Virus record (IMG/VR): IMGVR_UViG_3300037432_000003
Location: 1-45,788 of that record
Direction: 5' to 3' (one strand)
Source of the DNA: a virus
DNA: 45,788 bases
A model generated the notes under the pieces. The model was not told where the DNA came from and made no database searches. It saw only the letters and a program-made list of their open reading frames with translations. The position numbers and the translations under genes were made by a program. Below, in pieces: positions 1 through 45,788 of the stretch. Positions within the stretch are counted from its first letter, which is position 1. Each line of letters begins with the position of its first letter.

Positions 1-140
1 CGGGGCAATATCGCGTATGACCAGATCCGCGCACTGCACCGCCAGGGTGCGGGCGGCCAGGTGCAGATGTATACCGGCCCGGCGCCGCAAAGCGGAAACG
101 TGCCGGTCTGGGACCCGAACGGCAGCGTAGTCGATTCCGG
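1..140. repeat. Terminal overlap, left copy (circular contig)
   Basis: Bases 1-140 match 45649-45788 with one difference: G at 127 against T at 45775, which changes Val to Leu. The overlap falls inside an open reading frame that continues on both sides. It is therefore best read as the overlapping ends of a circular or circularly permuted assembly, giving a 45,648-bp genome, and not as a physical terminal repeat. Confidence 0.85.
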
Positions 141-390
141 CGTTTCAGCCGTGTCGGGCGCCAGCTCGTCGTCCGGGGCTTCGGTCTTCGGCGAAACGCC
201 GGGCGGCGCGATCGGCGGCAGCAACACCGTCTTTACGCTGGCGTTCGTGCCGCTGAACGGGGCCGTCGATCTGTTTCTGAACGGCGTGACCCAGCGGCCG
301 GCGATCGATTTCGCGCTATCAGGCGTGACCATCACGTACACTGTCCCGCCGCGCACGGGCGACGTCCACACGGCGAGCTATCGGAGGTGA
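1..390 (+). CDS. Tail fibre/receptor-binding protein, C-terminal part (gene begins at 44173)
   Basis: This is the end of the gene that starts at 44173. Codon phase is kept across the contig join, and the stop is at 388-390. The piece carries a linker (RGNIAYDQIRA..., then NGSVVDSG) and a final domain of about 60 residues with the motifs LFLNGV and ITYTVPP. The same C-terminal domain closes the tail hub protein (41247-44168), where it reads LFLNGVWQMPAD and ITYTVAP. The linker is also related to the one after the Ig-like repeat of the next gene (392-2593). The whole protein would be 621 residues. A GTG at 61 could be mistaken for a start, but nothing supports initiation there. Confidence 0.8.
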   Translation, partial: RGNIAYDQIRALHRQGAGGQVQMYTGPAPQSGNVPVWDPNGSVVDSGVSAVSGASSSSGASVFGETPGGAIGGSNTVFTLAFVPLNGAVDLFLNGVTQRPAIDFALSGVTITYTVPPRTGDVHTASYRR

Positions 391-391
391 C

Positions 392-2593
392 ATGCCAACT
401 GAATTAGGCCCGCACGATCTAACCTCAAATACCAGTCATTCGCCGTTCGTCGCTTCGGCGTCGAGTCACGCGGGCGCCAATGACGCATGGGGCGCCTTTG
501 CATTCGACGTCGGCGGCACGCCTCACTACTGGTTCGCAAATGCCACAACCGGCTGGCTGCAAATGGATCTCGGCAGCGCTTCGATTCTCGGTTCCTATGC
601 GCTGTCGAACGTGTCGGCCGTCGGCGCCCCGTCCGCTTCGCAGATGGCGAAGACCTGGATAATGCAGGGATCGAACGACGGAACGACCTGGACGACGGTA
701 GACACGCGGGCAAGCGAAACCGGCTGGTCGCCGGCGCAAAGCCGGACGTATACATGCGCGACCGTCACGACAGCTTACCGGTATTTCCGGATCACGATTT
801 CAGCGAACAACGGCGACACGTCGAACGTCGGCATAAGCGAGCTTTCGCTGTATGCCGTCTCGCTGACCGCGCAGACGATAACCTTCGCCGTCATCCCCGC
901 ACACCTGACGACCGACGGCCCGATCACGCTGGCCGCAACGTCGTCGTCCGGTCTGACGGTCGCTTACGCGATCACCGGCCCGGCCACGCTGGCTGGTTCA
1001 GTCGTGACTTTGACCGGCGCCGTAGGTTCGGTCGTCGTGACTGCCAGTCAGGCCGGTAACTCAACTTATGCAGCGGCCACGAACGTCGTCCGGAGCTTCG
1101 CCGTTACCGCGGCAGCGATCACGGAGCGGGGCGGCATCACGTACGACCAGGTGCGCGGGACCGATCGCAGCGGGACGGGCATCAAACTGGCGACAGTGAC
1201 CGGAACGACAACGACCGGGCACCTGCCGGCGTTCGATGCGTCAGGCGCGCTGGTCGATTCGGGCAGTGCAGGCGTTGCTTTGTTCTCCGGATCTTTGGCG
1301 GGTGACGTGACCGGAACGCAGGCGGCGACGGTAGTAGGCAAAGTAAACGGCGTTTCGTTCGCGTCGCTCGGAACCGGAATCCTCAAGAACACCACCACGA
1401 CCGGCGTGCCCGGCATCGCGGTCGCCGCCGATTTTCCGACGTTGAACCAATCGACGACAGGCACGGCGGCGAACGCCACGACGGCCGTATCGTTCTCGGG
1501 ATCGCTCGCAGGCGATGTGACTGGGACGCAGGGCGCTACGGTAGTCGGCAAAGTGAACGGGGTTTCGTTCGCTTCGCTCGGGACCGGCCTGCTGAAGAAC
1601 ACCACAACGACCGGCGTACCTTCGATCGCCGTCAGTGCGGACGTGATCGCGGCGCTCGGCTATACGCCGACGTCGCCGGCCACGCTCGCCGCATGGCCCG
1701 GTTCGGCGAACATCGTAACGATCGGAACGATCACGACGGGCACGGTTCCCGTGGCGCGCATCACCGGGCTTGCGCCGGTCGCGACGTCCGGATCGGCGAC
1801 CGATCTGACCGCGGGCACGCTGCCGGCGGGGCGCCTGCCGAACCCGTCTGCGACGACGCTCGGCGGCATCCAGTCTTATCTGCCCGTCGCAAATCAGTTC
1901 ATCGACCGGATCTCGACGGCGGGCGTGCCGCTCTCGCGGGCGATCGCGGCCGCCGACGTCCAGGGACCGGGCACATTGAATACCATTCTGGGGGTTGGAT
2001 CATTCAATATCACCGCCACCGGCACCAGCAACACTGTCTTTGGCAGCGCGAGCCTGGCCGCCGACACGACGGGCAGTTATAACGTGGCCGTCGGGTGGAA
2101 TGCGCTGCTGAACAACACTTCCGGCGATCGCAATATGGCGGTCGGCGTGGCTGCGCTGTACTCGAACACGAGCGGCCAATCAAATCTTGGAATCGGAACG
2201 TCCGCACTTCAGTCGAATACGACGGGTAGTCACAACGTGGCAATCGGCCAGGACGCGGGATATTCACCGGCCTCGAGTATTACTGGTTCGTCGAACACGT
2301 TCATTGGCTACGCTGCCTGCATCTTTGGCGGCACAGATCCGCTCAACAATGCCACGGCAATCGGTGCGAACGCCATCGTACCGGTTTCGAACTGCGTGGC
2401 GCTCGGCGACAGCAGCGTCACGCGCATTTACCTCGGCGGCAAGGTGTCGATTTATATCGGCGCGGGGAGCCCGAATTCCGCAGTCGTCGGCAAGCCCGGC
2501 GACATCTACCTCAACACTAGCGGCGGGGCGGGAACGACGATTTACATCAAAGAATCCGGTACAAACACGAATACCGGCTGGATCGGAAAATAA
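392..2593 (+). CDS. Tail fibre: discoidin-like, Ig-like and YadA-head-like repeats
   Basis: 733 residues with a strong ribosome site (GGAGGTGAC just before the ATG). Residues 1-155 resemble an F5/8-type C (discoidin) carbohydrate-binding domain (GWLQMDLGSA, YFRITIS). Residues 161-238 are one QTITF-type Ig-like repeat. A linker related to that of the upstream fibre follows, then two degenerate repeats ([35 protein letters not shown]). Residues of about 540-690 are short NTVFG/NVAVGWNAL/NMAVGVAAL/NVAIGQDAG repeats like the beta-roll heads of trimeric adhesins. The end (GKPGDIYLNTSG, YIKESGTNTNTGWIG) is typical of phage fibre tips. It lies one base after the preceding fibre gene and is its N-terminal paralogue. 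There is no signal peptide, so it is probably a virion protein. Confidence 0.85.
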   Translation: MPTELGPHDLTSNTSHSPFVASASSHAGANDAWGAFAFDVGGTPHYWFANATTGWLQMDLGSASILGSYALSNVSAVGAPSASQMAKTWIMQGSNDGTTWTTVDTRASETGWSPAQSRTYTCATVTTAYRYFRITISANNGDTSNVGISELSLYAVSLTAQTITFAVIPAHLTTDGPITLAATSSSGLTVAYAITGPATLAGSVVTLTGAVGSVVVTASQAGNSTYAAATNVVRSFAVTAAAITERGGITYDQVRGTDRSGTGIKLATVTGTTTTGHLPAFDASGALVDSGSAGVALFSGSLAGDVTGTQAATVVGKVNGVSFASLGTGILKNTTTTGVPGIAVAADFPTLNQSTTGTAANATTAVSFSGSLAGDVTGTQGATVVGKVNGVSFASLGTGLLKNTTTTGVPSIAVSADVIAALGYTPTSPATLAAWPGSANIVTIGTITTGTVPVARITGLAPVATSGSATDLTAGTLPAGRLPNPSATTLGGIQSYLPVANQFIDRISTAGVPLSRAIAAADVQGPGTLNTILGVGSFNITATGTSNTVFGSASLAADTTGSYNVAVGWNALLNNTSGDRNMAVGVAALYSNTSGQSNLGIGTSALQSNTTGSHNVAIGQDAGYSPASSITGSSNTFIGYAACIFGGTDPLNNATAIGANAIVPVSNCVALGDSSVTRIYLGGKVSIYIGAGSPNSAVVGKPGDIYLNTSGGAGTTIYIKESGTNTNTGWIGK

Positions 2594-2602
2594 GGAGCCA
2601 TT

Positions 2603-3109
2603 ATGTCCACAACGTTCGGTCTGCAGGTTTCGGGCGAGGCTGCGGTCGCAATCACGGTTTCAACTGACGCAATCGCCAGTTTGCAGGCGATGATCCTGAC
2701 GAACCCCCCATTCGGCGCAGTTATTCCGGCGCCGACTACGCTCGCCGTCGCTGCGCTGGCAGGCGATACGTCTTTCACGCTGATGTCGGCCGCCGGCGTG
2801 GCGGCCGGCATGGGCATCGTGATCGGCACCGAGTACTCGCTTGTGACTGGCGCACCCACGGGCAACGTCGTGCCGGTCACGCGGGCGCGGTTCTCGACGA
2901 CTGCGGCCGCTCATGCGCTGGCCGATGCCGTGTCGTTTCTGCAGTGGGGTTCGTATTCCGTGGCGCTCGCCGAACTGCTGTGCAGGCAGCTTCGCCAGCT
3001 CGTTACTGTGTACCCGGGCTCGACCGTCACTGCCGCTAACGCCGCCATCGCCACGCAAAACGCAGCCATCGCCGCCGCGGTAGCGGCGGGCGCGTCACAC
3101 GCGCCGTAG
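2603..3109 (+). CDS. Fibre-partner protein, paralogue of the exported protein at 32907
   Basis: 168 residues, with AAGGAG eight bases before the ATG. It shares an architecture with the protein at 32907-33443: a short N-terminal segment, a central beta-rich block (TTLAVAALAGDTSFTLMSAAGVAAGMGI against TTLAVAATAADTVLHLTSAAGITAGMGL), and an Ala/Thr-rich helical tail ending in GASHAP against GGSHVP. This copy lacks the N-terminal signal peptide of the other. In both places the gene directly follows a fibre-like gene, so the pair behaves as a two-gene cassette. Function unknown; a fibre-associated or chaperone role is inference from position. Confidence 0.75.
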   Translation: MSTTFGLQVSGEAAVAITVSTDAIASLQAMILTNPPFGAVIPAPTTLAVAALAGDTSFTLMSAAGVAAGMGIVIGTEYSLVTGAPTGNVVPVTRARFSTTAAAHALADAVSFLQWGSYSVALAELLCRQLRQLVTVYPGSTVTAANAAIATQNAAIAAAVAAGASHAP

Positions 3110-3118
3110 GATCAAGAC

Positions 3119-3277
3119 ATGAGCAGATGGCTGATAGCTGCGTTGGGTTTAGTGCTGATTGCGGGCGGGTGCATCGTCGCGTATCCGGGCGAGAGCGGCA
3201 GGCACCTGGCCGGACTCGCAGCGATCATCGCCGGGCTTTACTGCCTGATTGAACTGATGCGATCGAAGCGCGTTTAG
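3119..3277 (+). CDS. 52-aa membrane protein with two helices (holin candidate)
   Basis: Starts nine bases after the preceding gene. The 52-residue product has a hydrophobic segment at about 4-21 (WLIAALGLVLIAGGCIVA), a short polar loop with GESGRH, a second hydrophobic segment at about 31-46, and a basic end (RSKRV). Size and two-helix topology suit a class II holin, and it is the last gene of the late plus-strand block. Many phage membrane micro-proteins are not holins, so that assignment is inference. It precedes the parS-like site by 17 bases. Confidence 0.6.
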   Translation: MSRWLIAALGLVLIAGGCIVAYPGESGRHLAGLAAIIAGLYCLIELMRSKRV

Positions 3278-3294
3278 CACCAATAAATACAGGG

Positions 3295-3308
3295 GTTTCA
3301 CGTGAAAC
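3295..3308. promoter_or_regulatory. parS-like ParB-binding site
   Basis: The sequence GTTTCACGTGAAAC is a perfect 14-bp palindrome. It matches the core of the chromosomal ParB site (consensus NGTTNCACGTGNAACN; the B. subtilis site is TGTTTCACGTGAAACA). Only the outermost flanking bases (G and G) differ from the B. subtilis version, and the consensus leaves those open. It lies in the 86-bp gap between two convergent transcription units. I see no parA, parB or second copy in the window. Binding by host ParB is inference. Confidence 0.75.
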
Positions 3309-3363
3309 GAAGTAAGTTAAACTGAGAGCAGTTTGCCGACTGAAAGCCCAACCTGCCAACCGC

Positions 3364-3642
3364 TCAAAGATCTTCTGAATGAGGGTCAAGATATTGTCTG
3401 GCAATTTTGCGAATGGCTGCAAACTCGCGCAAATCCTCCAGAGTCTTCTTTGCCCGCGCAGCTTCCGGAGACGTCGTCAGCGTCTCAATCATCTGAGCCA
3501 CTTCTTCCCGGCTGAGTATCCCCTTCGCCATCAGCACGCCCGTCAGGGCCGAAACGACGCCAGCCTGCTGCTGAACTTTCGCGAAGAGTGCCTTAACGAC
3601 CAAGCCAAGTTCTTCGCTCGTTGCGTGCTCGTCCGGTCCCAT
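3364..3642 (-). CDS. Small helical protein, unknown function
   Basis: 92 residues, no recognised family. It is almost entirely helical by appearance: LVVKALFAKVQQQAGVVSALTGVLMAKG, then LSREEVAQMIETL, then a basic stretch AARAKKTLEDLREFAAIRKIARQ. It is the last gene of a four-gene minus-strand unit running from 4337 to 3364. The unit is compact (gaps of 3-6 bases, one 4-base overlap), which suggests co-transcription. The coiled-coil neighbours suggest a multisubunit or membrane-linked role, but no function can be read from the sequence. Confidence 0.65.
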   Translation of the reverse strand: MGPDEHATSEELGLVVKALFAKVQQQAGVVSALTGVLMAKGILSREEVAQMIETLTTSPEAARAKKTLEDLREFAAIRKIARQYLDPHSEDL

Positions 3643-3648
3643 CGCCGT

Positions 3649-3882
3649 TCACGCCTTCGCCCTGCCCCGTTCCAGCTCGCCGATGCGTTCCTCGGCCAGG
3701 GCGAGGCGTTCGTCGAAACCCATGACGGACTGCGAAGATCCGCGCACGCGGATTTCCATCGAACGTGCCCAGCCGTGGAACGCGCTCAGCAGCTTCGTTT
3801 CGACCTTTTCGCATTCGGCGCTGACGTGCGTGCGCAGCCGGGTTTCCATGCTGTCGAGGTGTTGCTTTAGGTCTTCGTCCAC
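3649..3882 (-). CDS. Coiled-coil protein, unknown function
   Basis: 77 residues rich in charged heptad-like helix: DLKQHLDSMETRLRTHVS at the start and ERLALAEERIGELERG at the end. A less regular middle holds the segment GWARSMEIRVRGSSQSVMG. It sits between two other small genes of the same minus-strand unit. Comparable short coiled-coil proteins occur in many phages without assigned function. A related pattern (short coiled coil with an ID/IE-rich helix) is seen at 16208-16594, but I cannot show homology by eye. Confidence 0.65.
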   Translation of the reverse strand: MDEDLKQHLDSMETRLRTHVSAECEKVETKLLSAFHGWARSMEIRVRGSSQSVMGFDERLALAEERIGELERGRAKA

Positions 3883-3885
3883 GGT

Positions 3886-4131
3886 TTACGCCTGCCCCTT
3901 CAGCCGCGCAATCGCTTCGCTGTGGCCCGCCTGGACTTCCGCCATGTGATCCAGCTTATTCTCGATGCGCTGCAGCGTCAGGTATATCGGAGCCATCGTT
4001 TCGGTCAGATTCGCCTTAAACTCCGCGCGCAATACGTCGCGCATGTCTTCGGTGCTTTTGCGCGTGCCGATCATTGCGCCGAAGATCGCCAGAAGCGTAA
4101 CCACGAGCGTTAAAAGCTGCATGTCCGTCAC
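3886..4131 (-). CDS. Membrane-anchored coiled-coil protein
   Basis: 81 residues. An N-terminal hydrophobic helix at about 5-21 (LLTLVVTLLAIFGAMIG) is followed by a charged coiled coil from about 28 to 78 (MRDVLRAEFKANL, LQRIENKLDHMAEV). Its ATG overlaps the stop of the upstream gene by four bases, so the two are probably translationally coupled. The layout suits a small inner-membrane protein with a cytoplasmic helical domain. Similar proteins are common in prophage accessory regions. No catalytic motif is visible. Confidence 0.65.
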   Translation of the reverse strand: MTDMQLLTLVVTLLAIFGAMIGTRKSTEDMRDVLRAEFKANLTETMAPIYLTLQRIENKLDHMAEVQAGHSEAIARLKGQA

Positions 4132-4337
4132 GCTTTCGCCTTCTTCGCTGCCGCTTTCGGCGCTGCCCGCTTCTTTGCGTTCGCGCGCCGCGCATCAACG
4201 CCTTTCTTTGAAATCGCTTTGCGTTCTTCAGCCGACAGTACGCTGATCCCTTTTTTAACCTGAGCTTTGCCGCCAACCCTGCCGCCAAGCCTTCCCAGCG
4301 CGACCGCTGCTGGATTCTTAGCTTTCTTTTCCGCCAT
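4128..4337 (-). CDS. Lys/Ala-rich basic protein, histone-H1-like tail
   Basis: 69 residues, first gene of the minus-strand unit. The N-terminal motif NPAAVALGRLGGRVGGKAQ is of a small-protein type I know from acidobacterial and other soil-bacterial genomes. The C-terminus is a run of Lys-Ala-Arg repeats (RANAKKRAAPKAAAKKAKA) like histone H1 tails. Non-specific nucleic-acid binding is therefore plausible, though this is inference from composition. It is divergent from the gene at 4435, and the promoter/operator region lies between them. Confidence 0.65.
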   Translation of the reverse strand: MAEKKAKNPAAVALGRLGGRVGGKAQVKKGISVLSAEERKAISKKGVDARRANAKKRAAPKAAAKKAKA

Positions 4338-4338
4338 A

Positions 4339-4402
4339 TTGACAAGCTTACCATAAACCGCATTCTGGTTATTGACACCTTATACCGCTTTATGGTTAAA
4401 TA
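4339..4402. promoter_or_regulatory. Divergent promoter with inverted operator half-sites
   Basis: Between divergent genes. TTGACA occurs at 4339-4344 and again at 4372-4377. The second is followed after 18 bases by TTAAAT (4396-4401), a plausible -35/-10 pair reading rightward. ACCATAAA at 4350-4357 and its reverse complement TTTATGGT at 4389-4396 form an inverted pair with centres 39 bp apart. The second half-site overlaps the proposed -10. This is what an operator of a dimeric regulator looks like, so it may control the switch between the leftward and rightward early units. Confidence 0.55.
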
Positions 4403-4434
4403 GGTTTAGTAAGCAAGTACGAAACGAGCAAAAC

Positions 4435-4668
4435 ATGAGCTGGAACGCGCACGATTACGACGGAGAGACCAACGCATCGCGGGCCGAGGACGCCCGCGAA
4501 AACGCGATCCGGATGGACCGCGAGGAAGACGAAGCGCGCGAAGCACGGCGCGTTTACGAACAGGGCAGCGACGAAGACCCGGCGTACACGGTTATCGAGT
4601 GGACGGATAACCGCTGGCTCGGGATCGCGGACGGGCCGGTCACGGTGCGCAGACGGCGGGCGGCATAA
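4435..4668 (+). CDS. Small acidic protein, first gene of the rightward operon
   Basis: 77 residues from the ATG at 4435. An in-frame start at 4372 would put the promoter inside the gene, so the downstream ATG is preferred. The N-terminal half is very charged (ENAIRMDREEDEAREARRVYEQ). The C-terminal half looks like a small beta unit (AYTVIEWTDNRWLGIADGPVTV) ending RRRRAA. No family recognised. It follows the proposed promoter by about 30 bases and leads a plus-strand operon reaching to 8415. Confidence 0.65.
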   Translation: MSWNAHDYDGETNASRAEDARENAIRMDREEDEAREARRVYEQGSDEDPAYTVIEWTDNRWLGIADGPVTVRRRRAA

Positions 4669-4700
4669 CAGACAGGCAACAAAAAACGGAGGAAACAAAA

Positions 4701-5288
4701 ATGGCAAACCTAAGAGCAAAAGACTTCGGATTCGGGGCCCCGAAAACGGTGGCATTCAAAGCCCCCGGCGTGACGGCGGCGTCGAGCATCGGCGACCCGC
4801 AGGTGAAGTTTGCAATGGCTTCGGGAGACGTGCTTTATCTCGACGAAGGCCCGGCAGGCGACATCGAGCGCGGGCTGCGGGAGCTGGGCATTCAGTACGG
4901 CGAAGAATTCCGGCTGACCAGGGCCAAGACCTCGCACGGCGGCAGCCGGTTCGAAGTCGCCCGGCTGCGCGATTCGGGCGGGCACAACGTGCCGGAACGG
5001 CAGCAGAGAAGCGCACCGTCGAACGACGCGTACGATCAGCGGTTCGACGAACCGGCGCCGTCTTCGCGGGCGGAATGGGAAGCGAGACAGCGCGGTCCGG
5101 CGCCGGTTGCGACGGTGCAGCCGGTTCGGCCGACGTCGGCGAAGTTATCCGGGACGGTTTGCGCGATGCTCGACGCTATGAATGAGGCTGCAGTCTATGC
5201 GGAGCGTATCGGGCTGGGAATCACAAGCGAAGACCTGCGCGCGCTTATCATCACGGCGTTTATCGACAACGCAAAAGGGGGCCGCTAA
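4701..5288 (+). CDS. Conserved-looking early protein of unknown function
   Basis: 195 residues with a strong ribosome site (ACGGAGGAAAC). Residues 1-90 look like a compact beta-rich domain (VKFAMASGDVLYLDEGPAG, GIQYGEEFRLTRAKT, RFEVARL). Residues 95-145 are Pro/Arg/Gln-rich and probably disordered. Residues 148-195 are helical (SGTVCAMLDAMNEAAVYAERIGLGITSEDLRALIITAFIDNAKGG). The N-terminal domain with flexible linker recalls phage single-strand-binding or replication accessory proteins, but I see no diagnostic motif. Its stop overlaps the start of the Gp157-like gene by one base, so the two probably work together. Confidence 0.7.
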   Translation: MANLRAKDFGFGAPKTVAFKAPGVTAASSIGDPQVKFAMASGDVLYLDEGPAGDIERGLRELGIQYGEEFRLTRAKTSHGGSRFEVARLRDSGGHNVPERQQRSAPSNDAYDQRFDEPAPSSRAEWEARQRGPAPVATVQPVRPTSAKLSGTVCAMLDAMNEAAVYAERIGLGITSEDLRALIITAFIDNAKGGR

Positions 5289-5845
5289 TGGCGACCCCCG
5301 TTCTGACCATCGTTCCGGCCCGCCGCACGCTGCGCGATCACGTCGGCGGCGTTGAATTCATCGCCGACAAAATCGAAGCTCTCGACGACGAATCGCTCAC
5401 CCCCGAACTGCGCGCCCAACTTTCGGCCGAACTGATCGGCGCGCTCGCCGGCACGCGGTCGAAGGTGGACGCCGTCGCCAGTACGCTCGCGATGTTCGAA
5501 GCAATGCAATCGGCCGCACAGGCCGAATGCGATCGGCTCGCGAAACGCGCCGCCACGTTCGCCCGGCAGCACCAGCGTTTGAGCGATTACGTGCTGGCGG
5601 TTTGCGCCGCTTCGAAGATCGATCGCCTCGACGGCGAAACGTCCAGCCTGAAGGCGCGGAAGAATCCCGGCCGGGTGATAGTCGATTCCGCGGCGGAGGT
5701 CCCCTGGGACTTCATGCGGCTGCCGGAACCGGTTCCGGAACCGGAAGCGCAGCCGGACAAAAAGCTGATCGCGGCAGCCATCAAGGCCGGGCAGACCGTC
5801 GCCGGCTGCCGGTTCGAACAGACCGTACGGCTGGTTCGCACGTGA
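5288..5845 (+). CDS. Siphovirus Gp157-family protein
   Basis: 185 residues matching the pattern of the Gp157 family, first described from Streptococcus thermophilus phages. A long helical coiled coil covers about 17-115 (DDESLTPELRAQL, ERxAKRAATFARQHQRLSDYVLAVCAASK). It is followed by the characteristic strand block SLKARKNPGRVIV and the closing element PDKKLIAAAIKAGQTVAGCRFEQTVRLV. In other phages the family usually sits in early operons next to recombination or single-strand-binding genes. Its biochemical role is not settled. It overlaps the neighbours on both sides (TAATG upstream, GTGA downstream). Confidence 0.85.
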   Translation: MATPVLTIVPARRTLRDHVGGVEFIADKIEALDDESLTPELRAQLSAELIGALAGTRSKVDAVASTLAMFEAMQSAAQAECDRLAKRAATFARQHQRLSDYVLAVCAASKIDRLDGETSSLKARKNPGRVIVDSAAEVPWDFMRLPEPVPEPEAQPDKKLIAAAIKAGQTVAGCRFEQTVRLVRT

Positions 5846-5943
5846 AGCTGCGCAGATTGCCGACGGCGTTCTGGGTCGGTTGGAACGTCGGCGCAATCAT
5901 CGGGTTTGTGGTCGGCGCGATCGTCGCTCTGCTGAGTCGTTAG
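5842..5943 (+). CDS. 33-aa single-helix membrane peptide
   Basis: Starts with a GTG that overlaps the previous stop (GTGA). The 33-residue product is a basic N-terminus (VKLRRLPTAFW) followed by one glycine-rich hydrophobic helix (GWNVGAIIGFVVGAIVALL) and a final SR. The GxxxG-like spacing suggests helix packing. Tight coupling to the upstream gene is the main reason to believe it is translated. It resembles many phage one-helix micro-proteins whose functions are unknown. Confidence 0.5.
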   Translation: MKLRRLPTAFWVGWNVGAIIGFVVGAIVALLSR

Positions 5944-5964
5944 GACCGAAAAGGACACAAGACT

Positions 5965-6264
5965 ATGAGCACCACAACTATGTCGCTGGCTGAATTTGAC
6001 CGGTCGGCCTACATTCCGGAAGACGAAGACGAACAGGACGACGGTCGCACCTGCGAAACGTGCGCCGGACTCCGCACGGAACTCGCGAAGGCCAAATCCC
6101 TGCTGAAGACGATCCGGCGCCTCGAGGCCCGGCCAGCGAAGCGCGAGAACGTGGACGACGATCCGGCGACGCTCGAAGCGGTCGGACATGCCGTCTTCGT
6201 GGCGCAGATCCGGGCGCGGATCGATCTGTTTCTGAACGCGGCGCCGAACATCGTGCGAGGCTGA
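5965..6264 (+). CDS. Early protein with CxxC and helical core, unknown
   Basis: 99 residues. An acidic N-terminus (YIPEDEDEQDD) leads to C30-x-x-C33, then a helix with heptad character (GLRTELAKAKSLLKTIRRLEAR) and a C-terminal helix (FVAQIRARIDLFLNAAPNIV). There is only one CxxC pair, so a zinc site would need a dimer. No family recognised. It lies in the tightly packed early operon, with the next gene starting four bases after its stop. Confidence 0.6.
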   Translation: MSTTTMSLAEFDRSAYIPEDEDEQDDGRTCETCAGLRTELAKAKSLLKTIRRLEARPAKRENVDDDPATLEAVGHAVFVAQIRARIDLFLNAAPNIVRG

Positions 6265-6267
6265 CGA

Positions 6268-6468
6268 ATGGAAAATAGCCAAATCGACGACTGGGAACGC
6301 TGGGCGGATCTCAATCCGCCCCGGGAAGACGAATACCCGTACGACGAACTGACGCCGGAACTGATCTCGCTGTTCGACAGTGAACCGGCCGAAGAAAGCA
6401 CGGTCGAACGGTATCGGCGCGAAAGCTGGCTGGCGTCGGTTTACAGCGGTGAGGGAAAGCGGATCTGA
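6268..6468 (+). CDS. 66-aa acidic protein, unknown
   Basis: 66 residues, strongly acidic throughout (IDDWERWADLNPPREDEYPYDELTPELISLFDSEPAEEST). No Cys and no predicted membrane segment. Small acidic proteins in phage early regions often act as inhibitors or DNA mimics of host proteins. Here that is only a compositional resemblance. GAGG lies shortly upstream of the ATG. Confidence 0.55.
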   Translation: MENSQIDDWERWADLNPPREDEYPYDELTPELISLFDSEPAEESTVERYRRESWLASVYSGEGKRI

Positions 6469-6469
6469 C

Positions 6470-6664
6470 ATGAACAACCAACACTGCCCGCTCTGCAATT
6501 CTGCCGATACCCGCTCGACCGGCCTCGTTCGCCTTCCCGACGGCGGCGTAGCCGAGGGCCGTCGCTGCAATCGTTGCGGCGAGGACTGGACCCTTGATGA
6601 TGCCGGCGAGGAACCGGAAATTGAACGGATGCGCCGGTACGGCGTTCCAATTGAGTCAATTTGA
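6470..6664 (+). CDS. 64-aa zinc-ribbon protein
   Basis: 64 residues from the ATG at 6470, which directly follows the upstream stop. It is a four-cysteine zinc ribbon: C6-x2-C9 (HCPLCNS) and C33-x2-C36 (RCNRCGEDW), with an intervening segment STGLVRLPDGGVAEGRR typical of ribbon hairpins. The tail is acidic (EEPEIERMRR). It is one of about ten tiny Cys-knuckle proteins in this genome. Nucleic-acid or protein binding is expected for the fold, but the target is unknown. Confidence 0.6.
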   Translation: MNNQHCPLCNSADTRSTGLVRLPDGGVAEGRRCNRCGEDWTLDDAGEEPEIERMRRYGVPIESI

Positions 6665-6703
6665 CGCGGCTTTTCTAGGCTTTCGGCGCCGGGCGGGTGT
6701 AAC

Positions 6704-6901
6704 GTGCGAATTGTGATAACCGGGCGATCCCTTACGCTGCACGTCGATTTTCCCGCCCTCGCCGATCTCGTCGCTTACCTCCGGGAAGACCGAAGCCAGC
6801 AGCAAACCATCGATACCCTGACCGCCAGGGTAGACGACGCCACCGCCCGGCTGCAGCAATCCGCTCTAAAACTCCAACACGCCATCGACAAGGAAATCTA
6901 A
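6704..6901 (+). CDS. 65-aa protein with C-terminal coiled coil
   Basis: Starts with GTG. Residues 1-30 look like a small strand-helix unit (IVITGRSLTLHVDFPALADLVAYL). Residues 33-62 form a heptad helix (QQTIDTLTARVDDATARLQQSALKLQHAIDKE). It is followed after four bases by a similar helical gene, and both may form a filament-like or scaffold complex. No family is recognised. Confidence 0.55.
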   Translation: MRIVITGRSLTLHVDFPALADLVAYLREDRSQQQTIDTLTARVDDATARLQQSALKLQHAIDKEI

Positions 6902-6905
6902 ATAA

Positions 6906-7202
6906 ATGCCACTCAACTCAGTCGCTCTCAATGCCTCGATCGACGCGCTCACCGCTCAGGTGACGTCTACCGAAGGAACCGAACTCAGTGCCGCCGCCCT
7001 TATCAAGGGCTTCGCCGCCGACATCACGACCGCTGTATCCGACGCCCTGAAAGCCGATGAAGCCGCGAACGCCGCGACGATCGATGCGGCCACCGCGGCG
7101 ATCAAAACCGTAACCGCTCGTTTCACGTCGAGTGCCGCCGAATTGGGCGACGCTGTCGCTGCTAACCCGCTGCCGCCTTCGTTCGGTCCTGCTGCCGCCT
7201 AA
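6906..7202 (+). CDS. Ala-rich helical phage protein, unknown
   Basis: 98 residues, with AAGGAA upstream of the ATG. It is almost fully helical and Ala/Thr-rich (SIDALTAQVTSTEGTELSAAALIKGFAADI, NAATIDAATAAIKTVTARFTSSAAEL), ending in a Pro-rich tail. This matches a recurring type of small phage protein that begins by repeated AL/VTAL heptads and ends in Pro/Ala and is usually annotated only as hypothetical. No function can be assigned. Confidence 0.6.
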   Translation: MPLNSVALNASIDALTAQVTSTEGTELSAAALIKGFAADITTAVSDALKADEAANAATIDAATAAIKTVTARFTSSAAELGDAVAANPLPPSFGPAAA

Positions 7203-7222
7203 CCGTCCGGGTTCTTCCCTGC

Positions 7223-8011
7223 ATGACGCCGCCACGCATCGTCCGTTTCGCGCTGCTGGCGGCGTTCTGTTTTGCTTCGCCGGCGTCTGGCATCTCGAAG
7301 GCCGACGCCGCCGCGCTGGCTGCCGCCCGGGCTGAAGCTGCCGCTGTAAAAATCCAGTTACAACAATCGCAGGCCGCGCTCGATCAGGCCCTGCGGAATT
7401 CCGCCGCCAAAGACCGAACTGCCGCTGAGTCCGGCGCCGCGCTCGCCCGCCAGTCGTCGAATCAGGCGCAGTCTGCCAACAGTCAGCGGGCCGATGCCCG
7501 GGTGGCGGCCCAGACGAATGCGGACGCGGCGCAGGTTTCCGCGGCCGAAACGAAAAGATCGGTAGACGACGGCCGATCCGAAGCCGACGACCGGCATGCT
7601 GCCGATAAGCTCGCCGCGGAGCGGGCGTATCATCTGCAACTGGCGCAGTTCGGCACGATGATCGTGATGGCTGTCATCGGGTTGGGCGGCGGATTTCTGA
7701 AGTTACGGGGAATCACGGTGAATGCTGCGAACGCCCTGAAGGTCACGACGGAGCATCGCAAAACCGAACTGGCCGCGATCGAGGAAGTCAAAAGCCATGC
7801 TCTGGAGGCCTCGGCCGCGGCGAAAGCATCGGCGACCGAGATTGCGGAAGCGTCACGGGACGTGAAAGGCTATACGCAGTCGGTCGCCAAGGTCGAAACT
7901 CTGGCGCGTCTCGCGCTGCAGACTGCCGTCCGCGGGCGGGCCGTTCAGGCAGCGCCGACGCCGCCGGCGCCTGTCGCCGCCGAGATCCGCGCCGGCGCGC
8001 CGGGCGCATAG
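7223..8011 (+). CDS. Exported coiled-coil protein with one internal membrane helix
   Basis: 262 residues. An N-terminal Sec signal is apparent (RIVRFALLAAFCFASPASG). A long Ala/Gln/Asp coiled coil covers about 25-135, then a hydrophobic segment at about 142-163 (FGTMIVMAVIGLGGGFLKL), then a second helical domain to about 235 and a Pro/Ala tail. If the signal is cleaved, the coiled coil is periplasmic and the C-terminal half cytoplasmic. Such a protein could act in lysis, in superinfection exclusion or as an envelope sensor, but the sequence does not choose between these. It closes a group of helical genes in the early operon. Confidence 0.65.
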   Translation: MTPPRIVRFALLAAFCFASPASGISKADAAALAAARAEAAAVKIQLQQSQAALDQALRNSAAKDRTAAESGAALARQSSNQAQSANSQRADARVAAQTNADAAQVSAAETKRSVDDGRSEADDRHAADKLAAERAYHLQLAQFGTMIVMAVIGLGGGFLKLRGITVNAANALKVTTEHRKTELAAIEEVKSHALEASAAAKASATEIAEASRDVKGYTQSVAKVETLARLALQTAVRGRAVQAAPTPPAPVAAEIRAGAPGA

Positions 8012-8029
8012 TGAATGAAGGTGAAATAA

Positions 8030-8188
8030 ATGCCGATTCTGATTTTGATTCTGCTGCTCGTCCTGTTCGGCGGCGGCGGCGGTTATTACGGTTATCACGC
8101 GTGGGGCCCGTCCGGCGCGATCGGCGTCGTTGTCGTCGTGCTCGTGCTGTTGGCGCTTTTCGGCAGGGGCCGGTTCACGGACGTTTGA
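8030..8188 (+). CDS. DUF3309-like 52-aa membrane protein
   Basis: 52 residues with two hydrophobic helices (PILILILLLVLFGGGGG and AIGVVVVVLVLLALFG) joined by YYGYHAWGPSG. The pattern of a glycine run, YYGY, then a W-G-P motif and a second Val/Leu helix is that of the small DUF3309 family. Function unknown in that family. Its TGA overlaps the ATG of the LuxR-type gene by one base, so the two are probably coupled. A holin role is possible but unproven. Confidence 0.65.
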   Translation: MPILILILLLVLFGGGGGYYGYHAWGPSGAIGVVVVVLVLLALFGRGRFTDV

Positions 8189-8415
8189 TGCCGCGGCGCC
8201 GTACACCCGATAATCCGCTGTCGCCGTGCGAGTGCAACATTCTGCGCGAACTGTGGTCGGGCGCGGCCGACAAAGAAATCGCCTGGCGGCTGCATCTTTC
8301 GCCCGGCACGGTCAAATGCCATCTGCGACGGATCGAACAGGCGCTCGGCGTGAAATCGCGTGTGCCGCTCGCCCTCTGGGCCGAACGGCGCCGCGTGGCA
8401 AATACGTACGAGTAA
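8188..8415 (+). CDS. LuxR/GerE-type HTH DNA-binding protein
   Basis: 75 residues, essentially a bare GerE (LuxR C-terminal) helix-turn-helix. It reads LSPCECNILRELWSGAADKEIAWRL, with LSPGTVKCHLRRIEQALGVKSR as the recognition part. This fits the family pattern of four helices with conserved E, G, I, V/K and H/I positions. There is no sensor or receiver domain. It overlaps the small membrane protein upstream, so a membrane-to-DNA link is conceivable. It is the last gene of the plus-strand early operon and a candidate lysis/lysogeny or host-takeover regulator. Confidence 0.8.
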   Translation: MPRRRTPDNPLSPCECNILRELWSGAADKEIAWRLHLSPGTVKCHLRRIEQALGVKSRVPLALWAERRRVANTYE

Positions 8416-8436
8416 ACGACAACGTACGGATGAACG

Positions 8437-8706
8437 TCAGTCGGCTGCAGCGGCAGCCGCCATCGTCCGGCGTCCGCGCGCCGGCTTACCCTTCGCTGCC
8501 GTCGCCGGCTTCGCTGCGCCGTTCAGTTCGGCGATGTTGCGCGCGGCGTACGCGGACAACTCTTCCCAATATTCGACGGTAGCGGATTTACTCCTGATCG
8601 TGGACAGGCTGGCGATCGTTTTGATCGTGGTGGTCAGACCGGAAGCGGCGGCGGGATCTTTCGGCAGGTCGCGTTTCGCGATCGGCAGCGGGGGAAATTT
8701 CGTCAT
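8437..8706 (-). CDS. Small basic protein with Lys/Ala tail, unknown
   Basis: 89 residues from the ATG at 8706. A longer in-frame start would run through terminator hairpins and is unlikely. The N-terminus is FPPLPIAKRDLPKDP. The middle is helical (TTTIKTIASLSTIRSKSATVEYWEELSAYAARNIAEL). The end is a basic Ala/Lys/Arg tail (AAKPATAAKGKPARGRRTM). It is convergent with the LuxR-type gene and transcribed in the same direction as the integrase. Possibly a DNA-binding accessory protein; nothing specific is recognisable. Confidence 0.5.
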   Translation of the reverse strand: MTKFPPLPIAKRDLPKDPAAASGLTTTIKTIASLSTIRSKSATVEYWEELSAYAARNIAELNGAAKPATAAKGKPARGRRTMAAAAAAD

Positions 8707-8763
8707 GACTGCAATGGTATGCGAAAACGCACGTATTTCGGAAGCCGTGCCGCCGAAAACGCG

Positions 8764-8795
8764 CCCGCCCGGCTGGTTGGGGTGAGCCGGGCGGG
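8764..8795 (+). terminator. Hairpin terminator
   Basis: CCCGCCCGGCT (8764-8774) and AGCCGGGCGGG (8785-8795) form an 11-bp GC-rich stem with a 10-base loop. GTTTT follows on the plus strand. It lies beyond the end of the rightward early operon and antisense to nothing essential, so it probably stops rightward transcription before the integrase. The T-run is short. Confidence 0.5.
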
Positions 8796-8807
8796 GTTTT
8801 GCAACGC

Positions 8808-8859
8808 AAAAAAGAACGGGCCCGCCGGCGGGTTGCACCAGAGAAGGAACCGACGGGCC
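8808..8859 (-). terminator. Integrase terminator
   Basis: Read on the minus strand, GGCCCGTCGG (8859-8850) pairs with CCGGCGGGCC (8828-8819). This gives ten pairs including one G-U, with a loop of about 21 bases. CGTTC and a run of six T (8813-8808) follow. It lies about 60 bases after the integrase stop and fits a Rho-independent terminator. The tip also contains a self-complementary CCCGCCGGCGGG. Confidence 0.55.
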
Positions 8860-8917
8860 TGAAAGCCGTCCCTCAAACTGCGGGTTCAACGCAAGATGAG
8901 ACGAACTCTCCAAACAA

Positions 8918-9913
8918 TTAAAGCACGCCCGCCAGCGGATTTCGCCCGGCGAACAGCCGTTCCCGGTCGATATACATGCGCATTACTGCCGGACTTTCAT
9001 GTCCCGACAGGCCCATAATTTCCTGATCGCTGCGACCGAGTTGCGCCGACGCGGTTATAGCGCCGGCGCGCAGTGAGTGCGCGCCGTACAGATCGGGATC
9101 GAGGCCGACGCCTGCAACCAGACGTTTCACAATATCGTTTACGCTTTCGCCCGAAATGCCGTCGCTCGTGAGCTGGTCGCCGGTCTGAATGCGGCAGAAA
9201 AGCGGACCCTGCCAGCTGCCGCGCGCCTTAATCCAGTCAGCCAGCACGCGGACCGGATCGGTAGCCGTTCGCTTGCCGGGCCACACGGCGATGCGCCGGC
9301 CTTTGCTTTTCTGATCGGTCTTCGACTTCCGCACGAAAATGACCAGCCTGCCGCCGTCGTCAAAAGTGACATCCTTCAGTTGCAGCCGGGCAAGGTTACT
9401 GCGCCGCAGGGTCGTGGCGAATCCGAGGATCAGAATCGCCCTGTCGCGCAGTCCGGCGTTCGTTTTGCGGCTGCACGACTGCGCGATGCGCAACAGATCG
9501 TCTTTGCGCAGCGCTGTCTTTCCCTGTGGCTGTTCGCCCCGGTCCTGCTGCACCTCCGCGACCACGGCGCGCGCCTCGGCAACCGACGGCGCGGGAAGTT
9601 TCGCCTGTTTGTGCGCGTCGAGGATGGCCGCCAGATGCCGGTTCACGGTGGTCACCCGCCGCTTTTTTTCGAGAAGCGACCAGATCGCATACTTTTTCAG
9701 CGTGTCGGCCGACGCCGGCAGAGAGACGCGGTCGAATTCCCTGCACCAGCTTCCGAAGACGCGCAAATCCGAAGCGTAGCCGCGCACGGTCAGGCCGGCT
9801 TGCTTCGGCGATCCGCTGAGTGCTCGCTCAAGCTCCTGTAGTTTCACTAAATCGGCACCCCCGAAGTCGAACAGCCGCAGTTGTCCCTGCTCTCCGAAAA
9901 CAGTATTGCTCAT
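8918..9913 (-). CDS. int: Tyrosine-type site-specific integrase
   Basis: 331 residues. The N-terminal part (about 27-125) is a SAM-like core-binding domain (LTVRGYASDLRVFGSWCREF, TVNRHLAAILDAHK). The C-terminal catalytic domain carries the full set: R170 (TLRRSNLARL), K198 (RKSKTDQ), H279 and R282 (HSLRAG), H305 (SGHES) and nucleophile Y314 (MRMYIDRE). All catalytic residues are present, so it should be active in recombining phage and host att sites. It marks the phage as temperate. The order and spacing fit the phage/Cre-like branch. The attachment site cannot be fixed from this window, and the 415-bp region upstream is the obvious place to look. Confidence 0.93.
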   Translation of the reverse strand: MSNTVFGEQGQLRLFDFGGADLVKLQELERALSGSPKQAGLTVRGYASDLRVFGSWCREFDRVSLPASADTLKKYAIWSLLEKKRRVTTVNRHLAAILDAHKQAKLPAPSVAEARAVVAEVQQDRGEQPQGKTALRKDDLLRIAQSCSRKTNAGLRDRAILILGFATTLRRSNLARLQLKDVTFDDGGRLVIFVRKSKTDQKSKGRRIAVWPGKRTATDPVRVLADWIKARGSWQGPLFCRIQTGDQLTSDGISGESVNDIVKRLVAGVGLDPDLYGAHSLRAGAITASAQLGRSDQEIMGLSGHESPAVMRMYIDRERLFAGRNPLAGVL

Positions 9914-10017
9914 AGTTGAACCCGCGCGGCAGATGCCGAAGAAGCAGCATACCGCATTCCCGCCAACAAAAAAAAGATGTAAAGTTTGTGAAGTGAACAG
10001 GCGAAACGCGAGGGGAA

Positions 10018-10179
10018 ATGAAGTACTCTATGCAGAGAATGTCTGACACTCCCTACAATCTCTTATTGTACTGCCCGGTCAGAATCCGCGGTCGTGGACC
10101 TCCACTGCCATTTACGGCGACGCCGCCCAGAGTCTTGACGGGCACCGAAGCGACGATTCGCCGCGCGCAACAACGGTAA
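10018..10179 (+). CDS. Possible 53-aa basic protein upstream of the replication genes
   Basis: ATG preceded by GAGGGG. The product begins MKYSMQRMSDTPYNLLLY and ends in a basic helix-like stretch VLTGTEATIRRAQQR. Its stop lies directly at the foot of a hairpin (10180-10210). That arrangement of ribosome site, frame and hairpin is what a real short transcription unit would show. Position next to the integrase raises the possibility of a recombination directionality factor, but no HTH is convincing. Codon-usage evidence would be needed. Confidence 0.35.
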   Translation: MKYSMQRMSDTPYNLLLYCPVRIRGRGPPLPFTATPPRVLTGTEATIRRAQQR

Positions 10180-10210
10180 GGGCCACCAGTGCCGCAAAGC
10201 ACTGATGCCC
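10180..10210 (+). terminator. Hairpin following the 53-aa frame
   Basis: CAGTGC-CGCAAA-GCACTG forms a perfect 6-bp inner stem. It is extended by GGGC at 10180-10183 pairing with GCCC at 10207-10210 across a small internal loop. The following TCTAGTTT has only a weak T-run, so it could be an attenuator, a terminator or a protein-binding site. Confidence 0.4.
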
Positions 10211-10257
10211 TCTAGTTTGACGCATTTTAAGCGGCACTTTCAAGAGGGAGTCGGATC

Positions 10258-10332
10258 ATGGCGCACACATCTGCGCGCAAAAACGGCATAAATCAAACAC
10301 TCCTGGGGCAAGTTAGCGGGACGTCCGCATGA
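10258..10332 (+). CDS. Possible 24-aa leader peptide
   Basis: A strong GAGGGAG lies before the ATG. The frame encodes 24 residues (MAHTSARKNGINQTLLGQVS...), and its stop overlaps the ATG of the next gene (ATGA). The next gene has no good ribosome site of its own, so coupling through this short frame is plausible. This is inference from signals, not from protein similarity. Confidence 0.35.
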   Translation: MAHTSARKNGINQTLLGQVSGTSA

Positions 10333-10694
10333 GCGGTCCGAACGGCGACGTCAAGCCGGATTTTGAACTCAACGATCCCGATGATCTGAGGGAAGAGTTC
10401 GCCAGAATTGACAAGCTGATGTGCGACGAGCTGGACGACAATCTCGCCCAACTCGGACCCTGGATCGAAAAGAAGCGGCCGCGGAGCGTGGAAGCGCGTC
10501 GCCATCTTACGGCGATCCTTCGCGGGTGGCGCTGTTGCCGCGGTCCAGGTTTCGTTTCACCCGTCTCCGATGCAGACTATCTCCGCGTTCACAGGGACCT
10601 GAAGCGCTGCATAATCGCCGCGGAAGACGCTTTCGCGCCGATACGCAAGGCGTACTTCGAATGGCTCTACAAGTCAGTCGGGGGCGTCCAGTGA
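10329..10694 (+). CDS. Unknown protein upstream of the replication-type protein
   Basis: 121 residues, no family recognised. An acidic N-terminus (DVKPDFELNDPDDLREEFARIDKLMCDELDDNLAQLGPWIEKK) precedes a more basic helical part (RHLTAILRGWRCCRGP, YLRVHRDLKRCIIAAEDAFAPIRKAYFEWLY). The stop overlaps the GTG start of the winged-helix gene, so the two are translationally coupled. A role in replication initiation or its control is inference from this coupling. Confidence 0.65.
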   Translation: MSGPNGDVKPDFELNDPDDLREEFARIDKLMCDELDDNLAQLGPWIEKKRPRSVEARRHLTAILRGWRCCRGPGFVSPVSDADYLRVHRDLKRCIIAAEDAFAPIRKAYFEWLYKSVGGVQ

Positions 10695-11743
10695 GCGGCG
10701 CAACGTTCGATTCGCACAAGGCGTATCTGGCAGCGACTACCGGACTTCAGTTCACGAAGGATTTCAATAACGCCATTGCGGCGGTCATGAACGACGAGCT
10801 GGCTTCGCCCGCGCAGCGGGTGCTGGCGTGGGCGAAGTTCCGCGCCTGGGGGAAGCAGCGGGAGTTTTGCGTGCGCGACGACGGCAACCCGGCCGTTCAG
10901 AAAGACTGTGCGGCGGACCTGAAACTTCATAAGAGCACCGTCTCCAAAACCTACGCATACCTCGAAACGCGCGGGTATGTGCGATTGGAGGGAAAACTGC
11001 TTTACCCGGTCCTTTCGCCCGAACTCACCCCGCCGCCCGACCGGAAAGTTTCCGACTCGGAAACTTTTGCCTCTTACCTCGAAGTGTGGAAAGTTGCGAA
11101 CTCGGCAACTTTCGACGAATGGCAGGTTGCAGACGCCACCGTCAAACGCTGCAAATTAGTTGCTCTACGCGACTACCGCGACGAGATGGCTCGGAAACAA
11201 TCCGCCGCGGCATCCTTATTGACTAAGACTTCGGAAGACTTTCCGGAAGAAAACGAACGGACGAACGAGCATCCGCCGCTGTTACAGGTACTGGCGCCAC
11301 CCGAACCGCAACCCGTTCGTTCGTTCGTCCCGCCGCCCGAACCGGAACCCGAACCGCCCCGCGAACCGACGATCCGCGATCAGCTCGGGCCCTGGCTAAC
11401 CGAACACTTCGATCTGCCGCTGGCGCCGGACGCGGCAATTCTCGACCAAATATCGCCGCACCTGCCGGACACCGCCACCTTCGAACGCTTCAAATTCGCT
11501 TCCGCTGACGTAAAACCGAAAAACTGGGCGCTGTTCGTGCGCATCGCCGAACGTGCTGAAATCACCCAGATCGCCGAAAACGCCAGAATTCACGTTCTCA
11601 AGACCGAACAAGAAGCTCGGCAGCGACGCCTGGCCGAGGTCTGGGAACCGTACCAGGAACCCGAGGAACCCGTACCGAAACCGCCCGGCACCGAACACGG
11701 CGAACCAATCGAAGAACGCCTGAAAGCGAAAGGAGCTCCGTGA
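10691..11743 (+). CDS. Winged-helix replication-type protein
   Basis: 350 residues from the GTG at 10691, which overlaps the previous stop. Residues 10-105 form a winged-helix DNA-binding domain (MNDELASPAQRVLAWAKFRAWG; recognition part AADLKLHKSTVSKTYAYLETRGYVRL), as in phage replication initiators of the gpO/RepA type. A Pro/Glu-rich linker (PPEPEPEPPREP) follows. A second globular region at about 240-310 reads LGPWLTEHFDLPLAPDAAILDQI and KPKNWALFVRIAERA. No helicase or primase motif is present, so host or unrecognised partners must supply those. Initiator or helicase-loader function is inference from architecture and position. Confidence 0.65.
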   Translation: MSGATFDSHKAYLAATTGLQFTKDFNNAIAAVMNDELASPAQRVLAWAKFRAWGKQREFCVRDDGNPAVQKDCAADLKLHKSTVSKTYAYLETRGYVRLEGKLLYPVLSPELTPPPDRKVSDSETFASYLEVWKVANSATFDEWQVADATVKRCKLVALRDYRDEMARKQSAAASLLTKTSEDFPEENERTNEHPPLLQVLAPPEPQPVRSFVPPPEPEPEPPREPTIRDQLGPWLTEHFDLPLAPDAAILDQISPHLPDTATFERFKFASADVKPKNWALFVRIAERAEITQIAENARIHVLKTEQEARQRRLAEVWEPYQEPEEPVPKPPGTEHGEPIEERLKAKGAP

Positions 11744-11749
11744 TTTACC

Positions 11750-11938
11750 GTGCGGATCGACCCGGACGGCGTAACCTGGCTGAAACCCGAAGAATGGATT
11801 CCCTGGCTGATGGCGAATCATCCGGACGCCCTGCGGCTGCCCGACGCGCTGGACGCGCCGCCAGACGCCAAGGCGTCGAATCCGCGGCGCGAGGGCGAGT
11901 GCCAAATAACACTCTGGGAAACGGGCAATGAAAAGTAG
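11750..11938 (+). CDS. 62-aa protein, unknown
   Basis: GTG start six bases after the previous stop. An overlapping frame at 11740 looks less protein-like. The product has an aromatic N-terminus (VTWLKPEEWIPWLMANHPDALRLPDAL), a Pro/Ala linker and a polar end (CQITLWETGNEK). It is small and compact; no family is recognised. It is followed by a gene with a good ribosome site (AAAGGAGACTT). Confidence 0.5.
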   Translation: MRIDPDGVTWLKPEEWIPWLMANHPDALRLPDALDAPPDAKASNPRREGECQITLWETGNEK

Positions 11939-11953
11939 AGCGAAAGGAGACTT

Positions 11954-12211
11954 ATGGGCGTGATCGATCTGGGCCACCCGAAGACGCTTTTACGGATTGA
12001 CGAAATGTTCGCGTTTATCGCGAGCGATGCGAATGGCGAGGGGTTGCCGGCATTTCAGGCCGGCCTGATGATGATGCCGCTGGTCGCCGCGGACCGGAAA
12101 CGCGTCGATTCGCTTCGCGATATCGCCCGCCAGATCGCGCGGGAAACCGGGCAGACGATCACGCTCGTGCGGTTCTCGCACCGCGAGGAACTGGAGGTAA
12201 TTGAACCATGA
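11954..12211 (+). CDS. 85-aa protein, unknown
   Basis: 85 residues behind AAAGGAG. It looks like a mixed alpha/beta fold: RIDEMFAFIASDANGEGLPAF, then VAADRKRVDSLRDIARQIARETGQ, then a closing strand TITLVRFSHREELEVI. No motif identifies it. The stop overlaps the next ATG by four bases, so it belongs to one translational chain running to about 13330. Confidence 0.6.
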   Translation: MGVIDLGHPKTLLRIDEMFAFIASDANGEGLPAFQAGLMMMPLVAADRKRVDSLRDIARQIARETGQTITLVRFSHREELEVIEP

Positions 12212-12414
12212 CCGTATCTCTCAAAATCCTGATCGAGGCTGAGAACGGCGAACCGCCGCCGACCGAAGACGAGGCGGTGCAGCTATTACAGAATTCGCGG
12301 GCGACTGTGGCGAACATGAACCCCGACGAGCTGATCGCGAAATGGCGGGAAGCTCTGCGCCAACACTCGATCAGCCGCGAACACCATCGGCACGAAAGAC
12401 GGGTGCGGCGATGA
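12208..12414 (+). CDS. 68-aa protein, unknown
   Basis: 68 residues with an ATGA overlap to the gene before and another to the gene after. It begins with a strand (VSLKILIEAENGEPP), then two helices (TEDEAVQLLQNSRATVANMNPDELIAKWREALRQ) and a His/Arg-rich end (REHHRHERRVRR). The basic tail could bind nucleic acid. No family recognised. Confidence 0.55.
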   Translation: MTVSLKILIEAENGEPPPTEDEAVQLLQNSRATVANMNPDELIAKWREALRQHSISREHHRHERRVRR

Positions 12415-12686
12415 GCGACCCGCTGCTGAACGAGCTGGCCCGGGATGCGCGCTGGGACCGCGACCGTGTCCGCGGCTGGATCGAGGATGCGTTCGCGCAG
12501 ACGTTGGGTTTGAATGATTCATCGCCCGATACGCTGGTTGCGCAGGCGCAAGCCTGCGGACTGACGCCGGAACAACTGCGCCTGTGGATTTTCGACCAAC
12601 CAAAGCTCGACTGGTCGCCGGGATCGCTGGTGCTCTGGGCGTTGAAAAACGGGTTCGTGCGCGACACGCCGGAGGCGTCCCGATGA
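12411..12686 (+). CDS. 91-aa helical protein, unknown
   Basis: 91 residues from the ATG at 12411, which overlaps the previous stop. Helical throughout, with several Trp: NELARDARWDRDRVRGWIEDAFAQTLG, AQACGLTPEQLRLWIFDQPKLDW, LVLWALKNGFV. The segment GLTPEQLRLWIF resembles a small helix-turn-helix, but the second helix is not convincing. It is part of the overlapping gene chain. Confidence 0.55.
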   Translation: MSDPLLNELARDARWDRDRVRGWIEDAFAQTLGLNDSSPDTLVAQAQACGLTPEQLRLWIFDQPKLDWSPGSLVLWALKNGFVRDTPEASR

Positions 12687-12952
12687 GCTGCCCGTTTTAC
12701 GCTCACGCGCTCGTTTCGCCCGGCCCGGTCGGCTGGTCGCACCTGATCGCGAACCCGGGAAGCAATCAGTGCGCGCTGATTACCTCGGCAAACTCGCCGT
12801 GCTGGATGGATGTCGCCGAACTGGTTTTGCCCGACTGGGAGCGATGCCCCCGTAATCCGGACTTCGTCGCGCGCCGGCCGCACGACAGACGGATCGCTCA
12901 GCACAACGAACATCTGGCAATTCTGACCGCGGCGCGTCCGGGTGCCGTATGA
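12683..12952 (+). CDS. Four-cysteine protein of a type seen in acidobacteria
   Basis: 89 residues with GGAGG upstream. Cysteines at 3, 30, 40 and 55 occur in the pattern C..., NQCALITxxxSPCxM, DWERCPRNP. I recall similar short proteins with NQC, SPC and the xWxxCPRN ending from Solibacter-like genomes. This is memory, not a search. Metal binding is likely, function unknown. It supports the host guess weakly. Confidence 0.6.
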   Translation: MSCPFYAHALVSPGPVGWSHLIANPGSNQCALITSANSPCWMDVAELVLPDWERCPRNPDFVARRPHDRRIAQHNEHLAILTAARPGAV

Positions 12953-13116
12953 GCGGCGATCCGCGCTGCCCGTACTGCCGGGCGCCCGAACCGGCGTACG
13001 GCGAAATTCAGCACGCGCGCGATTGCCCGCTGGCAATCGACGAAGCGGCCGCGCGGTTCCGCGAACCGAAGGAACGGCGGAAGACGGACGCCAAGCGACG
13101 GGGGGCGGCAGCGTAA
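12949..13116 (+). CDS. 55-aa zinc-knuckle protein
   Basis: 55 residues; the ATG overlaps the previous stop. C7-x2-C10 (RCPYCRAPEP) with H22 and C26 (IQHARDCPLA) gives a likely CCHC metal site. The C-terminal half is basic and helical (EPKERRKTDAKRRGAAA). It is followed one base later by a GTG start. Probably a small nucleic-acid-binding protein. Confidence 0.5.
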   Translation: MSGDPRCPYCRAPEPAYGEIQHARDCPLAIDEAAARFREPKERRKTDAKRRGAAA

Positions 13117-13117
13117 A

Positions 13118-13330
13118 GTGCCATACCCGAATTTGGATATGGTCAACCGGCTGCTCGCCGACGCCACGCCGATACAGGCGTATTGCCTCGGCCTGGTTTC
13201 CGCCGCCGCCGACATCGATGGTCTCGAAGCTCCTGCAAGTCTGCTGCAACAGACGAAAGATACCTGCCGGAATGCGGCCGACGTCGAGGCGCTTTACGCG
13301 GCCTGGCGGGCCAAAAGGACGACAGCGTGA
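13118..13330 (+). CDS. 70-aa helical protein, unknown
   Basis: 70 residues from a GTG. Helical: NLDMVNRLLADATPIQAYCLGLVSAAADIDG and ASLLQQTKDTCRNAADVEALYAAWRAKRTT. The stop overlaps the GTG of the truncated HNH-like gene (GTGA). No family recognised. Confidence 0.5.
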   Translation: MPYPNLDMVNRLLADATPIQAYCLGLVSAAADIDGLEAPASLLQQTKDTCRNAADVEALYAAWRAKRTTA

Positions 13331-13488
13331 TCCGGCCCGAACTTCGCCGCAAGTACTACGGACCCGCCTGGCAAACCTACCGGCTCGCCCTTATCCGGGC
13401 GCACGGTCCGGTCTGCATGGCGTGCGGTCGCGAAACGCTGCGCTATCTGAACTTCCTTGGGCCGCAGGCGGCGCGTACCGGGTACTAA
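13327..13488 (+). pseudogene. Truncated HNH-type gene, paralogue of 14056-14421
   Basis: 53 codons. Residues 1-35 (RPELRRKYYGPAWQTYRLALI, CMACGRE) align directly with the start of the HNH protein at 14056 (RAELKKYYGVEWRRYRLVLI, CAKCGRE). The downstream half, with the His and second Cys/His set, is missing. The frame ends in GPQAARTGY followed at once by AT-richer sequence carrying the 13533 HNH gene. The most economical reading is that insertion of that mobile gene removed the end of this copy. Confidence 0.6.
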
Positions 13489-13532
13489 AACCCTAGTAAT
13501 CATTGGGTTTTTATCGGAAAATAGTGTTAGGA

Positions 13533-14072
13533 ATGAGAAAGAAAAGTCACGGTAATGGGGAGGCGGTGAGGCGATTTCCTTCTCCTCTTGGAGCGTGCGA
13601 AAGATGTTTTACAGATGAGGCTGTTGACCGTCATCACATCGACAAAAACACTTTCAATAACGCGCGCTCAAACCTAGAGTTTCTTTGCAGAAAATGCCAC
13701 ATGACGATTCACGGTCATGTCTTCGGTTCTAACTACACTACCTTCAAACTGCGGAGGCCGGACCGACCATGTGTGGTGTGTGGTTTGATCGGGCGCGTTC
13801 ACCTGATTGACGGGTTAACACGATGCAGCAAGTGTGATCGTTACCTCCGGCGGCATAAGATCGAGCGACCGAAAATTCTGCCCTTGAAAAATTTCGCGCG
13901 CGGCCCGCGACCTCGCCAGGAAAAAACTCATTGTAAGGCGGGGCATCTGTATGCAGGCGGAAATCTATATGTTTCGCCGAAAGGACGGCGAAACTGTCGA
14001 GCCTGCGGTAATGAGGTAACGAAGCGCATCAAGCGTTTGAAGCGCGAAAAACGTCATGCCAATCCGGGCTGA
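13533..14072 (+). CDS. HNH homing-type endonuclease, inserted
   Basis: 179 residues from the ATG at 13533; an in-frame TTG at 13503 is less likely. HNH nuclease domain: C22-x2-C25 (CERC), then H34-H35 (VDRHHIDKNTFNN), then C52-x2-C55 and H60 (LCRKCHMTIHG). A second four-Cys ribbon follows (C80, C83, C98, C101). The C-terminal module (THCKAGHLY..., RNCRACG, then a basic helix) has the same form as the end of the HNH protein at 36051-36983. The DNA is visibly less GC-rich than its surroundings. It separates two paralogous genes and probably cleaves an intact allele of this locus. Confidence 0.8.
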   Translation: MRKKSHGNGEAVRRFPSPLGACERCFTDEAVDRHHIDKNTFNNARSNLEFLCRKCHMTIHGHVFGSNYTTFKLRRPDRPCVVCGLIGRVHLIDGLTRCSKCDRYLRRHKIERPKILPLKNFARGPRPRQEKTHCKAGHLYAGGNLYVSPKGRRNCRACGNEVTKRIKRLKREKRHANPG

Positions 14073-14421
14073 ACTCAAAAAATACTACGGCGTCGAATGG
14101 CGGCGATATCGCCTCGTGCTGATCGCCCTCGCCCGCAATCGTTGCGCGAAATGCGGCCGCGAATTTCCGTCTTCCCAACTCGCGGCGGCGCACATTACCC
14201 ACGATCCCCGTTCGTCCGAAGTGCGTATTCTTTGTTTCGCCGACCATGCGCGCCACGATGCCGGCCATGCGTTCGCCGTACGGCGCCGGAACCGGGCCCG
14301 ACAAGTCGGCCAGGCGTGGCTATGGGCCGACGTCGAGTGGGCGCCGTTTCCGGCGTGGATGCGGCCGCGGCGGGTTCTCGAAATGGTGAAACCGAAACAG
14401 GGGGAATTATGGGCAGCGTAA
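14056..14421 (+). CDS. HNH-type nuclease-like protein
   Basis: 121 residues. The ATG lies inside the end of the inserted HNH gene (17-base overlap). The pattern is C30-x2-C33 (CAKCGREF), H46-x2-H49 (AAHITHDPR), C60 and H64/H67 (ILCFADHARHD). This is the metal-binding and active-site frame of small HNH proteins common in phages near terminase genes. The tail is Trp/Arg-rich (QAWLWADVEWAPFPAWMRPRRV). Some such proteins assist packaging; others are free-standing endonucleases. The preceding 13327 frame is a truncated paralogue. Confidence 0.65.
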   Translation: MPIRAELKKYYGVEWRRYRLVLIALARNRCAKCGREFPSSQLAAAHITHDPRSSEVRILCFADHARHDAGHAFAVRRRNRARQVGQAWLWADVEWAPFPAWMRPRRVLEMVKPKQGELWAA

Positions 14422-14624
14422 CCGGCGTCGTTCGCTGCCGCGTCTGCCGCTGTTCTGAAGATAATCCGTGCAACCCGCCGTGCGCGTGGGCGGAATACGG
14501 GCTCTGCACTTCGTGCGCGCTCGTCGTCGCCGCGTTGGCCGAATGGTCCATCGCCGCGCACTGGCCGAACCGCGCGGCGCTGTGGCGGGAAGTCGCGGCG
14601 GCAGCCAGGAGGCTGGGGGAATGA
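14409..14624 (+). CDS. 71-aa Cys-rich zinc-binding protein
   Basis: 71 residues overlapping the previous gene. Seven cysteines: C10, C13, C15, C21, C25, C33 and C36 (CRVCRCSEDNPCNPPCAWAEYGLCTSC). This is a recurrent motif in phage and soil-bacterial small proteins (CxxCxCxDxxxC...C.W...GLCxxC). A helix follows, ending EVAAAARRLGE. The same terminal sequence ends the next gene because of a 34-bp DNA repeat. Metal binding is likely; function unknown. Confidence 0.65.
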   Translation: MGSVTGVVRCRVCRCSEDNPCNPPCAWAEYGLCTSCALVVAALAEWSIAAHWPNRAALWREVAAAARRLGE

Positions 14625-14819
14625 AGCGAGCAACAACCAAGCCGCCGCGGTATTGCGTTTGCTGCAACGTCCTCTGGTTGCAGTGCTCGTGCCCGACGGT
14701 CTTCCGGAAGGGGTGCCGTCGATGCGTGAACCATTGCCACTGCGATCAATGCCGCAAAAGGAGAGACGGGGAAGTCGACCAGCGCGAGGTCGAGGCGGCA
14801 GCCAGGAGGCTGGGGGAAT
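14589..14819 (+). repeat. 34-bp direct repeat ending two genes
   Basis: Bases 14589-14622 and 14786-14819 are the same 34 bp with two differences. Each copy encodes the C-terminal EV(A/E)AAARRLGE of one gene. Each also supplies AGGAGG as the ribosome site of the next gene, with the next ATG overlapping or directly following. The repeat therefore duplicated a coding end together with a translation start signal. Confidence 0.8.
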
Positions 14820-14821
14820 AG
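14621..14821 (+). CDS. 66-aa ten-cysteine protein
   Basis: 66 residues, ATG within the stop of the previous gene. Ten cysteines: 12, 14, 15, 22, 24, 32, 35, 39, 41 and 44 (YCVCCNVLWLQCSC, GCRRCVNHCHCDQC). This suggests two or three metal ions. The C-terminus is acidic/basic, ending in the same EVEAAARRLGE as its neighbour. No named family is recognised. Confidence 0.55.
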   Translation: MKRATTKPPRYCVCCNVLWLQCSCPTVFRKGCRRCVNHCHCDQCRKRRDGEVDQREVEAAARRLGE

Positions 14822-15145
14822 ATGACCGAAGATGAACGCAGCAACCGAAACCCGGCCATCGAGGTCGCGCCGTTCGATCCGTCAGCGCACCCGGTCGTGC
14901 GGGCAGCCGAACTGGAAAGATTCCACGTTTACATCCTGGAAAGCGCGAGGTACGCATCCACCTGGAACTACATCGGAGTAGTCCATACGCTGCACCCGGT
15001 CACGCTTGACGCCGTGCCGGCCTATCATTTCGAGGGACCGCGCGCCGATCTGAATGTATTCCTGCTGTCGATGCCCGACGGTTCTTTCTCGGATCTCGCC
15101 GGTACCCGGATCGTCATTCGGCGCTACATCGGCGAAGACGCATGA
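14822..15145 (+). CDS. 107-aa protein, unknown
   Basis: 107 residues with AGGAGG (from the 34-bp repeat) 18 bases ahead. It looks like a beta-rich globular protein: LERFHVYILESARYASTWNYIGVV, then VPAYHFEGPRADLNVFLLSMPDG, then TRIVIRRYIGEDA. No motif identifies it. It ends the overlapping gene chain, and a terminator follows 50 bases later. Confidence 0.6.
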   Translation: MTEDERSNRNPAIEVAPFDPSAHPVVRAAELERFHVYILESARYASTWNYIGVVHTLHPVTLDAVPAYHFEGPRADLNVFLLSMPDGSFSDLAGTRIVIRRYIGEDA

Positions 15146-15194
15146 AACCCGCCGTCCGGCTCGCGCGGTAACGTACGGACCATCGCAGTGCAAT

Positions 15195-15214
15195 CGGCTT
15201 TAGAAGCCGTTTTT
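15195..15214 (+). terminator. Rho-independent terminator
   Basis: CGGCTT-TAG-AAGCCG followed immediately by TTTTT. The stem is 6 bp with a tight 3-base loop, and the five T match the classic pattern. It separates the overlapping small-gene chain ending at 15145 from the double-HTH gene at 15252. Confidence 0.65.
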
Positions 15215-15251
15215 CGCACACCGCTGCAAGGGTAAATGTTACGCTTGCGTG

Positions 15252-15785
15252 ATGCCTTCGACTGCCGTAAAGCCCGCCAAATCAAAAACTCTCGACAAAC
15301 GCGAAGTGATCGCGATCCTCGGCAAGTCGAAGCGCACCGTCGAAACCTACATCGCCAGCGGCCGCCTGCCCTGCACTTACGTGAACGGCCGCAACGGGAA
15401 ACAGGCGTACTTCGATCCTGCGGACGTCGCGCGCCTGAAGCGGGAAATCGACAACCCCGTTTCGAGCGTCGCGAAAGTCCGGACCCTGGCGGTGGAACGG
15501 CAGCAACCCGCCCCGCCTGCACCCGCCGCCTTGCTGCCGCCGCCCGATTATTGGGCAGACGTCGCGCGCCTTGTGGCTGCGCTTGCGCCGGCGCCGGTCA
15601 CGCCGCCGAAGCCGTGGCTGACGCTCGACGAAGCCGCGGAATTCTCCGGACTGCCGAAATCATGGCTGCTCGCACAAGCCCGGCTGGACGCGTCCGGATA
15701 CGCCGAACGCTGCATTTCAGCGATCAACGTCGGGACGGAAAAGCAGGTGCGCTGGCGGTTCAATCGGGATGCGCTGGCGAAATGA
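15252..15785 (+). CDS. Double helix-turn-helix regulator
   Basis: 177 residues from the ATG at 15252; an in-frame GTG lies one codon upstream. The N-terminal MerR/excisionase-like HTH reads LDKREVIAILGKSKRTVETYIASGRLPCTYVNG, with the winged FDPADVARLKREID. A Pro/Ala linker follows. A second HTH of the same class (WLTLDEAAEFSGLPKSWLLAQARLDA, then KQVRWRFNRDALAK) closes the protein. Two tandem HTH modules let one chain bind two half-sites. It starts a new transcription unit after a terminator, so it could serve as excisionase, Cox-like repressor or activator. Confidence 0.7.
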   Translation: MPSTAVKPAKSKTLDKREVIAILGKSKRTVETYIASGRLPCTYVNGRNGKQAYFDPADVARLKREIDNPVSSVAKVRTLAVERQQPAPPAPAALLPPPDYWADVARLVAALAPAPVTPPKPWLTLDEAAEFSGLPKSWLLAQARLDASGYAERCISAINVGTEKQVRWRFNRDALAK

Positions 15786-15982
15786 AACGGATACGTTGTT
15801 CGGTATGCGAACCGCCTGATGCAGTCCCTTGCGCCGGCGCATGGTGCGAAACCCACGGCGCGGGCGAATGCGACGGGACCGGACCGGCCTGCGTGCTCCG
15901 CTATGACGAAACGTGCTCGCTCGGACTGCCGGACGGCAACGGTGGCCGCGTGGCGCTGGTCACGGCGACGTCAGCGAAGTGA
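15782..15982 (+). CDS. 66-aa seven-cysteine protein
   Basis: 66 residues, ATG overlapping the stop of the double-HTH gene. Cysteines at 6, 9, 17, 22, 30, 37 and 45 (RCSVCE, VPCAGAWCETHGAGECDGTGPAC). This is a likely zinc-binding micro-protein. Coupling to the regulator suggests joint expression, but the function is unknown. Confidence 0.5.
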   Translation: MKRIRCSVCEPPDAVPCAGAWCETHGAGECDGTGPACVLRYDETCSLGLPDGNGGRVALVTATSAK

Positions 15983-16019
15983 CTTCAGTTGAGTTTTCTA
16001 AACCGCTGCTTTCGATTTC

Positions 16020-16211
16020 TCAGCGAACTGACTTGACGCGCGGGACCCGGCAGTGAGCGCGCGCCTGCCGGGCGGACGGCAGCAGGTCGCCGCATCGCGG
16101 ACACGGCGTCGGCTGCGAGCGCAACGTGCGGAGGCGTTCGCGGTCGGCCTCCGGGGCTTTCGCCCATCGAAGCCCGGCGAGCCGGGCGCCGGGCGACAGT
16201 GGTTTGCTCAT
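16020..16211 (-). CDS. 63-aa zinc-finger-like protein
   Basis: 63 residues on the minus strand. Its ATG overlaps the stop of the coiled-coil gene by four bases. A helical N-terminus (SPGARLAGLRWAKAPEADRERLRTL) precedes C37-x2-C40 (CPRCGDLLPS) and H53-C54 (RAHCR), a possible CCHC site. The alternative longer frame in another register is strongly biased to Arg/Pro and is judged a shadow. Confidence 0.5.
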   Translation of the reverse strand: MSKPLSPGARLAGLRWAKAPEADRERLRTLRSQPTPCPRCGDLLPSARQARAHCRVPRVKSVR

Positions 16212-16594
16212 GCGTTCGGCCTTTGGATAAAGCCGTCAACGGTCGCGATCAGGCCGTTCAGTTTGTCGGTCGTTTCCGTCATTTTTACTTCGAGGATAGT
16301 CATACGCGCGTCGGATTCCTTCGCCCGCTTCTCAGCGGCGGCGTTCATGACGACCTGCGCCCGCAAAAGGCTGCGATAGCCTTCCTTAAACTCATCGTGC
16401 GCCACTTCGTTCGCGAGCACCTGGCGTTCGATCATCTCATCAATGCGTTCTATCGCCGCTTCATGGCGCGACGCTGCGTCATGGTGGCGCATCTCCTGAT
16501 CGACGATCATAGCGGCGTGCCGCTCCATGATCGCTTCGATGCGGTCGAGCCGCGATTCCCCGTTGCCGTTCCCTGCTGTGGCTGCCATAACCAC
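16208..16594 (-). CDS. Coiled-coil protein, unknown
   Basis: Up to 128 residues; the start may be the ATG at 16594 or 16588. It is almost wholly coiled coil: ESRLDRIEAIMERHAAMIVDQEMRHHDAASRHEAAIERIDEMIERQVL, AAEKRAKESDARMTILEVKMTETTDKLNGLIATVDGF. No membrane segment. It is the first gene of a two-gene minus-strand unit set against the surrounding plus-strand genes, and it may be a small regulatory or moron unit. Confidence 0.6.
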   Translation of the reverse strand: MVMAATAGNGNGESRLDRIEAIMERHAAMIVDQEMRHHDAASRHEAAIERIDEMIERQVLANEVAHDEFKEGYRSLLRAQVVMNAAAEKRAKESDARMTILEVKMTETTDKLNGLIATVDGFIQRPNA

Positions 16595-16775
16595 ATTGTA
16601 CCATCATGCGCATGGTGTGCGCTAGTCTTTCTGCCCCTTCGGCCATCGGCGTGCGCGCCCCGCCGATAAAACTACAAACGTCGCGCAAACAGCCCATACT
16701 GAAAACACGGGCGCAGAACAAGCACCCGGCTTATCTCCGGATAAGGTCGCCGACCAGGGAGAACCAGTAGTCAGT
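16595..16775. promoter_or_regulatory. Divergent intergenic region
   Basis: 181 bp between a minus-strand and a plus-strand gene, so it should contain two promoters. ACCAT at the left and ATGGT at the right of the palindrome ATGCGCAT (around 16600-16617) form an operator-like inverted pair close to the minus-strand start. CTTATC-TCCG-GATAAG lies shortly before the plus-strand gene. I see no clear -35/-10 pair. Confidence 0.35.
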
Positions 16776-17165
16776 ATGGGCCGAACCGCCGCTAAGAAGA
16801 CCGCCGCGAAGCCACGCGCAACGCCGCGCAGCGCTGCCGCTGCACCGCCTGCCGCTGCGCCGCCGAACGCACGGCGCGGCGAAAACATTGATAGCGACCT
16901 GATGCGGTTAACGCTTGAATTGGGGGTGCCTGTGCGGGCCCTGGAGTTGATGCATCACGGCGGCCCCTCGCGGTTCGATTTCGATGAAGCCCGCGCGTTC
17001 GCCGATGTATTGGCCGAAAAGGGCGACATCCTGCAGTTCCGGGGCGGGAAGAAGGGTGAAGCGGGGGAAATCATGGGCGGGTTGATCCGCGCGGTTGCGG
17101 TCATGGCCTTTGTCCCGGGTGGCGTCACGGTTTTCGGAGCGCACTTCCAATATGACGCCCGATGA
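16776..17165 (+). CDS. Basic-tailed protein upstream of the sigma-like gene
   Basis: 129 residues. Residues 1-38 are a disordered Lys/Arg/Ala/Pro tail (RTAAKKTAAKPRATPRSAAA). Residues 40-129 look globular: LMRLTLELGVPVRALELMHHGGPSRFDFDEARAFADVLAEKGDILQF, then MGGLIRAVAVMAFVPGGVTVFG. No family recognised. It overlaps the sigma-like gene by 14 bases. A DNA-associated role is inference from the tail. Confidence 0.6.
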   Translation: MGRTAAKKTAAKPRATPRSAAAAPPAAAPPNARRGENIDSDLMRLTLELGVPVRALELMHHGGPSRFDFDEARAFADVLAEKGDILQFRGGKKGEAGEIMGGLIRAVAVMAFVPGGVTVFGAHFQYDAR

Positions 17166-17841
17166 AATCCTCAGCCTGGCGGATAAAGCTGCCCGAACCG
17201 TGCTCGGCCCCGGCGCTCATTACTACTGGCAGCCGGAGGATTGGGAGGATGCAAAGCAGGCGGCAGCAACGGGAATTCTCGGCGCAATCGCCCGCTACGC
17301 GGAAAACGAAACGGAAGGACTACACGAAGGCTGGTACTTCAACGCGGCGCGTCACGCCATTTACGACTGGTGGAACATGATGCGCCCGCGCATATCCTTT
17401 TTTCCGCTGCTCGAATACGCCCACAGGGCGCGGGAGTCCGACGGTCCTGAACCCCCACCGATCGATATCGACAAGCTGCGGTCGCTCGTCCCCTTTTTAG
17501 CGCGCGTGCGGATGAAAATCCTGCCATCAACGGGGTCGAAGATCCAGGAAGACATTCAGTACCTTTGGCTGCGCCTGCAGGGCTATTCGATGGACGGCGT
17601 CGGTGTCGAAATGAACCTTTCACGCCGGAACACGTACGCCATTCGTGAACGTCTGATGCCGCGGCTCGAAATGATCCGCGACGGGCGTGAACCGACGCCT
17701 AAGCCCGGCATCGTGTCGGCAGCATCGCGGGCCAATCTCGACGCTGTCAACCGCGATCCGGAACGCCTCCGGCTGCGCGGCGAAGCGATCCGGGCAGCCA
17801 AAGCAAAACGCCGGACGGCTGCCGCCGGGGCGGGCCTGTAG
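17152..17841 (+). CDS. Sigma-factor-like transcription regulator
   Basis: 229 residues from the ATG at 17152. Residues 27-80 recall sigma-70 region 2: QPEDWEDAKQAAATGILGAIARYAENE, WYFNAARHAIYDWW, with the usual acidic, alanine-rich then aromatic pattern. Residues 134-172 recall a region-4 HTH: YLWLRLQGYSMDGVGVEMNLSRRNTYAIRERLMPRL. A basic C-terminal tail follows (RAAKAKRRTA). It lies directly upstream of the small and large terminase genes with overlapping stop/start, the usual place for a late-gene activator. Sigma-like is inference from pattern; divergence is strong. Confidence 0.6.
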   Translation: MTPDEILSLADKAARTVLGPGAHYYWQPEDWEDAKQAAATGILGAIARYAENETEGLHEGWYFNAARHAIYDWWNMMRPRISFFPLLEYAHRARESDGPEPPPIDIDKLRSLVPFLARVRMKILPSTGSKIQEDIQYLWLRLQGYSMDGVGVEMNLSRRNTYAIRERLMPRLEMIRDGREPTPKPGIVSAASRANLDAVNRDPERLRLRGEAIRAAKAKRRTAAAGAGL

Positions 17842-18257
17842 TGAAACCGACACCGCCAAAGAAGCCCGCGCGTTTGAATACCAGGGTCTATAAAGGGCGC
17901 GGCGGCGCCCGCACGAACGCCGGACGCAAGGCGTACCGCCCGACTGCTGCAGACCGCGCGCTGGTCATTGCGATGTCTGCCTCCGGTAAGACGCAGGAGC
18001 AGATCGGGCCCGTCATCGGTAAAGGGCTGAGCGACGACACGCTGCGCAAGCACTTCCCGCGCGAGCTGGCGATTGCGAAAGACCAGCTCGACGGAATCTG
18101 TCTGACGGGCATCGCCAAAGCCATGAAGAAAGGCAACGCGTGGGCGCTCTGCTTTTACGCCAAGTGCCGCATGGGCTGGAAGGAAAAATCGGCGCTCGAC
18201 GAGATCGACGAAATCTACGTGAAACGGCTGGTCGGCGTGCCGCTTGAGGATGTGTAG
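17841..18257 (+). CDS. Terminase small subunit-like protein
   Basis: 138 residues starting with a GTG that overlaps the previous stop. It has the GGARTNAGRK motif and an N-terminal HTH: AADRALVIAMSASGKTQEQIGPVIGKGLSDDTLRKHFPREL. A helical oligomerisation part follows (LDGICLTGIAKAMKKGNAWALCFYAKCRMGWKEK). This is the standard form of phage small terminases, which bind the packaging site and load the large subunit. The position just before terL supports it. The packaging site itself cannot be located here. Confidence 0.75.
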   Translation: MKPTPPKKPARLNTRVYKGRGGARTNAGRKAYRPTAADRALVIAMSASGKTQEQIGPVIGKGLSDDTLRKHFPRELAIAKDQLDGICLTGIAKAMKKGNAWALCFYAKCRMGWKEKSALDEIDEIYVKRLVGVPLEDV

Positions 18258-18260
18258 CCA

Positions 18261-18410
18261 GTGCCGCTGCCGGACGTGCCGGAACCCTGGCCGCCCGACA
18301 CGTGCTGCCAGCGATGCGGCCGGCCGTTCGCCGGCTCGTTGCACGACGGGGGGCTCTGTCAGGAATGCTTCGACGCCGATTACGACCTCGCGCACGGCGG
18401 GCGGCAGTGA
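18261..18410 (+). CDS. 49-aa zinc-ribbon protein
   Basis: GTG start three bases after the small terminase stop. The 49-residue product has C15/C16, C19, C33 and C36 (CCQRCGRPF, GLCQECFDADYD), a compact four-Cys ribbon with an acidic end. It lies between the two terminase genes, where phages often carry small HNH or zinc proteins. Function unknown. Confidence 0.5.
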   Translation: MPLPDVPEPWPPDTCCQRCGRPFAGSLHDGGLCQECFDADYDLAHGGRQ

Positions 18411-18443
18411 AGACTGAAAGTTGAGCGTATAGCTTACGCATGA

Positions 18444-19796
18444 GTGCGACGCGAAACCATCAAATACGCGGACTACCGGCCGTACGGCGCCGCGCGCGAG
18501 CTGTTCAGCCAGCACGCGGACGAAGTACTTCTGTCCGGGCCTGCCGGAACGGGGAAAAGCAGGTCTTGTGGGGAAAAGTGCCACGCGGTAGCGGAAAAAT
18601 ACCCTGGCTGCCGCATCCTGATGGCGCGCAAGACGCGCAAATCCTTCGATAACACGACCCTCGTTACGTTCGAAAAGCTGGTGCTGCCCCGCGGCGCAGC
18701 GAAGATCACAGACGACGGCGTCAAGTACCCGAACGGCTCGGAAATCGTCTTCGGGGGCTTCGACCGCAACAGCAAAATCATGGGGTCGGAATACGATCTC
18801 GCGTACGTCGCCGAAGCGACCGAACTGACAGAGGACGACTGGGAAGCCGTCACGACGCGTTTGCGCTGGGGCGTCGTGCCGTATCAGCAGTTGATCGCCG
18901 ATTGCAATCCCGCGCATCCGAAGCACTGGCTGAAACTGCGCGCCAATTCCGGCCGCACGCTGATGCTCGAATCACGGCACGAAGACAACCCGGCTCTCTG
19001 GGACGCGACAGCGGTAAACCCGGACGGCGCCCGCGGCAATTGGACAAAGAAGGGCGCGGCGTACATTGCGAAGCTCGACCGGCTGACCGGCCCGCGTTAT
19101 TTGCGGCTGCGCAAAGGCATCTGGGCGTCGGCCGAAGGCATGATTTACGCCGACTGGGACCCCGCGGTGCACATGGTGGACTGGTTTCCGATCCCGCCCG
19201 ACTGGCCGCGCATCTGGGTCGTCGATTTCGGATTCAGTCACGCGTTCGCGTGGCAGGCGTGGGCGCGCGACCCGGACGGCCGGCTGTATCTCTATCACCA
19301 GATTTGCCGGACCAAGACGCTGGTGCAGGATCACGCGCAGGCGATGCGCAACGCGTGTCTGGGCGAACCGTACCCGCAGGCCATCGTCTGCGACCACGAC
19401 GCGGAAGACCGCGCGACGCTTGAACGGCACCTCGGCATGTACACGGTCCCGGCGTTCAAAAGCGTGCGGCCCGGCATTCAGGCGGTGCAGGCCCGGCTGC
19501 GCCCTGCCGGCGACGGGAAGCCGCGGTTATTCGTGCTGCGCGATTCGCTCGTTTCGCGCGACGAGGCGCTGGTCGAAGCGCACCGGCCGACGTGTCTTGA
19601 GGAAGAGATCGATTCGTACGTGTGGGCGAAAAGCGTGACCGAAGGCCGGCCGAAAGACGAGCCGGTCAAAAAGGATGATGACTGCGCGGATTGCGCCAGG
19701 TATGCCGTGACGTGGTTCGACGGCACGGCGCGCGATCCGGCCGAGGAAAAGCTGACGATCGGCTTCGACGCGCGCTATCAGATCAGCCCGATCTGA
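18444..19796 (+). CDS. terL: Terminase large subunit
   Basis: 450 residues; the GTG at 18444 is the start. An ATG four bases upstream is out of frame. ATPase domain: Walker A GPAGTGKS at 32-39, Walker B YDLAYVAEA at 117-125 with E124, and coupling motif IADCNPAHP at 151-159. RNase-H-like nuclease domain: D261 (VVDFGF), D317/D319 (VCDHDAED), and the acidic DDDCADCA at 411-418. Both catalytic domains are intact. It powers DNA translocation into the prohead and makes the packaging cuts. The sequence is of the PBSX/Terminase_3 kind by overall form. Confidence 0.93.
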   Translation: MRRETIKYADYRPYGAARELFSQHADEVLLSGPAGTGKSRSCGEKCHAVAEKYPGCRILMARKTRKSFDNTTLVTFEKLVLPRGAAKITDDGVKYPNGSEIVFGGFDRNSKIMGSEYDLAYVAEATELTEDDWEAVTTRLRWGVVPYQQLIADCNPAHPKHWLKLRANSGRTLMLESRHEDNPALWDATAVNPDGARGNWTKKGAAYIAKLDRLTGPRYLRLRKGIWASAEGMIYADWDPAVHMVDWFPIPPDWPRIWVVDFGFSHAFAWQAWARDPDGRLYLYHQICRTKTLVQDHAQAMRNACLGEPYPQAIVCDHDAEDRATLERHLGMYTVPAFKSVRPGIQAVQARLRPAGDGKPRLFVLRDSLVSRDEALVEAHRPTCLEEEIDSYVWAKSVTEGRPKDEPVKKDDDCADCARYAVTWFDGTARDPAEEKLTIGFDARYQISPI

Positions 19797-19927
19797 TGTA
19801 GGGTAGACCATACACTCATGTACGGCGCCGCGGTGCCCGGGTTCGGTGGCGCGAACCGGCCGTAAGAGTGGGCACGCCCTAAGTCCCACGCCCGGCGCCG
19901 GGCATGCGATGCGGTAGGATCGGGCGA
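19797..19927. other. Structured intergenic region after terL
   Basis: 131 bp with three hairpins in a row: GGTTCG-GTGGCG-CGAACC (19840-19857), GTGGG/CCCAC (19868-19872 with 19885-19889), and the palindrome GCCCGGCGCCGGGC (19890-19903). No tRNA fold is convincing. It could end late transcription, be a small RNA, or be a protein-binding site such as a packaging signal. None of these is established. Confidence 0.35.
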
Positions 19928-20083
19928 ATGCGGGTGCTGATTTCGATCAGTCTGATCGCGTCCGGGTTGACCTTCGCCCTTGCCGTGGCGACGTTGCGGG
20001 CGATGCTTCGCGCGAGGCGGGCGCAGCGGATAAGCGAACACGCGCTGGCCGAACTCCGGAAGCTGACGGGCGCGCGACGATGA
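19928..20083 (+). CDS. 51-aa single-helix membrane protein
   Basis: 51 residues: one hydrophobic helix (VLISISLIASGLTFALAVATL) followed by a basic cytoplasmic stretch (RAMLRARRAQRISEHALAELRKLTGARR). Its stop overlaps the next ATG (ATGA), which supports translation. Similar one-helix proteins occur next to terminase or lysis genes. Function unknown. Confidence 0.5.
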   Translation: MRVLISISLIASGLTFALAVATLRAMLRARRAQRISEHALAELRKLTGARR

Positions 20084-20346
20084 GTAATCAGAAATATCCG
20101 CGCGGCGTGGTCTTCGCAGAGTGGGACAAGTTCCGGCAGCGCGTGATAAAAAACAACCCGCCCCCCGGCGTCGTCCTTTTGATGCAAATGGGATTTTACG
20201 GCGGCGTGAGCTACTACGAACGCCTCCTGGCCAATCTGAGTCCCGGCCCTGAACCGACAGCCGAAGACCTCCAACTGCTGCGCGACATCCGAAAGGAGTG
20301 CATAGCTTTCGCTCAGTCGCTTACACCGGAAGACTTTCTGTGGTGA
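20080..20346 (+). CDS. 88-aa protein, unknown
   Basis: 88 residues coupled to the upstream membrane peptide. It reads as a helical globular protein with a proline-rich centre: VVFAEWDKFRQRVIKNNPPPGVVLLMQMGFYGG, then YYERLLANLSPGPEPTAEDLQLLRDIRKECIAFAQSLTPEDF. No family recognised. It lies between terL and a regulatory region. Confidence 0.55.
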   Translation: MSNQKYPRGVVFAEWDKFRQRVIKNNPPPGVVLLMQMGFYGGVSYYERLLANLSPGPEPTAEDLQLLRDIRKECIAFAQSLTPEDFLW

Positions 20347-20445
20347 TAGTTCCGGTACGTTTTCCGCTTGCCGTTTCGCACAGCGCCGCCGTATGATCGT
20401 GGGGCAACCTGCACTTCCTCAAATTTGCAGAAGCAAACCCGGCGG

Positions 20446-20485
20446 GCGGTTTCAGGCAAGGTCGCTAACTTTACACTGAAACCGC
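20446..20485. promoter_or_regulatory. 10-bp inverted repeat upstream of 20526 gene
   Basis: GCGGTTTCAG (20446-20455) and its exact reverse complement CTGAAACCGC (20476-20485) are separated by 20 bp and lie 40 bp before an ATG. TACACT downstream could be a -10 element. Perfect half-sites three helical turns apart suggest an operator. A large RNA hairpin is the alternative. Confidence 0.45.
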
Positions 20486-20525
20486 TCGTTTCGTTTCTGA
20501 CCGGAACACCCTACACTGGTAGTAA

Positions 20526-20927
20526 ATGGCTACCGCCATCAATGCCTCAAAACTGATCGCCATTCCCGCGCAAACCATCGACGATTACTGCGACCTGCTG
20601 GCGCTGCGCGCCGCGTTTGCGCCAACCGAAGCGCGTTTCCGCAAGGCGCACGAACAGATGAAAATGCTGCTCGATAACGCCGACCCGGAAGCCGAATACA
20701 CGGTTAAAGGCGAACGGCACAAGCTGCGTATTTCGGCGTGCGGCTGGGAAATGACGCCTGACGTGCCGACGGTCCGGAAGAAGCTCGGCGCGGCCGTGTT
20801 TCTGTTGGTCGCCAGCGTGACGAAAGCCGCGCTCGCCCCGTTCATGCTCAAGCCCGACATCGACGAGTGCTGCCTGCAGACGCAGTCGGGGCCGCGCAAA
20901 TTCACGCCGATTCCGCTCTCCGAGTAG
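20526..20927 (+). CDS. 133-aa protein, unknown
   Basis: 133 residues. N-terminal helices (DDYCDLLALRAAFAPTEARFRKAHEQMKMLLDN) precede a strand pair (EAEYTVKGERHKLRISACGWEMTPD), a helix-like stretch (VRKKLGAAVFLLVASVTKAALAPFM) and a closing strand KPDIDECCLQTQSGPRKFTPIPL. It resembles phage exclusion or Gp157-like accessory proteins only in general layout. The gene is its own plus-strand unit behind an operator-like repeat, and its whole length is antisense to the end of the secreted-protein frame on the other strand. Confidence 0.6.
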   Translation: MATAINASKLIAIPAQTIDDYCDLLALRAAFAPTEARFRKAHEQMKMLLDNADPEAEYTVKGERHKLRISACGWEMTPDVPTVRKKLGAAVFLLVASVTKAALAPFMLKPDIDECCLQTQSGPRKFTPIPLSE

Positions 20928-21458
20928 CGGCGGCGGCGGATCGACGACGACAAGTCCCTGCCCTTTCCCGTTCGGCATTTCGTAATAGTGCACCCGGCTC
21001 GTATCGAACGTGCTTACGTGCGCGAGGGCGTCCGTCAGGTACGCCTCCATGGCGGGCGACACGGCGAAAATGCCGGGCGCGAACAAAGACCACATGGCCC
21101 GCTGCCGGTCAACCAGCAGTTGACGCGTGGCTGGCTGTAAGGTCGCGAGATAGCCGATCATGACATATTTGTCCCACGAATCCGGCAGCACGATGAACTG
21201 CCCGACGTACTGGATCTCGTCGAGGCTCAGATCCTGAGCGTGCCACGTGTCGCCGACTTTGTTCCGGCGATAGAGATCGTACGACAGCGCGGTGGCCACC
21301 CGGCCGTCGATCGTGATGTTGACCGGTCCGGCGTTGAACCCGCGGACGTCGGCAAGGCCGGGCGAAAGCAACTGGATTGTGACGGTGGTTGCGGCAGGTG
21401 CGGCAGTTGCGGCAGCGAGCAGGAGAGCTAAGACTTTGCCGGAGTTAACCATAGCCAT
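20547..21458 (-). CDS. Secreted PEP-CTERM-family-like protein without anchor (moron)
   Basis: 303 residues from the ATG at 21458, or 301 from 21452. A Sec signal occupies residues 3-23 (GKVLALLLAAATAAPA). The mature part to about 173 follows the layout of a secreted family seen in PEP-CTERM-bearing bacteria: GFNAGPVNITIDG, YDLYRRNKVGDTW, QRAMWSLFAPGIF, then GKGQGLVVVDPPPP. Such proteins normally end with PEP, a helix and an Arg cluster. Here the frame instead runs antisense through the gene at 20526 and ends in an Arg-rich segment. A shorter natural product or a truncated gene is possible. It is isolated on the minus strand with its own regulatory repeats: a host-derived lysogenic-conversion candidate. 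Confidence 0.6.
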   Translation of the reverse strand: MAMVNSGKVLALLLAAATAAPAATTVTIQLLSPGLADVRGFNAGPVNITIDGRVATALSYDLYRRNKVGDTWHAQDLSLDEIQYVGQFIVLPDSWDKYVMIGYLATLQPATRQLLVDRQRAMWSLFAPGIFAVSPAMEAYLTDALAHVSTFDTSRVHYYEMPNGKGQGLVVVDPPPPLLGERNRREFARPRLRLQAALVDVGLEHERGERGFRHAGDQQKHGRAELLPDRRHVRRHFPAARRNTQLVPFAFNRVFGFRVGVIEQHFHLFVRLAETRFGWRKRGAQRQQVAVIVDGLRGNGDQF

Positions 21459-21459
21459 G

Positions 21460-21479
21460 CGGCAGCATCTCTGCTGCCG
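21460..21479 (-). promoter_or_regulatory. Perfect hairpin just before the secreted-protein start
   Basis: CGGCAGCA-TCTC-TGCTGCCG is a perfect 8-bp inverted repeat with a 4-base loop. It ends one base before the ATG of the minus-strand secreted gene. In the mRNA it would occupy the ribosome-binding region and could hold translation off. No Shine-Dalgarno is otherwise seen there. Confidence 0.45.
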
Positions 21480-21546
21480 TTCGCCGTTTGGAAAGCGTGA
21501 GTGAACCTGAGAGGGACCACACAAGCGACGGTCGAAAGAATGCAAT

Positions 21547-21582
21547 CTCCGGAATTGTGCAGATGCCTTTGCACAATTGGAG
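21547..21582. promoter_or_regulatory. Operator-like inverted repeat AATTGTGCA/TGCACAATT
   Basis: AATTGTGCA (21553-21561) and TGCACAATT (21570-21578) are perfect 9-bp inverted copies with an 8-bp spacer. They are extended by CTCC (21547-21550) against GGAG (21579-21582). It lies about 90 bp upstream of the minus-strand secreted gene in an otherwise gene-free 306-bp stretch (21459-21764). That stretch also holds the palindrome ACACCGGTGT at 21655-21664. Regulator binding is the likely role. Confidence 0.5.
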
Positions 21583-21764
21583 ACGAGTTTACCGCGCGGG
21601 GGTCGAAAAAACCATAAAAACACGCCGAAAACTGGTAAAATACAGAGGCGGGCCACACCGGTGTTAGAGCACCGACGCGACCCTGACCAACGCCGCCTGT
21701 CGCCCAATTCAGGAACTTAAAAGGCGCGGACGTCGGAAACGTATCAACGGCAAGCTGGTGACGA

Positions 21765-22169
21765 TCAAACCTTGAACCCTTGATTCTTAAACGCTTCACG
21801 GATAGCAGGGCGGGAGGAATCGATGGCTGGTCGGAGGAATGGCTGAGACGCTGCACCTGGGTGAGTGGGCGAGTACGGCCCAGCTCCGGCTCCAGGGGAT
21901 CCAGCCCCACGTACGCCGGTGCCATACTCGACAAAAACAGCGTAGGGCTGCGCTGCCGTTACGCTGCCCTGCACTACCTGGCCGACCAGCTCGACCGACG
22001 AACCGATCGAATCGCGCAGCGCGCCCGACTCGACGGGGCAAAGGATCTGGGCCTCCGCCACGACGGCCGCGCAGCCTTCGGTTACGGCGGCGACGACGCG
22101 CGGGATGATGGCGGCTTGCGCCTGCACGATATCGCGCGGGGTGAATTTGGACGACGCTTTGAAGTTCAT
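21765..22169 (-). CDS. HK97 gp10-like head-tail connector protein, inverted
   Basis: 134 residues with the family signature: helical N-terminus (VVAAVTEGCAAVVAEAQILCPVESGALRDSI), strands (GQVVQGSVTAAQPYAVFVEYGTGV), a Gly/Pro loop and the closing motif ASQPFLRPAIDSSRPAIREAF. In HK97-like phages this protein lies between the head-closure and tail-terminator genes. In this genome those are near 34.6 and 35.6 kb on the plus strand, and no second gp10-like gene is seen there. This copy sits on the minus strand between terminase and portal, the third gene of a minus-strand unit. Confidence 0.75.
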   Translation of the reverse strand: MNFKASSKFTPRDIVQAQAAIIPRVVAAVTEGCAAVVAEAQILCPVESGALRDSIGSSVELVGQVVQGSVTAAQPYAVFVEYGTGVRGAGSPGAGAGPYSPTHPGAASQPFLRPAIDSSRPAIREAFKNQGFKV

Positions 22170-22174
22170 GCCGT

Positions 22175-22432
22175 TTACTCCGCAGGCGGCGGAAACAGGC
22201 TCATGATTCCCTGCAGATACGGCGAGGCGACGGCCGGATTCAGCAGCACGGCGGCGCCGTCCGGCGCGACGTCCTGCTGATGGTATGCCAGCAGCGCGAG
22301 CATACCCAAGCCCATGAACTGACCGAGATTGAAAAAATGCTTATGCACTGCGGGCGGGACCGGCACGATAGCGGCGGTAGCCGGAATCAGCACGAGAACT
22401 TTCGCGGGCGTCACGGGCGCTTCGGGTGTCAT
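22175..22432 (-). CDS. 85-aa protein, unknown
   Basis: 85 residues: Pro/Val-rich start (EAPVTPAKVLVLIPATAAIVPVPPAVHKHFFNLGQFMGLGMLALLAYHQ), with a hydrophobic stretch at about 40-50, then a Pro/Ala-rich end (LLNPAVASPYLQGIMSLFPPP). Five bases separate it from the connector-like gene. No family recognised; a minor structural protein is one option. Confidence 0.5.
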   Translation of the reverse strand: MTPEAPVTPAKVLVLIPATAAIVPVPPAVHKHFFNLGQFMGLGMLALLAYHQQDVAPDGAAVLLNPAVASPYLQGIMSLFPPPAE

Positions 22433-22447
22433 GCCTTGAGTCTAGGC

Positions 22448-22648
22448 TTAATCCTCCGTCAGCGTTCCGAATTTCTGCAGCAGCGCGTCCAGCAGGTCGA
22501 TCAGCTCCGCGATCGCGGAAAACGGCGTCAGGATCGCCGCCGTTTCCGGATCATCGGCATACAGTTCCATGAGCTTTTCGAGCGCGCGACGGGTCGCCCG
22601 CCAGTGCGCGAGCACTGGACGAACGGAAGGCGCGGGCGCGGAAGCCAT
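22448..22648 (-). CDS. 66-aa helical protein, unknown
   Basis: 66 residues, first gene of the minus-strand unit 22648-21765. Helical: VLAHWRATRRALEKLMELYADDPETAAI, LTPFSAIAELIDLLDALLQKFG. No family recognised. Its start lies 58 bp from the divergent portal gene, so a promoter for this unit must be in or near that gap. Confidence 0.5.
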   Translation of the reverse strand: MASAPAPSVRPVLAHWRATRRALEKLMELYADDPETAAILTPFSAIAELIDLLDALLQKFGTLTED

Positions 22649-22706
22649 CTAGCTTAGTCTGGCTGAACCTGTCAGACTCGGGCGTAGATGAGCGAATGAA
22701 CCAGGA

Positions 22707-24707
22707 ATGAACCAGTCGATCAATTCAATGATGGCGAGGCTGCTCGGCCGCGGGCCATCGGCGCCGGCGCAGCTCGCCGCCGCGTTCGCCGAAGCCGGAC
22801 GCCGGGAAGCGGAAGCCCGCAAGGCGGCGGCGATGGCGGAAGCCATCCGCACGCTGACGCAGGAGCTGGCGATCGCCGGGGCGCGCGAGCAGTCGTTTCG
22901 CTCAGATGCCATAGAACGCGCTCACGAACTGGTAGAAGCGCGTCAGATGGCCGGCGCCGGGCCCTGGCTGGTGGCGGAGGCCCGTACCTCGACTAACCAG
23001 CGGGGCCCGCTGCGCGTGGCCGAAGCACTGACCTCGGGCGGCGGGTTCGGCGAATTAGAGTTGATGCTCGACAACGCCGAATGGCGGCGCGAGATCAACT
23101 GGTCGTGGCTCGAATTCAGCAGGTGGGGCATTCAGCAGATCATCCTGATTTCGCGGCTGTATTACATCAAAAACCCGATCATCCGCCGGCTGATCGATGT
23201 AGACGCGTGCTACGTCTTCGGCCGCGGCGTCGAGATCTCATCGCCGGATCCGGACGCGAACGCCGTGCTGCAGGAATTCCAGGTGCGCAACAATTCCGTG
23301 CTCGGCCAGGTGGCGCTGTCCGAACATCAGAAGCGCACCAACTACGATGGCAACCTGTTCTTTGCATTCTTTCCTGACACCGATTCGACTGGACTCGTTT
23401 CAATCCGGCTGATCGATGCGACCGAAATGCAGGACATCGTTTGCGACCCCGAAGACGTCGAAAAACCCTGGTACTACCGGCGCGCGTGGACGGCGCGCGA
23501 GTTCAACGAAGCGACCGGGCAGACGGCGACCCGCACGCGCGAGCTTTGGTATCCGGCGCTTGGCTACGATCCGGAATTCAAACCGCCGAAGATCAACGGC
23601 ATCGATGTCGATTGGGCGCATCCCGTGCTGCACCGCCGCTACGGTTCAGTCGGTCAGTGGACGTTCGGCTGCCCGGTCGTTTACCCCGCCTTAGATTGGG
23701 CCAAAGCCGCGCGGAAGTTTTTGGAAGCGTGCGCCACCGTCAAACAGGCGCTATCGCAGATTGCGCTGACGGTCACCACCACGGGGGGCCAGCAGGGCCT
23801 GGCGCAGGTGAATCAGCTTTTAGGAACTACCGTCGGACCGAACGCGCCGGGCCTCGGCGGCGGTGAAACGAATCCGCCGGCGATTTCCGGATCCACGTTC
23901 GCGGCCGGGCCCGGCACGGCCGTCGCCGCGTTCGTGCAGAGGGGCAAGTCGGACGATCCGGCCGAGGTCAAAGAGTTCAAGGCGATGTGCGCGATCGTCA
24001 TCGGCGTGCCGCCCACGTTCTTAGGCGATCTCGAAACCGCGAACCTTGCCACGGCGACGACTTTGGACAGGCCCACGGAATTAGGCTTTTTACACAAGCA
24101 GGAAGCATGGCGCGAAATCCTCGCGACCATCGCCACTTACGTGCTGTCGGTCTCGAAGGGCGCCCCGTCGGGCCAGCTGCGCGAAGCGCTGGAACGGCGG
24201 AAGGTCGCCGCGAAAGACGTCGTGATCCGCGAAGCCGCGCGGATTCGAAGGCCGGACGGTCGTCAAGTCTACTTGACGGAGGCGCAGCGGGCGAAAGGAA
24301 AGACGCCGCCGAAGCCGAACGTCATCGAAGTGAACATCAATTTTCCGGCCATCCTCGAAGGCGATATTGCGGCGCTGGTCTCGGCGACCGTCGAGGCCGG
24401 AACGCTGGGAAATACGGCGGGGACGGTGTGCGGCATCGACGAAAAGGAGCTGGTCAGGCGCCTCTGCGATCTGCTCGGGTTCGAAGACGCGGACGCGATC
24501 ACGGAGCTGATGTATCCGTCGGACGGCCCGGACGCTTACGACCCGCTACGTATCAAGCCGGATCCACCCGTGCAACCCGCGTTGCCCGGCGCTGCACCGG
24601 TTGCGCCGGTTCCGCCGGTACCCGGCGCGCGTAAAGCCGTTCCGGCGAAGGTCGCCGAAGCCGCTGCCCGGGTGCGGGCGGCGCTCGCGCTGTTTGAGGC
24701 CGCGTGA
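22707..24707 (+). CDS. Portal protein
   Basis: 666 residues. The central region has portal features: WLEFSRWGIQQIILISRLYYIKNPIIRRLIDVDACYVFGRGVEI, then IRLIDATEMQDIVCDP and VLHRRYGSVGQWTFGCPVVYPALDWAKAARKFLEACATV. The clip and stem-like part has EFKAMCAIVIGVPPTFLGDLETANLATATTLDRPTELGFLHKQEAWREIL. The C-terminus is Pro/Ala-rich with a terminal helix. It forms the dodecameric ring through which DNA enters the prohead and to which connectors attach. The extra N-terminal helix (about 1-85) is longer than usual. It follows the terminase block after a minus-strand insertion. Confidence 0.85.
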   Translation: MNQSINSMMARLLGRGPSAPAQLAAAFAEAGRREAEARKAAAMAEAIRTLTQELAIAGAREQSFRSDAIERAHELVEARQMAGAGPWLVAEARTSTNQRGPLRVAEALTSGGGFGELELMLDNAEWRREINWSWLEFSRWGIQQIILISRLYYIKNPIIRRLIDVDACYVFGRGVEISSPDPDANAVLQEFQVRNNSVLGQVALSEHQKRTNYDGNLFFAFFPDTDSTGLVSIRLIDATEMQDIVCDPEDVEKPWYYRRAWTAREFNEATGQTATRTRELWYPALGYDPEFKPPKINGIDVDWAHPVLHRRYGSVGQWTFGCPVVYPALDWAKAARKFLEACATVKQALSQIALTVTTTGGQQGLAQVNQLLGTTVGPNAPGLGGGETNPPAISGSTFAAGPGTAVAAFVQRGKSDDPAEVKEFKAMCAIVIGVPPTFLGDLETANLATATTLDRPTELGFLHKQEAWREILATIATYVLSVSKGAPSGQLREALERRKVAAKDVVIREAARIRRPDGRQVYLTEAQRAKGKTPPKPNVIEVNINFPAILEGDIAALVSATVEAGTLGNTAGTVCGIDEKELVRRLCDLLGFEDADAITELMYPSDGPDAYDPLRIKPDPPVQPALPGAAPVAPVPPVPGARKAVPAKVAEAAARVRAALALFEAA

Positions 24708-25039
24708 GCTACGGGCTAGCGATCTGCTCGGTCTGCAGCCGCGAAGTTCACGCGGATTCTGAAGGCGGCTGGACGCACTGCGTAGACCGGACGCCGATCT
24801 GCGACGCGGCCACCGTGGCGCTGCCGCAAAGCACAACGGAGATCGTCGGCAAGTGGTGCGGGCGCGACGACTTCGACCGCGTCCACGGCCCGCCGCCCCG
24901 CGCGGACGAACTGCAGAAAGCGTGCGCGCATGCCCCGGCCCGGCACGGCGGCGAAGGCGAACGAATCCGGAACACGTGCCGGAAGTGCGGCGTGCGGATC
25001 GCGCGCAAGGCCCCGGCAGGGGCCTGGAAAGCGGCGTAA
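24704..25039 (+). CDS. Cys-rich protein between portal and minor head genes
   Basis: 111 residues from a GTG overlapping the portal stop. It has two metal-binding parts: C8-x2-C11, C26, C33 (ICSVCSREV, THCVD, PICD) and C92-x2-C95 (TCRKCGVRIARK). The centre (DELQKACAHAPARHGG) is less defined. It is one of the genome's many small zinc-type proteins, here inside the head module. Function unknown. Confidence 0.6.
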   Translation: MSYGLAICSVCSREVHADSEGGWTHCVDRTPICDAATVALPQSTTEIVGKWCGRDDFDRVHGPPPRADELQKACAHAPARHGGEGERIRNTCRKCGVRIARKAPAGAWKAA

Positions 25040-25040
25040 G

Positions 25041-25259
25041 ATGGATCGCATGCCGACGAACCTGTCCGTCAAAACCATCAAAACGAAGCATAAGAAGCGC
25101 GCCCGCATTTCCCTTTCTTTCGAGTTCGACATCGACGATCCGCGCGCCGTCCGGATCTTCAACGGCGTCGCCTCGTTTGTCCGCGAAGCGCTGTCGGAAG
25201 ACGAACGCGTGGAGTTTATGCGGCTGGTCGAAGTCGAACGCGCGAAGCTGGCGGCGTGA
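25041..25259 (+). CDS. 72-aa protein, unknown
   Basis: 72 residues from the ATG at 25041, directly after the previous stop; methionines at 1 and 4 are both possible. Basic start (LSVKTIKTKHKKRARISLSFEFDI) then a helix (VRIFNGVASFVREALSEDERVEFMRLVEVERAKL). Its stop overlaps the GTG of the minor head gene. No family recognised. Confidence 0.55.
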   Translation: MDRMPTNLSVKTIKTKHKKRARISLSFEFDIDDPRAVRIFNGVASFVREALSEDERVEFMRLVEVERAKLAA

Positions 25260-26171
25260 CACCCGCTGACGCCTTCGCGGCAGCCCTGAACGACTTCGCC
25301 GACGTACTCGAATCCGAGTACCGCGAATCGCTGAAACACCCGAAGCACGTCGCCGTGCTCGATCCGATCCGGAGCTCCGCGAAAGCCGTTCTCGGTCGGT
25401 TCTTCCGGCGTCAGAAATCGCTACTACTGAAGGAACTGGAACCGGCGCTGCGCATCGTTGCGACGGGCAACCCGAACGTCGTCGGGGAAGCGTACCGGGA
25501 CGGGTCGCACCTTGAATATCTGATGTCAGCCGACCACGTCCGGCGCTTGCGCGAGGCCTCGGCCGATGACGCGAGAACCGCAATCCTGGCCGCGCTGCCG
25601 GACGGTTACGAACTGCCGGACGGTGTTACGGTGGCGATGTCGGCCGACTACGCCGCCGCCCTTACGGCAGCCGTGACGGCCGGGTACGACACGCTGGCGG
25701 GCGACCTCGAGATCGCCGAACGAACGGTTTCGGCCGACGTGACGGCGGCGTACCTCCGGGGCCGGGGCCTCGAGGAGTTGACCACTCAATTGAGTGGTAC
25801 GACGGTGAAGCGGCTGCAGGGCGCGCTGGCCGATGCTTATGAAGCCGGCGCGGACTTTGACGGGCTGGTCGACGCAGTCAAAGACGAGTTCGGCGACATG
25901 GCCGAAGGCCGGGCCGAACTGGTGAGTCAAACGGCCATGAACTCGGCGTACAATGCGGGGCGGCTGCAGCTCGGAAAAGACCTCAACTTTGAACTCAAGT
26001 CCTGGAGTTGCGATGGGTCCCAAGCCGTGCGAAACTTGTCTCGCCAACGAATCGGAAGGATGGATACCGCTTGAGGACTCATTCTCATCGGGTGATCTGA
26101 TTCCGGTAAGCCACCCCGGCTGTTACTGCTCAATAGATCTGAAAGCTGGCGCGGGGGCGAAGGCGGCGTAA
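25256..26171 (+). CDS. Minor head protein (SPP1 gp7/Mu F-like) interrupted by a +1 frame change
   Basis: The GTG frame from 25256 runs to a stop at 26074. It encodes a helical minor head protein whose conserved C-terminal domain begins TAMNSAYNAGRLQLGKD. After WSCDG (codon GGG 26015-26017) the expected continuation PKPCETCLANESEGWIPLEDSF and HPGCYC lies in the +1 frame up to 26171. Skipping T26018 restores a 304-residue protein with the family's Cys pairs and HPxCxC ending. Without the shift the product ends in an unrelated 17 residues. The cause may be a real mutation, a sequence error or programmed +1 slippage (GGG to GGU). The protein is injected with DNA or caps portals in related phages. 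Confidence 0.75.
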
Positions 26172-26286
26172 CGTGCGACCGAAGGCAAGCGCGGAAATAA
26201 AACAGACGGGCGGAATCAATTGCCCAGACGGCGATTCTTCAATGAGGCCGCGGGTCGCCTTCAGTCCATGTAACTTTAACACCCGT

Positions 26287-26523
26287 ATGACGCCGGAAGA
26301 TCAGGAGTGCCTGAAGCTCGGCCGCGAACTGATCCGCATGATCGGCGATGTGTACAGCGTCCGGCCGGCGGCGTACTCACGCCGCACGTTCCGGTTCGAA
26401 GGCGGGGCCGTCGAACTGTTTCTCGTGAAGTCCAAACGGCTGGCCGATCTGATGGACGCCGCCGCCGAACGCGGGTACGACGTCACGGAAGCCGCGGCGC
26501 CGTCGCCGTCGCAGACAAACTAA
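26287..26523 (+). CDS. 78-aa protein, unknown
   Basis: The frame is open from a GTG at 26173, but the first 38 codons look unlike protein, so the ATG at 26287 is preferred with caution. The product reads EDQECLKLGRELIRMIGDVYSV, RRTFRFEGGAVELFLVKSKRLADLMDAAAERGYDVTEA. It is a plausible small alpha/beta protein with no recognised family. It ends just before a strong hairpin. Confidence 0.5.
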   Translation: MTPEDQECLKLGRELIRMIGDVYSVRPAAYSRRTFRFEGGAVELFLVKSKRLADLMDAAAERGYDVTEAAAPSPSQTN

Positions 26524-26532
26524 AACGACGAA

Positions 26533-26564
26533 CGGGCCGGAACTCCCCTCGGATTTCCGGCCCG
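26533..26564. terminator. Bidirectional hairpin between convergent genes
   Basis: CGGGCCGGAA (26533-26542) and TTCCGGCCCG (26555-26564) form a perfect 10-bp stem with a 12-base loop. It lies between a plus-strand and a minus-strand gene end. There is no U-tract on either side, but position and stability fit a terminator serving both. Confidence 0.55.
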
Positions 26565-26615
26565 CACAACATGCGTTTCCAGCAGCGATTAATCCGAGAA
26601 TATCACCAGCCCAAC

Positions 26616-27014
26616 CTACCAGCGAAGACCCTCGCGGCCCGTCAGGACCAGCGCGGACGTGATGCGCGAACCGCGCGCGCATCCGGGCCACCAGCCACCC
26701 GGATCGTATATCTTCCCGTCCCAGCTCAACATGCAGTGCGGGTTGTCGATCGCTTCCGGCTTGCGCCGCATCGTGGTCCAGAGGATCGCGCGCGGGAACC
26801 GGAGGCAAAGCGGATCCGCTTTCGTCGGCCGCTGCATGCGCCGCTCGTACGTTACTCCGTAGTGCGCGAGAGCGCGGCGCAGCTGCGCGACGTCCGTGCC
26901 GATACAGCAGTCGAGCACGTCGCAGACTTCCATTTCGGTTGCTCCGACCGCCATCGCCACACAGACCTGGCCGCACGTTCGCGTACCCTGCTGTTTGAGG
27001 CGCTTCGGGATCAT
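26616..27014 (-). CDS. C39/papain-like cysteine peptidase domain protein
   Basis: 132 residues. Motifs of the C39-like papain fold seen in phage genomes: QQGTRTCGQVCVAMAVGATEMEV with catalytic C14 or C18, then LRRALAHYGVTYERR and the substrate-side segment RFPRAILWTT. The histidine/aspartate pair is NPHCMLSWDGKIYDPGG. Whether it cleaves is unknown; many phage copies have no assigned role. It and the next small gene form a minus-strand island in the head module, so it was probably acquired separately. Confidence 0.65.
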   Translation of the reverse strand: MIPKRLKQQGTRTCGQVCVAMAVGATEMEVCDVLDCCIGTDVAQLRRALAHYGVTYERRMQRPTKADPLCLRFPRAILWTTMRRKPEAIDNPHCMLSWDGKIYDPGGWWPGCARGSRITSALVLTGREGLRW

Positions 27015-27034
27015 GGCTGATCCTCGCGGGGGCG

Positions 27035-27313
27035 TCAGGGCGCGGCGGGCTCGGCGCAGTGGCGGATGATATGCCCGATCTGAGGCCCGGAGAAAAGCGT
27101 CGTCGGCGAGTATCCTTCGAAATTCACGGCTAAGAACTCGCGCATGGCCGAAACGCCGGCAGCGTAACCGCGGGTTTCCGACATCTCGCCGCGCAGCGCT
27201 TCGTAATCCCTTTTATATTTGGCGCGGCAGGCCTTGCACCAGTGCGGGAAGCCGGTTGAATCCAGCTTCCCGTCGCATTTCGAGCACGTGGTGGCTACAA
27301 CGGCGGTGGTCAC
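27035..27313 (-). CDS. 92-aa zinc-ribbon protein
   Basis: 92 residues. C10-x2-C13 and C26-x2-C29 (TCSKCDGKLDSTGFPHWCKACR) form a typical ribbon, followed by a basic helix (AKYKRDYEALRGE) and a small C-terminal domain. It is upstream of the C39-like gene in the same unit, so they are probably co-expressed. DNA or RNA binding is possible. Confidence 0.6.
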   Translation of the reverse strand: MTTAVVATTCSKCDGKLDSTGFPHWCKACRAKYKRDYEALRGEMSETRGYAAGVSAMREFLAVNFEGYSPTTLFSGPQIGHIIRHCAEPAAP

Positions 27314-27387
27314 TTATTCTCAATTTACTCAATTTGTTGTGCCTTTCCTAACGTCATTGAGCGGATTCGGGTTACGGTTCGGTTCAG

Positions 27388-28839
27388 ATGGCCCTTTCAC
27401 CTGGATTCCTCGCCGTCGCCGCCAAATTGCAGGAAGCGGCGACGGCGATGTCTCAATCGGACATCCGTACGCGCATCACGTCCGCGCTCACGGACGCCTT
27501 TAAAACCGGTTCCGGCTACGGCTATTCCTACTCGTACGCATACGTAGTGGACATCTTCGGCGATGATACGGGCGGCGATGTCGTCTACAGCTACAACGAC
27601 GATCTGAAGAAAGCTCCCTACACGATCACCGGCGCCAGTTGCAAAATTGACACCACAAAAGCGGTCGCTGTTGCGCCTTTGACCACATACGAAGTCCAGG
27701 GAGATACGGCGGTCACGGAAGCCGGCGCGCGGAATTCCAAGCGCGATCTCGCGCAAATCCAGGCGATCCACGACAACGCCAGTAAATTAGGCGCGAACTG
27801 TAAGATGGCCGAAGCCGCGGCGCCGCCGGCGTCCGGTTCATTGAAGCTGATCGAATCGACCGCATGGCGTGAGGACACGATCGAACTGCTCGAAGCGGCA
27901 GGCGGTTCGGTCGAGATGGAAATCAAGCTGATCGCACCCGGCAAGGGATCCTCGGCGTTCTACCCGGCTGAAGTCCTGAAGCGCGACGGGCCGAAATGCT
28001 TCCTCAAGAACACCCAGATTTACATCAATCACGCGACCCGGGCAGAGGAAGCGGCACGTCCGGAGGGCGACTGGCACAAGCTCGCGGGCGCGCTCAATTC
28101 CGATGCCTACTGGAAAGAGAGCGCGAAGCACGGCGCCGGCCTCTATGCGACGGCACTCTTCACGAGCGAACACGCGCCGCTGATCCGGGAAAAGTCGGCC
28201 TATAGCGGAATGTCGATCCGGGCGAACGGCAGCGCGGTTATGGAAGCCGGACAGCCCAAACTGCAGGACGGCGTACCGATCCTGGCGGCTCTCACCAGTG
28301 CCGAATCCGTGGACGTCGTAACGCGCGCCGGCGCGGGCGGGCTCATTCTCAACGAAGCGCAACGCATCGCAGCACCGGCTGCACAGGAGCAAGGTATGAC
28401 AGAGCAGGAAAAAACTCAACTGAGCGAAGCCACGGCGAATAACGCCTGGCTGCGCAAACGCGTGATCCGCGGCGACGCCGAAAAGCTGGCCGGAACGATC
28501 CTGAAGGACTGCACGCTGGCCGAAGCGGCAAAGCTCCGGGTAATCGAAACGTGCCTGAACTCGGTTCCCGAGAAGGACGGCGAACTCGATCGAGTGGTCT
28601 TTACCGAAGCCGTCACCGCCGAAGCGAAGCGCGAAGGGGCCTACGTGGCGTCGTTCGGCGCTTCCGGCCAGGTGCGAGGTATGGGCGCGGCCCCGGGCGC
28701 AGTCGAACTGACCGAAGCGCAGCGGGCCGAAGCCGACCTGAAAAACAAGCGCGAGAACGACGAAGCCGTGAAGGTCTTCGAATCGTTCGGGATGTCGAAG
28801 GAAGCCGCGGCAGCCGCGGCGAAAGGACGGGCGGCATAA
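27388..28839 (+). CDS. Head maturation protease/scaffold-like protein
   Basis: 483 residues in three parts. Residues 1-115 form a beta domain (YVVDIFGDDTGGDVVYSYNDDLKKAPYTI) of the kind found at the front of phage prohead proteins. Residues 175-325 resemble prohead protease folds: EIKLIAPGKG, FLKNTQIYINHATRAEEAARPEGDWHKLAGAL, LYATALF, SAYSGMSIRANG, SAESVDVVTRAGAGG. Residues 338-483 are a helical scaffold-like part rich in Glu/Lys/Ala. It lies immediately before the decoration and capsid genes, the standard place. Catalytic residues cannot be assigned with certainty (H near NHAT, S in SGMSIR). Confidence 0.7.
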   Translation: MALSPGFLAVAAKLQEAATAMSQSDIRTRITSALTDAFKTGSGYGYSYSYAYVVDIFGDDTGGDVVYSYNDDLKKAPYTITGASCKIDTTKAVAVAPLTTYEVQGDTAVTEAGARNSKRDLAQIQAIHDNASKLGANCKMAEAAAPPASGSLKLIESTAWREDTIELLEAAGGSVEMEIKLIAPGKGSSAFYPAEVLKRDGPKCFLKNTQIYINHATRAEEAARPEGDWHKLAGALNSDAYWKESAKHGAGLYATALFTSEHAPLIREKSAYSGMSIRANGSAVMEAGQPKLQDGVPILAALTSAESVDVVTRAGAGGLILNEAQRIAAPAAQEQGMTEQEKTQLSEATANNAWLRKRVIRGDAEKLAGTILKDCTLAEAAKLRVIETCLNSVPEKDGELDRVVFTEAVTAEAKREGAYVASFGASGQVRGMGAAPGAVELTEAQRAEADLKNKRENDEAVKVFESFGMSKEAAAAAAKGRAA

Positions 28840-28840
28840 C

Positions 28841-29209
28841 ATGCGAAACCAGGCATTTCCGGATTCTGACGTCGGGTTTTTCCCGTGTCCCGTAACTGTG
28901 ACAGCGGGTATGCCCGTTTTGATCGGCGCCATGCCGGCCGTAGCGATCGACGCGTACAACCCGAATACGGGCGGCACGGTCTTCGCCTTTGAAGGCGTGT
29001 ACTATCTGCCGGTCACGGCAACCGCCGCGCTCGGCGTCGGCGCCAAAGTCTATGCAGCCGGAACGCTGGACGTTCCGACCAACGTTACCACCGCTCTGAC
29101 GATCAGCAGCGTCAACACCGGCGTGCCTTTCGGCGCCCTCTTCGACGCCAAAATTCTCATCGGCGTCACGAACCCGACCGCAATGGTCCGGCTGAATCAG
29201 TCGGTATAA
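28841..29209 (+). CDS. DUF2190-like head decoration protein
   Basis: 122 residues, one base after the previous stop. A beta-rich protein with the DUF2190 layout: VTAGMPVLIGAMPAVAIDA, GGTVFAFEGVYYLPVTATAALGVGAKVYAAG, then FGALFDAKILIGVTNPTAMVRL. Such proteins cap or cement the capsid in Mu- and N4-like and many siphophages. The gene is followed by the major capsid gene. Confidence 0.75.
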   Translation: MRNQAFPDSDVGFFPCPVTVTAGMPVLIGAMPAVAIDAYNPNTGGTVFAFEGVYYLPVTATAALGVGAKVYAAGTLDVPTNVTTALTISSVNTGVPFGALFDAKILIGVTNPTAMVRLNQSV

Positions 29210-29252
29210 AGACCACTCAACCAGAGACCCGGCACACAGAGACGAAAACAAA

Positions 29253-30542
29253 ATGCGACCAACCATTACTGAAAGCATCACCCCGTACGACTTCGCGACC
29301 GGCATCGATTTGGGCGACGGCTTCGCCGAACGCCGGGCCGCGCATCAGGGGCGTCACAATGCGCGCGTGCTCGAAGCCGCGCGCCTGATCTGCGATGTCG
29401 CGGGCGGGCGCTGCGATCCGATGCTGCTGCGCGAGGCGTTCAACCCGACCCAGGAGTTCGCCGTCATCGAAATCGCGCGCCGCTATCCCGGGCTGATAAA
29501 TCTGCGCGAGGCGCCGGTCGGCGGTATGAGCGTGAGCGATTTCAGCATGCTGAACCTCGACGTGCTCGACAGGCTGATGTACGGCATGTTCACGGCAACG
29601 CCGTCCGTTTCGGCCCCGATGCAGCGCAATCACCCGCTGAAAGACTTCAGGAACGTTTCGCGCTACATGATCGACGGCGCCACGAAACCGCCCGAAGCGG
29701 TGGCGCCCGGCGCACAGCCGAAGGAAGTTGTCATCGCCCAGCAGCCCGTCATTCAGTACGCGCCGCAGAAATACGAGTCGTTTACCCGGGTCGTCTGGGA
29801 AGCGATGATAAACGACGATCTGGGCGCCTTCACGGATCTGGCGAACCGGCTGGTCGTCGGCGCGACCCGCGGGATCGAAATGTTCCGCACCGGCCTCTAC
29901 GTGGACGTGAACGGGCCGAACGCGCTGCTTTATAAAACGGCGTTCACGAATCAGATCCTGATCGCGAACGGGGCCTCGGTCGATAACCCGAAGTTGACGA
30001 CGCAGGGTCTCGCCGATGCGCTTACCGTGCTCGCGCGCATGGTCGATTCAGACGGTTTCCCGATCGTGCTGACCGGAAAAATGTATTTATGGTATGGCCC
30101 CGCACTGCTTGCGACAGCGCAGAACCTGCTGCACATGCTTACCGTGCAACTGCAGACCGCGGGCGGCCAGGGCAACGCGCTCGGCTTCCCCACGCAATTT
30201 GTCCAGACCAACAACTGGGTCGTGCAAAATCTGGTCCCTATCATGAACCCGTTTCTCCGCATCGTGTGCACCACGGCGGGCGTGCGGGACACGATGTGGG
30301 GCATCACGCTCGATCCGGGCTCGGCCGACCGGCCGGCGATGGAGTTCGGATTCCTTCGCGGCTTCGAAACGCCGCAAATATACGCGAAAGCCCCGAACAC
30401 GATGCGCGCGGGCGGCGGGCTCGACGCTTCGCTCGGCGATTTCTACACGATGTCGCAGGAATTGAAATCGTTGACAGTTTACGGCGGAAAGCAAATCGAC
30501 GGACACACGACCGTCAGCAGCACCGGACAGGGCGTCAGCTAA
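29253..30542 (+). CDS. Major capsid protein (HK97 fold, Mu gpT-like)
   Basis: 429 residues. An N-terminal arm precedes the P-domain-like helix ([35 protein letters not shown]), then [23 protein letters not shown] and the A-domain strands [12 protein letters not shown]. Its place after the protease/scaffold and decoration genes, its size and its helix-rich spine identify it. The N-terminal extension of about 150 residues is probably an arm (or delta-like domain). The sequence shows no obvious cleavage site. Confidence 0.85.
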
Positions 30543-30558
30543 ACCGCACCGACCCGCT

Positions 30559-32907
30559 ATGCTGCGTCGCTTACTCATCCTCGCGGCCTTCGCTGCCGCG
30601 CTCGTAAGCGGCCAGCCGGTCTGCACCGTCGTGCAAGGTCCCATATACCAACTTGGGACCCCTTCGCTGATCGCACTCAACACGCCGCCGTATTCCGGCA
30701 GCTACATCGACGTCACTCTCAGCTACACGCCACCGGGCGGGCCGACGCAGTCGGCCGTCCGGATCTCACCCCTAGCCGGCGCGTTTACGACGTGCCTCGT
30801 GCCCGGAACGTACGCTGTGGCCTACACCGTCCGGATCGCGTCGCCGGCAGGCGGGACCAGCACATATAAAAGGACGTGGACCGTGCCCGCTGGCGGGCCG
30901 TACGTCGTGCAGGCGATCGAGACGGCGACGCCGGCCGTTGCGCCGGCATCGGTAATTTCGCTGTCGCAGATCGCAAGCGGCGGCGCCACGCCCGGTCAAT
31001 CGGTCGTCTGGAACGGCTTTACGTACGCGCCGGCTAACACGCCGCCCGCGTCCAGTCTGGCGTGGGGAAATCTGACCGGGCTGATTACCAATCAGCCTGA
31101 TCTGGTAGCAGCGCTGGCTGCGACTCTCGGCGCGGGTCCGACCGGGCCTGCAGGGCCGACGGGCCCGCAAGGTATCGCAGGCATCGCAGGCAGTGCAGGT
31201 GCGACGGGCAGCGCGGGTGCGGCAGGCGCCACCGGTCCTATCGGCCTTACCGGGCCGGCAGGCCCGAACGGCGCGGACGGCGCAGCAGGACCAACCGGTT
31301 CAGCGGGCAGTGCAGGCGCGGCAGGGCCTACCGGTCCGGCCGGCGCAGCCAGTACTGTGCCCGGGCCCGCGGGTTCGGCAGGCGCTGCAGGTCCGACAGG
31401 TCCGCAAGGCATCGCAGGCAGTGCAGGCGCCACAGGCAGCGCGGGTGCTGCCGGGGCAACCGGTCCGGCAGGCGCAGATAGCACGGTAGCGGGACCAGCC
31501 GGACCTACCGGTCCGCAGGGCGTCGCAGGTACGGCGGGCGCAACGGGTTCGACGGGCACGGCCGGGACGCCCGGAACGGCCGGGGCTACCGGCTCACAAG
31601 GCCCCGCGGGTCCGGCGCCGGCAGGTACGGGCATCGTGTACACGACGGGCGGCGTTCCGGCGATTGCGATCGCAGCGAATTTTCCGACACTCAATCAGTC
31701 AACGACGGGTCTGGCCGCCACGGCGACTGCGCTCGCCGCCAACGGTACGAACTGCCCGGCCGGAAGCTATCCGTTAGGCGTCGATGCATCGGGCAACGCC
31801 GAAAGCTGTACCGTGGCCAGCGGTGGCAGTATCAGTGCTTTGACCGGCGACGTGACGGCTTCCGGGTCGGGTTCAGTGGCGGCGACCGTCGTGAAGCTGA
31901 ACGGCGTTTCACTGGCCGGACTCGCGACCGGTCTGCTGAAGAACACGACGACGACGGGCGTTCCTTCGATCGCGGCATCGGGCACGGACTACGGCCCGCC
32001 GACTTCCGGTCTCGCAACCGGAATTCTCAAAAGCACCACGACAACCGGCGCGCATACGATCGCGGCATCGGGAACGGATTATGGTCCGGCTACCTCGGGA
32101 CTTGGAACCGGAATTCTCAAAAGCACGACCGGAACCGGCGCGCATACGATCGCGGTAGCGGGCGATTTTCCGACGCTGAACCAGGCAACTACCAGCAGCG
32201 CGGGATCGTTCACCGGTTCGCTTGCGGGCGATGTGACCGGAACGCAGGGCGCTACAGTGGTGGCGAAGGTAAACGGCGTCGCTTTGTCCGGTCTCTCGAC
32301 CGGTATTCTTCGCAACACGACCGGGACCGGGGCGCCGGTTATCGCCGTCGTCGGCGATTTTCCGACACTCAATCAGTCAACGACGGGTCTGGCCGCCACG
32401 GCGACTGCGCTCGCCGCTACCCCGTCGCTTTGCAGCGGCGGGCAGGTTCCGACCGGCGTGCTGGCGAACGGCAATGCAACCGGCTGCGCCACGCCCTCGG
32501 GCACGACTGCCGCGCAGTACAAAACGAAATCATGCGTCGTTACAGTGGGCGACCCGGGTGCAGCTTCGTCCGTACTCGCAGACGATAACGACAGTCCGCG
32601 CGCCTGTGACAACGATTCGGGCGTGGACTGGATTATCACGGGCGTCGCCTGCTATGCCGATGCAGGCTCACCCACCGTTACGCCCATTCTGACCGGAGGC
32701 ACGGGAACAAGTCTAATCACGGGCGCACTGACGTGCGGGACGGGCGTCTGGGCAGCGGGCACGCTGGCTACTACCCCGACGGTTCATACGTTCTCGGGGT
32801 CGGGATCGGCGACCTGTTCGAGCACGCCCTGCTCGATCGACGTGAGCATTACAACGGCAGGCGGGGCGGCGAAATATCTGATCGTCAAGATCGTGGGGAC
32901 CTACTGA
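30559..32907 (+). CDS. Exported collagen-like fibre protein
   Basis: 782 residues. Sec signal at 1-18 ([16 protein letters not shown]). Then a beta domain, and a collagen-like Gly-X-Y segment at about 193-353 (31135-31617). Then repeats shared with the fibre at 392: [49 protein letters not shown] Cys-containing end ([33 protein letters not shown]) closes it. Twelve cysteines are present, mostly outside the repeats, which suits an oxidising extracytoplasmic site. A signal peptide on a virion fibre would be odd. It lies between capsid and connector genes and is followed by two more signal-peptide genes. Confidence 0.8.
31135..31617 (+). repeat. Collagen-like Gly-X-Y coding repeat
   Basis: About 54 consecutive Gly-X-Y triplets ([13 protein letters not shown]-type and [10 protein letters not shown]-type units) with one or two irregularities. 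Phage and bacterial collagen-like segments form trimeric rods between globular domains. The repeated GC-rich DNA is prone to slippage, so length may differ between isolates. Confidence 0.85.
31679..32417 (+). repeat. 61-bp direct repeat within the exported fibre gene
   Basis: Bases 31679-31739 and 32357-32417 are identical over 61 bp. They encode [20 protein letters not shown] twice in the same frame. The spacing is 678 bp. A shorter protein lacking the intervening repeats could arise by recombination between them, or the gene could have grown by it. Confidence 0.85.
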
Positions 32908-33443
32908 TGAAACGGCTTATTCTGCTTTTCGCGTTCGCGCTGTCCGGTTTTGCGCAAACGTCCTTTCCGATCAAGGTCGGCAGCGAGCCGACCGTTACGG
33001 TTTCGCTTTCGGCCGATGCCGTTACCTCGATCACGTCAGCGATTCAGAACATCATCGCCGGACCCCCGCCGACCACGCTCGCCGTGGCGGCAACGGCCGC
33101 CGATACGGTTCTGCACCTGACATCTGCCGCTGGAATCACGGCTGGCATGGGCCTCAAAATCGAGACGGAAATTGCAGGCGTGGCGTCCGTCTCGGTCAAC
33201 GACGTAACGGTCGTTCGCGGCCAGGTCGGTTCGACTGCCGCAGCGCATCTTATCAGCGTTCCGGTCCTCTCGCTGCGCTCAGGCCTCTATGGCGAATTCA
33301 TCGCAAATTTAGTGCTCGACGCCGTGCGGAATTCGATGCTGTCGTATCCGGCGGCGACGATCGCATCGGCGAATGCAACGATCGCGACCGCACAGGCGAC
33401 GATTGCATCCACGCAGGCAGCAGGTGGGTCGCATGTTCCGTAA
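32907..33443 (+). CDS. Exported paralogue of the fibre-partner protein
   Basis: 178 residues; ATG overlaps the previous stop (TGATGA). Sec signal KRLILLFAFALSGFAQT. The rest aligns with the protein at 2603: TVTVSLSADAVTSITSAIQN against AITVSTDAIASLQAMILTN, then TTLAVAATAADTVLHLTSAAGITAGMGL, then an Ala/Thr helix ending GGSHVP against GASHAP. The pair (fibre-like gene, then this gene) exists twice in the genome, once with signal peptides and once without. Its function is unknown; the cassette logic is the main clue. Confidence 0.75.
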   Translation: MKRLILLFAFALSGFAQTSFPIKVGSEPTVTVSLSADAVTSITSAIQNIIAGPPPTTLAVAATAADTVLHLTSAAGITAGMGLKIETEIAGVASVSVNDVTVVRGQVGSTAAAHLISVPVLSLRSGLYGEFIANLVLDAVRNSMLSYPAATIASANATIATAQATIASTQAAGGSHVP

Positions 33444-34116
33444 GGCTCTCGCACTGGCGCTGCTGATCGCTGCGCAGGCGTGGGGCGCGATCGCGTTCGA
33501 TGCAAGTTCGGGGGCGGCTAACACAGGCAGCACCAGTACCACGTGGAGTCATACATGCACCGGGACGAACCTCGTTCTGCTCGTTAGTGTATGGGGCCAG
33601 GGTCCGTCGCTATCTGAAACGGTTACCTATAACGGCGTCTCCGTTCCTTTGCTCGGGGTTAAGCAGGGTGTGGCAGGCGGTGATATGGCCACTGCCCTGT
33701 ACATGCTTCTGGCGCCGGCAACCGGCGCGCACAACGTCGTCGTGACCGGCGGTTTCGCCGCCGGCGCAGCGGTCTCGTATACGGGCGTGGTGTCGGGGCT
33801 ATTCTCGACCAGTGCGCTGCTTGTCGGGACCAACACGTCTCCCTCGGTTTCGGTGACAACCACGACAGACGGAAGTCAGATCGTAGCGGCGTTTTCGTGT
33901 GGATGCGGCACTATAACCAGCGCGGCGAATACCTTGCGGGTTACGAACGCTTACTGGCCGGCCTACGTTTTTGGCGCCGCGCGCCCTACAGCCGGAAGCT
34001 ACAGCTTCACAGGATCGAGAACCAGTGCGGCCAATCTGACATCGATCGTTACTGCCATACTTTCGCCGACCGGCGGCGCCACGGGAGCCGTGCGTCATCG
34101 CGTGGTGAACCGCTGA
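33433..34116 (+). CDS. Exported beta-sandwich protein
   Basis: 227 residues from the ATG at 33433, overlapping the previous gene by 11 bases. Sec signal FRKALALALLIAAQAWGAIA, then a repeated beta pattern: FDASSGAANTGSTSTTWSHTC, NLVLLVSVWGQGPSLSETVTYNGVSVPL, TALYMLLAPATGAHNVVVTGG. This is the form of a lectin-like or adhesive domain widespread in phage tail and soil-bacterial surface proteins. Its stop overlaps the connector gene's ATG. It is the third of three consecutive signal-peptide genes. Confidence 0.7.
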   Translation: MFRKALALALLIAAQAWGAIAFDASSGAANTGSTSTTWSHTCTGTNLVLLVSVWGQGPSLSETVTYNGVSVPLLGVKQGVAGGDMATALYMLLAPATGAHNVVVTGGFAAGAAVSYTGVVSGLFSTSALLVGTNTSPSVSVTTTTDGSQIVAAFSCGCGTITSAANTLRVTNAYWPAYVFGAARPTAGSYSFTGSRTSAANLTSIVTAILSPTGGATGAVRHRVVNR

Positions 34117-34532
34117 TGTTCACCTACGGACCAACCTCGACGCCGCCCTCATGGGATCCCATGCGGGACGCCGTGCGTCTGTTGATCCCCGATACAGATC
34201 AGTCCGCACCGATTTTTCAGGACGAAGAAATAGCCGGCGCGGTCGAAATCCAGCGGGCCATCATTCCAGGCCGCAACCTGCCTATCTCCCCGCTGCGCGT
34301 GGCGGCGCTGCTGCTCGATTCGCTGGCCAGCAATTATGCGCGCCTCAGCAACGTCACGAAACTCTTAGATGTCAGCCTCAGCCCCGCGAAGATCGCCGAC
34401 ATGAAGGCACAGGCTGCTGCCTATCGCGAGCAGGACGATAACTGCGGATTCGTGATGGTGGAGCAAGTCCCCAACGCCTGGTCGTTCCGTGAACGCTGGT
34501 TCTCGCAGGCGCAGAAGCAGGGCGCACTATGA
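34116..34532 (+). CDS. Head-tail adaptor (gp6-like connector)
   Basis: 138 residues from the ATG at 34116. Typical helical connector: DAVRLLIPDTDQSAPIFQDEEIAGAVEIQRAI, then RVAALLLDSLASNYARLSNVTKLLDVSLSPAKIADMKAQAAAYREQ. The D-T-D and DEEI motifs are standard for adaptors that bind the portal ring. The position after capsid (with the exported cassette between) and before other connectors fits. Confidence 0.75.
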   Translation: MFTYGPTSTPPSWDPMRDAVRLLIPDTDQSAPIFQDEEIAGAVEIQRAIIPGRNLPISPLRVAALLLDSLASNYARLSNVTKLLDVSLSPAKIADMKAQAAAYREQDDNCGFVMVEQVPNAWSFRERWFSQAQKQGAL

Positions 34533-34642
34533 TACACCGGAACGGCGGTTCTATTGTGGTCCGGCGCGCGATCCGGCTGCTCGAAGCGCAGCTGAAGCTC
34601 GTTAACCGGCAGCTCGCGCGCGCGAAGGCGGCGGCGCGATGA
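34529..34642 (+). CDS. 37-aa basic helical peptide
   Basis: ATG overlaps the previous stop, and its own TGA overlaps the next ATG. The 37-residue product reads VVRRAIRLLEAQLKLVNRQLARAKAAAR, a basic amphipathic helix. Double overlap is the main support. Function unknown. Confidence 0.45.
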   Translation: MIHRNGGSIVVRRAIRLLEAQLKLVNRQLARAKAAAR

Positions 34643-35043
34643 ATCAGGCGCGCGGCATGGGCATCGAGGACGTGATGCGGCGGGCGCTGGCAACCGGCCT
34701 GTTCGTGAGCCTGGCGTCGTTTTCCGCTCCGGACGGGCTGCTTACGGACGGCGGGCAGCCGTCGGGGACGTTCGCCCCGGTACCGAACCATCAGGCGATC
34801 CCGTGCATGTCGATGCCGATGGGCGAGGCGCGCATTTTAGCGAGCGAAATGCAGGGGCTGAAAGACGTGATGGCGTCGGCGCCGCGGCACGTTCTGCTGA
34901 ACGCGTACTACCCGGAGATCGAGGGCGGCGTATCGAACGGCTGGATTGTGGAAATCGACGATATTGATTTTGATGTCCTCGGGGCAGAGTCGGATAGTCA
35001 GGGTCAGATGACGCGTATCGCGGTCCGGCTGAGGGGCATCTGA
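34639..35043 (+). CDS. Head-closure-like connector protein
   Basis: 134 residues. Helical start (GIEDVMRRALATGLFVSLASF), Gly/Pro loops (PDGLLTDGGQPSGTFAPVPN), then strands and a final beta pair (GWIVEIDDIDFDVLGAESDSQGQMTRIAVRLRGI). The size, the order adaptor-closure-terminator, and the final beta unit fit a stopper/head-closure protein. No diagnostic motif, so the call rests on position. Confidence 0.5.
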   Translation: MNQARGMGIEDVMRRALATGLFVSLASFSAPDGLLTDGGQPSGTFAPVPNHQAIPCMSMPMGEARILASEMQGLKDVMASAPRHVLLNAYYPEIEGGVSNGWIVEIDDIDFDVLGAESDSQGQMTRIAVRLRGI

Positions 35044-35522
35044 TGGCAAAGCTGATGGCGAAGAAACCCGACAACACGTCCGCGCATTTCAGCTACCGCG
35101 AACTGCGCTGCCATACGGCAGACGGCCGCGATTGCCCGCACTGCGGCGGCATGAACCTTTGCACGCCCGCGCTGCTCGACGCGCTCGAAGACCTTCGACT
35201 GGTTGCCGGCGGCGTTCCGATCTTCGTCGATAGCGCCTACCGCTGCGCGGCGCACAATGCCGAAGTCGGCGGCGCGGCGAACTCGCAACACACGCGCGGC
35301 ACGGCAGCCGACATCCGGATCTCAGGCATGTCGGCGCGTCAGATGTACGATGCCGCGCGGCTCGTAACGGCATTCCTTCACGGCGGCATCGGCGTAGCGG
35401 TCTACCAGAACTACATTCACGTCGATGTCCGGCTACAGACCGCGCGCTGGTGTTACGACGCCGCGGGCAGTCAATGCGCGTGGGATCCGGCGCTCGATCG
35501 GCCGGAAACGGTGAGCACGTGA
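35043..35522 (+). CDS. Endolysin-type M15 peptidase
   Basis: 159 residues of the VanY/peptidase M15A type. Zinc ligands H83 (SQHTRGTAADI) with D90, and H126 (YIHVDVR). The substrate region SAYRCAAHNAEVGGAANSQH is intact. An N-terminal segment ELRCHTADGRDCPHCG adds a CxxC. It cleaves peptidoglycan cross-links or stem peptides, by family. It stands in the connector/tail block and not beside a holin, so it may be the lytic endolysin or a virion-associated lysin. Confidence 0.85.
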   Translation: MAKLMAKKPDNTSAHFSYRELRCHTADGRDCPHCGGMNLCTPALLDALEDLRLVAGGVPIFVDSAYRCAAHNAEVGGAANSQHTRGTAADIRISGMSARQMYDAARLVTAFLHGGIGVAVYQNYIHVDVRLQTARWCYDAAGSQCAWDPALDRPETVST

Positions 35523-35611
35523 AGCGGCTGCTGCAGCGTCTGCTCGATCTCTACGCCGATCTCGCGCGGATCCTCGACGAACTGCAGGCCGGAAACGGGG
35601 CGCGCGAATGA
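35519..35611 (+). CDS. 30-aa helical peptide
   Basis: GTG overlapping the previous stop; own stop overlaps the next ATG. The product KRLLQRLLDLYADLARILDELQ is a leucine-heptad helix. It may be an assembly accessory or simply a coupling frame. Support is only the double overlap. Confidence 0.4.
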   Translation: MKRLLQRLLDLYADLARILDELQAGNGARE

Positions 35612-36054
35612 CGACGTCTTGTGAGAAAAAGCTGCGGACGCTGGCGATGGCCGACGCCACGCTGCAGGCCGATCTGGGCACGGCGCCGTTTCTCTGGTTC
35701 GATATGCAGCTCGCACAGGGTCAGATCGGGGCGCCGTCCGATAACAAGACCTGCATTACCGTCCAGCGGATTTCGACGATTCGCATGTACAACCAGGGCG
35801 GAATTACGCCGCTGTCGCAGGTTCGGCTGCAGATCAATGTCGTGGACTATTCGGCCGAACGGGCGCGCATCGTGGCGTCGCACGTCGCCGACTTCATGGG
35901 GACCATCGACCTGACGGACGCGGGCGACTTCCCGTCGGTGCATGCGCCGAATTTCTTACTGAACGAACGCGCCGACATGCTCGCGCTGCTGAGTCCGGCA
36001 GCGTACGTGACGATGCAGGACTGGCGCTGCTGGGTCCGCGAGGATCTGAACTAA
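35608..36054 (+). CDS. Tail terminator/completion-like protein
   Basis: 148 residues. Helical start (CEKKLRTLAMADATLQADLGT), strands (CITVQRISTIRMYNQGGITPLSQVRLQINVVDYS), then helix and end (ERARIVASHVADFMG). The alternating RVxI strand block and the R-x-QI-x-V-D motif match tail terminator proteins of the DUF3168 kind. It is the last gene before the minus-strand HNH insertion and the tail tube. Its stop overlaps the HNH gene's 3' end. Confidence 0.6.
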   Translation: MTTSCEKKLRTLAMADATLQADLGTAPFLWFDMQLAQGQIGAPSDNKTCITVQRISTIRMYNQGGITPLSQVRLQINVVDYSAERARIVASHVADFMGTIDLTDAGDFPSVHAPNFLLNERADMLALLSPAAYVTMQDWRCWVREDLN

Positions 36055-36983
36055 TGAGACTCGCGCTCGGCTTTTTTCTTGGCGTTGTACTCTCGCGTTC
36101 GCCTCTTATTGCATTCCCTGCAGTGACGGGTTCCATTCCGGTGGATGATCGTATTCGCTTCGTCGAAAGCGTGCCCGTGAATGCAATGGGTGATCGCTTT
36201 GAAGTGAGCCTGCATCCCGGCGAATTGCGTTGTTTCGCGGAATGGGATGACCCGAGAACTTCCGCCGTGCCCCCGTCGCTGGTTTTCAGCTTGCGTGACG
36301 GGTTCAAGATGTGCCGGATTTACGCACGACCGAACGCGGCAGAGATGGTCAAGGACGAGACCTTTGGGAATTGGTCCTACGAACAGTTCGTAAGCCACGC
36401 GATGGGCGAGGGGCTTCTTACCACTCGCGTGACCCAAACCTATGGTGCCGTAACCGTTTTTCATCAAATGATCTGTCCAGATCCAGCAACCGCCCGAATC
36501 GTGGCGGATCTTTTGAAGGAATTTATCCAAAAGGGACGTGATCTTATATCGACCGCGCGGCGCGTTCATGTCAGGGCATACGTGCGCGCTGAATCCAAGG
36601 ATGCGACCGCACGTCGGACAGCGGACGGCGTGAGTGGGTTTCACTCTCGGTTTCCTCGGATAGACGACAAAGCTCGTTACGCCTCCCATTGGTCGGCGTC
36701 GCAGATTTTCGGCGGCAGTAACCGGCTCAAGATGGGCCGGATTGCAGCAGAGTCGAACGCGGCATACATGATCGATGTGCATCCCCGCCGGGATCGGTCC
36801 GATGTGGAGTTCATAAGCGACACGATGGGTCAACGTGTTGGAAATCCTTCCGTATCCCAGCGTGCTCCGGCCACCTGTCCAGATCCAGCAACCTGCGTGA
36901 TCGACGACGACTTTGCTCATCAATCGATCGATGAGCAAAAGTCCCTCAAACGTTTTCGTCTTAGTAGTCTTAGGTTCAGCCAT
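36051..36983 (-). CDS. Two-domain HNH homing-type endonuclease
   Basis: 310 residues on the opposite strand to the tail genes. Two tandem HNH units: residues 31-95 (GCWIWTGG, THRVAYELHIGPIPAGMHIDHVCRVRLCCNPAHLEPV, active H72) and 165-235 (GCWIWTDH, AHRVAYELFVGPIPKGLVLDHLCRVRSCVNPAHLEPV, active H213). They are internal duplicates, with a CPTC ribbon between them. The C-terminal module (HCIHGHAF..., HCRECNKRR) has the form also seen in the HNH at 13533. The DNA is less GC-rich than neighbouring genes. It splits the connector and tail-tube genes, so it is a recent mobile insertion between late genes. Confidence 0.85.
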   Translation of the reverse strand: MAEPKTTKTKTFEGLLLIDRLMSKVVVDHAGCWIWTGGRSTLGYGRISNTLTHRVAYELHIGPIPAGMHIDHVCRVRLCCNPAHLEPVTAAENLRRRPMGGVTSFVVYPRKPRVKPTHAVRCPTCGRILGFSAHVCPDMNAPRGRYKITSLLDKFLQKIRHDSGGCWIWTDHLMKNGYGTIGLGHASGKKPLAHRVAYELFVGPIPKGLVLDHLCRVRSCVNPAHLEPVTQAENQRRGHGGSSRVIPFRETTQFAGMQAHFKAITHCIHGHAFDEANTIIHRNGTRHCRECNKRRTREYNAKKKAERESH

Positions 36984-37094
36984 GTGACTCTCCTGGAGTC
37001 GCGGTGGTCAGGGTCACACAGCGTTGGTAGCGCTGTTGTGGCCCGTCTTTATTTTAAGCCGGTGCAGGGCTGGCAACAAGGATAAAAGTACTAA

Positions 37095-37841
37095 ATGCCA
37101 ACGCCAACTTTGACTAACATTAATTTGCCCCAAGGGGCCGGGATCGCTGCCGTCGGCAGCGTTTTGTCGATCCTTAATCTTGCGTCCCCGGCGGTATATT
37201 TGCCAATTGGGAATTTGGGCCAAATGAAATGGAACTTAAAAATCATGGACGCCGACGTTACCAACCAGGGAACGGTATGGAAACAGGGAATCCCCACATT
37301 GCGCGACGGCGGCACGATCGTCGCCGACCTGCATTTCTTCCCGTCTTCGCCCGGCGCCGATCTGACCGGCACGCTCGAAGGCCATTCGTTCGTCACCGGC
37401 CTCGGCCATATCGCCGTCAACGCCGACGTCCGGCAATACCGGCTCGTATGGCCGGACGGCGCCGGAATGTTCTTCAGTGCGTACATCACCGATTTCCCGA
37501 TCGACATGGGCCTCGAAAAAGACTTGCTGTCGAACTTCACTTTGAAGGTCACGGGGCCGCCCACGTTCTTCGACGCGCAGACCGGCGGTGTGACGGCGCA
37601 GACGATCACGTTCGGCGCACTCAGTGCGAAGACCACGGTTTCGCCGCCGTTCACGGTTGCGGCCACCGCCAGCAGCGGCTTGACGGTTACGTTCGCCGTA
37701 ACGTCCGGCCCGGCCACGATTTCGGGAACGACGGTCACCCTGACCGGCGCAACCGGCAGCGTCGTTATCACTGCCACCCAGATCGGCAATCTCACGTATG
37801 CGGCGGCGACACCCGTACCGCAGACGTTCGCGGTCACATAA
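37095..37841 (+). CDS. Major tail tube protein with C-terminal Ig-like domain
   Basis: 248 residues. Residues 1-160 have tail tube features: LPQGAGIAAVGSVLSIL, MKWNLKIMDADVTNQGT, TIVADLHFFPSSPG, ISxYITDFPIDMGLEKDLLSNFTLKVTG. Residues 168-248 are one QTITF-type Ig-like repeat (SSGLTVTFAVTSGPATISG, TATQIGNLTYAAATPV). Ig-like decorations on tubes are common and project outward, probably to weak carbohydrate contacts. The same repeat occurs in three other tail proteins here. There is no sheath gene, so the tail is non-contractile. Confidence 0.8.
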   Translation: MPTPTLTNINLPQGAGIAAVGSVLSILNLASPAVYLPIGNLGQMKWNLKIMDADVTNQGTVWKQGIPTLRDGGTIVADLHFFPSSPGADLTGTLEGHSFVTGLGHIAVNADVRQYRLVWPDGAGMFFSAYITDFPIDMGLEKDLLSNFTLKVTGPPTFFDAQTGGVTAQTITFGALSAKTTVSPPFTVAATASSGLTVTFAVTSGPATISGTTVTLTGATGSVVITATQIGNLTYAAATPVPQTFAVT

Positions 37842-37862
37842 AAAGCGAGGCTCACCAGGGCG

Positions 37863-37895
37863 AGCCAGTGCAGACAATCGCAGTCTGCGCTGGTT
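37863..37895 (+). promoter_or_regulatory. Strong hairpin between tail tube and tail chaperone
   Basis: CCAGTGCAGAC and GTCTGCGCTGG (one G-U pair, extended by AG/TT) form a stem of about 13 bp with a 7-base loop AATCGCA. There is no U-tract, so it is not a classic terminator. Its place after the abundant tail-tube gene suggests attenuation or mRNA 3'-end protection, giving more tube than chaperone. Confidence 0.5.
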
Positions 37896-37931
37896 CGCTG
37901 CTCTGCACAGGTAAAGGAGAGAATCCCACGT

Positions 37932-38315
37932 ATGACGCCATCAACAGCAACGCCCGCGGGCTCGCCCGTCGCTTATCCGACCATCGTCGTGGGCGGCAAA
38001 ACCTACCAGCTCCGATTTGCGCATTCGGCCTGGTACCAGCTTCAAATCTGGGGTTTCACGCTGGGCGATCCGGCGCGTCCGATTCCGATGCTGGCGCTGG
38101 CCGCTGCCGCTGCCGGCGAGGTCGATCCGGTCACCGGGGCCTGGCGGTCGATCGGCTTTGCGCGTCCGCTCGACCTTGCCGACGCAATGCTCGACACCGA
38201 AGTGCTGTCGTCGATCGATCAGCCGGTCCTCGACGCCCTAAAAAAAGCGGCGCCGGAGGCGGATCTGACAGTCAACCAGCCACCGGCGGAGACGATCGCG
38301 GCCGAGGTCAACTGA
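37932..38315 (+). CDS. Tail assembly chaperone G
   Basis: 127 residues behind AAAGGAGA. Composition and position (between tube and tape measure, before an A7 slippery site) identify the gpG-type chaperone that coats the tape measure during tail assembly. Motifs: TYQLRFAHSAWYQLQIWGFTLG, RSIGFARPLDLADAMLDTEV. It terminates at 38313-38315, or continues into the T frame by slippage. Confidence 0.75.
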   Translation: MTPSTATPAGSPVAYPTIVVGGKTYQLRFAHSAWYQLQIWGFTLGDPARPIPMLALAAAAAGEVDPVTGAWRSIGFARPLDLADAMLDTEVLSSIDQPVLDALKKAAPEADLTVNQPPAETIAAEVN

Positions 38316-38779
38316 CCGAAGACGACTGGCTCGATATGTATTCGTTCGCCGTCGCTCCGGGTCACGGGTTAGGCATGACCGGCGCGGAATTCTGGGCGAG
38401 TACTCCGCGCGAATTCGCGGCGCGGCGCAAGGTCTTCGAACAGTCGCGCGAGATCGGTTTGCGGCTTTACGCCGGTCTGCAGGCATCGCTGCACAACGGT
38501 CCTTTGGTGCGCAACGACAAGCAGATGTGGACGCCGGATATGTTCCTGCCCGGCTTTTCCGCAGTGCGACAGCGTTCGGCCGAAGCGCAACCTGACGAAT
38601 CGTGGCGCACGCTCAAGCAGCAGGCCTGGAGCATGCAGCACAAGCGCACTCCCGCCGAACGGGCGCGGCTTGCGGCCAACGCCCATGAATTCTCGGAACG
38701 GCAATCGCGCGCGGCGGCAGCACAGGCGTCGGGCGCGAGCGGAGCTGAAGTAATCGCAATCATGGAAGGTTTGACCTAA
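37932..38779 (+). CDS. Tail chaperone GT fusion by -1 frameshift
   Basis: At A AAA AAA (38240-38246) the ribosome can slip back one base, giving ...LDALKK followed by SGAGGGSDSQPATGGDDRG and the T part. The T part reads LTEDDWLDMYSFAVAPGHG, FWASTPREFAARRK, then a helical tail. The fusion is 105 plus 177 residues, 282 in all, ending just before the tape measure ATG. A -1 shift from a poly-A heptamer at this locus is the known mechanism in lambda-like tails. Slippage is not measured here. Confidence 0.85.
38240..38246 (+). other. Programmed -1 frameshift slippery site (A7)
   Basis: In the zero frame CTA AAA AAA GCG contains the canonical A-AAA-AAA. The -1 frame downstream is open for 177 codons. 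GC-rich sequence that could form a stimulatory structure follows. Position 70 bases before the chaperone stop is typical. Confidence 0.85.
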
Positions 38780-41245
38780 ATGGCGCTCAACGAATCCCTT
38801 GGCGGCGTATCGGTAACGATCGAAGGCGATCTCGGGCCGCTGGGAGTTGCTTTTACAGAAGCGCAGGCGAAGGCGCAACAGGCCGGCGCCGGGGTCGCTG
38901 CCGCGTTCACTGCCGGGTCGAAGACCATCGCCGGGGCGCAGGCCGCGGTTAAAACGGCAACCGAAAATCTGGCGTCCGCGCAAAAGCAACTCGCCTCGTT
39001 TATCGTCGCGGGCAACGCCGAAGCGATAGCGGCCGTTGCCGGGTACCGGGCTGAACTGGCGGCGGCTACCGCGAACCTTACGCAGATCGCCGGGGCGGCG
39101 GCGGCAGCAGCCGGCGCTCAGGTCAGTTTGGCAGCCGGGGCGGAAGTCGCAACCGTCGCGCTGCACAGCGAGGTCTCGGAAATTCAGGCAGCGTCGGGCG
39201 CACTGCGCGTGCTCGAAGGATCGGGCGGCATCCGGGCGGCGGAACGGCTGCTGACGATGGTCCCCGGGCTCGGCGCGGCGCTGAAAATGGCGTTCCCGCT
39301 GGTCGGCGCGATCGCACTCTATGAAGCGTTCGACAAGCTGATCGGGAAAGCAAGCGGCCTCAAAGAAGCCGAAGACGAGCTTGCGCAGCAGACGAAAGCG
39401 ACCGACGACGCATTCTCAAAGTTCGTTCATACCATCGATTCGATCAACGTTTCGGCGATCGCGCGCAATTTCGGCGCTGCCGCTGGTCAGCTTTCAAAAG
39501 CGAAAATGATCGGCGAGGAAGCGAAAGACGCCGCGGAGCAGGTCGTACGCCTCACAAGGCAGATCGCACAGCTTGACAGCGCTTCACAGAGCCTCGGTTC
39601 CCGCGTCCTGAAGAATCCGATCCTGGCCGTGCCGTTCGCGGGCAGCATGTTCGAGGAAGGGCAACTCGACAAAAAGAAGGCAATCCAGCAGCAGATCGAC
39701 GCCATTCAGGTCGATGGCCTGGTCAAACAAAGGCAGATAGACGACGAATTGGCGCAGGCTGCGAAGACGAGCGCGCAGGACGAAGGAAGCCTGCTCGCGG
39801 TCCGGATAGCGAACCGGATTTCGGCTAATACGGCGCTTGGAACGCTGACCCGCACGATAGCCGAGATCTCGATCGAGTCGGGGCACCAGGCGAGACAGGC
39901 GCAGATCAACGAAATAGCGGATTCGCAATCGCGCGCCGTGGCGTCGGCGGCAGAGCGCGTCCGGGTAGCGCTCGAAACCCGCGACATCATGTCGAAGATC
40001 GACTTTGACACGACCGCGCGGCATATCGCTCAGGTGAGGGCGAGAACCGCGGCCGACACGATGGGCAAGACGCCGGTTGAGGCGCAGCGCATCCGAACGA
40101 CGTCCGAGGGCGAGGTAGCCGGACTCAACGCGGCGCAGTTCGCGAAAGAAACTGAACTGCAGGGCGCATACCTGAAGGCGCTTGGCGCACTCGACGATGC
40201 GGAGGCGACCCGGCAGCGGGATCTCACGGCCGAGATCGTTAAAGAGGGCGAAAAACGGCTTTCAATAGTCAATAAACAGATCGATGACATTTTGGCTGCC
40301 GCGAAGCGCGGCCGGGAAACGGCAGTCCGGATCGGCGAGATCGAAGCGAAAGGCAAGGGCGATGCCGCGGCGGCGGGACTGCAGGCGAACAAGCTCGCAT
40401 TCGAACGGGCCTACGGCGATCTGTCCACGCACACGGCCGCGCAGAACGTCGAATACGCCCGGCAGCTCGCCGGGTACGACGCGCAGTCACGGGCCGCGAA
40501 GATCGCCGGCCTGCAGGCTGAACTGGCGATCGCACAGAAGGATTACGACAACGAGAACCACTTAATTAAAGCGGCCACCATCGAAAAGGAAATCCAGGCG
40601 CTGAAGCTTGCCGGGGCGAATGCCGAATTCGCCGCGGACACCAAACGTCTGCAGGATCTCGAAAAGCTCACCCTGCAGTACAAAGTGCAGGCAGCGCTGC
40701 GCAGCGCTGCGCAGGCGGTCCCGGGCGCGATCGGTAACGCGCTGGCGACCGGCCTGACGGGCGGCGGGCCGAAAAAAGAGAACGTAGGCCAGCAGGTCGC
40801 AGACGCACTGAAGGGCATCGGTGTTCATCTGCTCGGCAGCATCTTCACCGCGATGATCGAAAAGCTGATCGCCAGCCTGATTACGCAGTTCGGGCTTGAG
40901 ATTTTGACGCAATGGATGGTGCACGCAACGCCGAACCCGCTCGGCATGTTCGCCGCGGGGGGCCGGCCTCCGATCGGCGTCCCGTCGTGGGTCGGCGAGA
41001 GTGGCAAAGAGTTATGGGTGCCGGATGAAGCCGGGACCATCGTTCCGAATCACATGCTCGGTTCGATGACGATGCCGGGCATCAGTTCGTCGTCTTCGCA
41101 TACGTCCAGCTCGTCGTCGATCGGCGCCATGAATTTCCATATCCACGAAGCGCGCGACACGCGTGAAGTGGTGCGCGCGATCGCGGGCTATCTCAAATCC
41201 GCTTCGCCGGAATTCTCGACCGCCGGCAGCCGTTCGCGGCGCTAA
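38780..41245 (+). CDS. Tape measure protein
   Basis: 821 residues: the longest helical protein here. An Ala-rich N-terminus, long coiled coils (KQLASFIVAGNAEAIAAVAGYRAEL, AAKRGRETAVRIGEIEAKGKGDAAA), hydrophobic stretches (VPGLGAALKMAFPLVGAIALYEAF) and a C-terminal part with a membrane-like helix (FTAMIEKLIASLITQFGLEILTQWM). Its length sets tail length; at about 1.5 angstrom per residue this would be near 120 nm. The C-terminus has a Ser-rich run and HIHEARDTREVVRAIAGYL. It starts directly after the chaperone fusion stop. Confidence 0.88.
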   Translation: MALNESLGGVSVTIEGDLGPLGVAFTEAQAKAQQAGAGVAAAFTAGSKTIAGAQAAVKTATENLASAQKQLASFIVAGNAEAIAAVAGYRAELAAATANLTQIAGAAAAAAGAQVSLAAGAEVATVALHSEVSEIQAASGALRVLEGSGGIRAAERLLTMVPGLGAALKMAFPLVGAIALYEAFDKLIGKASGLKEAEDELAQQTKATDDAFSKFVHTIDSINVSAIARNFGAAAGQLSKAKMIGEEAKDAAEQVVRLTRQIAQLDSASQSLGSRVLKNPILAVPFAGSMFEEGQLDKKKAIQQQIDAIQVDGLVKQRQIDDELAQAAKTSAQDEGSLLAVRIANRISANTALGTLTRTIAEISIESGHQARQAQINEIADSQSRAVASAAERVRVALETRDIMSKIDFDTTARHIAQVRARTAADTMGKTPVEAQRIRTTSEGEVAGLNAAQFAKETELQGAYLKALGALDDAEATRQRDLTAEIVKEGEKRLSIVNKQIDDILAAAKRGRETAVRIGEIEAKGKGDAAAAGLQANKLAFERAYGDLSTHTAAQNVEYARQLAGYDAQSRAAKIAGLQAELAIAQKDYDNENHLIKAATIEKEIQALKLAGANAEFAADTKRLQDLEKLTLQYKVQAALRSAAQAVPGAIGNALATGLTGGGPKKENVGQQVADALKGIGVHLLGSIFTAMIEKLIASLITQFGLEILTQWMVHATPNPLGMFAAGGRPPIGVPSWVGESGKELWVPDEAGTIVPNHMLGSMTMPGISSSSSHTSSSSSIGAMNFHIHEARDTREVVRAIAGYLKSASPEFSTAGSRSRR

Positions 41246-41246
41246 A

Positions 41247-44168
41247 ATGCCAACCGTTTCACAGACGATAACATTTCCGCCGATACCGGCGCATCTGACA
41301 ACAGACGCGCCGATCGTGCTGGCCGCAACGTCATCGTCCGGCCTGCCGATCACGTACAGCGTGACCGGCCCGGCCACGCTCTCTGGCTCGATTCTGACGA
41401 TTACGGGCGCCGGCACGGTCAGCGTGACGGCTTCGCAGGCGGGCAGCAACGGCGCGGGGATCTTCGTTCCGTCGGGCGCCGCGATCGTGGAGCTGAACTG
41501 GGAAGACCAGTCAGGCGGCGGCGATGGCAGTTACGGTAACGGCTCGATCGAGATTCGATTTAACGGGCTCGGCGGGGCCACGATCGCATGGCTCGGCACG
41601 CTGGTCGGCACTGCCAGCACGAACTACTTCGGCGAAGTGGTCGCCGGGGTTGTCGGTGCGGATCTCGTCGGAACGACCGCGGGCGCCGGGCCGGTTGCGC
41701 TGCCGACCGTACCGGCAGTCGGCGCGGAGCTGGTCATCTTTTTAAGGAACGTAAGCGGTACCTATTTCACCGGACCCGCCAGCCGCAACCCGGACAACTT
41801 CGTCCATTGTTACTTGGGCGGCGATCCGGTCACGACCGGCTACCTCGCCGCCACGCCGGTCTCGCGGACTTTCAACGTCTCGGCGATTTCCGCCGCGGCG
41901 TGGCTGGTCGTTTACGAAGCCGGCGGCGCGGTCGATCGCAGCAGCTATATTGACTTCGCAGGCGGCAGCCACACGTTCAGCCTGCAGCAACGACACCGCG
42001 GGCAGGCGTCAATGACGCTCGAAATAGCGGCGGGCGATACGTACATGCCGGTCCGCGGGTGTTTGTTGAAACTGTACGATCCGGTTGCAGCGGGCGGCAG
42101 CTCGCCGCCGGTCTTCGTCGGCACGATCGACGTTATAGAGACGACCTGGAAGGGCGATCTGGGCGACCGGGTCGTAACGCTGAACTGCGTATCGCCCGAA
42201 CAGGTTTTTGATTCGATCTTAATTCCGCCGCGGGCGTACATCGGTCAGACGGCGTTTGCGATCGCGCTCGATCTGTTTCAGCTTGCCGCAGGTTCGCCGG
42301 TTCTGCCGCCCGATATTCCGGGTACCGACACAAGCCCCGTTATCCCTTCCCTGCTCTGCGACTACGACCGCATTTCGGATCTGTTCGACCAGTTGGCGAA
42401 ACGCGCGCTGTACGTGTGGGGCGTCGATCCGACGACCATGCAATTGTTTTTCCGCGCGCCGAACATTCATCCGTCGCCGTTCACGCTGACGTGTACCGAA
42501 GGCCTCTGGGAAGCATGGGGCTGGAATCAGAACGGTCAGGATTTCCGCGACCGTCAGATCGTCCGGATCTCGCCCGATGCTTTTTCGCATTCGAAGGAAT
42601 TGTTTGCAGGCGACGGCGCGACCGAATTCGTAACGCTGCTCAGACCGCCAAAGGAAATCACGAACGTCTGGCAGACCAGGAATACGCAGAACTTCGCAAC
42701 CGGCACGTTCACGACGAACCCCGCGGCGGGCGACACGATCACGATCGGCTACCCGGGCGCGGGCAGCGGAACGCAATACAACTGGGCGGCATCGGCGCCG
42801 TACGCCGTCGGGCAGCAGATCATCGATCCGGCCGGGCACATACAGCGCGTCACGACGGCCGGGCAGTCCGGCGTGACCGAACCCGCCTGGAACGACGCCG
42901 GTTCGTTCACGGTGGACGAAGCCGGTTTACTTGCGTCCGGCGTGATCTGGCAGGACGAAGGAACGTCGGGCCTCGATACGTCGGGCGGGCAACTGACGTA
43001 TCGGTTCGTCGCGACGGTGGACAACACGCAATGGGGGCAGGTGCTGATCGGATCGACGATAGCGCAGACCGCCCAGAATTTCGCCGATGCGATCAACCGG
43101 ACCGAAGCGCTCGCCGGCGTCACGTTCAGCCTGCCGACGTGGGAAAACGCGCTCGTAAACGCCGATCCACCGTCAGGCGGTTCTTTGGTCGTGCGCAATA
43201 AATCGGCCGGCGACGGTTACGTGGCAGCACTGTCGAAGACTGGATCCGCTTTTACTTGGTCCGCGGCGCAGACGTCCGGCGGCTCGACGGACTTCGACAC
43301 GACCGAATTACAGGCGGCGATCGAAGGCACCAGCAACACGGCACAGGTCTATTACACGCCCGGGAACCTGGTCGTCGGTCCGATCATTCCGCGCACGCCG
43401 TCCGGCTTCTTTTTGCAGATCGAATACACGCGCCTCGGCGGCGACACGATCACGGTGGAGGACTCCGCGCTGGTGGCCTCGAGAGCGGCGATCGAGACCG
43501 GGACCGGCAAGTACCAGCAAATCCTCCAGGACACGTCGAACACGTCGGCGCCGTCCGGACTTCTCGAGGCCCAGGCCACGCTGGCAGCTTTTAAGGTCAT
43601 TCCGACGACGTTCCGGTTCTCGACGTTTCGCCGCGGCCTGACGCCGGGGCAGCTTCTGACGATCGCGATTACGAGTCCCGGGCATGATGCGGGAAACCCG
43701 GGACACGCGCCGTTTTTGGCGAACACCACGTGGGCGGTGCAGGAAGTCGATGCGGAGCTCGTCCCGGTTAAGCCCGCACTGCCGATGACGGAAACCGGGC
43801 ACTACCGTTACACCGTGCGCGTGATTGACGCCGCACAGAGTCCGGACTACATCGATTTCTGGGAATCGCTCGGCGGCGGCGGCAGCAGTGCTGGCCTCGT
43901 GCAGGCCACGCGCGCGCCGGAACCGCCCGGCGCGATCGGACCGGCCCCGCCCGCGCTCGCGCACAACGAAGTAACGGCCGTGCCGGCAGGCGCGATCGAC
44001 GGCACGAATCCGGTCTTTACGCTGCCGACGACGCCGGCCGGGCCGGTAAACCTGTTCTTAAACGGCGTTTGGCAGATGCCGGCTGACGTAACTTTCGCAG
44101 GGCCGGTCATCACGTACACGGTTGCGCCAGTGCCCGGCGACGGGCACACCGCGCGTTACCCGGGTTGA
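41247..44168 (+). CDS. Tail hub/tip protein with interrupted Ig-like repeat
   Basis: 973 residues from the ATG at 41247. Residues 6-66 start a QTITF-type Ig-like repeat (SSGLPITYSVTGPATLSG, GTVSVTASQAG). Its final strand returns only at 201 (AATPVSRTFNV). About 125 residues (67-190) are inserted in between. Residues 225-500 are a hub-like region (RHRGQASMTLEIAAGDTYMPVRGCLLKLYDP, VISLxxVYVWGVDPTT). Later parts hold beta modules with WSAAQTSGGSTDFDTTEL. The C-terminal domain with LFLNGVWQMPAD is shared with the next gene. It probably fills the distal tail and hub role, since no separate distal-tail gene is seen. Confidence 0.7.
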   Translation: MPTVSQTITFPPIPAHLTTDAPIVLAATSSSGLPITYSVTGPATLSGSILTITGAGTVSVTASQAGSNGAGIFVPSGAAIVELNWEDQSGGGDGSYGNGSIEIRFNGLGGATIAWLGTLVGTASTNYFGEVVAGVVGADLVGTTAGAGPVALPTVPAVGAELVIFLRNVSGTYFTGPASRNPDNFVHCYLGGDPVTTGYLAATPVSRTFNVSAISAAAWLVVYEAGGAVDRSSYIDFAGGSHTFSLQQRHRGQASMTLEIAAGDTYMPVRGCLLKLYDPVAAGGSSPPVFVGTIDVIETTWKGDLGDRVVTLNCVSPEQVFDSILIPPRAYIGQTAFAIALDLFQLAAGSPVLPPDIPGTDTSPVIPSLLCDYDRISDLFDQLAKRALYVWGVDPTTMQLFFRAPNIHPSPFTLTCTEGLWEAWGWNQNGQDFRDRQIVRISPDAFSHSKELFAGDGATEFVTLLRPPKEITNVWQTRNTQNFATGTFTTNPAAGDTITIGYPGAGSGTQYNWAASAPYAVGQQIIDPAGHIQRVTTAGQSGVTEPAWNDAGSFTVDEAGLLASGVIWQDEGTSGLDTSGGQLTYRFVATVDNTQWGQVLIGSTIAQTAQNFADAINRTEALAGVTFSLPTWENALVNADPPSGGSLVVRNKSAGDGYVAALSKTGSAFTWSAAQTSGGSTDFDTTELQAAIEGTSNTAQVYYTPGNLVVGPIIPRTPSGFFLQIEYTRLGGDTITVEDSALVASRAAIETGTGKYQQILQDTSNTSAPSGLLEAQATLAAFKVIPTTFRFSTFRRGLTPGQLLTIAITSPGHDAGNPGHAPFLANTTWAVQEVDAELVPVKPALPMTETGHYRYTVRVIDAAQSPDYIDFWESLGGGGSSAGLVQATRAPEPPGAIGPAPPALAHNEVTAVPAGAIDGTNPVFTLPTTPAGPVNLFLNGVWQMPADVTFAGPVITYTVAPVPGDGHTARYPG

Positions 44169-44172
44169 ACCT

Positions 44173-45788
44173 ATGCCGCTCGCCGATCTCGCACCACACG
44201 ATTTAACCTCAAACACCAGTCACCCGCCGTTTGTCGTTTCGGCGTCCAGTCAGAACAGCCAGGCGTTCCGCGCGTTCAATATCGCAGGCGCCAACCCAAG
44301 CGGATCGTGGGGCGATGCAACGACCCCGACCGGATGGCTGCAGATCGATCTGGGCGCCGCGCATTCGGTCACAAGCTACGGCATCCTCGGCGCTACGGCA
44401 GGGTTTAATTCGACCGAATGGCAATTACTCGGCAGTCCGGACGGCGCGACCTGGACGGTCTTAGATACGCAGACCGGCCAGACAAGCTGGACCAACGGCG
44501 TTATCGCTGCCTACACGCCCGCACTGACGACGGCGTTTCGTTACTTCAGATTCAACATTCTGCACAATCAGAGCGTATCTGGCGCATACGTCGCCGAACT
44601 CTATTTGTCTGCGACCGTTCTCGCGCAGACGATAACGTTCCCGGCGATCGGCGCGCATCTCTCCACCGATGCGCCGTTCGTCATCGCCGCAACGGCTTCG
44701 TCCGGCCTGCCAGTGACCTACACCGTCACAGGCCCGGCGACCGTCTCTGCAGGCGGTACGGTCACGCTGCTCGGCGCCGGATCGGTCACGATCACTGCCA
44801 GTCAGGCGGGTGACTCAACTTATGCAGCGGCTACGCCCGTTGCCCGAACGTTTCTCGTGAGTGCCCCGGCGCCGCCGGCGGGACCGCAGACAATCACGTT
44901 TCCCGTGATCCCCGATCATCTCGCGACCGATCCGGCATTCGCGCTCGGCGCAACCGCCAGCAGCGGATTACCCGTTACGTACGTCGTAACATCCGGTCCG
45001 GCGACCGTGCTGGGCGGCATTGTGACGCTTACCGGCGGAAGCGGCAGCGTCACGGTTACCGCCTCGCAGGCCGGGAACTCCACATGGGCGGCGGCGACTC
45101 CGGTCTCGCGCACGTTTAACGTCAATTCACCGGCCGGGCAGACGATCACGTTTCCCGCGATCGCCGACCAGCTCAACACCGTCGGGTCGTTTGCGCTCGG
45201 CGCAACCGCTTCGTCCGGGCTTGCGGTCACGTACGTCGTAACGAGTGGCCCGGCTTCGATATTCGGGGCGACGTGCATTCTGACCGGAGGCCTCGGCCCC
45301 GTTACGATCACGGCGTTTCAGCCCGGCAATGCAACGTGGGCCCCGGCGGCGCCGGTCTCGCGTACGTTCAACGTGCTGGCGCCCGCGCTCGTGCCGCAGA
45401 CGATCACGTTCCCGCCGCTGCCGGACCGGCTGTCGGGCGCGCTGTTCACGCTGACGGCGACCGCAAGCAGCGGCTTGCCGGTAACGTATACGATCTCGGG
45501 ACCGGCTACTCTGTCGGGCTCGATCGTCACTGTTACCGGAACCGGCGCTGTAACCGTGACGGCGTTTCAGGCGGGCGATTCGACCTGGTCGGCGGCCGTG
45601 CCGGTCGCGCGCACGTTCAACGTCATCGCTTTGATTCAGAAGATCCAGCGGGGCAATATCGCGTATGACCAGATCCGCGCACTGCACCGCCAGGGTGCGG
45701 GCGGCCAGGTGCAGATGTATACCGGCCCGGCGCCGCAAAGCGGAAACGTGCCGGTCTGGGACCCGAACGGCAGCTTAGTCGATTCCGG
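44173..45788 (+). CDS. Tail fibre/receptor-binding protein, N-terminal part (continues at 1-390)
   Basis: Open to the contig end and, through the overlap, to 390, giving 621 residues. Residues 1-148 are a discoidin-like domain (TGWLQIDLGAAHSVTSYGILG, RYFRFNI, AYVAELYL). Four QTITF-type Ig-like repeats follow at 151-230, 238-318, 322-402 and 409-485 (44623-45627). The linker IQRGNIAYDQIRA then leads to the C-terminal domain in 1-390. Its N-terminal half is a paralogue of the next fibre (392-2593), so the two are a tandem pair. The repeats probably form the arm that carries the host-recognition domain. Confidence 0.82.
   Translation, partial: MPLADLAPHDLTSNTSHPPFVVSASSQNSQAFRAFNIAGANPSGSWGDATTPTGWLQIDLGAAHSVTSYGILGATAGFNSTEWQLLGSPDGATWTVLDTQTGQTSWTNGVIAAYTPALTTAFRYFRFNILHNQSVSGAYVAELYLSATVLAQTITFPAIGAHLSTDAPFVIAATASSGLPVTYTVTGPATVSAGGTVTLLGAGSVTITASQAGDSTYAAATPVARTFLVSAPAPPAGPQTITFPVIPDHLATDPAFALGATASSGLPVTYVVTSGPATVLGGIVTLTGGSGSVTVTASQAGNSTWAAATPVSRTFNVNSPAGQTITFPAIADQLNTVGSFALGATASSGLAVTYVVTSGPASIFGATCILTGGLGPVTITAFQPGNATWAPAAPVSRTFNVLAPALVPQTITFPPLPDRLSGALFTLTATASSGLPVTYTISGPATLSGSIVTVTGTGAVTVTAFQAGDSTWSAAVPVARTFNVIALIQKIQRGNIAYDQIRALHRQGAGGQVQMYTGPAPQSGNVPVWDPNGSLVDS
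44623..45627 (+). repeat. Four tandem Ig-like (QTITF) coding repeats
   Basis: Each unit is about 80 codons and starts with QTITFP, then SSGLPVTY, GPAT, a VTVTAS-type strand and TPVSRTFNV. Single or partial units are found in 392-2593, 37095-37841 and 41247-44168, seven in all. The repeats are similar at DNA level, so expansion by recombination is likely. Confidence 0.85.
45649..45788. repeat. Terminal overlap, right copy (circular contig)
   Basis: Same 140 bp as 1-140 with T at 45775 for G at 127. The reading frame from 44173 enters it in phase. It shows that the contig closes on itself. Confidence 0.85.

Follow-up and report, generated by a model that had tools for sequence, protein, structure and literature searches.

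A phage-borne relative of Acidobacteriota PEP-CTERM surface proteins that lacks the sorting anchor

A minus-strand ORF in the structural region of an integrase-bearing, soil-type phage encodes a relative of Acidobacteriota PEP-CTERM surface proteins and ends before the sorting anchor. The explanation that we favor, with moderate confidence, is that the ORF is a phage cargo (moron) gene derived from such a surface protein, that its 3' end and anchor were lost at a junction with a neighboring gene, and that it is most likely a decaying truncated copy. The window (the whole stretch of DNA analyzed) comprises a 45,788-base virus record with terminase, portal, head, tail, and endolysin genes as well as a tyrosine integrase gene. 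Bases 1-126 are repeated directly at 45649-45774, 14 bases before the window end, which suggests a nearly complete or circularly permuted genome; judged from this repeat near both ends, the window is probably a near-complete genome. It contains no tRNA gene that could mark a tRNA-type attachment site. The features relevant to the ORF are as follows.

8918-9913, minus strand: tyrosine integrase, pointing to a temperate lifestyle (PF00589, E 3e-15; phrog_1)
18444-19796, plus strand: terminase large subunit (PF04466; phrog_2)
20526-20927, plus strand: conserved phage gene convergent with the ORF (44-52% identity to homologs in L001/L154, L153, and L155), referred to below as the 20526 gene
20547-20927, minus strand: fortuitous antisense continuation of the ORF to its TGA, 126 codons, Arg-rich by composition, pI 11.9, without coding signal (-0.10 bits/codon versus +0.40 for the 20526 gene on the opposite strand)
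20928-21458, minus strand: PEP-CTERM-family-like secreted ORF proper, comprising putative signal peptide and mature region to a PPPP run, without anchor (homologous to PEP-CTERM proteins of Acidobacteriota; codon position bias like that of the phage, +0.30 bits/codon)
21390-21458, minus strand: putative Sec signal peptide, MAMVNSGKVLALLLAAATAAPA-AT, with cleavage before AT (read from the sequence; aligns with the signal peptides of relatives)
21459-21764, no strand: intergenic region upstream of the ORF, 306 bp, GC 56%, a possible promoter/operator region
21765-22169, minus strand: HK97-gp10-like neck/tail-completion gene, upstream of the ORF and on the same strand (PF04883, E 9.9e-6; phrog_5, E 2.1e-17; C-terminus kept on the minus strand in L001)
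22707-24707, plus strand: portal protein, bounding the minus-strand slot on its far side (phrog_10963, E 2.2e-61)

The ORF starts with an ATG at 21458 and stays open for 303 codons to a TGA at 20547-20549. Its N-terminus is hydrophobic and, as judged by eye, ends in an AxA-like site. Residues about 11-176 of the encoded protein (P0002) are homologous to PEP-CTERM proteins, the mature homologous part amounting to ~150 residues. In the alignment, the motifs GPV-x-x-x-IDG, SYD, G-x-TW-x-A, RQRAMWSLFAPG, and GQGLVV, followed by PPPP, occur in the same order as in the relatives, with RQRAMWSLFAPG aligned to IQHAAWSLFxP, GQGLVV to VQGLVV/VQGFIV, and PPPP to P-EP. The two motifs singled out in the first-pass annotation of this DNA are genuine family motifs: QRAMWSLFAPG fits Q(H/R)AxWSLFxP, and GQGLVVVDPPPP fits VQGLVV/VQGFIV and then P-EP. 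Searches of Pfam and NCBIfam with the ORF returned no match, PHROGs gave none that was convincing, no relative was found among solved structures, and structure prediction without an alignment reached a pLDDT of 40, too low to be of use.

Homology was established by sweeps of bacterial genomes. Among 396 genomes of the phylum of G001 (Acidobacteriota), four weak matches to the ORF were obtained, three of which (in G087, G220, and G268) represent one PEP-CTERM protein family. A second sweep, through the Acidobacteriota class of G268, gave matches at E<=0.01 in 16 of 399 genomes, the best at E 2.3e-9 and ~30% identity. Of the 14 ORFs newly read from this class sweep, 13 end in a PEP-CTERM anchor and the remaining one is unrelated. 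In the order of G483, 11 of 250 genomes matched at E<=1e-3. None of 199 Planctomycetota genomes matched the ORF, and the reversed ORF protein matched none of 100 genomes of the same order, including four that were matched by the forward query. With a profile of 24 host proteins, the mature region scored 17.4 bits, whereas the highest score among 5000 shuffles was 11.3; the profile is mildly circular, having been collected with host protein L100 as query, which was picked because the ORF matched it. That an antisense or otherwise spurious ORF merely resembles a secreted family is thus very improbable. The single-genome E-values of the first sweep, only ~5e-4, would have allowed such a chance similarity, but the E-value of 2.3e-9, the consistent matches to one family, the clean controls, the failure of reversed and shuffled queries to match the family equally well, and the strand-specific coding signal all speak against it. 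The first-pass annotation had named a homology search for the secreted family beforehand as a test of its reading, with a lack of such matches as the refuting outcome; secreted-family matches were found, and the claim of a putative Sec-type signal, judged by eye, joined to a PEP-CTERM-family mature part stands.

Significant similarity extends over the mature domain with the conserved motifs in order, and on this sequence evidence we regard as solid the assignment of the ORF to the mature-domain family of these Acidobacteriota PEP-CTERM proteins, and with it the host relationship. The closest proteins are L132 (genome G483), L146 (G834), L133 and L145 (G632), L135 (G587), L147, and L148. Their signal peptides align with the putative one of the ORF, they share with it the core GPY-x-x-x-IDG ... 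CYD ... GxTWxA ... QHAxWSLFxP ... VQG(F/L)(I/V)V in the same order, and the ORF keeps the family signature residues G, IDG, YD, G-x-TW-x-A, Q-x-A-x-W, and QG. It differs from them in having GPV for GPY, SYD for CYD, and a mature part without Cys, and its tree branch measures 2.55 against a median of 0.66 (about fourfold).

The main difference lies at the C-terminus. The Acidobacteriota proteins end in P-EP, a hydrophobic helix, and basic residues, whereas the phage ORF stops short of these, and no PEP motif, helix, or basic anchor occurs later in its frame. Within the last 45 residues, the highest 17-residue hydropathy is 0.30 in P0002 versus 1.05-2.80 in the relatives. The relatives match PF07589 (five of six in alignment A4) or NCBIfam PEP-CTERM models; the ORF matches none of the curated PEP-CTERM models (PF07589/TIGR02595), even at a lax E-value. 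The missing anchor noted in the first-pass annotation is therefore borne out by hydropathy and by the curated models. The exported domain of the ORF descends from substrates of the exosortase/PEP-CTERM sorting system (PF07589, TIGR02595; Haft et al. 2006, PMC1569441), but the ORF lacks the PEP motif, hydrophobic helix, and basic cluster that make up the sorting signal and, as it stands, is not a substrate. Secreted PEP-CTERM proteins required for matrix retention are exemplified by the flocculation-associated PepA (NF033554), a model that five members of alignment A3 match weakly (best 5.9e-6) and the phage ORF does not match.

Both the homology and the coding signal stop at the PPPP run (~20930), beside the stop codon of the convergent 20526 gene. 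At the three codon positions, the ORF proper has GC fractions of 0.64/0.44/0.78, as in other genes of the phage; those of the antisense part, 0.81/0.44/0.63, mirror the 20526 gene. A sliding codon score falls from about +0.3 to below zero at codon ~175 and climbs again over the last ~40 codons of the tail; we attribute this late rise to noise, since a conserved gene occupies that stretch on the plus strand. The frame of the tail contains stops in the related phages L001 and L153 and is open in L155, and the idea of a conserved tail protein was rejected. The first-pass annotation had placed the gene at 20547-21458, running antisense into the 20526 gene. The frame is indeed open across that extent, and the 20526 gene is real and conserved in three related phages; the part past 20927 has no coding signature, and the real unit is about 20928-21458. 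At its own end, the 20526 product is two residues shorter than its L001 relative, and this gene, too, may have been shortened at the junction and may owe its stop to it.

The junction is known from one metagenomic contig, and the contig could in principle join two phage variants near 20928, the real gene having a normal PEP-CTERM end. We consider such an assembly artifact unlikely. A misjoin would be plausible at the junction's (CCG)4 run, and every relative read has an intact anchor, but the 20526 gene ends normally, the flanking synteny is that of L001, L153, and L155, and the slot is about equally compact in those relatives. Nor do the other two frames downstream of the junction contain a PEP-CTERM end, so a simple indel would not restore the anchor.

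In the three related phages, other minus-strand genes fill the slot between the 20526 homolog and the portal gene. In L001, the 20526 homolog is followed by small minus-strand genes of 56, 65, and 80 aa, the part that the ORF takes up in the window, and then by the end of the neck protein, whose C-terminus matches that in the window. A 104-aa minus-strand gene in L155 ends 5 nt past the stop of the 20526 homolog, with the portal gene next, and L153 has a longer gap in which a relative of the L155 104-aa protein was recognized by eye. The slot genes of L001 and L155 end 4-5 nt from the stop of the 20526 homolog. The 20526-gene-to-portal interval is a variable minus-strand cargo slot in an integrase-bearing phage. 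In the window, the HK97-gp10-like neck gene and two small genes (21765-22648, minus strand) lie between terminase and portal genes and opposite to the other structural genes; the end of the neck gene has the same orientation in L001.

The ORF thus resembles the lysogenic-conversion (moron) genes of temperate phages in being an extra gene of bacterial origin at a variable position in the structural region, flanked by conserved terminase and portal genes. Machinery for forming lysogens is represented by the tyrosine integrase gene. Unlike typical morons, the ORF lacks its own stop codon, and no second carrier phage was found. Single-protein and profile scans of IMG/VR viral contigs detected no relative, although these scans need exact short patterns and may miss distant copies; a portal scan of viral contigs gave zero matches, as did a search of genome contigs with the ORF, and tblastn against phages and plasmids returned chance matches only. 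The relatives of the cargo gene point to an Acidobacteriota host, a call based on the cargo alone. The terminase gives no host call: its relatives are scattered over Actinomycetota, Chloroflexota, Acidobacteriota, and Planctomycetota, and a terminase-based search found a partial match in one of 250 genomes of the order.

We propose that the cargo gene descended from an Acidobacteriota PEP-CTERM surface protein and came to lie in the variable minus-strand slot bounded by the 20526 and portal genes. The ancestral full-length form would have been exported, processed by host exosortase, and able to change the lysogen surface. Illegitimate joining to the 3' end of the 20526 gene would then have removed the PEP motif, membrane helix, and basic tail of the ORF, and the ancestral surface-tethering function was most likely lost. 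The present product, if translated, would undergo Sec export without exosortase recognition and be periplasmic or released with a fortuitous basic tail.

Work on other bacteria reports that exopolysaccharide is kept on the cell surface by anchored PEP-CTERM proteins, and that regulatory mutants that do not express them release it in soluble form (PMC9012009); loss of exosortase abolishes biofilm formation and polysaccharide adhesion to the filament surface (PMC12188702). By this logic, a version without the anchor, were it made, would be exported yet left untethered. These reports lend some plausibility to a less probable but tenable alternative, in which the phage keeps, under selection, a soluble version of a host matrix protein as a conversion factor. 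Such a factor would compete with anchored PEP-CTERM proteins for exopolysaccharide or partner proteins and either loosen the host coat, favoring progeny release and easier spread, or mask a receptor. The more specific proposal that an Acidobacteriota temperate phage maintains the anchor-free matrix protein as a soluble decoy that remodels or loosens the exopolysaccharide coat of the lysogen is, in our estimate, doubtful.

Several features are consistent with selection. The secreted ORF is intact and its signature residues are kept; the 176-codon frame, the phage-like third-position bias, and the 306-bp upstream gap are also compatible with a gene that is expressed and under selection. The upstream gap has a lower GC content and contains a 9-bp perfect inverted repeat, AATTGTGCA-N8-TGCACAATT, at 21553-21578, present in one copy in the window, which could be an operator; a scan of 21459-21764 found no sigma-70-like promoter. 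That the frame is still intact in so diverged a domain implies constraint on the protein while most of the divergence accumulated, whether this took place in the phage or in a host not sampled. The long branch may itself reflect a new function instead of decay, and both capture from an unsampled host and long residence in the phage fit it.

Against a selected factor stand the lack of an own stop, the basic 126-residue tail (pI 11.9), and the failure to find a second phage with the gene. A former conversion gene in decay is, in our judgment, more probable than a diffusible factor under selection because the branch is about four times the median, no IMG/VR relative was found, and the ORF has no stop of its own. 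Of the two options in the first-pass annotation, a captured host gene turned diffusible conversion factor is upheld by the homology, curated-model, and coding-signal tests as regards capture, anchor loss, and the reading into the neighboring gene, but its diffusible role is less likely on the points just given; the other option, a truncated remnant, accounts for the data no less well.

The literature search turned up no phage-borne relatives of exosortase substrates. Among papers containing both "PEP-CTERM" and "bacteriophage", none described a phage-carried PEP-CTERM gene in its title or abstract, with subscription journals mostly outside the coverage, and the most promising one deals only with host expression. 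Acidobacteriota have many PEP-CTERM paralogs. A phage carrying such a gene, with or without anchor, would offer a handle on the surface roles of these paralogs and on phage dealings with matrix-coated soil bacteria; a single truncated copy is mainly evidence of PEP-CTERM genes passing through phages.

Three other genes in the window deserve mention. A 733-aa protein with tail-spike-like matches (392-2593, plus strand) contains an F5/8 type C (galactose-binding-like) domain and is a candidate receptor-binding protein. The 782-aa tail protein at 30559-32907 (plus strand) matches collagen-like tail fiber families. Adjoining the integrase gene, 8011-8415 (plus strand) encodes a small protein with a LuxR-type (GerE) DNA-binding domain.
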